From assembly GCA_020881915.1 (NCBI GenBank), contig JAJFPB010000006.1, positions 682,001 through 746,000 on the forward strand: a DNA stretch of 64,000 bases, in the 5' to 3' direction. Positions within the stretch are counted from its first letter, which is position 1. Each line of letters starts with the position of its first letter. Made by a program: the position numbers and the translations under genes. Below, piece after piece: positions 1-64,000 of the stretch. The DNA is from Paramyrothecium sp. XJ0827 (taxonomy: Eukaryota > Ascomycota > Sordariomycetes > Hypocreales > Stachybotryaceae). The notes beneath the pieces are model-generated. The model ran no database searches. It worked only from the letters and a program-made list of their open reading frames with translations, and was not told where the DNA came from.

Positions 1-945
1 TGGGCCAGGGAAACAATTCGGCCTTTAAAGGATCCCAAGATGTTGGAGTGGTTGCTCAAGCAAATGTCTGGCTTATGCGGCGGTCTCAGCATTCTGCACG
101 GAAAAGAACATCGCCATGGAGATATTAAGCCCGAAAACATCCTTTTGTTCCAAGAAGATGGCGGAAGACGCACCCTTCAAATCGCCGACGTGGGACTCGC
201 CAAGCATCACGACATGCCTACACAGCAACGGGTAGACCTTATGCAAAAGACCAACACAATGACCGGTACCACGCGATACGTGTCTCCAGAATTTGTCCAC
301 GCAGATCAAATTCCGCGCGTCCTTGACACATGGGCTCTTGGTTGTGTTTACGTGGAGTTCATCATCTGGATACTCTACGGACAGACGACTTTGCGCGACT
401 TCATCAAACAAGGGTTCGATCATTTCTGGGAGAAAAAGGGCGTCGAGTTCTTAGTGCACCCAATCGTCAAGATTTGGTTGAAGCGGTGCACTGAAGACCT
501 CAGCGGGTCAGAAACGGCACTAGCGAGCGTTTTAGAGTTGGTCAAGTCGAGCATGTTGGAGCCAAACTCCAAGATTCGAGGCGAAAGCACTGCAGTACAT
601 GTAAAGTTGGAGGCGATATATGAGAGAGCCACAAAGGACGCTGATTACCTTCGCGGCGATCAAGTCTGGGCAAAGATCAGTACTAAGAAGCCCCCATCTG
701 AGAAGCCGTCGGGGACGACTCTCAAAATCCCTGGCACTGCCGGAAGTCCCCGCTCATTGCCTCGTCAAGCACCAGATGAGATGCATAATGCCGATGATGG
801 ACCAGATATTGCGATTCGTATCGATTCGGCTGAGGATGCGAATTCCGCCCAGCTGCCAACCATGCCAACGACAATTAGAGTCGCTCAAGAAGTGAGTAAT
901 CAAGCTTTTATGAAGACTGGTGCTGACCAAGATAGTAGTATGTGA
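1..945 (+). CDS. Protein kinase-like domain, 5' end cut by window edge; probable front half of a kinase-HET protein
   Basis: The frame is open from base 1, so the N-lobe lies outside the window. Visible C-lobe features are the catalytic-loop motif HGDIKPENIL (bases about 104-150), an activation-loop start reading ADVGLAKHH where most kinases have DFG, a GTTRYVSPE P+1 loop, and DTWALGCVYVE for subdomain IX. After the domain comes a Ser/Pro-rich tail. The frame stops at a TGA that overlaps a consensus donor (gtgagt at 944). The HET frame that follows has no ATG before its conserved part and is preceded by an acceptor, so I infer one kinase-HET gene joined through small exons between 944 and 1152. 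I could not settle that splice path. Alternatively this is a separate kinase gene ending at 945. The DVG variant leaves catalytic competence open. Confidence 0.75.
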   Translation, partial: WARETIRPLKDPKMLEWLLKQMSGLCGGLSILHGKEHRHGDIKPENILLFQEDGGRRTLQIADVGLAKHHDMPTQQRVDLMQKTNTMTGTTRYVSPEFVHADQIPRVLDTWALGCVYVEFIIWILYGQTTLRDFIKQGFDHFWEKKGVEFLVHPIVKIWLKRCTEDLSGSETALASVLELVKSSMLEPNSKIRGESTAVHVKLEAIYERATKDADYLRGDQVWAKISTKKPPSEKPSGTTLKIPGTAGSPRSLPRQAPDEMHNADDGPDIAIRIDSAEDANSAQLPTMPTTIRVAQEVSNQAFMKTGADQDSSM

Positions 946-1152
946 GTGAGGATGCCACAACTTGAATTCTAGAGCTAACACGAGGTTTATTTGAAGAATG
1001 TAAGCATGATAACATGACTTACTTGGTTTATACTAACAGTATAAATAGGTAGTAAGTTGAAACATTGCTCATCTGTAGGATACTGCTAACAGAAATAGCC
1101 TGTGAGTGAAGATCCAGTTCTTACTTTTCTATGTCCTCGCTGACCGAAACAG

Positions 1153-3135
1153 CAACTCCGAAGATTGAATGATATCTGGTACTCTCAATCCGACAATGAA
1201 TTTGCTCACAACCTGTTCTCCCGTGAGGACTGGAATTTCACTCGTCCCGCTTTGCCTACCTCAAGGCTCTGCGAGAAATGCAATGGTTTTGACATCACTC
1301 AGCCAGGCTTCAAAACCACTGAATTGTTGGACGATATTATTGCAAGATCCCAAATTTGCGAGCTTTGCGAGCTTTTTGCTCAAGCTGCGCAAGAGCTTGG
1401 CCTGGCCCTTGGCAGTGTATTTACGTGTCAGCGTAGTGGTCCCGTGCTACAGATACATACAGGCGCCGACAGTGCTGAAACAATTCTTTCCATTTATGCA
1501 GATCCAGGTACGATACCCATTAGACTTGAGAAATGTTGTTCTAATTGGACGTCCAGAACACCGCGTCCCTGCTCAGTGTGCTCAAGCTGGCTCTCCGCTA
1601 CTACCAGCTCCCGGTAGTCCTGCTCAATTTGCCATTATGAAAGAATGGTTGCGATTATGTCGAGACACTCATAATCATGGACAAACCAGCCAAGTCTCTG
1701 AGAATGGTAGCCAAGAGCACACCACAATGGAGCTTCCGACTCGTGTGGTGGATGTTGGAAGTTCAAACGATCCTAATTTGCGGCTCATCAACAGCAAGGC
1801 TATGAAGTCAGAAGAATATTTTGCTCTTAGTCATTGCTGGGGACGTGGAACTATGTTCAGAGCATTGAAGTGCAATTTTGAGACTCTTGAGAAAAACATT
1901 GACGTCGGCTCTCTTCCTCAAAACTTCCTCGACGCTGTCACTGTGACCAGAGCTTTCGGTGCAAGATATCTTTGGATCGACTCTCTTTGCATCATTCAAG
2001 ACGACGAGAAAGACTGGGACTATGAAGCTGCTCGAATGCAGCAGGTCTTCAGTAACGCAACGTGTGTACTGGCGGCCAGCTCGGCAAGTTCCTCGTCCGA
2101 GGGCTTCTTGATGACAGCTCGCCGACCTCGAAAGGTGGTTACGTTAAATTCTTCGCCAACCGCAACTCCTTTCATTACCGAGTTCATAGATGACTTTCAC
2201 CGAGATGTGGAAGAGGGTGTTTTGAACCAGCGGGGTTGGGTTCTGCAGGAACGCGCGCTCGCAAGACGCGTGATTCACTTTACAACAACTCAGATATACA
2301 TGGAATGTGGCAGAGGGGTTCAATGCGAAAGCTTGATGAAACTCAAGAAGTAAGACTCTTCTCACGATTTCACAATTCTATGCTAACTGATAGTAGTGAG
2401 AAAGCTGCTTTTCTGGGTGATTCCGATTTTCCCAATTCCATCATCCCTTACTACAAAGGCGGCAGGATTGTTCTTTTCCAAGATCTCTTCAAAATCTACT
2501 CCAGCCTCGGCTTCACGAGGTTCTCAGATCGCTCTGTTGCCATTTCTGGTCTTGAAAGGAGGCTGATGACCGCTTTCAAAACCAGCGGTGGGTACGGCAT
2601 TTTCGATCTATATTTGGAGCGAAGTCTCTTATGGACAAGGCCTGGGGATCAGAATTTGATCCCAATAGACTATCCAACCGGAAGAAAGGCCCCTTCCTGG
2701 TCTTGGATGGCTTACAAGGGCAGCATCTCCTATATCGAAGCTCCATTTGACAAGGTCCGATGGACCAAAGAATACATTTCACCCTTCAAAAGCACGGACA
2801 CGGAAAACCATGTATTCTGGAGCGCGAGCGGCAGCAGACCGATGCCGGTGTTGAAGTCCAATGCCGCACGGAAATTTGCTTCTGAGCAGGACGAGTCGAA
2901 TATTTTGAGCAGCATCAGATTCGACTCTAAAAGTCACGGATTTGCATTGGACCTGCTTCGGTGCATCGTTTTGGGCAGGGATATGCCAAGCCCGGGAATC
3001 ACGGAGCAATTAAATTATTTGCTAGTGATTACTGCCCCCTCAACCGAGACGGATCTTTATGTCAGAGTTGGTGTTGCAACCTTGCTGGACCCGATGATCA
3101 GCTGGAGCTCTACGGAGTATGTCGAGGTACACTAG
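1153..3135 (+). CDS. HET domain (heterokaryon incompatibility) protein or C-terminal half of a kinase-HET fusion
   Basis: Exons 1153-1507, 1557-2349 and 2394-3135 join in phase (1890 bp including the stop). Introns 1508-1556 and 2350-2393 have GT-AG ends, with branch-like ctaat and gctaac. The N-terminal part has paired cysteines (LCEKCNGF, ICELCELF) that often precede HET domains. The HET core is clear: FALSHCWG, then RYLWIDSLCIIQDD, an acidic segment, and ASSASSSSEGF, followed by RGWVLQERALARRVIHF. The C-terminal part has a PSWSWMAYKG motif, also usual in the family. HET proteins trigger growth arrest or cell death on non-self recognition in filamentous fungi. No ATG lies in frame between the acceptor ending at 1152 and the HET core, so translation should start upstream, most simply in the kinase gene. 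Confidence 0.85.
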
Positions 3136-3639
3136 CCTAGCCTTCAGTCGTGTGTTTTTCATAATATTTGATATCAACTATCGATTCTTTTAACTACATT
3201 CGAAATGACCGGTATATATACCATGTAGCCTGACTCTTGTAGCCTGACACTTGTTCTCTTTGGTCCTATAATGTAACTAAGGTTACTTTACAGGGCTTTG
3301 TCTTGAATGTGCAACTGCTGAATAAATGAAACAAAAAATTGATATATTATTTAAGGAGGGCAACCAAACCATTGGGAACCTCGGGAGAGTTGATTCGGGA
3401 TCAATGTATGTAGATTTTTCCACTGATAATAAGGTCAACTAGGGTGCAATCATGCAGTTAAAGCTTAATCTCAAACTTGGTAGACGAAATCCAAGCCTAC
3501 CTGAATACTCTACGAGATGGAATTCTTTTATAGGCAGGATTTTCATAAGCAACAGTTTCCTCCTAGTCCGATCTAGGGTAGCCATAGCAAAACTCATTTC
3601 TTTGAACCCAATCTCAGCAAATGTTTAAACTCTGAAGAG
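3136..3639. other. Intergenic, convergent 3' ends
   Basis: AT-rich space between the ends of the HET gene and the reductase gene. I see no supported gene or structural element here. Confidence 0.6.
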
Positions 3640-4695
3640 CTAAATAAGCTCGGAAAATAGCTTGCCAGTATTCTGCCCCTTAAACAGCCTTATCCAAGTT
3701 TTGGGAATATCATCAAAAGCCGTCGGTATCACAGTGAGACTTTGATCCGTGGCCAGCAATTTTCCCTGGACATGTGCATCCATGAGCGCCTCCACGATCT
3801 CGCCGCCTCTCGACGGCGAAAGGTCCAAGAGGATGAAGCCAAGAATGCGCATACGCATTGCTATGACATGGTACCAATTTGTGATACCCCGATCCGTCAC
3901 ACCATTGTAATCCGCCACGGCGCCGCAAGCAATGACTCGGCCATTCAATGCAACGCGTGTAAGCATGAAGTTTAGGACTTCACCTCCAGCGTTGTCAAAG
4001 AAGACTTCAACAAACCCCTGCGTGGCGGCCGTGAGTTCTTTCTCAAAAGTTTTGCTCTTGTAGTTGACGCACACATCTGCACCGAGTGACTCAACCCAGC
4101 GGCACTTCTCATCCGTACCGGCGATGCCAATGACCCTCCTACACCCCAACACGTTCTTGGCGAGCTGGACGGCCGCAGAGCCAACAGCACCGGCCGCACC
4201 ACTGATAACGATTGCATCACTGGGTCCAACATTTCCTATATCAAAGAGACCGTAGTAGGCGGTCATCCCGGCCAGCCCGAACATGGCAACGAGGTGGACT
4301 GGCATCAAGCCGGCGATAGGCTTGAGTGGGGTGCAAGCATCTGCTGGAGCGACAACGTACTCGCACCATCCGCTCGCGTATGAGACCGTGGTTCCAACGG
4401 GCAGGTTGTCAGACTTGGACTGGACGACCTGAGCAACGGAGGAGAAGGACCGCATAGTGTCGCCGACCTCGACCGGGTCAACATACAGTCGGTCAGCTGC
4501 AATGTTGGGGTCGATCCACGCTCGCTGAGCCGGATCGTTGGACAGATATAGGATTTTTAACAGGACATGGCCATCCTCTTCTAGGCGCGGTGTTGGTTTC
4601 GTGACCAGCTGAAATGTGGCGTCAGGTCCAGAGAGGACAGGCCGGCCCTCAGGCTTCTTGGCCAGGATCCAATGTTGAGTAGTTTCGGGGATCAT
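3640..4695 (-). CDS. Medium-chain NADP-dependent oxidoreductase (leukotriene B4 dehydrogenase/prostaglandin reductase-like)
   Basis: A single-exon gene of 351 residues, the usual size of this family. I start it at the ATG on 4695 because the longer frame to 4800 only adds a hydrophobic leader unlike family members. The N-terminal GroES-like part contains LKILYLSNDPAQRAWI, typical of PTGR/zinc-independent MDR enzymes. A Rossmann motif GAAGAVGS lies at residues 166-173, after GLAGMTAYYGL. No zinc-ligand cysteine pattern is visible. The family reduces enones and related alpha,beta-unsaturated carbonyls with NADPH in the cytosol. The neighbouring Zn2Cys6 gene lies upstream in the same orientation and could regulate it, but this is only proximity. 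Confidence 0.9.
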   Translation of the reverse strand: MIPETTQHWILAKKPEGRPVLSGPDATFQLVTKPTPRLEEDGHVLLKILYLSNDPAQRAWIDPNIAADRLYVDPVEVGDTMRSFSSVAQVVQSKSDNLPVGTTVSYASGWCEYVVAPADACTPLKPIAGLMPVHLVAMFGLAGMTAYYGLFDIGNVGPSDAIVISGAAGAVGSAAVQLAKNVLGCRRVIGIAGTDEKCRWVESLGADVCVNYKSKTFEKELTAATQGFVEVFFDNAGGEVLNFMLTRVALNGRVIACGAVADYNGVTDRGITNWYHVIAMRMRILGFILLDLSPSRGGEIVEALMDAHVQGKLLATDQSLTVIPTAFDDIPKTWIRLFKGQNTGKLFSELI

Positions 4696-5255
4696 TTTGG
4701 GCAATAGAAGCCTAGAAAAAGGGATTTGGTGAAAAATGAGTATGATATTGTGAAGTCTTTTGCTGAGACTGAGGGTGAGTGGATTAGAGAAGTGCACCAA
4801 GAGCGAGGAGGGTGGAGGCTTATATACACAAATGCGGCTCAGACTTTTCAGTCGCTCTGTTGCTCATGACACATTGTGAGGAGGACCTCACCAGCACCGC
4901 AGCAACGTGGCCCACCTGCAACGAATTTCTGTTGATTTGTATAGAAGGGACGACCGACACAGAACCATTGGTTGCGATTGTTGGCGAGCAGAGTGGACCT
5001 CGTGGTGATCTGACTAATTTGACCCAGACCCGTGGTCCACCAGGTGCGGTGCTCCGCAAGCAAATTGTCAGCATGACAGGCCACGGCACCCCCTCATGCG
5101 GTCTTTACTTCGTCCCAGCAAAAACAATGCTTTAATTGTGTGCATGAAATATCTCAAACCGTGCTTGGGAAACAGAAACAGGAAAGATACAAAGAGGGAA
5201 TGGGCAAAGTTGAAGACGCCCAGACAAACCCATCCTTGCGCCAAATAGGATATGG
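4696..5255. other. Intergenic, reductase promoter side
   Basis: Contains overlapping opposite-strand open frames of about 80-107 codons without any recognisable domain. I treat them as chance frames. Confidence 0.5.
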
Positions 5256-6371
5256 TCAGTTTGGTGCAGAATCTAACAGAGTTTCTCTCCCTTCCACAAA
5301 TTCAAGACCTTTACAGGCAACAAGTATCAACTTTTCACACGGTTCGAGATGCTTCATCGGTGATGTGATCCAGCGACTGGTAAAATCTCCATATTTGAGG
5401 ATTCTCTCTTCGCTAGCGCTTCGGGTGTACGCATCGCGAGAATTCCAAGCCTCGGGTGTGGTTGACACAGGAAGCATTGCCATTACTGGAAGTTCCGAGC
5501 AAACGCCATAATCCAGCACAGACCTCATCGCATGAGTACAGATTAATGCCATCGCTGTCCGGCGTATGCTCTCAAAGACAATCCACGTCTCCCACATCGG
5601 TTCGGCTGTCCATTTCTCTGCTTCATGGCGTCGTACAAGTTTGAGGGCCCATGCCGCTAGACGGCCTCGGTGCAGCTCAGCCAATTGTCTCTGGCCTGCA
5701 TTGCTATGGAAGAGCCGGATGATCTGGTAGAGGACCATGGCCTGGAGCTTTGCCAGTTCCTCTTCGAGCGGCATGTATGTTTCTATGGGTGAGCTAAGTA
5801 TTTCAGATACCTGCGTCCCCAAAATTTCGAGCATTGCCGCCTCGTTGGCTTCGGTCTTGTGAGTAAAGGCAGCGCAGACCGTGAAGGCGGTTTGCAGTAT
5901 TCGTGAAGACAGGGCGTTTTGTAGCGCTGTCTTGTGAATGAAGAGAGTTTCAGCCTGGAGAGCGAAGTCTTGGGGACATGTTATCAGCTTTTCGGTAACC
6001 CATCCCCAGCTCTGTTCGATACCTGTCAATGGCTGTGGATCGCCTAGCTCCCCTGCTAGATTTGGGGCGAGATCTGGGAGACCTCTGTCGAATGACTCGA
6101 GGTTACCTGCGGAATAAAACGGTGGGGGGCGTTGGTCGTAAAGTGTTCTGGGCTCGGGAGAACAAGGGTGCGTCATGAAAATAGATTGGTCCAGAGAACT
6201 GCAAGAACTCGAGTGCGCAGCATTCAGCTCATCATTATCGTCTGGGATTGCAGAAACCGCATATTGACACGTTTTGCCAGTTTTTCGACATCTTCCGCAA
6301 ACCGGACGTGATAAGTCGCACTTACGTCTACTGTGAAAGCATGTATCGCATGATTGGCGAGGGAAAGGCAT
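5256..6371 (-). CDS. Zn2Cys6 fungal transcription factor
   Basis: A 371-residue protein if started at the ATG on 6371, just before the DNA-binding domain. The open frame extends to 6575 without homologous-looking sequence, and an ATG 12 codons upstream is a possible alternative. The zinc cluster is complete, with cysteines at residues 8, 11, 18, 25, 28 and 35 (CDTCFHSRRKCD then CGRCRKTGKTC). The middle region is acidic and serine-rich. The C-terminal half holds a WETWIVFESIRRT stretch that recurs in regulators near secondary-metabolism genes. The start faces the TPR-CHAT gene across about 200 bp, a possible shared promoter. Confidence 0.9.
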   Translation of the reverse strand: MPFPRQSCDTCFHSRRKCDLSRPVCGRCRKTGKTCQYAVSAIPDDNDELNAAHSSSCSSLDQSIFMTHPCSPEPRTLYDQRPPPFYSAGNLESFDRGLPDLAPNLAGELGDPQPLTGIEQSWGWVTEKLITCPQDFALQAETLFIHKTALQNALSSRILQTAFTVCAAFTHKTEANEAAMLEILGTQVSEILSSPIETYMPLEEELAKLQAMVLYQIIRLFHSNAGQRQLAELHRGRLAAWALKLVRRHEAEKWTAEPMWETWIVFESIRRTAMALICTHAMRSVLDYGVCSELPVMAMLPVSTTPEAWNSRDAYTRSASEERILKYGDFTSRWITSPMKHLEPCEKLILVACKGLEFVEGRETLLDSAPN

Positions 6372-6573
6372 TCTTGGTGTTGGAACAGAGCAGCAACAAG
6401 TTTGCATGAAGGGGAAAAACGGAAATAATCCCGCGGTGATCAAAGGAACACGTGACAAGCCGGAGTTTACGGAGTGACAAGACACCACTGTCCAGTCTCG
6501 CTCACTAATAAGTATAAGCCCCCACCTCTGGACCGCTGCGACGGCTAAATGTGGGTGTGGCCGGTCTTGATCC
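6372..6573. promoter_or_regulatory. Short divergent intergenic region between Zn2Cys6 and TPR-CHAT genes
   Basis: Only about 200 bp separate the two predicted starts, so promoter elements for both must lie here or overlap the coding ends. I identify no specific operator. Shared control is inference from the layout. Confidence 0.4.
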
Positions 6574-9500
6574 ATGTTCGAAACCCTTCAGAGTGGCCCC
6601 GTAATGGAGAACGAACGACCGGATGTATTCAAACGGATATACGAGCGTGCGCGCGCAAGCTTGGAGAGGGCTGGACAACGAGCCCAGAGCAATCGAGCAA
6701 ATCGAGTTGAATCACTCGGATTCAGGTCATACAGCCGTTATGAAAGTACAGGGGATGAGGCAGACTTTGAGCTGGCTTTGCAACAGCTCGATAACGCAGC
6801 CAAGATGACACCACATAATGACCCAGAACGCGCGTATCGTCTTCAGAACGTCGGCATGACGTACCACGAGAAATTCCGTAGAAAGGGGGCCATGGCGGAT
6901 CTTGAGTTGTCCCTCCAACAGTTGAAAGAGACCATCAAGTCAACCACCGATGATCATCCAGATCGGGAACGTCAGCTCCTCAATCTAGGCGTAGGATATT
7001 TTGATAAATATCAGAGAACAAGAGCAGATCAAGATCTCAAGCTAGCCACGCTACAGTTTGAAGAAGCTACGAGGATAGCGCCAGAGAGCCCGGAGCGGGC
7101 ACGTCAATTCCAAGGCCTTGAGCTCGCGTATCAGGATAGATACCGGAGCACAGGGGAGGATATAGATCTGGAAATGGCGGTTCAGCATCTTGAAGAATCC
7201 ACTATGGAAGTCCTCAATCATCCTCGGCAGGCAAGCCAGCTGGAATCTCTCGGTATTGGATACCACGCCAGATACCTGAGAACAGGAGAGGAGGCTGATC
7301 TCGACTTGGCTATCCAAGAGCTAGGACGGGCTCTCATAGCAACCCCACAAACGCACGCGGAGTGGGCAAGTCGTCTCGAATCTCTTGGGATCGCGTATCA
7401 GGCTAGGTACCAAATGACAAGAGCTGAAGCGGACTTGAAGCTGGCCATTCATTATTTCGAAGAGAATATCACGGCAGGGCCGTCTAACGGTTACTCGGCT
7501 AGGGCCGATCAGCTTCAGAATCTTGGGACCGTGTATAGTGATAAATACAAGAGAACTGGAGCAAAAGCGGATCTTCAGCTATCCATCCAGTACTTGGAAG
7601 AGGCTATCAAGGTAGTGCCCCCTGACCATCCAGAGCGGCTCCTCTGGTTCGAATCTCTTGCATCTGGCTATCATGATAGATACCTACAAGCAGGATCGGA
7701 GACGGATCTCCACCTAGCCATTCAGTACTTGGAACAAGCTTCCGAGGCAACCCGGAAGAACCATCCGAACCGGGCCCGTCAACTTGCTTCACTTGGTATC
7801 GACTATTACACCAGATACCTCCGAACAAACACAGAAGCTGATTTGGAGCTGGCGCTCCAGACACTCGAAAGATCACTCACGGCGACACCGGACAACCATC
7901 CGAGTCGAGCGAGTCGGCTCAGATCCCTTGGAGAAGTATACAAGGTCCGATACCAGACAACACAGGCAGAAGCAGACCTCAATTTGGCTATCCAATATTA
8001 CGAAAACGCCCTCGGCCACTCCTCAGGACGGGCTCTTGATCGGTTGCTCCCCGTCGGCGACTTACTCGCTCTGTATGCTGAATCGGAAGACTGGATACCA
8101 GCTTACAAAGCTGCCTCCACTGCGGTCTCTATCCTTGCACTACTGACGCCTCGCACCCTTGAGATCCCTGACAAGCAGTATCTGCTGTCCAGTTTCAGTG
8201 GCCTGGCTCTAAAAGCGGCCGGAATCGCATTGAACTTGGGGAAGACGCCACACGAAGCAATTTCTCTTCTTGAACTTGGTCGCAACATCATTATAGGCTC
8301 GCTCAACGAGATGCGTATTGATATTTCTGATCTGAGCCAGAAACATCCCCAGGCAGCAGAAAGGTTTATAACTCTCCAACGTCAACTTAATGCCCCGGCC
8401 AGTCGAGTCGAGCAATCCGATAGCCATTCGGCAGCAGTACGCAAGGGTAGTGAACGATCCAGAGCAAATATAGAACTGCAGAAAACAATACAGGATATCT
8501 GGACGTTACCCGGCTTTGATGGATTTCTCATAGCTCCATCTGAGCACGACATGAAGAAGGCTACCGGTGGCTCAGGTCTGGTCATCATTATCAATGTTTG
8601 TGACTATCGATGTGACGGGCTCATCATCGAGGCCCACAAATTTACATGCGTACCACTACCCAGGCTACATATAGATGACATTCGGTCGTATGCAGCAACT
8701 CTTGCAACAAGCCTGAACACGAACTTACTGGAGTGGCTCTGGGATACCGTCGCAGAACCAATTCTCGAGGCCATACAGATCGCTCCCGCGTCCAAAAAAG
8801 GACCCAAGGGCCCCCGTCTCCCGCGGATTTGGTGGATTCCTACCGGACCACTAGCTAGATTTCCGATACACGCGGCAGGGTATCACAATTCTGGAAGCGC
8901 TAACAATGCCGTCTTGGACCGGGCGATATCGTCCTATAGCTCTTCCATCAAGGCCTTAATTCAAAGTCGCCATATCCCGAGTGGTACCAGACGATCAGAG
9001 CAACAACAGGTCATATAAAGCCGTTCTTGTAGGCATGGAGCAGACACCAGGACAGTCGGGTCTTAGATTCGTGTCACCAGAGATGAACAAAGTCGACCGT
9101 CTCTGCAGCTCCATGCAACTGGAGGTGTCGCGTCCCGCCTCCAATCGTGGAGATGTTCTCTCTGCCATGGAGGACTGCCATATTTTTCATTTTGCAGGCC
9201 ATGCTCTGTCTCACAGACAAGATCCGTTGGAGAGCTCTCTAATCTTGAGCGACGGAAAATTAACTGTGGCAAATCTCTTTGGGACAAACCTTCAAAGTCG
9301 CAGGCCATTTCTTGCATACCTCTCAGCTTGTGGGACAGGACAAGTGAAGATGGATGGACTGATCGATGAGAGCGTTCATCTTGTCGCTTCGTACCAGATC
9401 GCCGGCTTCCGACACGTCATTGGAACATTGTGGGAAGTTGACGACCAATCCTGCCTCGATGCAGCCGCTCTCACATATCAGTGGATAAAGGACAATGATA

Positions 9501-9712
9501 TGACGGACGATTCCGTCAGCGAGGGTCTCCATCACACCAGTATAAAGCTACGAGAAAGGTGGATTGAACAATGCAGCATCAATAGGGCAAGCCGGACGTC
9601 GAGAATAGAACAGGCAAACTCGAGTCAGGGTATGGTGAGGGAGCCGAGAAACATTGAATTGTGTGAGGATGCTCCGCTCCATTGGGTGCCATATGTTCAT
9701 TTCGGGATTTGA
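6574..9712 (+). CDS. TPR-repeat CHAT (caspase-like) protein, reading frame interrupted near 8965-9018
   Basis: The first frame (6574-9018) encodes about ten degenerate TPR-like repeats of roughly 45 residues, with recurring LESLGIGYHARYLRTGEEAD-type units. The start of a CHAT peptidase domain follows (IWWIPTGPLARFPIHAAGY). The rest of the CHAT domain lies in the next frame to 9712. It has the catalytic His in FHFAGHA (His codon at 9200), the catalytic Cys in LSACGTG (Cys codon at 9329), and the IGTLWEVDD motif. The two frames must be one protein. A one-base frameshift explains it. A 55-bp intron (8966-9020) would also restore frame but has a poor donor and no clear branch point. CHAT proteins are caspase-like proteases. 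In bacteria, TPR-CHAT is the protease of type III-E CRISPR systems. In fungi, CHAT domains appear in putative non-self recognition proteins. Confidence 0.85.
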
Positions 9713-10106
9713 GTGACTACACCAAGGAAGGTAGCGGTTGCTTGCCACTACACTCACACCATTTCGCAAAAACTAAGATTGAAGTTGTTGAATCGTGTGC
9801 TACATGGAAACTTGACGAGACTATCTTTGTGACCATAGTTTAACTGATCTTTAATATTCGTAAATAACTGCATTCATTTTATAGCTAAATTAATAATCAA
9901 GGTAGAAGGTATTCGTATTAAAATAAAGCCTTTATTATAGTCATGTCTCTACATGACATTCTTATCCGTAGATCATCTTACTAAAGAACTTAATACAGGT
10001 CTTTTTTTTCTTTCGTTTTCCACAAGTGTTAAGAAAACCACAAGTCTCTTCTCTCCCTTCGTTAAGCCCAAGCCTGACTACTTCCTCAACATTACAGAAT
10101 GACCTT
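9713..10106. other. AT-rich intergenic, convergent ends
   Basis: A strongly AT-rich spacer between the CHAT and WSC gene ends, probably holding 3' UTRs. No gene seen. Confidence 0.6.
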
Positions 10107-11920
10107 TTACACCAGTCTCTTCAGGCCGTTTCCCCAGGTTTTGCAGCGGTCTTCGGGGTCAACATGCTTGTTTTCATACAAGCAGTCAACGTACTGGTAA
10201 GTACATCTTTCATAAGCATGACTAGATGACTCCTTGACAGTTCCGTGAGGCCAGGTGCCCCAGCCAGGCTTGCAACTCTCGACATAGGTCTCCTTGCACT
10301 CCTCATATTGCTCCTTGCAGGCATCCTTACAGGCGTCAGGGCAGGAGTGACGTGAGTATGACTTGCAGTGTCGGCTATCTGGCTCAGTGTATAACTTGAA
10401 AGGGCGGTTCCAGAAGTCCTGCTTGATATCATTGCAAGTCACCAGGGGAAGCTCGATGCCGCCGACAGGGTTACCTGGACCATAGTTGTGCTTCTTGGAG
10501 GTCGGCTGCTTGCAAATGTTGGTAGGCTCAGGGATGACAGTGGTAGCAGTAGACTTAGTGGAGGTTCGGATCGTGGTGGTCGTAGTAGGGCAGGGACCAA
10601 CACTAGTAACTGGAGGCTTTGGAGGGGTCGGGTGCTGGGGCTTGTTCTTGTCGTAGCACTTCTTCTTGTCGCATTTCTTGCCTTTGCAGTCGTTGTGGCA
10701 GTACTTCTTGATGCCTGCACACCAGTTGCTGAACTCAAGGCACCCAAGGGAGGCAGGGAAGCCAGCATACTTCCAGCAGGAGGTAACTAGTTTTGCACAG
10801 GTCTTCCAGGCGCCAAGGCAGCCATCTTCATGCTCAAAGTCGGGAAGAGGTGGAGCACACCACTTTCCAACCTTATAGTCGCACTCACTAGGGGGAGTTG
10901 AAGTGGAGGTACATAGAGATGAAGTACTAGTGGTAGTTGAGGTGAATTTCGTGGTCGTGCTTGGAGCAGTGGTGGTATCGGGGGCCTTAGACGAGGACGA
11001 CGATGGTGCCGGTGTAGATGTTGGGGTCTCGACAGAGGAGGAGGTGGTAGTATTAACAGGAGGGCTATGGCCGCAGGGCTCGAGTGACAAGAGCTCCCTT
11101 GCGACATACAACGTCAGCCGTCTGCTGCCGCCACATATTTGGGATGGATCGCCACGGCAGGGCATATTGCAGTCCTCTGCAGGAGCCTCTGTGGTATGAT
11201 TTCCCATGACAGAACCACAATAGCATTCCTCTGAAGTATCAAAAGTTAGCTCCGGCCGTAGAACCAAAAGCACGAAAAGGGGAAAGGCTTACGTGCGAAC
11301 TCTGTGCCGGCGAAGGGGAATCCCCTGTCTCGGCAAGCGGACAAACATTGGGCAGGGGTAAAAGTTTCGTGGGGAATGTCCCGAGGCCAGGGAAGGGAGC
11401 GACCGTTGGGGCCATCGTCTGTGTAGCAGCCAAGAGGAGCATAGTCCTCGATGTCCACCTCGTGAGGGTGGGTACTGAAGGTCGGGTCCTGGTAGATAGA
11501 CAGAGCATCGTTGCCACCGCAAACCTCGGAGCTATTGCCGTTGCAGGGGAAGCTACACTGGCTCTCATCCAAAGCCGGGGAGTTGACGGTGGCACCGCAG
11601 TAACACTCTCCATAGTATTCAAGACCGGCATACCGGAAGCCGTTGCCTAGACAGACATCGTGAGCTATTTACTTCGCAAGAAAGGACCAAATATTGTAGA
11701 ACTCACCCTTGCACTCAGCAACACACGATTCAATGGTCATGTTCCTGGAGCTCTGCTCCGAACGGTACTCAAGAGTCCTCGGAGAACCATCTTGAAAACA
11801 TCCCGAGTAGACAAAAGGTCTGAAGGGTTCAAGGCAGGGAGGGAGCTGGAAGTTGGTGGCTTGAGTATGCTGGAAAAGAGAGAGTGCTGCTACAGCAAGG
11901 AGCGTCTTTGTGACGGCCAT
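10107..11920 (-). CDS. Secreted protein with two WSC domains, Ser/Thr-rich linker and cysteine-rich C-terminus
   Basis: Three exons (11920-11707, 11646-11293, 11230-10107) join in phase to 563 residues. The start at 11920 gives a signal peptide (MAVTKTLLAVAALSLF). The first WSC domain begins YSGCFQDGSPRTLEY and continues across the intron into EYYGECYCGATV and CGGNDALSIY. The second begins LGCYTDDGPNGRSLP and its second half crosses the next intron at EFAQECYCGSVMG, ending CGGSRRLTLY. A Ser/Thr/Pro-rich linker, likely O-glycosylated, leads to a Cys/Lys-rich region. WSC domains bind carbohydrate in cell-wall sensors and secreted proteins. I see no transmembrane helix, so this is probably extracellular or wall-associated rather than a stress sensor. 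Confidence 0.88.
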
Positions 11921-13341
11921 AGCGGGTGGCGGCGAGGACTGGTACTCCAACGGATCGATTAAGAAGCCGAATCAGGCACTTCAGATGAAGGATGAGAGTG
12001 AACTCTAGAAGCCTGGTTGTGTAGAGAAAAATGTTCAGGGAGCGGGTCAAGCAGGGGACTTATAAATGCTTCCGAGAGCGCGAAGGCATGACGAGCAGGC
12101 CGACGGTCCGGTCCGAACCAGCTGTGCGATACGCAGGGGCTTGGCTTGGCGTTAATACTCTCAGCTCGACCGGCGGCAGATAAGAAAGGATCTAGAACAC
12201 CAAACTGCATATATTACTTCCGCAAAGGCTACCATGCACAGGGTTCTTGCGTCAGGTGGACCTCTGGGCACCTTCTTGTGATCTGGCTGATCGGCCGGAA
12301 CCACAGGGACCCTCATAGCGGAGATTCAAGCTGCAGCCGTGAATCCCAAAACGGCTGCGTGCACCCCTGCATGGTAGGTGCGGGTGAGACGCTGACGGAG
12401 AATATGTCGGTTGGTGTCCAGCCTTACCCGAAATAGACCCTTGTCACAGGGCCAAGTAGGGATTTACAGGGGACGCGATATGCAAGAGTATCAATAAAGA
12501 CAGCAATATTCCGGTCGGCATATGATCCACCGGTGAGGCTGATGGTTTATATTGCTCCATGCATGGCATGACAGCAATAGTGTATGTCATCCCGCCTTGG
12601 CAATCAAATCGGTGATATTCTCTCTTTGGGCATGATGACATTGGGCTGACCGTCTTCACTATGTCTTTTGACAACCTTTGGTAGATAAGCTGTGTCCGAG
12701 TACCGAGCTCAGCCTCGGCACGTTGTGTGGGTCGGGGGATGGACACAGGGGTAGCCGGTACCTGCGTGCCTAGTGTCTGGGGTTTTCCCAAGCTTTTCAT
12801 AACTCTCAAGGACCTGGACAGCCCTATTAGAATGAAAATGCAGGGTTTGGATTCGGGATATATCGGTAGTGATGGAAAGCGGTGCGTTACGCGTACAATA
12901 ATGGTACAAATGCAGTTACTTACCGAGTCTGAAACCCATCTGGTCTCCCTCAGTGCGGCTGCCGGAGGGGTTGGGATTAAGCTCAATAGATGACCGTGAG
13001 ATATTGGGCGAGGCGTGCAGGAGCTGAATGGCTGTGTATTTTTTACAGATGAAACTTGCTTGGGCCTGAAATTTAGTACTGTGTATATCTTTTGTGCAAG
13101 AATCAGATGAGCTCCGACCTTAGTGAGTCACATTCAATACGCTTAACCATGTCGTGCTCCTAACGTCGATGACACAGCTTACAGAACAACCTGGACGTTG
13201 GGCCATGGAGGAAGATTTCTTGTTACAGCGCAGCCAGCCCGAGTCCAACCTTACGCAAGATATCTCACGGCTTTCCAATGCTCATTAGAAGAGGAGATTA
13301 ACTGACTCAGTCGTAGATCTTGAAACCCACCATCGCTGCAA
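11921..13341. other. Intergenic, WSC promoter side
   Basis: A 1.4 kb stretch. A 180-codon minus frame at 12444-12986 has no domain, signal peptide or family resemblance I can see, so I do not call it a gene. Confidence 0.5.
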
Positions 13342-14376
13342 CTACAAACTACCCAAATCCTGCCTGACATGAACTACAATCTTTCCCTTCGTCCGTCCAA
13401 GCCTGAGCTTCTCGTACGCCTTTGGGGCATCCTTAAAGTCAAACCTTTCATCGATAACTGGCTTCACCTTCCCTTGTAGCATCCATTGTCCAATCTGCTC
13501 ATAATCTTTCCTGATGTTCTGCAGCCGGACCATTTGATACTGCCTTTTTCCACCACCGAGCCAAGCGGGCATGTAGCTTCGACGAAACGTGGTTAGCATC
13601 GAGCCTTGCATGCCAACCTGCATGAATATTCCTGTCTGCTTTAGGAACTTGTGGCTCTGCTCATACAGGCCATTAGGTCCCCCGACATTATCCACCACAA
13701 CGTCGAAAACCTGTCCCTTCTTTATCAGCTCCTCTAGGACATCGGTTGTCTTGTAGTCAATGACCTCGGAAGCCCCAAGGCGACGGCAAAGGTCCAGATT
13801 GGCGGTCGAGCTCGTTGCTGTAACGCTTGCGCCTAGGGCTGTGGCAAACTGGATTGTGTATGTGCCTACGCCACCACTGCCGCCGTTAATGAAGACCTTG
13901 CACCCAGGCTTGACGACATCTCGTGGCAGAGATTGTAGGGCTGTCATCGCGGCCGTGCCAACTGCAGCGGCGTCATCGTAATCTATGCCGTCTGGTAGAG
14001 GCGCGCACTCGGAACTAGACGCCAAGGTGATTTGGGCCAGAGTGCCAAACTTTGGAAACTTCTTGCCAATGCTGAGACCGCCAAAAACAAGCTGCCCTTC
14101 ATTGATGGCGCTGTTTGATGCATGTTTACCGATGACGCGGCCACAGAAGTCGAGACCTGGGATCGTGGGAGGATCAATCATCATCTTTCCCAGCAAGGGT
14201 GTCTCTGGGAGCTTGTACTCGACCGGATTGATCGCGGCGGTGATGACTTCGACTAGTATCTGATCTTCGGTGAGGGCCGACGCGCTGGGTATTATTGCTT
14301 TCTCGTTGAGGACGATAGACTCGGCTAAGGTGCCCTGCACACTCGTGAACTGCCATGCTTTCATGGTGGACGCCAT
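13342..14376 (-). CDS. Quinone oxidoreductase-like/zinc-type medium-chain dehydrogenase
   Basis: A 344-residue, single-exon MDR protein starting at the ATG on 14376 (MASTMKAWQF). The frame extends to 14640, but that part encodes a poly-Phe stretch from an A-rich leader and is probably 5' UTR. The GroES-like part includes AAINPVEYKLPE and PGLDFCGRVIG. The nucleotide-binding motif is GGSGGVG at residues 165-171. The structural-zinc cysteines of alcohol dehydrogenases are not visible, which fits the QOR/reticulon-4-interacting-protein-like branch. Expected activity is NADPH-dependent reduction of quinones or enones. It lies divergent from a Zn2Cys6 gene, a common regulator-enzyme pairing in fungi. 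Confidence 0.9.
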   Translation of the reverse strand: MASTMKAWQFTSVQGTLAESIVLNEKAIIPSASALTEDQILVEVITAAINPVEYKLPETPLLGKMMIDPPTIPGLDFCGRVIGKHASNSAINEGQLVFGGLSIGKKFPKFGTLAQITLASSSECAPLPDGIDYDDAAAVGTAAMTALQSLPRDVVKPGCKVFINGGSGGVGTYTIQFATALGASVTATSSTANLDLCRRLGASEVIDYKTTDVLEELIKKGQVFDVVVDNVGGPNGLYEQSHKFLKQTGIFMQVGMQGSMLTTFRRSYMPAWLGGGKRQYQMVRLQNIRKDYEQIGQWMLQGKVKPVIDERFDFKDAPKAYEKLRLGRTKGKIVVHVRQDLGSL

Positions 14377-14896
14377 ATTGCTGTCCTCCGATCTTGATGG
14401 AGGAAGACTTGGCAAGACTAAATACACAATATGGTTCGAGATTAGGTGGAAATACAGATAAATCCACACCAAAAAAAAGAAGAAAAAAAATAGAATAAGC
14501 GCAGTCTTTATGAACAAACCGGCCCGAGAGTAAGGGGCTAGGGAGAGGGCCGCGAAGAGGTCCTTTCCATTTGCCATTCTTTCACCCGCAATCGACAACA
14601 GACTGACCTTGTCGACCGAATCACGGTATCTAACGTTCACCCCCGTTCGCAGTCTTGGCTATGATTGGTCAATGAGCAACCACTAGCGCTCGGCCAGGGC
14701 ATGAGAGTCTTCTCGGGTTCGGATTGCAAGGGGCTTAGATTAGACTTGGACGAATTAAGATTCCCATGAGAAGGACCCGCCCAGCGGTCTAGATTCAATG
14801 CCGAACCCGCCGGACTCAAGCGGAATCTTGTTTCACCCAACCCCATCCTCCTTTGAACCAAAAAATTCGCCTGCCAAAGCACCACCTGTTGTCAAG
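14377..14896. promoter_or_regulatory. Divergent promoter region between QOR-like and Zn2Cys6 genes
   Basis: About 520 bp between two outward-facing starts. It includes an A-rich tract near 14470-14490 on the plus strand. No specific binding site is claimed. Confidence 0.4.
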
Positions 14897-16081
14897 ATGG
14901 CAAGGATAGGCCACAAGAAATCCCGCAATGGCTGCTCTCGCTGCAAGGAGAGAAAGGTTAAAGTGTGTTGTACCTTGTTTATCCTTCATGGCAGACTTTC
15001 GTTGACCCAATAGTGTGACGAGAGGACCCCCTGCGGTGCGTGCGTCAAACACGGCTTTGATTGCAGCCGGGAGGCGCGATATGCCTGCCACAGGAACCCG
15101 AATCCGAGATCAATGAGAGTCGTGGCGGCCGTCTGCAAGACTCCTGCGGATTACTCCACAATACTGGCTGGGGATTCCAATCAGCCATTTTCCGCCAACC
15201 CGTCCCCGCCCAGTTGGGCTGAGGACCTACGGCTGATGAACCATTACACGGCTCTGACCTCGGCAACATTGCCAGGAGCGTGCCACCATGTTTGGCAAAG
15301 TAGAGTGCTAGAGGAAGCTGTTGCATATCCCTTCCTGATGCACCAGATTCTTGCCATATCAGCTTTTCATCTGGGGTATCTTCAGCCTACTCAAGCGAGA
15401 ATCCATCTTGTTCGAGGCTTGCAACATCAACAAAATGCTGTTGGTGGGATTAAGACTGAGGTCTCTCAAGTCACCTCTCACAACTGCCATGCACTCTTCA
15501 CAGCATCATCACTTTTGTTCATGGGTGCTTTCGCCGCCTCTACTACCGGCATGTACCCAGATGACCGTCGAGCTATTGACGACTTGCTCGACGTATTTCT
15601 CCTTCTGCGAGGTGTCGGTGACATATTGAGCTCATCAAAAGCTCACTTCCGCCGGGGCATACTGAAGGATTTCATGCAGTGTGAAACTCAGAAGCGGGAG
15701 AGTCAGCTGCTACAATCATTGCTACCCAGGCTTGATTGCGTGAAGAATCATGTGGAGACGTATGAAGAGAGCCTCGATGTCAAAGTCCTTGTGGAAGAAG
15801 CCCTGGCAACTTTACGAGAAAGAGTCATCAGGGCTTCCACTCCATCTCCAGAGTTGAACGTCATCGTCCTCTGGCCGATGGACCTCAAGGACGGCTTCCT
15901 AGCCCTGATACGTTCGTACAATCCGTTGGCGCTTGTCGTGATCGCACATTACGCCTTGGTACTTCATGCCGCAGGCCGAGACTTTTGGTTTATTGAGGGT
16001 TGGGGAAGGCGATTGAACAGATATATCGCAGAGCTTCTCTCGTTGGAGTGGCAAGAGCTGATACCCTTGCCGACAACATGA
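14897..16081 (+). CDS. Zn2Cys6 fungal transcription factor
   Basis: Two exons, 14897-14962 and 15014-16081, give 377 residues. The 51-bp intron splits the zinc cluster exactly between its halves and has a gttgac branch and a tag acceptor. Joining restores all six cysteines at residues 13, 16, 23, 29, 32 and 39 (NGCSRCKERKVKCDE then CGACVKHGFDC). The remainder resembles sterol-uptake-control-type regulators (HVWQSRVLEEAVAYPFLMHQ then AFHLGYL), an impression from motif style, not a search. It probably controls the divergent oxidoreductase and possibly itself. Confidence 0.9.
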
Positions 16082-16703
16082 ATGAACTAACTTGTGACAC
16101 CGGGTAGAATTCTGAGCATGAGTGATACGAATACAAATCATGCTGCAAAACCTAAGCAAAAGAGGGGAAGCCACAGAATAGAGAGGCATAGTTTCCTCTC
16201 ACGCCCTTGCCACAAATCTTGAGAATGTGGGAGGACACCGAGGACGTGGAGATAGAGGCTTCGGGCATCGCCCCGTATGGAGGGGTCATTTGAGTCTAAT
16301 TTTTGACCGCTATCCCTACATGGATTTTGATAGGTGAAGCTGTTTGAGAAGTGTATTTAAAGAAATAAGAGACTTGATCCAAATCCGGCTCTTCCGTGCT
16401 CATGCTAAATTTGAGGAGTATTCGGGGCATTGCCCAGCTCAGGAAAACGGGGTTACTGTGGGACCTGACGAGCTAGAGCACTCACCCATGCGGACTCGGG
16501 CTTTGCCAGGATTCGTGTGGCCAATTGGCAAATCCATAAAACGAGCCCAGAGGAAGCGTGGGTTGTGCTGCCGCTACTTTGTTCTTGCGTGGGGCACACG
16601 TCCTCACCCACCTAGTCCAGTTCCCAGGCTCCTCGCGCCACGCATTTTTCCAACTACAACTGCAACATATGACCATTCAACGCAACATTTGAGAATCATA
16701 ACA
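16082..16703. other. Intergenic upstream of the YKT6-like gene
   Basis: An open frame from 16344 overlaps the first YKT6 exon in another frame and shows no domain. I regard it as chance. No other feature seen. Confidence 0.5.
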
Positions 16704-17546
16704 ATGAAGCTACACTATATCGGCGTGTGTATCGTGGCGGACACTCCTCATGCGTCGAGGGTGCATCAATTAAGCTGACTGACTGTGTTCCGTGATAGAT
16801 CATTCGCAATGAAAGCGAACCTACGCACGAAATTTGCGCTGAGAAGGATTTGAGCGCATATTCCCGTTTCACTCGTAATAGGTCGGTGTTTCGTGCTTTG
16901 AGGTCACGCCTTTTCTAACGGCGAACAGCTACGGCGAGTTTATGACCTTGATTGCGAAGACGGTCGCAGGGCGAACACAGCCAGGTCAACGCCAGAGTGT
17001 CGAAGAGCAGGGTAAATAATAGACCACAAACAACCCGTGTTATGTGTTCCTGTACAAAAGGCTTACGTTGAAAACCCCTGGAGAGTATACCTTCCATGCC
17101 TACGGTCGCGCCGAGGGCGTCTGTGGGATCGCTATATCCGATCAGACATATCCTTCCCTGGTGGCTCACCAGGTCCTTAGCAGGGTTGTGGATGACTTCT
17201 TGGCCACGCACCCACGCTCCTCGTGGGCCAACGGGACCCCCAGTATTTTTTGTCCTGACATCCGAGAGTGTCTCACGAGGTATCAGAATCCGGAGCGAGC
17301 TGACAGCATCATGAAAATTCAGAAGGAATTAGACGAGACTAAAATCGTCCTGCACAAAACGATTGAAAGCGTGCTACAGCGTGGTGAGAAGATTGAAGAC
17401 TTGGTGGCTAAGAGTGATGATTTGACAGCGCAGAGTAAAATGTTTTACCGTACGTATACATCACTTGCCTATCTTCCCTGGTCGGTTGCTTACAAGATTG
17501 ACTAGAACAGGCTAAGAAACACAACTCATGCTGCCTATTGATGTAA
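16704..17546 (+). CDS. YKT6-like: YKT6-type R-SNARE (longin domain, C-terminal prenylation motif)
   Basis: Five exons (16704-16724, 16799-16881, 16929-17011, 17084-17449, 17506-17546) join in phase to 197 residues, the usual YKT6 length. The N-terminus starts MKLHYIGIIRNESEP, then YSRFTRNSYGEFM and GQRQSVEEQ of the longin domain. The SNARE motif includes ADSIMKIQKELDETKIVLHK and VLQRGEK, which supplies the zero-layer Arg. The last exon gives the terminal Cys-Cys-Leu-Leu-Met, a palmitoylation cysteine plus CaaX box, supporting the model. YKT6 is a lipid-anchored SNARE acting in ER-Golgi, endosome-vacuole and autophagosome fusion. The first exon is only 21 bp. Whether this is the sole genomic copy or a diverged paralogue cannot be told from the window. 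Confidence 0.92.
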
Positions 17547-17976
17547 TCTGGGGAATAGGGAGGAAATGCATTTCTTTATCAAGTCAGAGTTACTGCGAGC
17601 TAGTTGCACGGGCAGGGCCTGGAAATCTTCATGGCAACAAGCACACAAAGCGCATCCATATTGCAGCGTTGTCGCTTGGTAGGCGTTCAGGATGACTCAT
17701 GGCCTTGCAAGGATGTCTTGACAAGTTACCATGCTTTTGTCCATCACCATCAGTATAGTACTGTTGCGAGTCCACGATACCAAATCTAGTTGGAAGAATG
17801 GTGGTCACCAGCATGTCATGTTCGAGGAAGTTCTGAAGACTGGATATGCGCCAAATATGAGCCCTACAAATTGATTCACTCTCTAGGAAAACACATGGCC
17901 AGGAATGAGACACATATTTGTCCAATCTAACTAATAAATCGAGTGTATTCTCGCCTACACCATATCTTCTGACATA
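17547..17976. other. Intergenic, convergent ends
   Basis: Space between the ends of the SNARE gene and the aldo/keto reductase. No gene seen. Confidence 0.6.
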
Positions 17977-19119
17977 CTACTCTTTCCCAATCGGCCTTGG
18001 GGCCCGTTCCCACGCCATGGGTGCGGCGGCGCCTACCAACGGCGGCGAAATGCCTGTCTCTGTGGGGTTGTTGGAAATGAAGTTCATTGGGAAACCAATA
18101 TCGAACGGCTTGACCTCTTCCAGTCGTCTGATTTGGTCATCAGACAAGCGAATGCTGAGCGCCTTGATATTTTCCTGTAGGTGCTCGACTTTTCTGCCGC
18201 CAACCATGGGAAAGACATGCCTCGTCTTGTGCAAAACGTACGCCAGCGCAACCTGCTGGATGCTTTGATTGCCAAGCTCTGCAGCTACCTGCTCGAGAGC
18301 TTCGCTTACCCTCCGCTCGTCCTCGTTCTGTTCGGCACCGAACATGTTTCGCAAGCCTTCTCCTGCCTTTTTGCGCTCCTCAATCTGCTTCGTGGTCTGG
18401 AATTTGCCCCCACCGAGTACATCCCATGGACATAATGCCATGCCAAAGTGATGTGCCATGGGAATGATGTCACGTTCGAAATCGCGCATGAGCAAATTCC
18501 ACCGGCCTTGGTAGACAGAGAAGGGAGTCTTGCCATGCGCGCGTGCGTAGGTATTGGCCGCCGAGACCACCCAGGCTGGGGTGTCAGATGCACCAAGGTA
18601 AAGGACTTTCCCTTGTTCCACCAGGATATGCAGGGAGTCCATGAGCTCTTCAATAGAGGTCGTCCAATCCCACCAGTGAATGTACAGAAGGTCGATGTAA
18701 TCGGTCTGCAGCTTCTTCAAGGAATCGCGGACAGAGAGCGTCAGGGACTTTTTGTGATTGCCGCAGAAGTTCACTGTCTTGCCAGTTCCAAGCTCCCAAG
18801 CGCGATACTGGGTTGTGAACTTGGTGGCAACAAACATGAGATCTCTGTTGTTTCTTGCCTTCATCCACTCGCCAACGAATTTCTCTGATTCCTCGTTCTG
18901 ATAATTGTTGGCCGTGTCGATGAAGTTGCCCCCCGCGTCATGGAAGGCATCTAGCAGCTTGAACGCCTCGTCTTTGTTCATCGAGCCCATGAAGCTAGAC
19001 CAAGCCTCGCCAATGGACATTGCACCCAAGCACAACGGGGAAACCCGCACTCCTGCGGTGCTGGAAAGAACACGGAATCGACCGAGTTCGGTCTCGGGCT
19101 CTGGCGCAGGTTGAAACAT
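17977..19119 (-). CDS. Aldo/keto reductase, aryl-alcohol dehydrogenase (AAD)/NorB-like
   Basis: A complete single-exon gene of 380 residues. The AKR tetrad is present: Asp68 and Tyr73 in [15 protein letters not shown], Lys100 in FVATKF, and His148 in [10 protein letters not shown]. Further family motifs are [11 protein letters not shown] near the start and [20 protein letters not shown], typical of the AAD subgroup that also contains norsolorinic-acid-reductase-like enzymes. The enzyme should reduce aryl aldehydes or ketones with NADPH in the cytosol. It is not clearly part of a metabolite cluster, although the UstYa/precursor pair lies about 4 kb away. Confidence 0.93.
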
Positions 19120-20179
19120 TTTGTTAGACGGAGAGGTGGGATGTAGAAATGATTCGAGATGGCGATTGCAGGCTAAACAGAGTTTTCTATGCGGACTGTT
19201 GGAGAAACAAGAGTGCAGAACTTCATCATTGAGCGCGCTTCCTTGGAGATTTATACTTGAGCAGTTCTCTCACTGGTTAACGGGTGGTGATGAAGGCGGC
19301 CTCAACTGCCGGTTGTAGGCCCGGGAAGATTGCTTAACTCCGGGAGGGGCCCAAACATCATTCCCCATTCGACTATCAAGCTTGAATTCATTTGGCATAG
19401 CTCGGGCTTGGTCCGACGCATTCTGTGCTAGTGGACGGCGTTGTGCCTACCACAAAGTTAGGAGGGTAATCTTAGCGCAACTCAAACCCCCTCAAAAATG
19501 ACGATGTCTCTCGACAGTTAATGATATCATTGTTTATTCATGTACCCGCAACGGCAATAGCAGTCTTTCAGTGTCCGTCCTTACGTCCGTATATCTCCGA
19601 CGAGATTTTCAGCAGGTTGAACCCAAATCACTCCGAACGTGATACAGGAAAATTTCCTCAACCATGCAGAAAGTCTACCTACCCTACACTGTGGCAGTTT
19701 GTCAGCTCGTTTTATCAGCTCGCTTTGCCTGACTATCTTCCGGAGTGATTGAGCTACCAACACGCAAAGAAGCTTTACCCTTAACTTGGACGGGTTTTTT
19801 TTTTTTCGAAAGCATACGTTCAGGAAGTTTTGTGTAGCATAGCGATAGGCTTCATTGATTGAGTATGGTGGCTCTGGCCTGTTTCTACAGAGGAGGCATG
19901 GGTTTCAAGCTTGAGCCAAACTTGCTTGGTGCTAGCCAGGCAATTTTAAAATGCAAGCCACGGGAGACTCGAAAACAAGGTTGTTACACCTCTTGTATGA
20001 ATTCACAACTCCTCCACAATAGACAGAAGGTCTATAAGTTGGCTGATGTAAGACAAATGTATTGATAATGACAATCTTAGTCGGCAGGACAATGAAGGCC
20101 ACCCCGGATGGGTCATCCCTGAAATTCATGGAGCTTTCAAAAAGTGTCAAGTGGATGAAACCCAACTTGGTGCTTCTCA
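19120..20179. other. Intergenic, promoter side of the aldo/keto reductase
   Basis: About 1.06 kb with a poly-T run near 19795-19806. No supported gene. Confidence 0.5.
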
Positions 20180-22710
20180 ATGCCGGCAGATTGCACGCCA
20201 ACATCAGCCTCACTATGCGCGACCACGAGCTCATTCGGAATTGCCGTCAGCAACGGCGCGACAAAAACGACGACGACACAGGTTAAATTGACATGCGCTA
20301 CCATCACGGGCTGTAACATTCGAGATGCTGATGCCACCAAATCCAGTGAAAGCTCTTGTAAATTGACACGCCGTGATGAAACCGAACTCCCCCAAGCCAC
20401 CGCAGCCACGGACTACCACCCTCTGGTTGCTCGGGCTGAGCCAGCTTGGTGCCGAGAAATGGACGGTGACCCTGATGGTATGGATTCATCATTCCCGAGG
20501 AAGGATGGAACAACGAGCACCAGGAGATCATCAAGAACGCCCTCAGAGGACGCGACACAGCCTTGGCAAGACGTAACATGAGAGCAGGTTTCCATGAGGT
20601 CCGGGCTAGGCAGTTGGGATTCACGGCTTATTACGTTGTTGAAAACATGGGTCCTGTCGCACTGGATTATTTTCGAACAGCGAATATTGCGGTAAGACTG
20701 GAGCATTCTTGGGTCAAGCCGTTCCAAACCGAGCGCGCTTGCCTGCATGTTATTCGCCCTGATGCACTAATGCAACTCAACAGGCTGTTAAAGTTTCCTA
20801 TGTCCAAACACCAAGGAGAAACGCTGGAAACTCAGATAACCTCCAGGCTGTGATTGACCGTCGTGGTCGTCAAGAAGACTCAAGGCACGACGCAAACCCT
20901 GGCAACGATACTGACGAAATTCAGCACGAACTCCATCGTAGAGGGTATCTTCCGATAGAGGACGATAACTGGCATTTATCGCAGCTGACTTTCCCTCGCG
21001 ATCGGGATTTGGACTTTGACAAAGACCAGGACAGCATAAACCATCATCCTAGTGCCAATAAATACGCTCAAAGATACGACGACAGCCGCGGCGAAGGCCA
21101 GACCATTTATGTCGTGGGGTCGATTATGATGAAAACAACAAGGTAGGAAAACTTTCATCATCCCGGTACGGGCAGCCTCGGTTCTACTGTCACATTTGTG
21201 TTAGGATTACGATCAAGCCAATCAAGGTGCACTGTATTCGGATTGGGTGCCGTTCCGGCAGATGAGCACTGCACACAGAAACCACGGAACTCTTGTATCA
21301 TCTTACGCCGTCGGTAAATCCCGAGGAATGGCGACGAATGCCAAGCTTGTGGTGGCAATGGTACGCATGTACAACCCGGGTAATTGGCACTACAGAGCGG
21401 AGTTGCTCGTCGATGCTCTCGTCAACATTGCCAACCATCTGGATGGCGACAAGAAAGACGATGACATAGAGAAGTACAAGTCCGTTGTCAGTATCTCTAT
21501 GAATCTCCCCTCGGACATCACGAATCAGGCCCTCTGGACAGTCATGAGTAAGTTGGCCCCTCAAACCGTGATTGCACCAATTTCGTGTCAATCAAAACTT
21601 CAGCTGAGAGAAACTGACTTTGAATCTACCCGCTTTAGGAAACCTAGTCGGTATCATGGACGAGAAGTACGGCACCACGTTTGTCACGTCGGCCGGCAAC
21701 TTTGAGCCACAGCAGGGTTGGAACGCGGTGACGTATCCCAAAGCTTTGTCGAATCGGAACTTGATCAGAGTTGGTTCAGTAGACAAGCAAGGCCGTAGGT
21801 CGCAGTTCAGTCTGGATGGTGCCGACGTGTATGCCGCGGGAAAAGGACTGTCCACACCGAAAGATTACACGGGAACCACACAGGGTATTTTCCGAGACGG
21901 AACGTCTTATGGTATGTTGAGCATGATTCCCGACACTCCCCTATCTTGAGAGTCTTCGTGTTAAAACAATTTGATGCAGCTACGCCTCTGGTGGCCGGTC
22001 TCGCTGCCTACATCCGCGGTCTTGGCCTGGACTGGGCCCAAACACCCGATGAGATTAAGGCTATGATCCTTTACCAGGCAAAACCGATCAAGACTTCGAA
22101 TGGTGGTACTGATGGAAAACCAAATGTTGCCTGGACCGGTTACAGTGCTTGCGTTCCACCAATCGTCAAACGTGGTCTGTCAGGTCGCCAAGACGAGGGT
22201 GATAACTGTCCCTTGCCAAGCAATCCCGGCACCGGGGCAGGCCCGTCGTTGCAAGGGCCTCCTGTCAAATACAGGCCTGGACCGCCTGGATTGGTGTGTG
22301 CTCAGAATTGTGGCAGAAAGTGCTACGGCTACTGTAGCCCCAGCGAAAGTATTGGCCAATGGCTGAGTCCCGTGGACAACAGCCAACCTGGGGGAGGCCA
22401 ATGGCTCAGTCCTGTGGACAACAGCCCACCTGGAGGCGGCAATCCCCTTGAGCCCGTCCCGCCTGCGGGGGGTGGTGTTGTTGTCATCGTGCCTAGTAGC
22501 GGCCCAGGCGTCACAGACGGCCAAGCGAACCCTACAGGCCCCCCGTCGAATTCAGAAGGAGGAGGTGGCGTGGTTGTTATTGCGCCTGGTAGTGGACCAG
22601 GTGTCACCGACGGTCATGTGAATCCCAATCGTGCAACGAGACTGGGCTGGCTTTTCTTGATTAATTTTTTCTTTGTTCGTGTTGGTACAGCCAAGCAAGT
22701 CTCGGCATAA
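20180..22710 (+). pseudogene. Subtilisin-like (S8) peptidase gene with two frame breaks; catalytic Asp motif lost
   Basis: Segments 20180 to about 20476, about 20477-20691, 20784-21117, 21119-21142, 21205-21547, 21639-21911 and 21980-22710 line up as one protein. Introns 20692-20783, 21143-21204, 21548-21638 and 21912-21979 are well formed. The N-terminal part has a Cys/Thr-rich stretch (CATITGCNIRDADAT) and then an I9-like region. The peptidase keeps the His motif NHGTLVSS, the oxyanion Asn in VTSAGN and the Ser motif GTSYATPLVAG across an intron. Two breaks interrupt it: a one-base shift near 20477 (before YGFIIPEEGW), and a shift at about 21117 right after GQTIYVV, where Asp-Thr-Gly is expected. 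A missing 7 bases there would explain both the shift and the lost Asp. The C-terminus is Pro/Gly-rich with duplicated units. Inactivation is likely unless the assembly is wrong. Confidence 0.8.
22330..22630 (+). repeat. Short internal duplications in the C-terminal tail of the S8 gene
   Basis: Two adjacent copies of a GQWLSPVDNS unit are followed by two copies of a GGGVVVIxPxSGPGVTDG unit about 96 bp apart. This is a low-complexity, recently duplicated linker or tail region. Confidence 0.7.
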
Positions 22711-23328
22711 TATTAGCTACTACAAAACCAGTTTTTGATAAGAATAAGCCTTCCATTTCACAAGATGTGCGGAGTAGAATAAGAACTCAGGTACGGTGTT
22801 AACGTTGAGTTGGACTTGCATCTCATAGCCTTGTCCAGTTATAGCGAGATCTAGTCAGCACCATGTCTCAAGAGGTAAGCTGGTGACAAAAACTCCATTT
22901 CGTACGCAACAATACACAGTTTCTGCCTCATCCCAAGCATCGATGCCGCGTAAGATCGATTTTTCTCATATTGTGGTGTTAGGCTGCGATAGAACAACTG
23001 CAGCAGGCACAAGCAACCTGGATCTGACCCTTGTGTAGGCACACATGTTGATGAGAGTTGGACAAAGTGTCCGGGGTTGCAGAGACGAGAAATGCACCAA
23101 GCATTGACCAAGGTGAGCCAATCTAAGCGATTACGGCAGAATAGTGCTTTATTCCAGAGCAATGTAATCATGGTGCTTTAGAATCCAAATCTTGACTTCC
23201 GCCCTAGGTTTTGGGTGTATGGTCCTCGATCTTATCCTCAACAACCCGATGATATGGTGGCAAATTAACGACTCTGCAACATCAATGGTTAGGGAGACAC
23301 GAACACTGGATAGCAAGCGGTCCTAGAT
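22711..23328. other. Intergenic, convergent ends
   Basis: Between the S8 gene tail and the end of the UstYa-like gene. No gene seen. Confidence 0.55.
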
Positions 23329-24286
23329 TTACCTTTTTTGAAACGCCCACTTTTGGATATCTTCAAAGTTCCTACACGTATGGGAGATACCAATTCGTGG
23401 GACCAGTTTTGAATGTTCCTTCTCTTTCGACCACCGATACCATTGCGGCTCAACGTCTGCTGTACAAATGAGGCGTTGTCGCATGACTTCGATGCAATGA
23501 TCTGCACCACGGCCAATGCAGCGCCTTTAGTTAAATGCTTGCTAAATATGAGTCAGTCTACGTACCGATATGTTTCCAGCTCATCTTGTCTATCTTGCCA
23601 CTGGGAAACTGAAAAGTTGTGTTATAACGCTCGGGAAAGAAGCCCATGCGGACTATATTCTGATAGTGCGAGCATTAGCTCGCCGCGTCGCTTCATCTGT
23701 CAATGCACTCACCAGACAATGCAATTGATGAAATACGTCCAACGTCCCAAGGCAGTGGTCTTTTAAGCTATCCACGGGGACCTTTTCCGCATCCTCAGGT
23801 AGCTGGTCCTTGTCGATCTCGTCCGGGGAGATGGCTAGGTCAGTGCCCTCTGTAGGCAAGAAATTAGCTGACTAGTTTTGTTCAAGGTCGGTTGAGGAAA
23901 AGAAAGCTTACCGTTGTACATGGCCTGCCAGTGCGCATCGATTTCGTCATTGGGCCATCCTTGATATGGCGAGACATCGTCTCCAATAGCTGCCTGGAAT
24001 TTCAGCCGTTGGTATTTGATGAGATGAGCGGCGGGGGCTGTCGGTGTCAGCATACTAAATTGAAAATACGAATATTGGACCACAACGTCGCGAGATGATA
24101 CATACAGTGTCCGATGCTGGGGTCTTTGGTAGATGACCAAAGTCGGGATCCAATGACGACGAGGAGTGCTGTCAAAAAGGCGTTGAACACAAGGGAAATA
24201 ATCAGCCAATATTTTCTTGGCGCACTCAATCTATCCAACAAACGTCCCTCCCGCTTGTCCCCGAGGAAAGGCTCACTGTCATCCAT
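23329..24286 (-). CDS. UstYa-family (DUF3328) oxidative cyclisation protein
   Basis: Five exons (24286-24106, 24037-23912, 23849-23713, 23659-23566, 23501-23329) join in phase to 236 residues, a normal length for the family. The N-terminus is a short acidic cytosolic segment (MDDSEPFLGD), followed by one transmembrane helix at about residues 25-48. The two family motifs are present: HQLHCLN (His143/His146-Cys147) and HIDHCIE (His178/His181-Cys182), each placed at an exon junction. Other landmarks are SPYQGWPNDEID, GFFPERYNTTFQFPSGK and LICTADVEPQWYRW. UstYa proteins work in the biosynthesis of ustiloxin, asperipin, phomopsin and related fungal RiPPs, where they make oxidative crosslinks on core peptides. 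The divergent precursor gene 1.2 kb away makes that the likely role here. Some UstYa relatives serve nonribosomal peptide pathways. Confidence 0.9.
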
Positions 24287-25459
24287 TTCGTCAACAGGAA
24301 ACGTGAGCAAGCCAGACTCCAAAAATGTTTCCCGAGTAGTAAGTAAAAGAGCAATCGGTTAGTATCGGCTCTCGCAGGAGGAAGTTCGAAGCTTTGAGCT
24401 GCGCCATTTCTTTGCCTCTCGCTTCGGTTTTCCAGAGAGTCCCGATCCATACCAAACATTGCGTTGCCGAGCTTTCCAGTGTTCGGGAAAACGCCATGGG
24501 ATCCTTCATGTCGTAAGATATGCGTCCTCAACCGTCGTTGGGTCTGCAGTTGCAGCGGCCCGCACTTAGCTCCACGGCAACCTTGGAAGAATGGGACGAT
24601 CACCTGTTTCGGGAAGGTCCTTTTGAGAGCGGCCGGAATACCTTACCCACCGAAAGCCGCTTCTGATCCACATCAGACCAGCGGCGCGGAAAAGATAATT
24701 GTAACCAGCTTGGAAATCCAACGAATAGTTCTTAACCGTGATTGAGTAGCATTGCCAATGTCAATTGAGTGTAGTACAGGGTGTATATGTGAATTTTGCA
24801 GGGAGCAGGGCTTAAGAATGGCTGTCCATTTTCTGCCTGCGTTGTGGCGTAGTTAAGCGAAAATATCAACATGCACTGCTTGCATCATTCAATTTGAACA
24901 TGAATAACAGTTGACAGAAAACGTGCCACGTCTTTTTGAAGACGTAATTACCTTTGGAAGCTTCCCATGATTGGCTATACTGGGTATTTTGGGACCGTGG
25001 CTTGCATCACGTCTCCCTGGATCACTGGCTGGAGTGGACCAAAGTAGGACAAGTATCAGAACCAATGACACATCACTTGCAGGCATCTCCAAGATCTTTC
25101 GCTCTTACATACGAGGAGCACCGCAAACTTGGCAACTATGATCCCAGTCTGCACTGTCAAAGGAGGGGTGACAGCCAATTCTGATTCGACTTTATGCGAG
25201 CGTAAGCTGTCGTGACAATGGCGGAATATTACACCAACCCAGAATGCCTTCCGTTCTAAGCCGTAGATGACTGAATCGATCCTTGTCTTATTGCCAGTCC
25301 AAGTACAAATAACCATGACTCCGACTTCGAGAAACTAACACCACGACAGCATCGCCAATTCCCTCTAACACGAGAAGCATAGGTGAGTTCCTTTGTATCA
25401 CCAAAGAGAGACCATTCGACTTAAACCGATAGAATTTCGAGACTTAGATTATCGTCAAC
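24287..25459. promoter_or_regulatory. Divergent intergenic region between UstYa-like and repeat-precursor genes
   Basis: The two starts face away from each other over about 1.17 kb, compatible with co-regulation. A possible 5'-UTR intron of the precursor gene runs 25383-25432 (gtgagt to gatag). No binding site is identified. Confidence 0.4.
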
Positions 25460-25792
25460 ATGAAGTCAGCTACTTTCGGAGCCTTCTTGGCCGTGTTTGG
25501 CCTGGCCGTCGCGGCCCCTACTCAGACCACTACCGACGTCAAATCAGGCGAGGAGGCCAGCGCAGACGGTGCTTTCTTTGTCATCAACTGGAAGCGTGAC
25601 GAGAAGCCCAAGGCAGTGGATGAGGCCAGTGCGGACGAGGCGTTCTTCGTTGTCAACTGGAAGCGCGATGCGCCCGTTCCAACCCCTGAGGACCAGTCTG
25701 CCGATGGTGCCTTTTTCGTAATCAACTGGAAGAAGCGGGAGGCATTCCCTGTCGAGCAGGGAAGCGACGGCTCTTTCCGCACTCCCCAGTGA
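25460..25792 (+). CDS. Kex2-processed repeat precursor, candidate dikaritin-type RiPP precursor
   Basis: A complete 110-residue protein. Residues 1 to about 18 form a signal peptide (MKSATFGAFLAVFGLAVA). Then come three repeats spaced exactly 23 residues (69 bp) apart, starting at residues 34, 57 and 80: SADGAFFVINWKR, SADEAFFVVNWKR and SADGAFFVINWKKR. Each ends in a dibasic Kex2-type site. The linkers are acidic and vary, while the cores are nearly identical (FFVINW, FFVVNW, FFVINW). Signal peptide, tandem cores and KR sites define fungal UstA-type precursors, and the adjacent UstYa gene supplies a matching enzyme. The core differs from the ones I recall (ustiloxin, phomopsin, asperipin). 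It lacks the paired Cys of alpha-type mating pheromones, the main alternative. Product and crosslinks are inference. Confidence 0.85.
   Translation: MKSATFGAFLAVFGLAVAAPTQTTTDVKSGEEASADGAFFVINWKRDEKPKAVDEASADEAFFVVNWKRDAPVPTPEDQSADGAFFVINWKKREAFPVEQGSDGSFRTPQ
25560..25740 (+). repeat. Three tandem 69-bp core-peptide repeats
   Basis: The repeats lie inside the precursor gene. The period is 69 bp, with the conserved part covering the core and KR codons and the linker less conserved. Copies one and three share the FFVINW core; copy two has Val for Ile. Confidence 0.85.
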
Positions 25793-26708
25793 AGTGCCTG
25801 ATTCGTGAAGGACCAGGTCAGGAACCAGAGCCCATTGCATTATTAGCAGTTGATGGAACTGGGGATACCACTGAGCTGGAGAGATCATCGCGCCTGTAGA
25901 AAGATAAGAAAAGAAAAAAGACGTTAAGCCAATATTGAGGATGAAATCGATTGCCGAATTGGCACATGCTGCAGTTTCCATGAATTGCTTGCAGCGCTTG
26001 AATTATCAAATTGACTGCCAAAGGTCTGGTCAGATAACGGAAGAGTCTCAAGCCGCAGATGAATAAGGCAGAGTGTATGTAATCTCATAATTGATTCTTT
26101 AGTATGGGGTTTGCAATATTGCCATCACTACTCAAGTGGTTGCGTCATCTTGAGTTCGGAGCCAAAACACAACACCCAAGTTGGGATCGAGAACGCTATA
26201 GGGTAGCTAGAACACAGCATGTCCACCCCCCAATCACCACCACTCTTCCCTCCAGCATTCCTACCACCCTTATTGGACCAAAGGCTCAGAAAATTGGGAA
26301 ATATTGCTAAAAGAATCGACCGAAGGTGAAGCGTAACTAAATACCTGTGTAGTACCGGTACCGGATTACCTTTACGCTTCTTTGCCTTGCAATCCACTTC
26401 CAAGACTCAAGATGCCTCCTAGTACAGTGGTGTTTTATTTAACTTGATCACCTACCTTCGTTAGGTGATAGTAGACTAGCTGACCCTGCAAGTGCTACCC
26501 ATGGATTAGGTCTAGACCATGACATAGTTCAAGCTTAGACTCTTAGGCCCAAGCAAGCCAAGGTAGGCAGAAGCCACACTGGCGTTAGCAGACCTTGACG
26601 GCTCCCCTCTTTTCCCGATTGCCGCCCGGTTATCTTGTCCACCCACACCCCTGGGCCTCTCAACCGCCAAGCCGCTCAACCTGCCATTTTCATTACACTG
26701 CCTGTGGG
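25793..26708. other. Intergenic between precursor and bZIP genes
   Basis: About 0.9 kb. Short opposite-strand frames only. No supported gene. Confidence 0.5.
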
Positions 26709-27892
26709 ATGGCGTCTAAAGCAAAACGCAATCGAGTTGCCTCGTTGGCGGCTGACGAGCTGACGGTGAGTCGGTCAAGCGTACAGGGTTGCCTTGCATC
26801 GCCGCAGGCTAAAGATACCTCTAGTCACGCAGGGAACGAGGCCGTGCTGCCCAAAAAGCGTTCAGGCAGAGGCAGATTACGACGATCAACACACTCCGAG
26901 ATCGCAACCGTGCCCTGCAGGATGCCGTCGCGTCCATCACACGCGTTGCCTCACGGCTGGGGGACGCAGAACTGAATGAAGCCATCGCCAAAGCCTGGGA
27001 GGCTGCTGGCGTGGAAGAGACAGATGACAACAAGCACACTCATGAGTTCCAAGCAATGGACAACGTCTCAGACCTACACGTTTCCAGCTCAGTGGCGGTC
27101 CAGGGCTTCGTGTCGCCAGCAGACCTTACCTTGGTCGAGGCGTCATCCCCCCCGCCGGAAACTCACCCCACGCCAGTCTATTCAACAGCAACAAGCGACA
27201 TGTTGTCTGCGCGGGCCCAAAAGACCCCAGATGGAAGCCGATGGCCGTTTGGCTACGAACGAGGACGGATGTCCCCCAAGCTTGGTTATGGGCTTTGGCT
27301 AGAGCGACCAAATCCGAGGATCAACAACCCCCCTATGGATATTATTCCGTTTCTGGAAGCCAAGCCCACGAGTCTTTCCAGCATTCTCTTCTGGTCCAGT
27401 CTGTCGTGGGGTTTGTCTCTCCTTCAGGCCGCTCTGAAGGGCAGCAAAGAGGCTGCAGCAGTTGCATCTCAAGCCTTCGTTGGTATCGACAAGATGGAAT
27501 GGGACCGAAGGCTTTTGTATGGTATTCAAGCCAGACTCTTGTTTCACCAGCAGGGTTTCATCCCTTCCGACCATCCCGGCCATGATCCTGATGCCGCGTT
27601 GATGGTCAAGAAATTGATGGCTCAAATATGTGCACACCAAAATACCCAGATCGATGCATTCTTGAGACCCGACACCGTTGAGGAGGTGTTGAGATTAAGA
27701 CTCGGTGACGGATATCGGGTTATCGAACTGGGCTTGCAAGGCAGAGGTTCGTCGACGGATTTATCGAGAGTTCGCAATCTAGTCGACCTGATGATCCGAA
27801 GTAGCGTGTGCCTTGGGGATGGGCCGCGATGGACATTGGAAAAATTGGCTCGAATCTTGGATTATTGGCTAAAGGAGTCGAGGATAACGTAG
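26709..27892 (+). CDS. bZIP transcription factor
   Basis: Exons 26709-26773 and 26833-27892 join in phase to 374 residues. The basic region is read across the intron as SRERGRAAQKAFRQRQIT, followed by a short zipper (INTLRDRNRALQDAVASI). The chosen donor (gtcaag at 26774) is weak, but the stronger gtgagt just upstream does not restore the basic-region frame. The rest has no domain I can name, but a long C-terminal helical part (ALMVKKLMAQICAHQ and similar) recurs in fungal bZIP regulators of metabolism. Its position next to the precursor/UstYa pair makes it a candidate cluster regulator; that is inference from location only. Confidence 0.8.
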
Positions 27893-29520
27893 AAAGGAGA
27901 GAGGAGATGGGTGGACTCGTAGCTGGGGGTAATGTCTCGTTTCCGGTCCCCTACAACATAGTAGTGCATGTAGAGCAGGCTCGTCCAGGCTCGTGCATGA
28001 TCGAAATACAGCATGATTTTGGACATCATATGAGAGTAGTTAAGACCATCGTGAAATATCGCATGCATATTTTTGGTTCATAAATACACCTCGAGGCCGA
28101 GACTAAGGCGCAAGAATCCGTATGCGCGAGGCCAGCACTTTGTCAACATCATTCCAGGCTTTAGTCACAGATGCCTTCGCTTGATGGGACCGCCACTTAG
28201 TAACAACCAATCTTTCCAAAGCACGGAATCCGATTGGTTAATTTAAAAGCGGGCGGGTTGAATCTTGCCGGGAATTACTGATGGCCGGAGGATGAGTTGC
28301 CCCGACACATGTGGCTGAATTACAGGTATCCAAGGTAACCGGCGCCACTAAAGCATGAAACCAATCTCTCCTCTGATCAAATGACCGGAGAACGGAAAGC
28401 ATGCCCTTCAAATCAATCCCGCTGTAAACCCACTTCAGAATGCTCCGATCGAGTGTGACGAGTGTGCAATCTAAGCCTTGCAACATTTATCATTTGTCAC
28501 GGTAATCTTGATGGAAGACGCACGCAGAATAGAAAGAGTAGCTAAAAATCAGGGGAGTTGTGACACACTGAAGGTGGCAGCACCAAACGAGCCCTAAATC
28601 AATCCCAGTACCTTAACAAACAGCGCAAGATGCAGAACCTCAGTCTGCATATTAGCAAACACGAACGTGGGTCCAAAGCTTTAACGCAGCATTTGTTCTC
28701 TTGACGACCAAAATAATTTTCCCTGTGGTATATTTCGGGGTTATCCGATTTTTACCATGACATCTGCGATCTAAACTGGATTAAACCAAGTCTGCTGTGG
28801 CCCAGAGGCTGTGTACAAGGCACCTCACACAAACTTCTTGTTCATCTCTGCGCCAACTCCCACATACTGAGAGCCAGGCAGAGTGATTGATAGCTTGCTT
28901 CATGGAGTCCAACTTTCAACCTCTGGACATAAGCTACAAGTGCGAGCTGCGCTGTTCCTCTGAGCTGATCCCTACACCACCAAAACCGTCGTGGTGAAAT
29001 TAGCCGCACATACTCACCACCCTTTCAACTTTATTCGAGGACCATTATATGCAGACGGATGATGAATACACCTCGATGATACCACAAACGGCAGGTCGGC
29101 AAGGCAAGAAGGATGGCGCAGTTCATAAGGCTCTGCTTTTGTAGTTTGAGCCTCGCCACCCGCGCCAGGATCATGATGCCAGGGTAAGCATTTGGTGCGA
29201 ATGCCAGAAGAAGCTTTTTGATGTAGATACAATCTGCTCAGGGAGACGAAGACTAGGGATATCCCAGCACCAGCACATCTCTCTTGGCTTTCCTGATGAG
29301 ATGGTGGGGAGATACGAAGCGTAGCCAGTTGATGTTTCCACAGAACACATCTGAAGCCACGAGGTTGTTGTGTAACAACCCTTCGTAGCTGGACGAGGCT
29401 CTGCCTTCCCTGAGGATCATTGCATTGCCCCACTTTCTGCTGCTACATCAGCACCTATTCCCTCTAGTGTCGTCTTTTTACTTTCTTGGGTCAGACACAA
29501 GCTCTGTTCCTCTTAAGCTA
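27893..29520. other. Long intergenic stretch
   Basis: About 1.6 kb. A 139-codon minus frame at 29014-29433 shows no family features. No RNA gene or repeat identified. Confidence 0.5.
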
Positions 29521-30346
29521 ATGAGCACGATGACGAGCCGTAACTTGGAATCGAATGTTCCAGATGGCAGTTTGGCAGACAACTTAGGCCATCTAATCCT
29601 GCGACAGAGACTTGTCTTTTTCTTCTTCCTTGTTGCCGCCACTATTCCCTTTGTCAAGGCTGAGAAACCAACATGTGCCATCTTTGATTCAGAGAACTCC
29701 AAAGGCGCCTTCAACACACGCAAATGGATTCGTCGAGGAATATGCATCAGAAAATTCCGTACCCAATCGCAGTGCAAAAACGCACTCGTGAAAGTGCTTA
29801 GAGCTCTCAACCGGCTGCATGCCGCTCAGTACAACGGTGCCGCAAGCGTTCGCGCTATGCTGCCCACCATACGAGCTGCTTGGTGCGCTGACTATCGAGT
29901 TCTGGAAGCTCTTGACCTTGGTGCCCTTTGGCGCGTGGCTCGCCATGTGTCTGTCGTTCGGCGGAGCCATCTTACCGGTCCATGTCGAGGGCTGCGAACC
30001 AGCCATAAGCTCAAGTTTCAGACTGTATCCATCTGGAGGGAGCACAAATGCCGGGTCATCAGACTCTACATATCTATTCAATGGAATGTACGATCATTTG
30101 TACCGGAAAGATGGAATTCGATCAAGCAGGAAATACGTGATGCTTGGCCTCTTTCTTATGATGGTGTTTTTTTACGGGGCACAAGGCGCGATTGTTATTG
30201 TGAAGGTGGGCTCGGTCTCGTTGACGCCCTCGGGAACTGTTTCGAGCCAAATACTGCCCTTGGTGCCAATGGCAACCTCCGAGGTCACGTCTCCTCTTCG
30301 CAACGAACCAGACAATCAAGGCCTGGTACAAGTCCCTCTATCCTAG
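29521..30346 (+). CDS. Putative integral membrane protein, reading frame broken near 29869
   Basis: The start at 29521 (MSTMTSRNLESN) leads to a hydrophobic segment (LVFFFFLVAATIPFVKA). The frame then runs to about 29869 (ASVRAMLPTI). From there the sensible protein continues in the next frame as ELLGALTIEFWKLLTL, with two further hydrophobic segments (VPFGAWLAMCLSFGGAILPV and YVMLGLFLMMVFFYGAQGA), ending at 30346. No GT-AG intron fits the switch, so I infer a one-base frameshift. It resembles small multi-span fungal membrane proteins of unknown function, from memory of their LPTIGAL-FGGAILPV pattern. The alternative is that the first frame simply continues to 30360 as an unrelated protein. 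Confidence 0.5.
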
Positions 30347-31408
30347 ATACCCCACGATGACTGATGGCAAATTTTGAATATCCAGCCGAATCAAGAATGG
30401 AACGCCCCAATCAAGCAGCCAAGGTTCGGAAAGACGACTTTACTCCCTATGGCCGCCGACTATATTACGGCCCGGTGATTGGCTTTGCATAGGACATGTT
30501 ATGGCAATCAAGGTTAAAAAAGAACAAGGCGATTACAACACATGTGATTGTGATAATTTGCAAATGGAGGATCTTAAAGAGTTACGGTGCAACCAGCCTC
30601 AATCATGGTCCCTCGACTCGCGTTTGTTGGAAACCCATAAAATTTTAGTGGCGTGATGACTGTTGCTAGTGGTTCCTCCGACTCAGTTACTGATCTTTTC
30701 CAGAATTGCTCCTCCGACCGGACCAGAAGAGTGACTAGCGCCGGCTCCTCTAAGACCCGGCGGTGGCCGGCCGGGCCTGGACATTTTCCCATCTCGAACA
30801 TCACTCGCCACACATCCGTGAAAACCGAAGAGCTTACAAAGCAAGTAAGAATCATGTAGGAACACCAAAGGAAGGAAAATATTCGTGCCCAAGAAGCCAG
30901 GAATATTTTTCGAAAGTAAGATGTTGCAGTCCCCGCCATGTTTAAACCCCTTCCCTCCCTCGAGTCTGTCCCCGGCCACCGACTAGGGAAATCACAATGC
31001 AAAGTTGATGAACGGCGCTGACGTGGTCCGACTATGGAAAAATCGTCTGTCTTGATGGCATTGAGCCGTAAATGGATGAGTAATAGAGAAACGAAGTTCC
31101 TATCACCATTTTTTTAAACGCCATTTACCCCCGTAGTAACTGTTAGTATGTCACAAAATAGCTTGTGCCGGAACTCCGGGCGGGGGGTTTTACTGATGCC
31201 TGTGGCACCGGACAAAGGTTCTTATCTCCAAGAGACATTCGATTTCAAAGCACCAAGGTGGCCACGAAACACTCGTCATCTCGTCATCAAGATACAGCCT
31301 CATATATACTTGGATAATTGTCACTTCATCGCTTGGTGGACAGAATACGTCAACCTCCACTCTTCCACTCAAACTCTACACCTCCATCATTCCACCCAAG
31401 CTGTCACA
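30347..31408. other. Intergenic, promoter side of the SDR gene
   Basis: About 1.06 kb. A 142-codon minus frame (30574-31002) has one hydrophobic stretch but no family resemblance; not called. Confidence 0.5.
31303..31308 (+). promoter_or_regulatory. TATA-like element upstream of the SDR gene
   Basis: A tatata hexamer lies about 100 bp before the chosen ATG, a plausible core-promoter position. Assigned by position only. Confidence 0.3.
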
Positions 31409-32167
31409 ATGAGCAACCCTTCTACCTACCTCATCACCGGCGCCAATCGTGGCATAGGCAAGGGCTTTGTCCAGCGCATTCTGCAGAAGCCTTCCACCAC
31501 TGTCGTCGCGGCTGTCCGGGATCCTGCTCATCCAACGTCCAAAGCACTTGCCGACTTGCCCAAGGGACCCGACACCAAGCTCATTATTGTGAAGCTCGAC
31601 GCGGCTGTTGAGACAGATGCTGCCAGCGCTGTAGCTCAAATACGAGACCAGGGTATCACTTCTCTAGACATCGTCATCGCCAACGCCGGCATCGCCCAAG
31701 GCGGCAAAACCGTCCGCGAAACCTCGGTTGCGAACGCACTCAAACACTTCAGTGTGAATGCTCTTGGGCCATTGACCCTTTTCCAAGCCACCGCGGACTT
31801 GCTTAAAGCCAGTTCAACCGGCAGCCCAAAGTTCGTCGCCATTTCCACCATTGTCGGCTCTATCGGCGCGCAGGAAATTCTTGCCAAATTCCCGGGGACT
31901 TCGAGTCCGTACGGCGCCTCAAAGGCGGCTCTGAACTGGTTTATCCGCCTTGTTTCTCAAGAAGAGCCTTGGTTGACCAGCTTTGTTTTCCACCCCGGCC
32001 TGGTGGAGACGGATCTCTCGGGTGGTGGTTCGGTGGACCTCAAGGCCTTGGGGGCAATCTCCGTGGAGACCAGTGTTTCTAACATGGTCCAAACGACTTT
32101 CGCTATTGACCCGAACGAGCTCAGCGGATCTTTCCGTAACCATGACGGTACTGTTATCCCGTGGTAA
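31409..32167 (+). CDS. Short-chain dehydrogenase/reductase (norsolorinic-acid-ketoreductase-like)
   Basis: A 252-residue, single-exon classical SDR. I start at the ATG on 31409 because the earlier in-frame part (from 31148) is not SDR-like and includes the TATA-like element. Motifs: cofactor-binding TGANRGIG at residues 10-17, NAGIA after DIVIA, catalytic Ser in ISTIVGS, and YGASK with the Tyr/Lys pair, followed by HPGLVETDLSGG. Family members reduce aromatic or polyketide-derived ketones with NADPH in the cytosol. There is no polyketide synthase in the window, so the substrate is unknown. Confidence 0.93.
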   Translation: MSNPSTYLITGANRGIGKGFVQRILQKPSTTVVAAVRDPAHPTSKALADLPKGPDTKLIIVKLDAAVETDAASAVAQIRDQGITSLDIVIANAGIAQGGKTVRETSVANALKHFSVNALGPLTLFQATADLLKASSTGSPKFVAISTIVGSIGAQEILAKFPGTSSPYGASKAALNWFIRLVSQEEPWLTSFVFHPGLVETDLSGGGSVDLKALGAISVETSVSNMVQTTFAIDPNELSGSFRNHDGTVIPW

Positions 32168-34001
32168 ATCGCTAGAATGCGCGCTTGATTGAGGCACAAG
32201 CTTGACTGTTACCCGAGGAAGATAATTCTGACGTGCTCTGGACGGAGATGCCCGTGAGCATTCTAGCAATGTTGCGAGTTGAGATCTAGCTAGAGATTTG
32301 CAGTAGCATAATATTATCGCTAATCCGGCTTTCGCCGTGTCGATTCCATTTTTGATCTTCTCGTGTTTTTCGTCTTCTATGACCGGAACATTCGTGATCC
32401 TGTTTTTAAATGCCCACCGATTGGCAAATTGGCGAATCTACACTAAGTAGTTGGTAGTCCTGCAAGTGCAACGTCGAATAGACATGAAGCCTGTTGATCT
32501 AATTTCACATAAGTTACACACCCATGAATCTTGGCGATACCGATTGCAGTGCAGCTTTTTCAAGATGCCGATCCAATTTGCAAGGGTAAAATGTCCATGG
32601 CACCGATACGGAAATTGAAGAAAAATGCCAACTATCTTCACTTGCGTTCGACTAATGGCAACAATTCACAAATAATGTCACATGGGCCGTACTGGCCGTA
32701 CTCTATCCATGAACGGTATGAGTGTGTTTAGGAAGATGGTCCGCCTGGTTTGACCCAGTTCTTTCAACCAAATCCCGCGTTACTCCTTCCGAGAGCCGAC
32801 CGGGTAGTGAGTACTTATTCCTTGACTCGCGCCTACCTTTTCCATACGCCATGAAAGGCTCTTTGATGCTCGGAACACAAAGCAACAAACCGCGATGCTA
32901 TGCCGGTGTTCAATACGAGATCGATAAGCGCCTGCCAAGAGTTGGTGCGTAGAAGCAGTTAGCGTAGGCACGCGGTGAGCCACTACGCATGCATGCTCAT
33001 GCACCCATCCCCCCAAAGCGCTCGCGTGATATCACTCGCGATGGCAAGTGTTACATCGGCCAGTGTATAGTGCGAATTCAACTTGACCCCATGTTCCAGG
33101 GATTCACGGGCTATAATCGTCGGCTCTGATTTCTTGTTAAAAAATAATTGAATAAAATGCTTTATAAGATTCAGTTGCAAACACGGCATTCTTCAATTCT
33201 TCATCAACTACGGGCTGTAGAGGAAGCATGCGAATAAGTCTACAGAAGCAGAGCCGCCTTCATTTTGGTCTGTGAGGATGATGCAGGTCAATAAGACCCT
33301 GGATTTATTTATTTCTCAATGCTACCCATATGATGCCAGGAATCCGTGATCCGAGAAGCACGAGTGCTGCCATAGACTTAGCACGTAATCTTTTGATATG
33401 ATTCTGCAAGAGTAGAGGCCTGGGAACCCCTCCCCGGTCGTAACCTCAATAAGGCAGGTCCCATTCAATTGTCTTGCATGACACGGGATGCGCTCCACCG
33501 TTTTTGAACGGCCCAATAAGTCGTGCATCCACCGTTATCAGAATGAAGCCCCGGATGCAGGGCTAACACAGTCATGGAGAAGGATGCAGCTAATGCAGGC
33601 AACCATGGTTCAACCCACCTGAATGACCGTGCATATTGTACATTATCGGACTCGGACCAGAAGTGCTTGACCATGCTGCAAGACGATATCCGATGCCAAG
33701 TTGTGTCACTCCCCAAGCTGAGCACCTCATTCGGCACGATGCTTGTCGCATGCAGGTCATGGATCCTGATTGACGCTTGAGCCACGTTCTTGAAGTTCGA
33801 GAAACCCAGTGAGCAGCTCACCGATACGAATCGGGAGCTTTCGTTGAGGGGTAGGCGGGGCGGCATGAACCGTGTCGTATGACCTGAAGGACGATATCAG
33901 TATTCGTGATTAGTATCGTTTTATTTAAATACCAAAGTCCTATCACAAGATGTTAGCCACACTTCCAAGCATTCACAGTATCCCACTATTGGATCTTGAC
34001 C
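32168..34001. other. Long intergenic stretch
   Basis: About 1.8 kb between the SDR and the subtilase. Open frames such as 33465-33866 (minus) have no recognisable content. Confidence 0.55.
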
Positions 34002-37000
34002 ATGCAATTGCTAGGCGCCTTGGCCGTTCTCGCGCTCCCTGCTTTGGGAAGCGCCGGGCGCCTTGATCCCCGCCAAGAGGAAGATGATTCGAAGCTCAAT
34101 GCGACTGCTCCCGTCCCAAATAGTTTCATCGTGGAGTACGCTCCTGTGAGCTCACATCGCTCGGGATAAATACCATTAGAGGACTAACCAAACACAAGGG
34201 AACCGCTCGCGCCCGCCTGAGCTCAAATGACGACTCCGATATCGTTGTCGTCAAGAGCTTCGAAAGTGAAATCTTCTCCGGCGCAAGCATCGAGACCACC
34301 ACGCATAACACCGATAGCTTGCAGAGGCTTGAGGGTGTCCTGCGCGTCTGGCCCAACAACCTCATTTCACTGGCCCCTCTTGATCCTGTCTCCTTCAGCG
34401 ACGCTGCCGCCGCTAGCAACTACACTAGCCACAACACGACCGGGGTGAACAAGCTGCACGAGCGAGGCATCTTCGGCCAGGGTGTCAAGATTGGTGTTGT
34501 CGACACCGGCACCTGGTACGACCATCCTGCTGTAAGTTCTTGCCTGTCCTTTCTGCTGTCCCCAATCTGATGTAGATATAGCTTGGTGGTGGCTATGGCG
34601 AAGGTTTCAAGATTGTCGGTGGGTACGATTTTGTGGGAGACGGCTGTAAGTCTGAAGAAAATTATTGATGAAGGGAAAAGTGAAATCGAACTGATGATTT
34701 AGTGTGGCCATGGGAACCCAAGACACCCGATGATGACCCTGTGGACCAGCAGGGACACGGTGAGTTTTTTTTATCACCATGCTGCATCCCTGAATTGTTC
34801 TCACTCTTTCTTAGGCACGCACGTGGCAGGAATCATTGTTGGTGAAAACGAATAGTGAGTGATTACGTCCGAGGACGCAACAAACTTCGCTAATTTTGTG
34901 TAGCTGGACTGGCGTTGCACCACGAGCGTCCATCTACTCGTACAAGGTTTTCTCCCAACTTGTAAGACTACCTGAGCACCTCTTCCGGTAGCATGTCTGA
35001 CAATTCATTTAGGGCAGTGTAGATGATGCCACCCTGATCGAATCTTTCCTGAAAGCCCACGAAGACGGTGTAAGTCTTCTTTTTACCCAACACCATCACA
35101 ACAAGCTCTAAACTTCGTACAGGTCGATATCATCACGGCTAGTATTGGTGAGTGAGATCAGTCATACGTATTCTGCCCTTCTAACTCGCTGTAGGTGGTC
35201 CGAGTGGTTGGAGCACCGGAGCATGGGCTGAGGTCGCCTCACGACTGGTTGAAGAAGGCGTTGTTGTAACGATCAGCGCCGGTAATAGCGGTGCTGCCGG
35301 CCCTTTCTTTGCTAGCAGTGGCTCGTCCGGCGACAATGTCCTGGCCATTGCCTCGGTGGAAACTGAGAAATATCCCGCTTCCCCCTTTGAGCTGACCTTT
35401 TCCCTCGATGGATCTAGCAACACTACTACGGTTTGTCTAAATCCCTGACCCTCAGCCATCACAATCCCTAACTAGAATGACATTTAGTCCGGGTATCTCC
35501 CATCAACGTATTACTTCCCCTCTGACGTAGCCGGATGGCCGATTGTACCCTTGAACTTTGACACTTCTGACCCTGCCGACGGCTGTGAGCCCTATCCTGA
35601 GGGCACCCCCAGTCTTGAAGGAAAGGTCGCACTCGTCAGGCGTGGCACCTGTACTTTCACTATCAAGCAACAGAACCTTGTTGCTCTTGGCGCAGAGTAC
35701 ATCCTCATCTACAACAACGAGAACCCTCTCGTTACCCCAAGCACCACCAGTGACGATGGACTGATTGCCCTCATCGCTGCCGAAGCTGGAAAGGCCATCA
35801 TTGGAGCCATTGAGGCTGGCGGTAACGTCACAGCCGACTTTTCCATCAATCCCGAAGCTGTAGTGGGCCTTGAATATGCCGCTGGTGGGCGTCCGAATAC
35901 GTTCACGTCATGGGGTGGAACGCATGACCTTAAGATCAAGCCAGATATTGCCGCTCCCGGTGGTCAGGTAAGTCTCTTCAATACTCACACTGGTGTTTCA
36001 TCATCCTAATACTGTGATAGATCTTCAGTACGTATCTCGATGGCACATATGCTCTGCTTTCTGGAACGTCCATGGCGGCCCCGTATGTCGCAGGTGTTGC
36101 AGCCTTGTACATCAGTGCTCATGGTGGACGCGCAACCCATGGTATGTCATAATCATCAATCGTCCGACATTCGGGGGACCACTTCATACTGAATTTATTG
36201 CACAGGCAAGGAATTCGCCAAGAAGCTGCATCGACGCATTATTGCCAGTGGAACGGCTCTGCCCTGGTCGGACGGAACCGCCACTAACTACGGCTTCTCA
36301 GCCCCTGTTCCACAGGTTGGGAATGGTCTGATCAATGCGTTCAAGGTGGTCAACTACACGACCGATCTCACTTTCGAGAAGTTGGCCCTTAATGACACCC
36401 ATCACTTCAGTCGCTACCATGATTTAACCATCACGAACGGTGACTCGAAGGATGTCACTTATAAGCTGTCCTATGACGCTGCCGCCGGAGTCGAGGCTGC
36501 TGGGTGGTTCCCCTTGCCTCCAACAACTGGTGAAAAGAGGCTCAAGAGTTTCACGGAATTGGTTCCTATCTCACTGCCCGTTCGTGCCTCCCTACCACGG
36601 GACTTTACTTTGAAACCGGGTCAAAGCAAGACTGTTTCGTAAGTTTCAATATCCAAAAGAGTAACCGAGCGCATGTGCCGACTTGTTTAGGGTGAACTTT
36701 CACAACCCGGACAACCTAGGCTGGAATTCTTCGGCCCTACCCTTGTACAGCGGCAAAGTCTTTGTAACTGGCAGCAACGGCGAGCAATTATCTGTTCCAT
36801 ACTCTGGTAAGTCTCGGTACCAATTTGGTGTCTTAAGATCATTCGTTAATAGGTCAACAGGTCTGGGCGCCAACCTCAAAGCTGAGCTGAATCCGATCTA
36901 TCGAACTACGTACCCTTTCTCAAGGTCCAACGTCAGATTCATCAGCATTCAGGATAAGTCGAAGTATGCATGGCATATATTTGTAGTCTTCCATGATTAC

Positions 37001-37600
37001 TAACCAAGCATAGTTATACCTTCGATCTCTCCAACAGTCAGCAAGATTTCCCCAAGATTTACTCTAAAATTATTTGGGGAACCAAGGAAGTTCGCTGGGA
37101 TGTAAGAAATCCCCCATTCCTGTCTTCAACCTTCAAGCCTTGTTCTCATAACATCGCAATTACAGATCTATGAAGCTGGTTGGTCAGAGCGCAACTGGCA
37201 ATACCCCCCTGTTCCCGGTCAAAACGGCTACATTGGTCCCGCTACCTCTTGGGTTGGTGCCGGCTCTGTTAACTGGATCGATCTCAGATACGACGATCCC
37301 GATGAGACATGGACCTATCCTCAGGTAGACCTCTTCCGTAATGCCCAAACCCAAAACGCCTACCATGAGTTCTGGTGGTTCGGGAAGCTGGGTAACGGCA
37401 GTCAGATTGAGCCAGGCACCTACACGTATGTTCTATACCTTTGTCCCGTGCTGCTGCTGAATGGCCTGATGATTTCTAACATGATCAGCATTCGATTCGC
37501 CACGCTCAAACCGTTCGGAAACCCTCAGGCTGCCGACAACTGGGATGTCTTCAAGACACCGCAAATCGAAGTCCTCGGCAAGTACGCTAAGTCTGGTTAG
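34002..37600 (+). CDS. Secreted subtilisin-like serine protease with PA domain (minor extracellular protease Vpr-like)
   Basis: Seventeen exons separated by 16 short introns, all with consensus ends, give one long protein of roughly 890 residues. It starts with a signal peptide ([18 protein letters not shown]). An I9-type propeptide region follows ([26 protein letters not shown]). The catalytic triad is intact: Asp in [12 protein letters not shown], His in QQGHGTHVAG, Ser in [13 protein letters not shown], with Asn in [14 protein letters not shown] domain is inserted between His and Ser ([13 protein letters not shown] and ILIYNNENP). The C-terminal part is an Fn3-like/DUF1034 region ([28 protein letters not shown]). 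The enzyme should be an extracellular protease for nutrition or host attack. It contrasts with the damaged S8 gene at 20-22 kb. Confidence 0.93.
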
Positions 37601-40216
37601 TTGTTTTGGGATCAGGCATTGGCATCAAATCCTGAGTAAGCGTTCGTGGGCCACATTGTTCATTCAGACATATAATCGTGCTGGTGAATATAAATGCAAC
37701 AATTGCTTTCTAGGTAGAGTTCATTTGAAATCACATGGTCGGACAAAAAGCTTAGATAAGCTAGAACGGCAAGCATCCCGTAGCTCGTTAGGATCTATCT
37801 CTGTTTGCAACCAATAAAGGTGCTTTGCCGAATGATTTTGATCAGACTTACTAGTAATGCCGGTGTTCGCTGATAGTATTTACTTTTCTTCCTTAAACTA
37901 TTTTCGGTCCCTGACGCAAACATTCAGGATAGCAATTCCCATACCCCTCCGAAAAGTTCATCCGGGTCTTAAACAAGACCGTGCCTAAGATATGTTCCTA
38001 AGCTGGCGACGATATGCATCTTAATCTATCTTCAGTTTACATTCAAATAATCGGTTTTCTTCACTCGGCCCGGAAATTTTTTTTGTCATGTTAGAAAGTA
38101 ATTAGTTGTCGCAACTGAGTGATTCATATCCAGAAGGAGTGCGGCTAAGATATATCGCTTGCGTTTCATGGCACCTCCACCCTAAATGATCCCTACCTGC
38201 GCTATAGCAGTCATCATGCGCCCCAATGCCTCTTGGAGCATGCAGGATTCGCTAGGTCCCCGGGTCGGCATCCCGGATACACTCGCAGGAGGCATCTCGC
38301 GGAGGGAACCAATAGACTCGGCTTGTTTTAGCAGTTGGTAGAGTTCTGTTTGCGACCCCTTATAGTTGTCATTATGGCCCGGTAAGCTCCCATGTAGATT
38401 GAGCCCACGTCAAGTATCGCAAGCCTTGCAGCATCCAACTCTTGCTGATTGCTCGGAATTTAATGCTCGGATCCAAGAAAAAGCCCACCTGTCAGTACGA
38501 ATGTCCAGTAACCATGTCTTCGTACCCTCTCCTGAACAACTGATGGTGTGGGGGACTGGTCACGACCCACATAATACACATGCCAACCTCCCCCGTATCA
38601 GCCTTACGTCCGCGTGCACGCGGCCTGTGTTTCCAATAAACTTATTTCTTGATAACTTCAAACCTTGGCGAGACTTTGTACACTTTGTCTAAACCTTCTC
38701 TCATGATACGATTTTCCGTTGTGAACTTTACAGCCAGACTGGGAGTCTCATAGCTGGACGTATCATCACTGCTTTCGCTCTCCCCAATTCCGTCCGCATC
38801 GACTCCTGTAGCCAACTTGCAACAGCATTTCCCTACCACTTAATAATAACAGCCTAGCTATTTACGCATCTCTTCATCTTTATTCATCATTCCGGCAGAG
38901 CTTGACAAGTAATAAAAGTGCCAGTTTCTCTGGGTTCGTTTCTAAGAATTAACCGGTCATTGTGTAGGGACACGGGACAAAATTATCAGTGTCATTGTCC
39001 TACAGTGTACATTTCTGAGTGTTAGGCCTCAGCCGTGAATCAGTCACTGTTAGCTTAAGCGAGGCCACTTGTGGACCGCACGAAGAAGATGAACTGAGTC
39101 TACCTGGAGCAGGTAGATCCCAGGCCTTCACGTATGGTGCCTTAGGGGATTCAGGCTCGTTTTCACCCGCCGTTTTGCCAACTGCGGAAGGTGTCATAAT
39201 TCATTCATGCTGCTGGCCAGGTATGAGCCTACTTCCGAGTCCCATAAAAGGTCCGGGATGAGTCAATGGGCTCGGGTCGTGTGTACAATCTATGTCTCAT
39301 TTCACGCATGCTTTGCTAATCTTTTCCCTTCAACCGTTAAAATCAGCCGATTTCTCCGTCAATGTTCCTCACAGCGGCGAAGTCTCGTCTTAAAGACGCA
39401 GATCCGGTCTTTATTCCTCGGCCTTCCATTGCAATTGATATTTTCACTTTGGCGCGTCGTAGACGTTGCAATATTCCTCCATCCAAGCAGCATTTTAGTC
39501 TAGTGTCTTCCCTAACAGATTGAGATGATTTTCTTCACTAAAACTTGCCTTTTAAAATTATAGGAATGTTGTTCATGAAGCGGATCATCCACTCCTGGAT
39601 AAGTTCCTCGCCACAAACCGTCACCCGCTGATGCAGGTGTGCCGTATTTCTGTTCTTCCTCGACGGAATGTATGTCACGCTTGACCCGTCATGTGTTTCA
39701 TTCCTGAACAGGAATTACTCTTACATTTCGTGTTGGAAGGAAGGATATTTACATCACCTGATGGTGAGTATAGTGAGTAGCAACCCAGCTCTGCCCCACC
39801 ATCTTGGTTCATTTACCTCAACGGAATGTGGATGGATCTGTATTGACGGTGAGACTATCCTCAGCAGCCACAGTCACTCCAGCGTCTTAATTCAGGACAA
39901 AGTTCCTAGATTCGGCAGCGGTACAACTGATCCGGCATAGAGGCGTACTCCAATCTTCCTTGTCTGAGCACGAGCATGCAAGAATGCTACAGCTCATCCT
40001 TTCCAAATACTGACTGGTGATGTCATTCTAGCTCTGAGGATTATATCATTGTGTCCGAATCTTGCGAACTTGCAAGCTGGTGCATTTCTTCCACGCAACC
40101 TCGATATAAAAACACGCTTGCATCCTGCTCATCCATTACTGCCGAAGCTCTACATCCCCTCCGGTACCCTATCTACTCTTGTACCACCCAAGCCTCTCAA
40201 CAGAATTCATTTCAAG
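37601..40216. other. Long gene-poor stretch
   Basis: About 2.6 kb with only short frames lacking features. It may hold decayed sequence, but I recognise no transposon. Confidence 0.5.
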
Positions 40217-40693
40217 ATGAAACTTCTCGCGAATATCGCTATCGGTATACTAAGTCTATCCTCTGTGTTGGCAGCGCCGAAACCAGAGCTCGAAAATGCT
40301 CTTGGCGATGTTTCCTCTACAAGCAATAGGTTTGGGGGCCTAGACATTGCAAAGAGGGGCGATGATTGGGATTATTGTGCCCAGGATGTCTATGTAAGTC
40401 AATTATTGGCTAAATCTACAAATAACTGATGATGTCAAGTGTTATGGACAGAATGACTGCGTCGCATGTAATAGTATCACGGTATGTGATTAATATGATC
40501 CTTTGTTTGACTCAAACTGACTCGTGCAGCATCATGATGGTAATTATCATTGTGGTCTTAGTGCTTTCAAGCCAAGGACTTGCTGGGCAGTAAGTGCCTC
40601 AAAATAACCTTTGAGATAAACATTAAATGCTTACAAATTATTGTCTAGTTTACTGGCCTGGATTATGTTCCTTATTCCAGCGACTATGATTAA
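40217..40693 (+). CDS. Small secreted cysteine-rich protein with prepro structure (effector or antimicrobial candidate)
   Basis: Four exons (40217-40393, 40440-40481, 40530-40589, 40649-40693), all joined in phase 0, encode 107 residues. The structure is a signal peptide (MKLLANIAIGILSLSSVLAA), a propeptide ending in a dibasic KR (LDIAKRGDD), and a mature part of about 60 residues. That part has six cysteines in the pattern CxxxxxC, CxxC, C, C and is rich in Asp, Tyr and His. The three introns in so short a gene each have clean donor and acceptor sites, which supports the model. No family is recognised. Small six-Cys secreted proteins of this build are often effectors or antimicrobial peptides, but function here is unknown. 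Confidence 0.78.
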
Positions 40694-41576
40694 GCACTTC
40701 ATGATTGGATATTGGAGGGGTTGATATCAGGTTATTCAACATATCCTAAGCCACTGTAGTTGTTTCTATGAGTATGCAGACTTTTTTGTTACGGCCATGA
40801 CTACATGCCACACTGGGTGGTGTCTCGTGAACTCCTTCAGGCTAGAATGCTTGAGCTATTTATGAAAACCCATAAGTAATGATTCCCTACGATATCTCCA
40901 AATGTCCAACAGATTGTGTATTTCGCAAGGCCACAGAGCCCTTCCGGCAGCACAGCGACCGAAGATTTACTCAGGTCCAGGTGTTCACTGGTGGAAAAAG
41001 TAAGGTCAGCATTCAGGCATGCTTTGCTGTACGAGTTTGGAGTTCGAATTCGTGGTGGAAACATTTTCGTGCCGTGTCTCTACGGAAACCCCGTTCAACG
41101 GTAATAGCTAATGTAGATACTTCTATTGTGGCGCGTCGCTCGCACCTTGTTCTTGAAAGAAGCAGTCAACAGCGTTAACATAATAATCTAAGGATAGACA
41201 AATTGAATTCCAGATTGGCACGTGTCGTCTTCCATCAACAGTAAGCAGCACTGGGGCGAAATACATCGACTCCCTCGTCATGAAGCACATCTGGCACGAA
41301 TATGTCGACAACTGATCGACTACACCGGAGCTGGTATTCAGACTCTCCCATTTCAAGTCCCAAGGTTTGGGCTTTCAACTTTGTACGCTATTATCGAATG
41401 GGAATTACCTGAATCTCAATCCTGTATTCGCAGACAGAATTGGTGATGGTCTAATAACTGCAATGATTTTCAATCTACATCTATAGAGCTATAGAAATTC
41501 GTGCAACCCTGCCAAGAATCCAGTACCAGCATACATGAGGGTTCTGTCCACAATGCCAACGACTCTTTCGGAAATC
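40694..41576. other. Intergenic, 3' side of the glucuronidase
   Basis: About 0.9 kb with no supported gene. Confidence 0.55.
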
Positions 41577-44099
41577 TCAATCAATAATATCCTGCGGCAA
41601 AATCGAAATGTAGTCGATTGGTGCCGGTTCTAGCCCATCTGGAGTTCCCACAATCTTTAGAGTGCTCCCTTCCTTAATTTCTACACCATCGAAAGTAATT
41701 CGCGCTGCTGTCTGGCCATCAATGTAAGGTGATGGGGCACGGCCAAGGTTGTATTCCAGATCACCCTTCCACTCTCCAACAAGATCGTCGTTGAGAAATA
41801 GTTCCCAGGTCGAATTACCAAGCGCCATGTCATAGTAATTGACGGCCAGGTTATACTTCCCACTTTCCACGTTCAGCGTCGTTGAGGCGATACCCTGCGT
41901 GGAGTTGTCCGCTGTGACAATGCAGTGGAACTTGCTCGCAGCCTCAAATGGTGACACACGGTAGCTTTTGTAGCCATCGAGAACCATATCCTCAGCCTCA
42001 ATGCGGTAAGGATGATTGCCAACACGGCCCGCCTCGTCGGGGATACTGGATTTATTGAAATAGAACATATTAACGCTATCCCGCCATACGAGGGAGTGGC
42101 CAGCCTGGTAGATGAGGCGGAAAAGGACGTGTTCATAACGCTCTTTGTCGATTTTATCCTTCAAGCTCTTCCAAGCGGTCACAAAGGTCTGCGCCATTAC
42201 GCTGCCTTCGTAATGCGCATCGTAGAAGTGTTGGATGACAGTCTTGCCGGACTTGAGGACTTGCGTATAGGGAACGTGATGGAACCAGAGGAGCAGGTTG
42301 TCAGGAGTTGTTTCGATATTCTCGTACCTCGCAGCTATCTCTGGTGGATACTGGCCTGCATTGCCAGTGCCGTTTTTAACAGTGCGGTCCATGCCGATGC
42401 TGTCCGCGTCTGCTCGTGTCCACTGACCCCATGGGTTCCCATCTTGGGAGCCAGGGTTCGGGCCATAGTGTCCCAGGAGGATGTCCGTCAAGGTCTGGAC
42501 ACCTAGATTGCCCGAGTAATTCTCATACGCCGGCCATGATTCCATCGATATTTTGGTGATGACGTCAATAACTTCCTGGTCATGACTAAAGGTCAACTTG
42601 ATCCACTCTTCCAGCATACCCGTCGAGCTGGCAGATGGGTCCCATGCAAGTTTGCCGTAGGCATACAGGTTCGACATAGCCAGATGGCTTCCGAGCCAGG
42701 TCGTGTTGGTTCCGACATTTACGACTCCCGCATAGCCGCCTGGCTTACGGTTGAACCGCTTGCCATTGAGGATGTTGGAGACGACCGATGGCTGGCCATC
42801 GACTCGCAGATCGAAGTCAAGTAGTTCCTTCCACATGGGAGCCAGATACACCAAATGAGCTTGCTGACCGAGGTATTCCTGAGTGATTTGCAACTCAATA
42901 GCAGAGGGCGTCTCGACCAAATGGGAGAAGAGTGGAGATACTGGCTCCCGGACCTGGAAATCGATGGGTCCGTACTTGATTTGGATGACAACATTGTCCT
43001 CAAACTCTGAGTCGAGACCGTCAAAGAAATCGACCGCAGCATTGGCTCGATCGGCTTTCCAGTCCAATGTCTGGTTGAGATTTCTGTGGTCATAGACAAA
43101 TGCACGGAACAAGACAGTCCCACCATGCGGCTGCAGAGCACGAGCAAAGAGGTTTGCTCCATCCGCCAAAGTTCTGTTGTAGGTCAGCGGGCCGGGCTGT
43201 CCTTCAGAACTGGCCTTGACAAGAAAGCCTGCCATATCCGGGATCCTCGAATAAAGCGAATCTGTGATATCTCCCCACCAGTCGATGACGGCCGTGTCCA
43301 AGGGGTCAAATGTAGAAAGCCCTCCAAACGTCTGAGGCGCGGCGAAGTTAAGGGAAAGGCCAAGCTGGATACCATACGGTCGGAAAGCATCTGCAATCCT
43401 CGCTAGGCCATCCATATTCGCGGGGCTCAGAGTGGAGGGATTTGCGTTGACATTGTTCACAACCACGGCATTGATACCGATGGACGCTAGGAGCCGGGCA
43501 TACTGAGAAGCGCGGGTAAGGTCCTCCCGAATGCGGCCATCCCAGAAGAAGATGGAGTTGCCACCGTAGCCCCTCTCAACACTGCCATGAGTCCCGCCAT
43601 TCTGCATGTTGTCCCATTGGTTCACCCATCGGATTGGGGCATCAGGGTTCGAAGTCAATGACAGGTCTGAGATGTTGCCTTGGGCGAGCAGAGAGAGGTA
43701 ATGAAAGGTGCCATACAAGGCTCCGCGTTCGTTCTCGCCAAGAATGATCACGCTGCTGCGGGAGACATTGAGGTAGAAGCCGTCCTTAACAAGCTCTGGA
43801 AGTTCCGCAGCGCTACCGTGCTGATCAATGAATGCGTTGATCGTCCCGACGGTAACAGTGGAATCCTCAGCGCTGCCGAGGGTCAATTCCTTCCCGAAGA
43901 TGCCGCGGAATCCATCAGCCAACTCCTTTCCAGCAGTATCCACTGGAAGCCCCTCAGTGGCATTGAGGGTAACAATGGCTGACGGGATTTTGTTGTGGTA
44001 GCACTTCGCGCTGGGGATCCTGGCGTAGCGCAACCAAGCGCTCAAGCCGTCTTCTGCGGCAACGACACCAAGGGCCGCGAGCCAAAGTAAGCCTCGCAT
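41577..44099 (-). CDS. aguA: Alpha-glucuronidase, glycoside hydrolase family 67, secreted
   Basis: A single exon of 840 residues, the family's usual length. I start at the ATG on 44099 to give a signal peptide (MRGLLWLAALGVVAA); the frame runs on to 44168. The N-terminal domain includes LVKDGFYLNVS and SSVIILGENERGALYGTFH. The (beta/alpha)8 catalytic part shows IRWVNQWDNMQNGGTHGSVE, NAVVVNNVNANPSTL, AFVYDHRNLNQTLDWKADRA and QIKYGPIDFQVREP, all hallmark GH67 segments. The C-terminal helical domain follows. The enzyme removes 4-O-methyl-glucuronic acid from the ends of xylo-oligosaccharides released from glucuronoxylan, outside the cell. The symbol is by family resemblance. Confidence 0.95.
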   Translation of the reverse strand: MRGLLWLAALGVVAAEDGLSAWLRYARIPSAKCYHNKIPSAIVTLNATEGLPVDTAGKELADGFRGIFGKELTLGSAEDSTVTVGTINAFIDQHGSAAELPELVKDGFYLNVSRSSVIILGENERGALYGTFHYLSLLAQGNISDLSLTSNPDAPIRWVNQWDNMQNGGTHGSVERGYGGNSIFFWDGRIREDLTRASQYARLLASIGINAVVVNNVNANPSTLSPANMDGLARIADAFRPYGIQLGLSLNFAAPQTFGGLSTFDPLDTAVIDWWGDITDSLYSRIPDMAGFLVKASSEGQPGPLTYNRTLADGANLFARALQPHGGTVLFRAFVYDHRNLNQTLDWKADRANAAVDFFDGLDSEFEDNVVIQIKYGPIDFQVREPVSPLFSHLVETPSAIELQITQEYLGQQAHLVYLAPMWKELLDFDLRVDGQPSVVSNILNGKRFNRKPGGYAGVVNVGTNTTWLGSHLAMSNLYAYGKLAWDPSASSTGMLEEWIKLTFSHDQEVIDVITKISMESWPAYENYSGNLGVQTLTDILLGHYGPNPGSQDGNPWGQWTRADADSIGMDRTVKNGTGNAGQYPPEIAARYENIETTPDNLLLWFHHVPYTQVLKSGKTVIQHFYDAHYEGSVMAQTFVTAWKSLKDKIDKERYEHVLFRLIYQAGHSLVWRDSVNMFYFNKSSIPDEAGRVGNHPYRIEAEDMVLDGYKSYRVSPFEAASKFHCIVTADNSTQGIASTTLNVESGKYNLAVNYYDMALGNSTWELFLNDDLVGEWKGDLEYNLGRAPSPYIDGQTAARITFDGVEIKEGSTLKIVGTPDGLEPAPIDYISILPQDIID

Positions 44100-46301
44100 C
44101 GTGGTATGTAAGGAGAGAATATCGAGCCCAGGTGCTGGCGGGTACCATTCCACTCCATTGGTGGGCACTCCCTGATCTGTTTATACAGACGTGAGGTTAC
44201 ATCGTCTGGGCCATCTTCTTTCTAATTGCCTGATTCAATTTATCCATTGACTTGGTTCCCCTCTGCCAAGGCCATCCACCAAACAACGCCTTTTCCTTTA
44301 CCCCACCAGTCTGCAACCTCGAACAGACACGGAAACTCCAGGTTCGGCGTTTCTATGACGCATTTTAGCCTGTTTGTCTAAAAGGGAAAAGACGTGGTGG
44401 GCCTTCAATTTTCCCAAGCGAAGACCCCGAGGAACCCATTTTACTCGTGGATAATCTAAAGGTAGCCTTCCATGAACGGGAGTTGCTTAGAACACTTCAG
44501 CCATGCCCACTTTTGATCTGCTTTGAATCTGCTAGCCGGAGTCGGCCAGTCTCCCCATCCATTGGTCCAGAGCCTTGGCGGAGGTTGACTAAATAGCACT
44601 GCCGCCCCCACCCCCGGAAAGGGACGAAGAAAAAGAACGGCGATATCGCATGTGAAGGCATGGTTATCATTTTGGCAAATGCGCCTAAGTCTCATTTAAA
44701 ACTTTCAGAGATATTGTGACTATCGAGGCTAAAAGTCAAACATGACAGTTGCTAGGTCTCTTTGCTGAGCCTGCCTGAATTCATGTTCCAGGGTAGCGGG
44801 ATTATTGTGCTTGGGGCGGACTAACATTTGGACAGGACAAGACCTGACTACTCCGTCTTTTTTCGTCCTTACTGCCACTAAACACATGAATCTGGATAGA
44901 AATCATCTCATGTGGACGAGCATGCTTGAAGAGTTGGTGGCGGCCAGTTCAAGCATCACGCTATTCGTTCTTCTCTTACAATAGCTACCGAAATGATCAT
45001 CCTGTGGACTGCGCGCAGCTGCAGAAGATGGAACGAACCCGAATTAGATCGACTAGAACCGGAGAGAAGTGAGAGACTTGTGAGAGACTTGAAGGCTCTC
45101 GTAAAGTAGTTGATTAGATTGGTCCCGGCATTTGGGCCCTGCAAAACAACATACGCTACGATTTTTGAAGACAGATTGCCTTCCAAGTTACTCCCATCTA
45201 CCAAAATGCTAACTAAAACGCTGTGAGACAGCTAGATTCTCCACGGTTCGCCAAAGGCGGTAGAACTGGAAGAACAGTCAGATACCAGGTCTAGACAGGC
45301 CTTCAATGCTAGCAATTGACTGCTAGTAGGTGCTACACAGAAAGTTTGGTTGAAGCAGTAGCGTATTATGTAGCTTGTTGAAGCCTGCTAATAACTGCAC
45401 ATGTAGCTCAATATTGTCCGGCACAACTGGTCCTACTATTTGCCTGAGGCGTCCTGGTAAGTCCAGACTCTCTTCGGAGAATAGCCATGCGCGTAGGTGG
45501 TAAATGCCGCTTGGGATTTGAAGACAAAATACATCAAAGATATGAGACAATATATCACGCAAATCACAGAAACAGATGAGTGCAACACGGTGATACCTGA
45601 TGCGGCCATAGTGTGAGGATACAACCTTGCCAGCTCATACTCCTGCCGCTCGAGAAGGAACAAGCCGGTCATGGTTACGACACAGTGGCGGCCGAGTTCC
45701 GCCATTCAAAGTACGTTTCATGTCGTGCGTTGCGAATCGAGGTTGACCGGAGGATGAACTCAGTGGATGCTTTGAGATATATAGGGCGAGTAGAACCACC
45801 AGCAAGATTCTTTCTACTACCAACGGACGGGTGGAGTAAACCCCAATGCACAGCCATACCCGAAACGCCGATTTCAGCAAGGGGACTCAGCTAATGCTTG
45901 GTATTATGTACGGTAATCCCGCTCTGATAGGCGAAATGGAGCGTCGATGTTGCTACTAATCTTCATTCAACCTTGCATTGCCGACACGTCTTCCCGATAT
46001 CAATTGCGCTAGTTGCATCCACTTATCCCCACAGTGAGTCGACATGAAGCTGAATCAGTCAGCAATGCGGACGATCATCGCGGGGCTGCACTCGGAACAT
46101 GACCGATGAAAATGCTCGTTGCTCCCTTGGCAATGTGGCTGCCCTTAGACCCCTCATTTCCTGCTGCTGATGATGCCATCTCGTAGTGATAAGATTTAAT
46201 GGCGCGTTTATAAGAGTAATCATCACTATCCACGGGTCTCCCCTCATACCTGCCATACTATCAAACACCCTATATTGAAGAATACGAGTATCTTATAAGC
46301 C
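44100..46301. other. Intergenic between glucuronidase and ACC deaminase
   Basis: About 2.2 kb. Apart from the possible relic at 45436-45880, I see only a short tandem duplication (gtgagagactt twice, near 45070). Confidence 0.5.
45436..45880 (-). pseudogene. Possible relic of an integral membrane protein gene
   Basis: Two overlapping minus frames carry plausible membrane-protein text (VWLCIGVYSTRPLVVERILL, then YELARLYPHTMAASGITVL and SVICVIYCLISLMYFVF). No single frame or clear intron joins them, and there is no good start. I see hydrophobic segments and a coherent C-terminal end, but cannot name a family. It could equally be chance. Confidence 0.25.
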
Positions 46302-47393
46302 ATGGCGAATCTGAATCTTCCCGAGCCTTTTGCAAGCACTCCCCGCGAGAATTTTCTCTTCGGGTTGTCTCAAATCCAGGAGCTGCCTAGAATCACACAA
46401 GCCTTGGGCGGTAAAGTTCATGTCTGGGCGAAACGAGAGGACTGTAATTCTGGCCTCGCCTTTGGCGGGAACAAGGTACGGAAACTTGAGTAAGTCGGCC
46501 GTTCGAAATAAATAGGTCGGCCACTTACAGTGGCTAGATACTTGGCCTCTGAAGCTCTCGCTGAGGGTGCCGACACACTCGTCTCCATCGGAGGTGTTCA
46601 ATCGAATCACACTCGTGCTGTCACCGCCGTCGCTAGAAAACTTGGCCTCAAAGTCGCGACTGTTCAAGAACATTGGGTTGACTGGGAGGATCCAGGATAT
46701 GAAAAGGTCGGCAATATTCAGCTTTCTCGACTTATGGGAGGAGATGTGAGACTCGACCCTTCTACCTTTGGCATTGAGCATAAAACGACCCTCTCCAAGC
46801 TCAAGGAAGAGATTCAGGCGAAAGGAGGAAAGCCTTATTACATCCCCGCCGGAGCTTCAGACCACCCACTGGGTGGGCTTGGCTTTGCCCGTTGGGCTTT
46901 TGAAGTTGCTGCACAAGAAAAGGAGCTCGGGGTTTTCTTTGACACCGTGATTGTCTGTGTTGTGACCGGATCAACTTATGCTGGGATGATTGCTGGCTTT
47001 AAGCTTCTCGAGAAAAACGGTGGACGCAAGCGAAAAGTCATTGGCATTGATGGTTCCGGTGACACCAAAGTTCAACAAACTTTTGAACAAACATTGCGCA
47101 TTGCAAAGTTTACAGGGGAGAAGATCGGACTCCAAGAAGGAGATATCACAGAAGCGGATGTGATCCTGAACCCTGACTACAATGCTAAGGTTTATGGTAT
47201 CCCAGACGAGCAGACAATTGCTGCTATTAAGTTTGGTGCCGAGACGGAGGCTTTCATCACAGACCCTGTGTACGAAGGTAAGAGCCTGGCTGGAATGATC
47301 GATCTGATTCGGACAGGCAAGATTGGCGGTGGAAATGTGCTGTATGCGCATCTTGGTGGACAATTGGCTCTGAATGCGTACAGTGCACTATAG
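46302..47393 (+). CDS. 1-aminocyclopropane-1-carboxylate (ACC) deaminase
   Basis: Exons 46302-46489 and 46538-47393 join in phase to 347 residues, the standard size. The PLP-binding lysine is Lys58 in [11 protein letters not shown], and the intron falls right after this motif. [11 protein letters not shown] at residues 79-89 and the following VQEHWVDW are typical of true ACC deaminases rather than D-cysteine desulfhydrases. [13 protein letters not shown] and IGIDGSGD line the PLP-phosphate site. The enzyme splits ACC, the precursor of plant ethylene, into 2-oxobutyrate and ammonia in the cytosol. Substrate choice depends on a few residues, so confirmation needs an alignment. Confidence 0.93.
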
Positions 47394-48712
47394 TATGGAA
47401 GTTCACGCAATAGCACAGGATCGTCTAAGATCTGGACTGCGCCATGGCAAAGGCACCAGTCTATGAACGGCGGCAGATGAAGTATAACTAGCATTGTGAT
47501 ACAAATAATAGTATAAACATGTCAGCCATTTCGATGCATGGAACGGTTCGGAATCGACAACACAACTGGCTCCAAGAAAGAAGATGGCTTAGATGAATGC
47601 ACGTGTCTTTTGTAAGCCGGTTTCTTGACGATTAGCCTAGACTTGCGCCTCTCGCATTTCATTGTCTTAGCCACATCCCCAGCGATCGAGGGGTACCGGC
47701 TTTTGTTACAAATCTGCCCCGCATAACACGGCTTGCTGAACTTGATAAAGCTGAAAAGCTTCGGAGCTACACAAGCATGACTTACTCTGGCATCAGTCAA
47801 CGCTGGGCACGGGCTCCTTCCCGGCCTCGACATGCAGGTTGCAAAGATAGCTTGCCGGCCCGTCGCTCGCTTACCCGAGGGGCCGTTTATACACCCGAGG
47901 GCCCGAAAGAGCGGGTAATCCCATGCCCGAGACCATTTGCAAGCCTCCAACAAGCACAGCTTGCGGCTGAGAAGCATAGTGATTGTTGTGGAAACATAAA
48001 CATCAAGTTAACTATGATGACAATGATGGATTCAGAAATAAGATAGCTGGAGATAGGCAGCTTTCTCGGAGGAATATGGTTACATGCTTTAGGCCGGGCA
48101 GAACGGGTCGCCCCAATGTTAACCGGCTTCCATACAATTTCTAGGGGCGAGCTCTTAACCGTAGTAGGCAAAAGGGCATTGTCCTGCAGTTAGCCTTGAA
48201 GGACCTCGGTCCAAAAACTCTCGTCTTCTATTGGCTCATACCCCAGCACACGTGTATTCTCCGATCAATATTTCAACGGTTGGATAGATTTGAGCTGCGG
48301 CTGAGCGATGCAGTTCCTGCATAAGCCACCAATACTACCTGTTAGCTGAGGCGGGGCCCCACCAACCTCAGCCAACGGGTGGTGATTCTAGCAGAATCTA
48401 GGTAGAATCGAAACTGCCCCCGGACGCGGCAGCAAGACTTACATATGTCGGTGGGAATGGATAGATGCAGCATGTCAATAGCTCCAGCCGCAAATCAATA
48501 GATTCAGAAAAGAGGCGGCATCTAGAACACTTTGAACGCGGGCCGATTCCAGGCTGACACTGACACTATGTGATACAGAGTATCCTTGGCTTCAAAAAGT
48601 AAATAAGAACCCTTCTCCTGACCTGCAAACTAAATCACAAGTTTCCAGAGCACTCTTCTCAGTTGCACTGGAACCTACACTCTCCGGCGATCCACTATAA
48701 GGCTCGCACACC
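47394..48712. other. Intergenic containing one copy of a dispersed repeat
   Basis: About 1.3 kb with no supported gene. The repeat copy is listed separately. Confidence 0.55.
48003..48068 (+). repeat. Dispersed short repeat, copy 1
   Basis: Aligns without gaps over about 66 bp to copy 2 at 54486-54551, sharing tcaagtta, agatagctg and ggcagctttctcg. Most differences are A/G changes. It looks like a decayed short mobile element; termini are not defined. Confidence 0.6.
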
Positions 48713-50460
48713 ATGAAGCTGTCTCTCTCCTTTCTCGTTGTTCCCCTCCTGGCTAGCCCTTGGGCCGCTGCAATCGAGGCGCGATCGGGCTGTAAAGCCG
48801 ACAACTGCCTACGTGCCCTTAGGAACCCTACGCGCACCGCTGCTGCGACATCGTTCTGCCGGACATACACCCAAGCAAATGTGACGGCCACGACAGCTCT
48901 CCCTACCCAGTTCGCCACACAGTGTGGGTCTGGCTTGACGCAATCGGAGCGCCTGAGCTCTGCCTGTTCCTGCTATGTGGTGAGTTCTGTTCTGTCTATT
49001 GGAGAGAGTTGAGCGATCCTTGATCTACGGTTCGTGAGACATGACTAATTTGACCGGGGGATGGAAAGCCACCGCCAGGGTGTAGCGATACCGATACCAG
49101 TTCGGACAGCAACAACTGTGGGGCCTGTGGGAACGTGGTAAGTTCCGAGAGAATGCCGTGTATTTGCTACAGCTGTTCACAAGATTCCAGTGCATCCCCG
49201 GTTCAACCTGCTCATCGGGCGCCTGTGTTTGCACCAACTCTGGCCAGACTCCTTGCAATGGACAATGCCCGGACTTGACTTCTGACAACAGTAACTGTGG
49301 GACTTGCGGGAACACGGTATGTAGTCTACTTTTTGACTCTTGAGGCTTCAACAGGGCTAAGTCTGAGATCTGGTTCTCAATCTGACTATGGCTTTGTTAA
49401 CGAACCCTACTAACACAACCCCCTCGTGTAGTGCGCGCTCGGCACCACCTGCGTATCCGGCACCTGCGCCCCCCTCCCCGAACCCTGCTCGAGCTACACA
49501 GCGTCATGTTCCAGTGTGATGGGAAGCCTGTTAGGAAGCAACTCAATCGCAAGTCCCCAGTTGGTGGATTACCGCATACAGAGCGCAATACTGGGAATTA
49601 CGTCCCCAAGCGACTTCTTGGCAGCACTGGGTCCAGACCCGTGCCAAATATTCACTGACCCTACAGAGTATAGCTCCTGCGTGGACCTATTGGAAAATTC
49701 CCAGTTTGTAGCCCAGTTGACCGACATAACAACTGGCTTCTTGGGTGAATTCCAATCATGCGCTTCAGACTTTGCGATGGGTGCACCGGACTATGAGATA
49801 ATCATTGATGCTCCGACAAACGGGACCTGTACGGGACAGAACGGTCCTAGAAGGAATGGCAAACGGACGTTCGATGTAGGAGAGGATTACGACCTGACGC
49901 GGAGAATGCTGGAAGAGGTCGAGTATTATCGGCGTACCGCGGGTGTGTCATCGCTGGGCGAGCCGAAATCGTCGGATCTCCAGCTGGTTCGCAAGCAGTT
50001 GAACACGTGCAGCCAGACCGGTGTATGCTTCGAGAGATGCCCGGATTGCAGAAACCAACAAACGTACTGCGGCACACAGGCGACCATTATCACCACAGCA
50101 GTCTGTGGGAGTTTGGCTGCACTCGCCAACGCTGCTGTGGCAACCATTGCTGGCACTGCATGCGCAGCAGCGTGCGGCCCGGCTGCACCGATATGCGCCG
50201 GCATCTGTGCCAGGGCGGCGGGTGGCTTATCAGCCGTGGCCATCGGCGCTGCATGCGCACAGCTGAGGAGCGCCATCTGTGACCCGCTCACTGAGCGGTG
50301 TGCAAACTGCAACTCGGCCAACAACGGGATCTGCAACCCGGGCAGTACGCAATGCTGTGCAGGCGAGACGGGTACCCAGTGTGGAGCGAACTGCTGCTGT
50401 TGCCCGAGGTGCCAGGCTCCAGGTGGCGTAAACTGCGAGTGCACAGCGGCCCCATGTTAA
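48713..50460 (+). CDS. Secreted protein with repeated cysteine modules
   Basis: Four exons (48713-48979, 49069-49137, 49191-49316, 49432-50460) join in phase to 496 residues. A signal peptide (MKLSLSFLVVPLLASPWAAA) is followed by a cysteine-containing head. Two related modules come next, each ending SDNSNCGTCGN or SDSNNCGACGN, then CIPGSTCSSGACVC and CALGTTCVSGTCAP. Introns fall at the module borders, so exons 2 and 3 look like shuffled or duplicated units, similar in style to Stig1-type cysteine repeats. The C-terminal half has a Lys-Arg site (NGKRTF), an Ala/Cys-rich hydrophobic stretch near 50090-50290, and a terminal cysteine cluster (CGANCCCCPRC). The function is unknown; a wall-associated or adhesive role is possible. 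Confidence 0.82.
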
Positions 50461-51601
50461 AGGGCTACCACTTGAAACTTTCTTCTGTACCTGGTGGGAC
50501 TGCTTTCCAACGCCATGGCAATGTATTCCGGTGGAGGTCCTTTTCTAACGGCACAGTGGTTTGTTTCTTTATAGCTGTGTCATCCGGTAGTTCCTTAATC
50601 GATATCGTTGATGAGGCTTATCGCTTCGAATCGGTGCAAAAGATGCTGGAGAAGAAGTCTGTGAATGTGGCCTTGATCGGAGGAATATTTCTGATAGCAC
50701 ATAATATCCTACCACAGCTTTTGGGTCAGCCCCTAATATCCCAATATACACTTGAGGCCAGTATCCTATGAACCAGCCTAGAGCTTAGGCTAGTATAATC
50801 ATATCGTCGACCGTACCTGTAGGAAGCTTGCGGGCTCTGGCGTCAATTTCCATCGAAATCTACTTGATTCGGTAGAGCGACGCGGGATCGATCCGGCGTG
50901 CTCGCCATTCAAGAAAGGCAATTTAATCAATATTAACGTCAATCGAGGTTTGCTAGCTCGCCCTACCATCAGGGATGGATCTACCCCAGTCGGATCCATT
51001 ATTCGATGAGTCACTACTGGGTGGTAGTTACCAGTTGACTCGGTTTGAACTAGATATGTCCTAGGACACTATTCTTTCTGCCACTTCATATACGCCTGCC
51101 CAGTGCCTTATTTCTTCTTTGCAATCGTCAACATTAGTGACGCCTTGGTCAATTTTGTCGTCCGTCTTGACTCCGCTTGAGCGGCCACTGTCGTTGCCTC
51201 CTAATTCATACTTGATCAATATTCGTACTTCTTCACAAACCCGTCAATGCAAAAACTGTGATCAAAGGTTCTCTCCTCAGCGTACGCAGGCACACCTGAA
51301 GCCACGTCAGAACGGTGGGCCATCTCCCCACAGCGTACGGTTTACTTGTGCTCGACCCGAGGAGCCTGGTTGTGAGAAGATCTTTATCCGGCTACGAGAT
51401 AGGACGAGGCACAGTTCGCTTTGTCCCTTTTCAACTATATGAGCTGAGATCTTTCGTCAGTATAACGGCAATCATCCCAAACTATTGTACCTCCTGGACA
51501 GCAAGGCATGTCATTAGCGTAATTTGGAACATAGAGTCCAGAACAAATTCTTGGCAATGTATCTAGTGTAGCGGGCCCCTGCTCATTTAGCGTAATTTTC
51601 C
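50461..51601. other. Intergenic with a small C2H2-like open frame
   Basis: About 1.1 kb. A plus frame at 51119-51442 contains CKNCDQRF and a CARPEEPGCEKIF-to-RTRH pattern reminiscent of a zinc finger. It has no supporting context and may be a gene fragment or chance. Confidence 0.35.
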
Positions 51602-53948
51602 TCATACAATAACTAATTCTTCAATCTCAGTGCCGGCAAAATAGTCTCTCTTCCCTTCGTCATTGTAATACCCCCAAAGCCCGACTTTTTCCCATGCTCC
51701 CTCCACCGTACTCGATGGCCCTAGTGCCAATGCATACCGCGTATATGTCCTATTCTCTGCATCAGGCGTGGTGATTACGAATGCAAGTTTCACGGTCGCT
51801 TTGTCAACCATCTTACTTGCCGCACCCTGCGCACCTCTTTGGACCATGGTAAGAGTTGAGCCTTGTGGTGTAGTGTACTCTGTTGAATCGAATGAGACGT
51901 CGGGTCGGAAACAAAATGGCGTTTCATACTGATCATGACGTAGTGAGACAGAGGAATCGGAGAATGAGAGCCGGTATTGCGGAGTGCCCTTCGCATCGTG
52001 TTTGAGATTGATTGTCGCCTCGAATGTGGGACATTCGACCTTCAAGTAACCAGATTCCAGCTTGCCGCAAGGGTCCACGCCTGCGAGTGAGACATTAGCT
52101 TCGAGGAAAATCATGTGCTGCTGCCGTCCTGGCACCTCGGAGAAGGCTTCACGGATATGGCTTGTCACTTTTCCATCGATGGATGCCCATGACCAGCTCG
52201 GTGCTCGATATTCAGCTGCCACCTGTGCAGATTTCGTGTAATCGTGCTCCCAGTCGAACTTTCGCCCGGGAGGGTTACTCCGCGCTTCCTCAGTAGACCA
52301 CAGAAGACCCAAGCAAAGGTCTTCCTTCCACAGACCAGCAAGATAGGTATCTCCTGTCTGCTCTGCGACCTTCGTCGCGATGCCCGACAAAGCTGGCAGT
52401 TTATCCATCCCAAACGTGATGGAGAGACGGCTGTATTCCTCCACGACGTAGTATTTCCACCACGCATAGATACCTTCGCCACTGCTTTTCATGTATCTTT
52501 GCGAGATTGATAGCGGGCGCTCGCTGCCCCACGATTCGTTTTGGTAGTTGTCCAGCCCTTCACATTCACAAGTGCGTTTGGCGCGGCATTCCCAGACCAT
52601 CTCATCGTTCTCAAAGAAAACAAGACGTTTGGAGAGCAGTCGTTCTTGAAGGACCCAGGCGCGCTGGAAGAGAGGGTGCGCGCGGTTGTGCTTTGGCTGG
52701 CGACGGACTTCGAGGTTAGAAACTAGCTCCGGAAGTGAGGGGAGTGTGTTTGCCATGCTTTTCCGTGGATGAGTTCGAGCGCCTAGAAAGCCCTCACGGT
52801 CACTGGTCGCAGATGCGGCAGCTATGGTGAGTATTGCATTCGAGTAAACGCCGCACATCTTTGAAGCTTCATTTTCCCAATCCCCGGGGTCGTCCTGGAT
52901 AATGCACAAGGAGTCGATCCATATATGTCGGAATCCGAGAGCTCTGGCGACAATCATGGCGTCATTGAATGTTTTAGGTATGCCGGGCATGTCGAGTTCT
53001 GTCTTCATGGCGGAGAGGTTTGAGCGTAGGGTTCGATAGGTCTGGTCGGGTCCCCAGCAGTGACTCAGTGCAACATAGGCACCAATATCGCCGGGAGTAG
53101 TTTCCATAAGCCGAGGAGGATTTGCGGCGGCTGGGTCACCGACTTGGATCAGCCTGGTGGGCAAAGGAGATGGTATGGGTTCGCGACATTCAGAGTGCTT
53201 TGTGGTACAGTCTGTAAGCCATTCCTTGATTCTGTCTATGGATTCTTGAGAGCCTGAATCGGAGGACACACGTCGACTTGTTCCACTAGCACACGGTCTT
53301 GTCAGATTATCCATATCAATTAGTCGCGGACGTTGGTTCTTTCAGTCAAGGTTTACTCAACCGAGATGATTCCATTCCTGATAGGTATAAGGCTTGGTTC
53401 ACTCAATTCCATCATATGGCTACAAACAACGAAAAGGTAATGTCTTACAATGTTGGCCAAGGCGGTATCTTACCTGAAGTTAACTCGTCAGCTTGAATGC
53501 TTTAATTCTCTCTTCTCTCAATGAAAGAAGAACATTATGCCCACTCACCGAACGGTGTGTAGACCCGTAGATTCACCTCCTCCGCCCTTCCCCATGTCGC
53601 GTCATTAATTAGCAGGCCCCAGCCTGTCGGGAAATACACGTTGATAGTCGCATTCTCCCTTATCAGGAAATCAGCCTGCAAATAAGCCGCCAGCAGAATC
53701 AAGCTGCAGTATGGGCAGCCTTGCAGGTTTGGTCCCGCAGACTGTGCAAAGACCAACATCCTGGGGTAGCCTTCGATGCTGCGGCCTTCGTCTGGATCCT
53801 TATGCACGACACGCTGATTGCGTGCTAGGTCCAGACAGGTACTGCATGAGGGCGCTGGGTTTGCGATGGCTGCCGTCAGACCTCGTGCCGTGGACCAGAG
53901 GCCGCGGAGGGCTCGGCGGGTCGCGGAGTTGTGACTGCCTGAAGACAT
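51602..53948 (-). CDS. HET domain (heterokaryon incompatibility) protein
   Basis: The main exon runs from about 53350 to 51602, and a 5' exon covers 53948 to 53542. The 5' exon encodes the cysteine-bearing leader often seen before HET domains (SCSTCLDLARNQRV, GCPYCSLIL) and ends at a consensus donor (gtgagt at 53541). The main exon has RLIDMDNLTRPCASGT, then the HET core: YVALSHCWG, FRHIWIDSLCIIQDDPGDW, ASATSDREGFLGART, and the RAWVLQERLLSKRLVFF and PSWSWASIDG motifs. The exact splice between the exons, roughly 53541 to 53350, is not resolved: the consensus donor phase does not match the best acceptor, so a small extra exon may exist. Expected role: cell death or growth arrest on non-self recognition. 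Confidence 0.85.
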
Positions 53949-54721
53949 TTTGGAATAACTTCAAAGGCTCGCTCATGAGTTGTGAAGCACATAGACTTTT
54001 GGTCGAGCAAGTTGGCCTATATCAGCGCTGCATACCCTGGTCTGTGAGTGAAGCATATTCCCGTACCTACGCGGGCAAAAGTCATGTGGCGGGGGGTCCG
54101 GCAAAGCAGAACAATCGCAGGCGAAGCGGCACGTGAATGAACAAATGCGTTGGTTGCTGTGCTGGTGGCAGCGACCACGAATTATGCATCAGCACAAGTT
54201 AACTACCCTATATGGACTTGAGTAGACACGGGGGACTAGCTCTACATGTGAATCGAAATTACACGAAATCAATACAGTCTCTTATCTCTCCACTTCTAGA
54301 GATGCAACTATAAAAGCAGATTCCCCAAGAAAACTATGTGAAATAATAGATTGAGATGCATGGTCGATTCTTGTCACTGTTTCGCAATTTTGACATCGGA
54401 GGACAAGCTCCAGTGTGCCGTATTGTGTATTTTAAGCATTCCCAAGTGCGTAGGACATGGATAACAGACATAAACTTTGGTAAATGTCAAGTTAGCTATA
54501 CTGTGATAAATGAATCTAGAAAGAAGATAGCTGAAAATGGGCAGCTTTCTCGTGGTCACGCGGTATACGGGCAGAAATGACGGTTTATGTCAAGGCTATT
54601 TGTATCCCGGATTTACCATTAGTCAATAATTGGAAATTGATAATTGAAAACATTCAGAAGTAAGATTTAATGGTTTCAAAATCACCCAAGAGTCATCATT
54701 CGTTAATTGATGAATAACAGA
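53949..54721. other. Intergenic containing one copy of a dispersed repeat
   Basis: Between the HET start and the CorA-like gene end. A 141-codon plus frame overlapping the HET 5' exon is a shadow. No other gene seen. Confidence 0.55.
54486..54551 (+). repeat. Dispersed short repeat, copy 2
   Basis: Partner of the copy at 48003-48068, same orientation, ungapped over about 66 bp. Looser similarity (gggcagaa) extends some 40 bp further right in both copies. Confidence 0.6.
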
Positions 54722-57700
54722 CTAATCTTCTGCCCGCTCTAGATCCCTCCCTCTTTTCCTCAGGTTCCTAGTTTCCGTACCGTTCATGTCCTTGCCATTC
54801 CGTAACGCAGATTGAGACAGTGCCATATTCTCCATTGCGTCTTCGTCTCTATGGACAACTTTCATTTTCCCCTCCCACCGTTCCGTTATCACCTTTTTGC
54901 GAATCTCATTCCGCAACTTTTCCGTCTTCTCCATGGCGTCCATGATCAGCCATTGGCTTGCATTGGTGCGGACCGGTTCATGTTTCTTGAGGTATCGCTC
55001 ATAAAAACCAGTTCGGATCAAACCATTTGTGAGGGCAATTTTGTAGCCATACCATATCGCGGCTCTGATCCAGGGACCAAAGGCGAAAATAACCGTGATA
55101 AACATAATAGCGATTGAGATGGGGACTACAATTCTTCCTGTCAGTTTCGACTGCATTTACCTAATACAGACCATTTAGAGGTATTCAGCCTACTGATTAA
55201 TCTCAATTCGTCAATAATCTTGACGTTGCCTTGTCCAAACTCTGCAGCATTCATTCCAAAAAGAGACGACATGAATGAAAGGGGTAGCTAAGATTCGAAA
55301 TCAGCGATAGCACGGTTGTGCATGAAATCAGTTCACATACGAAGATGATGGTCACGACTGTGAAGATCATGATCGAGTGGCCTTGTTTTAAGGTTTCGGT
55401 AGACAACTTGACTGCTTGCCAAGCCTGGACGACCCCGGCTTGTTGTTGTTTCAATGCTAGTAGATCCTTTATCTGACGCGTTTCCAGGTTAGCATTTTAT
55501 ATATCATGAGATACTTTGGAGGATAACATGAACTCACCCCATCAGAAGTGCTCTGAGCACTATTCCTCAAGTCTACCAACTCGTGAATTCGCTCCTGGAC
55601 CTCGTCGAGCAGTTCTTCGGCATTTAGACAAAACCAGTCATACTCTTCTTTCTTGTCCACATCGTCACCCCCTTCCTTTTTAGTCGTGATGCTGCTTGGA
55701 TACTTGCTCCCTGTAAGGGTTGAGTCTCGATCCGTTTCATTTATCGAGTCTTGGTTCATGAAAATGCTGCTTCGAATGGTTCCATTAATAGAACTCAAAT
55801 CATGGTCTTCTTTCACATCAGAGTCTACTCTGTCGGTCGGATGGAGCATAGATCGTCCGGTGCGGGATTGTTCGGCGCCACGTCGCCTAGTCCACTGACC
55901 CTGGGGATTCAAGATATGTTCTACGTGGCTGACAAAACGCTTCAAGACCCGGAGGTGTGTCCGGTTTATATGGATCATGATATCAAGCTCCTCCAACACA
56001 TCCTTGGTTTCGCGTTGTAATTTGCCCTCTGGGTGAATATCTAGTAAGCCGACATGCAGATCTGATGTATCAGGGTCGCCTTGTGACTTGTAGATTCTGC
56101 ATGCTCTCTCGGTCCAGTACCACAGCAGCTCAAACGCTCGAGTCTGTTTGTTCGTCTGATTGTGTTGTCAGTCTAAAAGCTCCCATAGCTTGAGGACTTC
56201 ATGTGCATTATGCATGCTTACCAATTTTCCAATCGCGGCCGAGAATGCATCAATTACTTGGGGTTGCCGGTCTGGTGTTTTGGTCCTGTCAAAGAATGTG
56301 TTGGAGCACTCGTCAATTATAATGAGTGCCAAATCAAAGACGCTACGGATCTGGTTTTGTCGGCCTCTTTCAAGTCTTAGCCTTATAGATTTGTGCACAC
56401 CTGATGCGTCGTTCTTGATAGTGCCATAGCGTTTCGGGAATGATGTAATGATGGTTTTCTGATCCAAGATCCACATCCATAATTGGTCAACCATAACAAC
56501 ACGGGAAAGTTTGCGGATGTTAGATCTGCAGTTGTTGCACGTCTCACCCGAATTGAGTTTCAATTCCTCGTGATCAGGCCAATTCATTTCCTTGACATTA
56601 AATTCATGAAAATCTTCTGGTCTTGCCGTTGTCTCTCGATAAACGACCTGATCTCGATCACGGGTTCTCGTTGTATTCAGGTTCCAATAGTAGGCTTGGT
56701 CCAAGGTCCTCCTAGGATGTAATGGTGGATCTTGAGTTAGATATTTCCGCATCAGCTTACGGTCTCGATAGGCGCCCATAGCTTCAAACAGCCTCGCAGC
56801 GTCGATGAGATATTGGCCGAGCTTGTTCTTGATTCTGAGCCGTCCATCGGCAGGTAATCGGGGGCGAAAACCCATGGCGATGGCAAGCTTTTCGAATGGT
56901 TTTGCTTGCTGGCTCTCCATATGCGAGCCTTGCATTATTACATTCTCCACTCCACGATCCTGAACTTGGGTGGGAAGGCTGCGATTATCATTGGCCTTTC
57001 CCTTGACGTTATGGCACTTACTAGTTTTGAGAAGATCCGCACGAAGTTCCTGTCTCTCTCGTTTCTTTTCTGCGACTTCTTGTACTTTCCTGGCTTTATA
57101 CTCGGTTGTAATGGTTTCTATCTCTTTCGCAAATCTTTGTTGTTGACGATCCGTTTCCCAGTGCAAGTAAGGCATCTAATGCCGGTCAGTAATAGGGCCA
57201 TCAGAGAGAGAAGCTGTTTAGACCCACAAAAAGTACAATGTTTTGAGAAGACGTATCGATCTTGTTCGGTTCTCGTCATTGTTAACGTCATGCTGAATCG
57301 TTGCCGTGGTTGACAATACTGACCAGAGGATATTCTCTCACAAATTGGCCGCATGTGACGGGCATGCGGCAGAGCGCTCCTGCCACCATGCAGCTGGCCG
57401 CGCCAATACTGAGGCCTCAGGATCATAGATGTCTTAGTCATGTCGACTGGTCTGGCAGCTCTGTAGATTCCGCTGTAGTCTGGACGTTGTTCTCCGTAAT
57501 ATTTGGCTATCGCGCTCTTTGAACACGTGAGTACGCCAACAGCGGCAGCCGTTATGGAGCACCAACCTCAACCCACTATGGAATGATGTTTTAGCATAAT
57601 GCATAGACAAGGGAGTGAGAACACGCACTATCATGTTGTTCGCTGGGAGGTGAAGATATCTGAGGAGCCCCGTGCTTGAGTCTTGCGGTTTCAGCGGTGA

Positions 57701-58606
57701 ATGAGGCTGGCTTGTGCCTTCAAGGTTGAGGATGTCCTCCACCTTGTACTTTCGCGAGTAAAGTGTCTTGATGTTCGTTTGCCCGCTCGATTGGTCTCGA
57801 CAATCGTGTTCCAGATCACTAGGACTAGCCTCATTTTTGTATTCCAACTCGTAGACATTGATGTCTTTCTCTGGCCTGTAATTTTTGTCATCGCGCTTTT
57901 GTTGCTGTGACGGTGGTTCATCATCAAGACGGGTGATAGATACCGCGCACGAGGGATGGATTGTCGGAGGGCAAGAGCCATTCGGCACCTTTTCAAGCAT
58001 TTGTAAGTCTTCATTCAGCTCAATCTCTGAACCCTGGTCCCCAGGACTCTCCGAATGAGCATCATCAAGTGGGCTGACTAGGCCATGACGCTCTCTATAC
58101 TGCTTGCGCCGCTCAACTAACTGTTCGGAGGCAAAGTTAAGTCAACTGTAAGATCAATGCGATAATTGATTTACCTTTTTCTTGATTCTGGCTCTCCACT
58201 TCCTTATTACTTGAAGCCTTTCCTCACGACAACTTTCGGTCCTCCAGTCACGGCGACTCTGGTTCAGATTGGCAATCAAGGTCGCCTCTGCTGGATCCTC
58301 CTCCATCACTTTGCGCAGGTACTCAATGCGCTTCATTTGTTCTTCGCATGAAGTGCGCCATTTTTCCACTCGCTGACCAATACGAGCCTCAACGATGGCC
58401 CGAGACTTATCTATATCATCTCCGAGCGCTCGCAGGCGGCGTGTTTCGTGGTTGAACTCGTCTACCCACAGGGTTTTACTTGCGCTGAAGAACTCTTCGC
58501 GCTCGCTTATTTCGATGCAACCTGTATAATGAAGGAAATGATCCCGAATTTCCGCATCGTGGATTTCCGAACTCAGGCAGGTTGGTTGGACGTCGTGATC
58601 ACCCAT
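54722..58606 (-). CDS. Large CorA-like membrane protein (GMN motif) with long N-terminal extension
   Basis: A multi-exon gene. The start at 58606 leads into a charged, coiled region (RTSCEEQMKRIEYLRKVM). Introns near 58173, 57631, 57580, 57325, 55485 and 55335 are recognisable. Conserved segments in order are LRYLHLPANNM, WVESAIAKYYGEQRPDY, YWRGQLHGGRSALPHARHMRP, YLHWETDRQQQRFA, RRTLDQAYYWNL with RDRDQVVYRE, then ALLKQ-type helices. A transmembrane helix GHSIMIFTVVTIIF follows, with PLSFMSSLFGMN across an intron. The GMN tripeptide marks the CorA/Mrs2/ZntB pore, and a second helix (PISIAIMFITVIFAFGPWI) follows. This extended architecture is common in filamentous fungi. Ion transport is inferred from the C-terminal fold; the N-terminal role is unknown. 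A few small splice junctions, notably around 57325-57175 and 56160-56000, are uncertain. Confidence 0.82.
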
Positions 58607-60851
58607 ATTTTATAAGATATTGACGAATTGTATCAGGGTAAAGAGAGACCTATAAGAATTAGAGCGAAGTAAGATGTGAAGACATGGTCCTTTTAAGGTA
58701 CCAAGTCATCGAAGAGCCAGGTAAATCACGCCACCGGGAGTGTAAGAGCCTCATCGATGTTGCACAGGGGTTCGCGGCAGAGATGGTGCATGTAAGAGTT
58801 GCATCGAGTATGCATCAGGGCCGTCGAGCCATTCAGTGTCCCGAATGAATAAGCTGAGTAAGACGAAGCAGTCATCGATACTTTGGAATCGCACATTAGA
58901 TGTGTCCCAGAGAGGACTTTGTCGTGACTGAATCTGGGACAAGTCCACAGGTCAGTCTATTCACATGTTCTGTTCATACCCCATCCGTGTGGTACTCATT
59001 CTCAATGCCATTAACAATTCTCCCCCGTCCTGTTAAATGATGTCGCCTCTTGAATCTCCGCTTTGTCTTTGTGTCAATACGAGATCAGTCATCAGCGCCA
59101 AGCTGCAAGCCATCAATAATTATTGAATTGGGGTAGCAGTGGCACAACCACGCACAGCCGATCGTTGATTTCGATAAGCGTTGATTCGTCGCCTTATTTC
59201 CAGGCATCCGCACCACCTACCAATAATGGATAGCAGCTGAACGCAGTGCAGCGTCCTGTTCATCTCTAATCCTGGAGGCAGTCAGAGCCTTTCTAGCACT
59301 CGCATTCTCAGCGGTCCATCCGTGAGCCTACCAAACCCAAAATATCGGCCTTGCCCTGAAATCTGTTCCTACTATATCAGGAACTAAGTACTTTTGGCCA
59401 ATGTTGATATCTACTTCTTTCTGGAAGGGCCACTAATCTAGCATGTTATTAAGGAAATGAATTTATCCTATCGTTAGGGCTGTAATTAAGAGGCTGAAGT
59501 TTTAATATTTCTCTTATTAAGATTAGTATTTTCCTACTCTGTAGAGACATAACAGCCGTGTTTCCTGGACCTCGCCATCCAGTATTTTCCCGGGATCTTG
59601 GGCATATAGAGTACAGTACAGAAGATCCTGCTTATCTCCTCGAATCAGGCTCTGGCAGGTTCAGTCGTTCCCTTGGGCTACTTAGTGAAAACTCAGCCTG
59701 CCCGCTTGAATTTCAAATCTAAAGCTGAAATGAACTTGAGTGAGATTTCACCGCTTACTCTATAGCTATGACTCAAGGCATAGAATCACCGCAGGGGGGT
59801 TACTGGCGGACCCTTCCTTCACCTATATTATGCGCATCTATGGGGTTTAGTGGTATGAGGTTACCCTTATTATTTTCTTTGTGGCACTCTAGATAATATT
59901 ACAGACTACGTGTCAGGATATGCAAGCAGTATTATTGGCTCTGTGAAGTTGGCGACTAGCAGTCGATGAGGACCCTTTACCGCCACACCTACCTATTTCA
60001 GCAGACGGACGGCGGTAACGACATCAGCTTCCTCTATAATTAGATGAGGTTATTTTGGCTCTTTGTTAGAGGCGCCAGATAAGGCAGACAAGTTTTGGCC
60101 AGCATTGCTCAAGTGGAGACAGAGGCTCACATCCTGGTGGTTACGAACAAGATCAACACAAATCAGAATCTCGAGGCGCTTCTGGGGATGGCCGGCGAAA
60201 TATTGGCCCCAAGCATGTCCCGATCATGTGCCCATCTCAACCTCCTGGTTGGTAGGAAAGAGGTTGACACGGGTTGGCGCTTATCGCAGCGACAACTTAG
60301 CTTTGCCGTTAGCACCAACACTTCGGCAACCCTCACCAACCTGTCCAATTGGAGCATCAGAAGCAGTACACGCGAGCAGATTTTTGAAACTTGATCTCAC
60401 ATTAAAATCATCATTAAACGCTCGGTTACAACTACTAGACGCGCCGTGCCTACCCGAGGCCCGATACTAGAACTTACCCAAGACACCAGCCAACAACCAG
60501 CCCATATGCCCCGGGCCAAGTATCGGGGTATTGGCTATATAAATGAAGGCTGCATCTGGAGTCATAACCACGACGCTGGAACACTTCTCGATTATGATAT
60601 TGTATTTAGACCTGAACTTTCCCATGACATTCGGTCGACTACTCTGACCCCCTTCTATTCTATTCAAGTCTCTTATACTACCTTCCAGAAGTTTCAATTG
60701 CCTACAACATTTCTTTTCCTGATTCTTTTATTTCTTATTCTGTGTCGTCACGCTAACATTGCTGTTAAACTCTCCTGTCCACTAATCTCCGTTCCAGGCA
60801 TCAACAGCAACACCCCAGACAATCAGTAGCAGGACTATCTGTTTGTTAAGA
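58607..60851. other. Long gene-poor, AT-rich stretch
   Basis: About 2.2 kb. It includes very AT-rich sequence around 59440-59540. Overlapping frames near 60063-60480 have no recognisable protein content. A decayed mobile element is possible but not shown. Confidence 0.45.
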
Positions 60852-61937
60852 TGAAGCTGCGCCAGGCTGCCGAGAGGCTCGGATGTATGTTGTTAAGAAG
60901 TGCCTTTGTTCCACCGCAGCTAACGTTACTATATAGCTAAACTTAATGGTACGCTACCAGAACTGTTTCATTCGCTGTTACTATGCAGAGCATACTAACC
61001 GCAGGGTTTGGTGCAGGAAACAAGAAGTTTCGCTATGTAGCGTACTTATTCAGAATCTCACCTGTTGTGTTGTACGGTATGTTCGCTCTTAATGCTCAAG
61101 ATCGCCGCTTCGTTGGACTTCTGGCTTACTCTACTACAGCTATGGCCCTAGTCGGTTGTGTGTCGAATTCCCCGGGAATCCCAGAGGTTTTCCTCGCAAC
61201 TGTCATTGGCCCAGCTGGTTTGAGTTTGCGCGTTAATTACTTTGGTGCGCTTGAATCCGCTGTCTGGTTTATTTGAGGCATTATACTAATAATCAGTAGG
61301 TGCTTGTGCGGTGCAGAACGGAACCTTGATAGCATGCACCTCCACGATATCTGGCACGGCGAATGATACATTACAGATTCCAACAGTACAAGAATATTTG
61401 ATGGAGGTAGCTTTGGATGTTCAAAACAAATTTGCATCACGTATCAGCGCAGCCGCTGATGTATCGTTTGGGCTCGGTCTGGCACTAAAGTTTCTTCATG
61501 ACACCGTCACAAGCGATCGACACAGAAGGCAGAGGAAGTGGTTCAGGCAGGGTGAGTATGGGTTCATCTCAATATCTCTTATGCTCGGTCTCGCCGCCAT
61601 AGTCGGCATCGTACAGCTATCAAATGGGATAGAATACGGAACAACTCTGCCTTATAACTCCAACAAGGTATTTGTACGCGCTGGAAAGCCTGTCCAGTCT
61701 CTTCAAGCCGCGGCATTCGCGATATCTGCAGTGTACTTCGGTATCCTGGCTTTGAGTGATCGTGCATCTCCTAGCGGTCCTGTTATTGCGCCATTTGATA
61801 AGAGCACTGGGTTTGCTGGGCCTCCTTCCTCAACGCATGAAGCAGACTTTCTTCCTCAACACCTACCACCGCCACTCCCACCGCCTCCATCGCCTCCACC
61901 ACTGTCTCCACCACCCTTTCCCCCTCCATCTCGCTAG
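60852..61937 (+). CDS. Putative membrane protein with proline-rich tail
   Basis: Exons 60852-60885, 60937-60948 (only 12 bp), 61005-61244 and 61300-61937 join in phase to 307 residues. Hydrophobic helices include ISPVVLYGMFAL, LAYSTTAMALVGCV, VFLATVIGPAGLSL, FISISLMLGLAAIVGIVQL and SLQAAAFAISAVYFGILAL, suggesting four to five membrane spans. A charged loop (TVTSDRHRRQRKWFRQGEY) separates the last two. The C-terminus is almost purely proline and serine over about 25 residues. No family is recognised. The first two exons are weakly supported; translation could instead start at the ATG on 60983. Confidence 0.6.
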
Positions 61938-63278
61938 GAGGAAGATCGATCAACGCTAGGAACTTACTTAGAAGGGAGAGGCGTGACATTTGGACAGTAT
62001 GCTCATGGTTGCGTGCGCCTTCACCCTTGACAAAGCCGCACTTTCTGTCTTTGGGCCAGACAAGGAGAAAGGTGATCCTGCTTATGTTCAAGATGGACTG
62101 CAAGGTTATATCAAGGGGGCGATTTGAGAGCGGTTTCGCAAGAAGCTAGCATATAGGATAATAAGAAATAGTAAGAAACATTGCGATAATATCCATCTAA
62201 TGGCTACTTGCGAGTTATGACTATGACTTGTGATTGTCATAAGAACTTACGGTTGCATTTGTACTAGGAGGCATGGAGATATGGTCTATTAGTATAATTC
62301 ACCCGAAACCTTGAGGTTTGCTGCAAGCTCTCCATTTCCGAATTACTATGCCAGGTTCGTAGCAAACAGTTTATGCAGATCACCAATATTAGCAAGACTT
62401 TAGCTGGGCTCTGGTGCCGGATACGGGTTCCAACAGCAATCCACAACATCTGGCCATCCTGTGCCTTCGAGACCCTCTGTTTTGCTGCCTTGTATTCAAG
62501 TCTCAAAATAAGCTTGTCGCTTACACTAAACACAAGGCTGCATTGAATTCACCTTAGTTGAGCCAAACTCAAAGCTTACTACTCCCATTGAGGGTACGTC
62601 TTACGTAGGGAAATATCCTAAACCTTGCCTACTATTAATTTCTTCTCTGAGGGCAACTGAGTCCAGCCCTACCAAAGCCTCAGGAAACCCGACCGCGGAA
62701 CAATCGGCAAATGCCTAAAGCCACGCGCCCAAAGCTGAAATTCAGCTGTGACAAATGTGCAACACAGTGTGGAATATCCGTGGAGTACATCGTGGGTGCA
62801 AGAGCCATGAAATGAGGGAGTGAGAAGCTGAAGCCCAAATGTGGTAAGCGCTATGGGTTGAAACCAATCACAATAGTGCCGAGGGACCGTCAGACATCCC
62901 TTGACTCACGGCTGCCTTGAGAGACCTTGTTCTCGACCTCTGGCAGGGCTGAAAACTAATTTTACGACTTTCTTTTGCTTTAGGCGTGGCTGGGCAGGCG
63001 CTAGAGGAATGGACAAGCCAGAATGATGGATGTTCTTGACGCCACATTGAATTGCTTCCCTTGTAGGGCCAAGTCTAGTCCAATCACTGCACCATTACAA
63101 GTTGTTACAGTTGAACCCAGAAATTGGAAAGCATTGTACGCCTGAGAGATAGCTGGGAAGCCCGGAGAGCGATCAGGTCCGATTTTGCTTCCAACTTGTA
63201 AAGCTGGTTTCCCTGTCACAATTGAGCCTTCCTCGCGGAGCGACTAGCTAACTTAACAAAAGCAATTTTCTGTGAACA
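61938..63278. other. Intergenic before the TcB-like gene
   Basis: About 1.3 kb, partly AT-rich, without supported genes. Confidence 0.55.
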
Positions 63279-64000
63279 ATGGATGTCCACGAGCCTGAGA
63301 AAAAAGGTGGCCCGTCCGCAAAAGACGGGCCACCGATTGCAGCAAACCAACCGAATGGCCTCTCTGCTCGAGGAAGAGGTGAACAGCACGGCCGACCGGC
63401 TATTCCAGAGGCTCCGAAACTCTCCTTACCAAAAGGCGGCGGGGCAATTAGCGGCATCGGGGAGAAATTCGATGTAGATTCTAGCACCGGGACAGGGTCA
63501 GTAACCCTACCGGTGCACGTCAGTCCAGGAAGGAATGGCATCCAGCCGTCACTTTCTCTACAGTATGATTCTGGCTCTGGGAATGGGCCTTTTGGTCTCG
63601 GATGGACCCTCTCGGGTCAGGCCAGTATATCACGAAAGACGAGCAAAGGCTTGCCAAAGTATCAAGATGACTTAGATTCGGATGTCTTCTTGCTCATCGG
63701 TACTGAGGACTTGGTACCGAAGTTCAGAATGGATGCAAGCGACAGTGTCATATATGACTCAGGTGGCAGCCCGGTCATTGACGAGACCGAGGTTGAAGGC
63801 CATATGGTAAGGCGTTATCGGCCTAGGATTGAGACCACCGTCATGCGAATCGAGAGATGGACAAAGCTCTCCAAACCTGACGACATTCACTGGCGAACGA
63901 TTACTAGCGATAACACCACCATCTTCGGACACACAACTAATTCTAGAATCTACAACCCAGAAACCAAAGGGGCCGGCGTCGGACAGATATTCTCATGGCT
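63279..64000 (+). CDS. Toxin-complex TcB/SpvB-like protein, N-terminal part, cut by window end
   Basis: The frame from the ATG at 63279 is open to the last base with no stop, giving about 240 residues of a longer protein. After a hydrophilic Pro/Lys-rich leader comes a clear SpvB/TcB N-terminal domain from about 63435: a Gly-rich opening (GGGAISGIGEKF), then GTGSVTLPV, PSLSLQYDSGSGNGPFG and LGWTLSG. These features mark the B component of bacterial insecticidal toxin complexes and the Salmonella plasmid virulence protein family. In bacteria TcB forms, with TcC, the cocoon that holds the toxic enzyme. No intron is seen in this part, which fits transfer from bacteria. Whether the rest is intact, and whether any effector region follows, lies outside the window. 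Confidence 0.88.
   Translation, partial: MDVHEPEKKGGPSAKDGPPIAANQPNGLSARGRGEQHGRPAIPEAPKLSLPKGGGAISGIGEKFDVDSSTGTGSVTLPVHVSPGRNGIQPSLSLQYDSGSGNGPFGLGWTLSGQASISRKTSKGLPKYQDDLDSDVFLLIGTEDLVPKFRMDASDSVIYDSGGSPVIDETEVEGHMVRRYRPRIETTVMRIERWTKLSKPDDIHWRTITSDNTTIFGHTTNSRIYNPETKGAGVGQIFSW

Follow-up and report, generated by a model that had tools for sequence, protein, structure and literature searches.

A candidate minimal dikaritin-type RiPP module with a single UstYa-family enzyme and a tyrosine-free repeat core in Paramyrothecium sp. XJ0827

Described dikaritin pathways and the locus in outline

Kex2-processed repeat proteins (KEPs) are defined by a signal peptide and at least three repeats of at least eight amino acids lying between dibasic sites, and 1,758 of the 7,878 on record have neighbours encoding DUF3328 proteins; genes for these UstYa-family enzymes peak at the position adjoining the repeat-precursor gene, and hardly any mating-factor precursor is accompanied by such a gene (PMC7329392, in excerpt). 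Tyrosine is present in 65.6% of the UstYa-linked repeats and tryptophan in 20.5% (PMC7329392, in excerpt). Of the characterised pathways, that of asperipin-2a in Aspergillus flavus uses one UstYa-family gene and a signal-peptide precursor with Kex2-type repeats (PMC7329392, in excerpt), and in both respects it resembles, when compared by description, the locus reported here; its rings are formed through Tyr side chains (PMC9233826, in excerpt), whereas the core described below is Tyr-free. The ustiloxin and phomopsin pathways likewise combine UstYa-family enzymes with a repeat precursor carrying Kex2 sites, but they have two and five UstYa genes, respectively, together with a tyrosinase (PMC7329392, in excerpt), and build Tyr-Ile ethers (PMC9233826, in excerpt), whereas the present locus has one UstYa gene and no recognised tyrosinase. 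Victorin, from Cochliobolus victoriae, shares a Tyr-free core, and its ring runs through a Phe side chain; that Phe, however, is C-terminal and joined to Leu, and the peptide is chlorinated (PMC9233826, in excerpt), whereas the core considered here begins with Phe and ends with Trp, and the locus has no other recognised tailoring gene.

The locus lies in a 64-kb stretch of DNA, the whole of which was analysed and is referred to as the window (C12:682001-746000), in a genome of 51.8 Mb in 15 contigs. Here a UstYa gene and a signal-peptide precursor with Kex2-type repeats form a two-gene divergent pair, the combination by which dikaritin gene pairs are recognised, so that the precursor has the defining features of a KEP and an adjacent DUF3328 gene (Table 1). 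We consider it likely, from the sequence and its comparisons, that the locus represents a minimal two-gene RiPP module of the dikaritin type, with a single UstYa and a core that is new and contains no Tyr.

Table 1. Features of the window locus and of the repeat precursors found near UstYa genes of the same genome
Feature	Position	Strand	Details
UstYa-family (PF11807/DUF3328) oxidase gene	23329..24286	-	5 exons, 236 aa
UstYa gene exons	24286-24106, 24037-23912, 23849-23713, 23659-23566, 23501-23329	-	
Divergent intergenic region between start codons	24287..25459	.	1,173 bp
Precursor gene	25460..25792	+	110 aa, intronless; from ORF and repeat analysis
Core repeat 1	25559..25597	+	SADGAFFVINWKR; residues 34-46 of the precursor
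Core repeat 2	25628..25666	+	SADEAFFVVNWKR; residues 57-69 of the precursor
Core repeat 3	25697..25738	+	SADGAFFVINWKKR; residues 80-93 of the precursor
C15 paralog locus	C15:2623791-2625882		UstYa at C15:2623791-2624594
C15 precursor	L031:6102-6386		intronless, secreted, divergent to UstYa
Precursor repeat, window			FFVINW
Precursor repeat, C15			ADAREKPSIWLREE
Precursor repeat, C8			ESTNNQAGWG
Precursor repeat, C5			YKLYVDPS/YKLYSTE
Precursor repeat, C9:4742k			HHQGAKTNANANGRKNRNGNN
Precursor repeat, C9:4992k			VAYGRHTDDVPTVPTE
Precursor repeat, C1			GDPILDINVNEDESSYA
Precursor repeat, C10			ADGF/SDGY

The enzyme gene, the precursor gene and their neighbours

The initial annotation had described a complete UstYa-family gene with both HxxHC-type motifs, divergent to a repeat precursor some 1.2 kb away, and the gene model and the exact spacing of the start codons bear out both statements. 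The four introns of the UstYa gene are all of the GT-AG type (68, 62, 53 and 64 long), and a profile-to-DNA spliced alignment returned the same four lengths. The encoded protein matches PF11807 with 154.1 bits (cut-off 25; E = 6.7e-45) and carries HQLHC at position 143 and HIDHC at position 178, the residues H143, H146, C147, H178, H181 and C182 being invariant across 16 aligned sequences. It has one N-terminal hydrophobic stretch at about residues 27-46 (19-mer at 28, mean 2.57). UstYa-family oxidation is reportedly copper-dependent. No solved structure was matched by the sequence at E ≤ 1, and the AlphaFold model of the homologue P0005 (mean pLDDT 54.8, pTM 0.32) is too poor to show a metal site.

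The precursor consists of a signal-like N-terminus, a short acidic stretch and three repeats, in order SADGAFFVINW-KR, SADEAFFVVNW-KR and SADGAFFVINW-KKR, which share the consensus SAD(G/E)AFFV(I/V)NWK and start 23 and again 23 residues apart. A signal peptide followed by three exact 23-residue repeats ending in KR or KKR had been proposed; the period is exact and the dibasic ends are present, the signal is judged from hydropathy and an Ala-rich cleavage region only, and the copies are near-identical instead of exact. Each repeat exceeds the eight-residue minimum between its dibasic sites (KR, KR and KKR), the cores FFVINW and FFVVNW are free of Tyr, the gene is single-copy in its own genome, and the protein matches no Pfam family above cut-off.

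Database searches with both proteins, which had been suggested as a check, returned homologues of the enzyme and none of the precursor, and an orthologue was found for neither. For UstYa, 16 homologues were retrieved at E ≤ 0.001, the best at 42% identity, with no Stachybotryaceae among the 12 of the 16 that bear names. For the precursor, a search of 5.8 billion proteins (124 word-sharing candidates) gave no match at E ≤ 10, which is weak evidence of absence, since gene predictors often overlook repeat precursors of small size. Relatives of the fungus are represented in the protein database, as the GH67 protein of the window is 92% identical to one of Paramyrothecium foliicola and 84-87% identical to four Stachybotrys entries (among the best 120 of 7,992 matches), and the UstYa/precursor locus therefore looks accessory, with the proviso that the annotation of these relatives may be incomplete. 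The GH67 identities also agree with a placement of the fungus in Stachybotryaceae (Hypocreales).

No second UstYa-family gene was found in the window, in agreement with the earlier remark that a UstYb-like gene was not to be seen there; the other PF11807 matches listed for the contig, which are a lower bound, lie about 1.5 Mb away. Between 14.0 and 37.7 kb there are 53 ORFs that reach 100 aa or more, of which 33 were scanned, 4 of them in part; no gene for a methyltransferase, a transporter or a tyrosinase was recognised among these, although a gene split into several short exons might escape such a scan. No tyrosinase match was listed in the window, the nearest ones on the contig lying at distances of about 50 and 75 kb. 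Two closer neighbours, an S8 subtilase at 21.2-22.7 kb (E = 1.2e-18 for the joined pieces, 1.3e-5 for one piece alone) and a bZIP-like gene at 26.7-27.9 kb (recognised by eye only, with no bZIP Pfam match), were considered as cluster members and set aside, neither being seen by eye in the ORFs listed around the paralogous locus on contig C15. Farther neighbours include an aldo-keto reductase, an SDR, zinc-cluster regulators, and TPR/CHAT, WSC, GH67, PALP and HET proteins.

Pairing of UstYa genes with repeat precursors across the genome

At least 28 exon-level PF11807 matches, grouped into 15 loci, were found in the genome. The survey for repeat precursors covered 309 kb, made up of the 64-kb window and 245 kb around the 14 other loci (10-30 kb each); all of it but the window was thus chosen around UstYa genes, and the stretches end about 5-20 kb from them. 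A first detector, which required three or more dibasic sites with similar 8-mers in front of them, identified precursors at 7 of the 15 UstYa loci and, in the 64-kb window, no array besides the one described. A second, built to find repeats that follow a signal-like N-terminus, picked up the C15 locus as well, bringing the count to 8 of 15. Three other rows of the second detector were set aside, namely the C9 array read in a wrong frame, the antisense strand of the window precursor and a low-complexity ORF in stretch L024. When the signal requirement was dropped, the extra rows were mostly other frames of the same arrays and were left uncounted, as were short rows in L010, L031 and L032 and, within the window, rows from the TPR/CHAT protein and the tail of the subtilase. 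The signal-like start is in the same ORF as the repeats in three precursors (window, C15 and C8), upstream and in another frame in four, and was not found for the C5 precursor.

All eight precursors lie 0.6-1.93 kb from a UstYa model. As 28.8% of the 309 kb is that close to one, the probability of eight out of eight under even placement is 0.288^8 = 4.7e-5, and with the window left out it is 5.7e-4 for seven out of seven. In seven of the eight cases the precursor is divergent to a UstYa gene less than 2 kb away, which is the nearest such gene for six and the second nearest for the C10 precursor, and the C5 precursor is in tandem with its UstYa gene. The remaining seven UstYa loci yielded no repeat precursor, four of them over an examined length of only 10 kb. 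With a repeat precursor at more than half of the UstYa loci, and at so short a distance in every case, the pairing in the window is unlikely to be accidental.

The closest UstYa of the same genome is encoded on C15, with 51% and 52% identity in two domain pieces and 29% in the N-terminal piece (48-49% over about 170 aligned columns), and two trees place the window and C15 enzymes as sisters with support of 100/97 and 98/96. The C15 locus resembles that of the window in having a divergent, intronless, secreted repeat precursor beside UstYa, with Trp and without Tyr, but differs in that the precursor has four repeats of 17 residues and no dibasic sites, neither KR, RR, KK nor RK occurring after the signal region. 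Because neither a subtilase nor a bZIP-like gene was seen by eye among the ORFs of the C15 stretch (L031), the unit common to the two loci would be the two-gene module; the lack of Kex2 sites on C15, in turn, indicates that the processing step is not common to both. Leader similarity between the precursors gave p = 0.03 for window versus C15, 0.64 for window versus C8 and 0.145 for C15 versus C8, and since only one of these three comparisons is significant, no precursor homology is claimed.

Trp occurs in three of the precursors, those of the window, C15 and C8. The first tree drew on 14 of the 16 database rows and on own-genome genes encoding 120 aa or more, of which there were 19; a branch in it (96/97; 2 of 500 shuffles) has the three corresponding UstYa proteins on the same side, the group having been named after the cores had been seen. 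In the second tree (23 own-genome genes), the best topology puts C8_560 outside the group; the three stay united in 14% of bootstrap trees, and a topology constrained to unite them is not rejected (p-AU 0.31). Of these relationships, only the sister pairing of window and C15 can thus be called firm. No k-mers of 7-9 bases were common to the divergent regions of the three Trp-core loci beyond shuffles, and a bacterial promoter scan of the intergenic region, whose model is not applicable to a fungus, gave nothing useful beyond shuffles.

Candidate product, alternative readings and implications

We posit that the precursor enters the secretory pathway, where Kex2 would cut after each KR or KKR and a carboxypeptidase would trim the basic residues, leaving peptides that end in ...SAD(G/E)AFFV(I/V)NW. 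UstYa, anchored in the membrane of the same compartment and with its HxxHC pair presumably holding a metal, would oxidise FFV(I/V)NW, most likely by linking a Phe or Trp side chain to the beta-branched Val3 or Ile/Val4, and the N-terminal SAD stretch may serve as a recognition sequence or be trimmed off. A beta-branched carbon is the kind joined in ustiloxins and phomopsins, and the sole variable core residue, Ile or Val, keeps beta-branching, hence our guess of a bond from Phe or Trp to Val3 or Ile4. The asperipin-2a core is a hexapeptide, as is the core in the window. As no tyrosinase, methyltransferase or second UstYa was recognised nearby, the product would be a lightly decorated secreted peptide, either monocyclic or dehydrogenated or hydroxylated. 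Modification, macrocyclisation and the identity of the residues joined are extrapolated here from the described families. With the two genes side by side, the fungus probably produces a small peptide of a known type that is modified, and may be cyclic, out of a core sequence that is new. The calculated [M+H]+ values of the linear cores are 825.4294 for FFVINW and 811.4137 for FFVVNW, and those of the extended forms are 1226.5840 for SADGAFFVINW and 1284.5895 for SADEAFFVVNW.

Phomopsin-pathway UstYa proteins reportedly install dehydroamino acids. Relatives of UstYa also hydroxylate or chlorinate (PMC12048977, in excerpt), and both activities would suit a UstYa-modified RiPP that is not cyclised at all, its Val or Ile being dehydrogenated or its core hydroxylated; the single UstYa of asperipin-2a, however, is a cyclising enzyme (PMC7329392, in excerpt), and we regard a non-cyclised product as unlikely. 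It is also conceivable that the precursor yields a linear secreted peptide, a signal or an antimicrobial of the general Kex2-processed-repeat kind, and that UstYa is a neighbour acting on something else, for the core is Tyr-free and 78% of the 7,878 Kex2-processed repeat proteins have no nearby UstYa gene (PMC7329392, in excerpt); but the close divergent pairing, which recurs at the nearest paralog and across the genome, renders this rather improbable.

Mating pheromone precursors have the same general build of signal peptide, repeats and Kex2 sites, and the initial annotation had named a pheromone as a case that would speak against its reading. Repeats of the WCxxxGQxCW type mark the ascomycete alpha-pheromone. 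This pattern is absent from the window precursor, and a separate gene at C8:991190-991768, with five WCLRPGQSCW repeats after a signal-like start, is by its motif what we take to be the alpha-pheromone-type gene. The existence of that gene argues against a pheromone role for the window precursor, as does the rarity of nearby UstYa genes among pheromone precursors (0 of 227 yeast-type and 3 of 216 others of the pheromone group; PMC7329392, in excerpt), and we consider such a role highly improbable. The pattern search returned one further single match, on C14.

The history of the repeats themselves bears on whether the precursor is a functional peptide source. The array escapes Tandem Repeats Finder because its copies have drifted apart at the DNA level. 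Compared pairwise across the 12 codons that run from S to K, they show 8, 9 and 10 differences in 36 bases but only 2, 0 and 2 in 12 residues (pS 0.85, 1.00 and 0.80; pN 0.08, 0.07 and 0.15), and the differences fall mostly at third codon positions of the sense frame. When substitutions were simulated at random, replacements were as few in 0.14%, 0 of 20,000 and 0.005% of runs for the three pairs, a test flattered by the choice of the 12-mer for its conservation, but the saturation at silent sites does not depend on how the 12-mer was picked. With synonymous sites near saturation and residues kept, we infer that the copies are old and that selection acts on the peptide, including the SAD stretch, and not on the DNA. 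That the ORF encodes a repetitive protein of the cell wall or of another structure, or has merely stayed open by chance, would be in keeping with the lack of homologues and with an antisense strand that is also open over most of the ORF, but is scarcely credible given these third-position changes, the dibasic site after each copy, the length of only 110 aa and the lack of a Pfam match.

The reading that we prefer is therefore still the two-gene, single-UstYa dikaritin-type module. Points counted against it were the Tyr-free core, the lack of a common promoter element, the C15 precursor without Kex2 sites and the fact that homology between the window and C15 precursors is not demonstrated. The string FFVINW is absent from the text of 5.39 million papers, and FFVVNW, KPSIWL and NNQAGWG were likewise not found in the literature text searched, outside which lie the supplementary KEP tables, where an identical type is possible; to that extent the earlier statement that the core is not that of a described product stands. 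The accompanying view of a Tyr-free core as unusual does not, since the share of repeats with Tyr implies that about a third of UstYa-linked repeats lack it (PMC7329392, in excerpt) and victorin offers a precedent. As single-UstYa pathways (asperipin-2a) and Tyr-free cores (victorin) are both on record, the kind of system is known and the core sequence is, within the text searched, new.

A more ambitious proposal, which we put forward only tentatively, is that the single UstYa makes a Tyr-free macrocycle in FFV(I/V)NW, from Trp or Phe to the beta-branched Val or Ile, and that the window and C15 loci belong to a sub-family of two-gene modules, each an enzyme with a Trp-containing repeat precursor, that travel and diverge as a unit and include a form whose precursor lost or never had Kex2 sites and is cut by another protease.

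With two genes, a hexapeptide-like core and exact masses, the window locus offers an easy test of Tyr-free cyclisation by a single UstYa. Taken together, the window and C15 loci present two related enzymes with two unrelated cores, and so provide a way to ask what UstYa recognises. Such wealth is not unique, as Venturia inaequalis has nine dikaritin clusters (PMC9632046, in excerpt), but a genome with precursors at 8 of its 15 UstYa loci is a good place to look for RiPP pathways that are still unexplored.

UstYa-linked repeat precursors

On C15, the closest own-genome paralog of the window UstYa gene forms a divergent pair with a precursor from which dibasic Kex2 sites are absent (Table). A UstYa gene is also divergent from the C8 ESTNNQAGWG precursor, whose array has a period of 16 and contains Trp and no Tyr. 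Four UstYa-family genes surround the C5 precursor, and a UstYa gene adjoins the C9 precursor, the di-histidine motif of which resembles di-His UstYa-linked types in PMC7329392.

Features in the window and in other stretches (L) of the same genome (G000; C, contigs)
Feature	Location	Strand
HET-domain gene	window 1169-2353	+
TPR/CHAT protein gene	window 6571-9712	+
S8 subtilase, several exons	window 21205-22710	+
Long ORF antisense across FFV(I/V)NW precursor	window 25544-25981	-
HET-domain gene	window 51602-53341	-
Paralogous UstYa	L031 about 4292-5268 (G000:C15)	-
Secreted precursor, four repeats ADAREKPSIWLREE	L031:6102-6386 (G000:C15)	+
Secreted precursor, ~10 ESTNNQAGWG-(K/R)R repeats	L022:2504-3112 (G000:C8:562203-562811)	+
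Repeat precursor YKLYVDPSKR / YKLYSTEKR	L013:5222-5986 (G000:C5)	+
Repeat precursor, di-histidine motif HHQGAKTNANANGRKNRNGNNKR	L015:7152-7793 (G000:C9)	-
Repeat precursor VAYGRHTDDVPTVPTEKR, UstYa gene adjoining	L017:6606-7580	-
Repeat precursor GDPILDINVNEDESSYAKR, UstYa gene adjoining	L024:2092-2646	+
Repeat precursor ADGFKR/SDGYKK, UstYa gene adjoining	L027:9864-9998, runs on into L028	-
ORF with five WCLRPGQSCW repeats	L038:943-1752 (G000:C8:991190-991768)	-

Neighbours of the window pair

Past the UstYa gene's 3' end, at a distance of 0.6 kb, lies the S8 subtilase, whose Gly/Pro-rich tail contains 42-bp tandem repeats. LPVD(N/D/Y)-type motifs recur in the antisense ORF, mirroring the sense-strand repeats of the precursor.

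Probable pheromone gene and possible self-recognition genes

The WCLRPGQSCW ORF probably encodes an alpha-pheromone precursor. The TPR/CHAT gene and two HET-domain genes within a single window may constitute a self-recognition neighbourhood.
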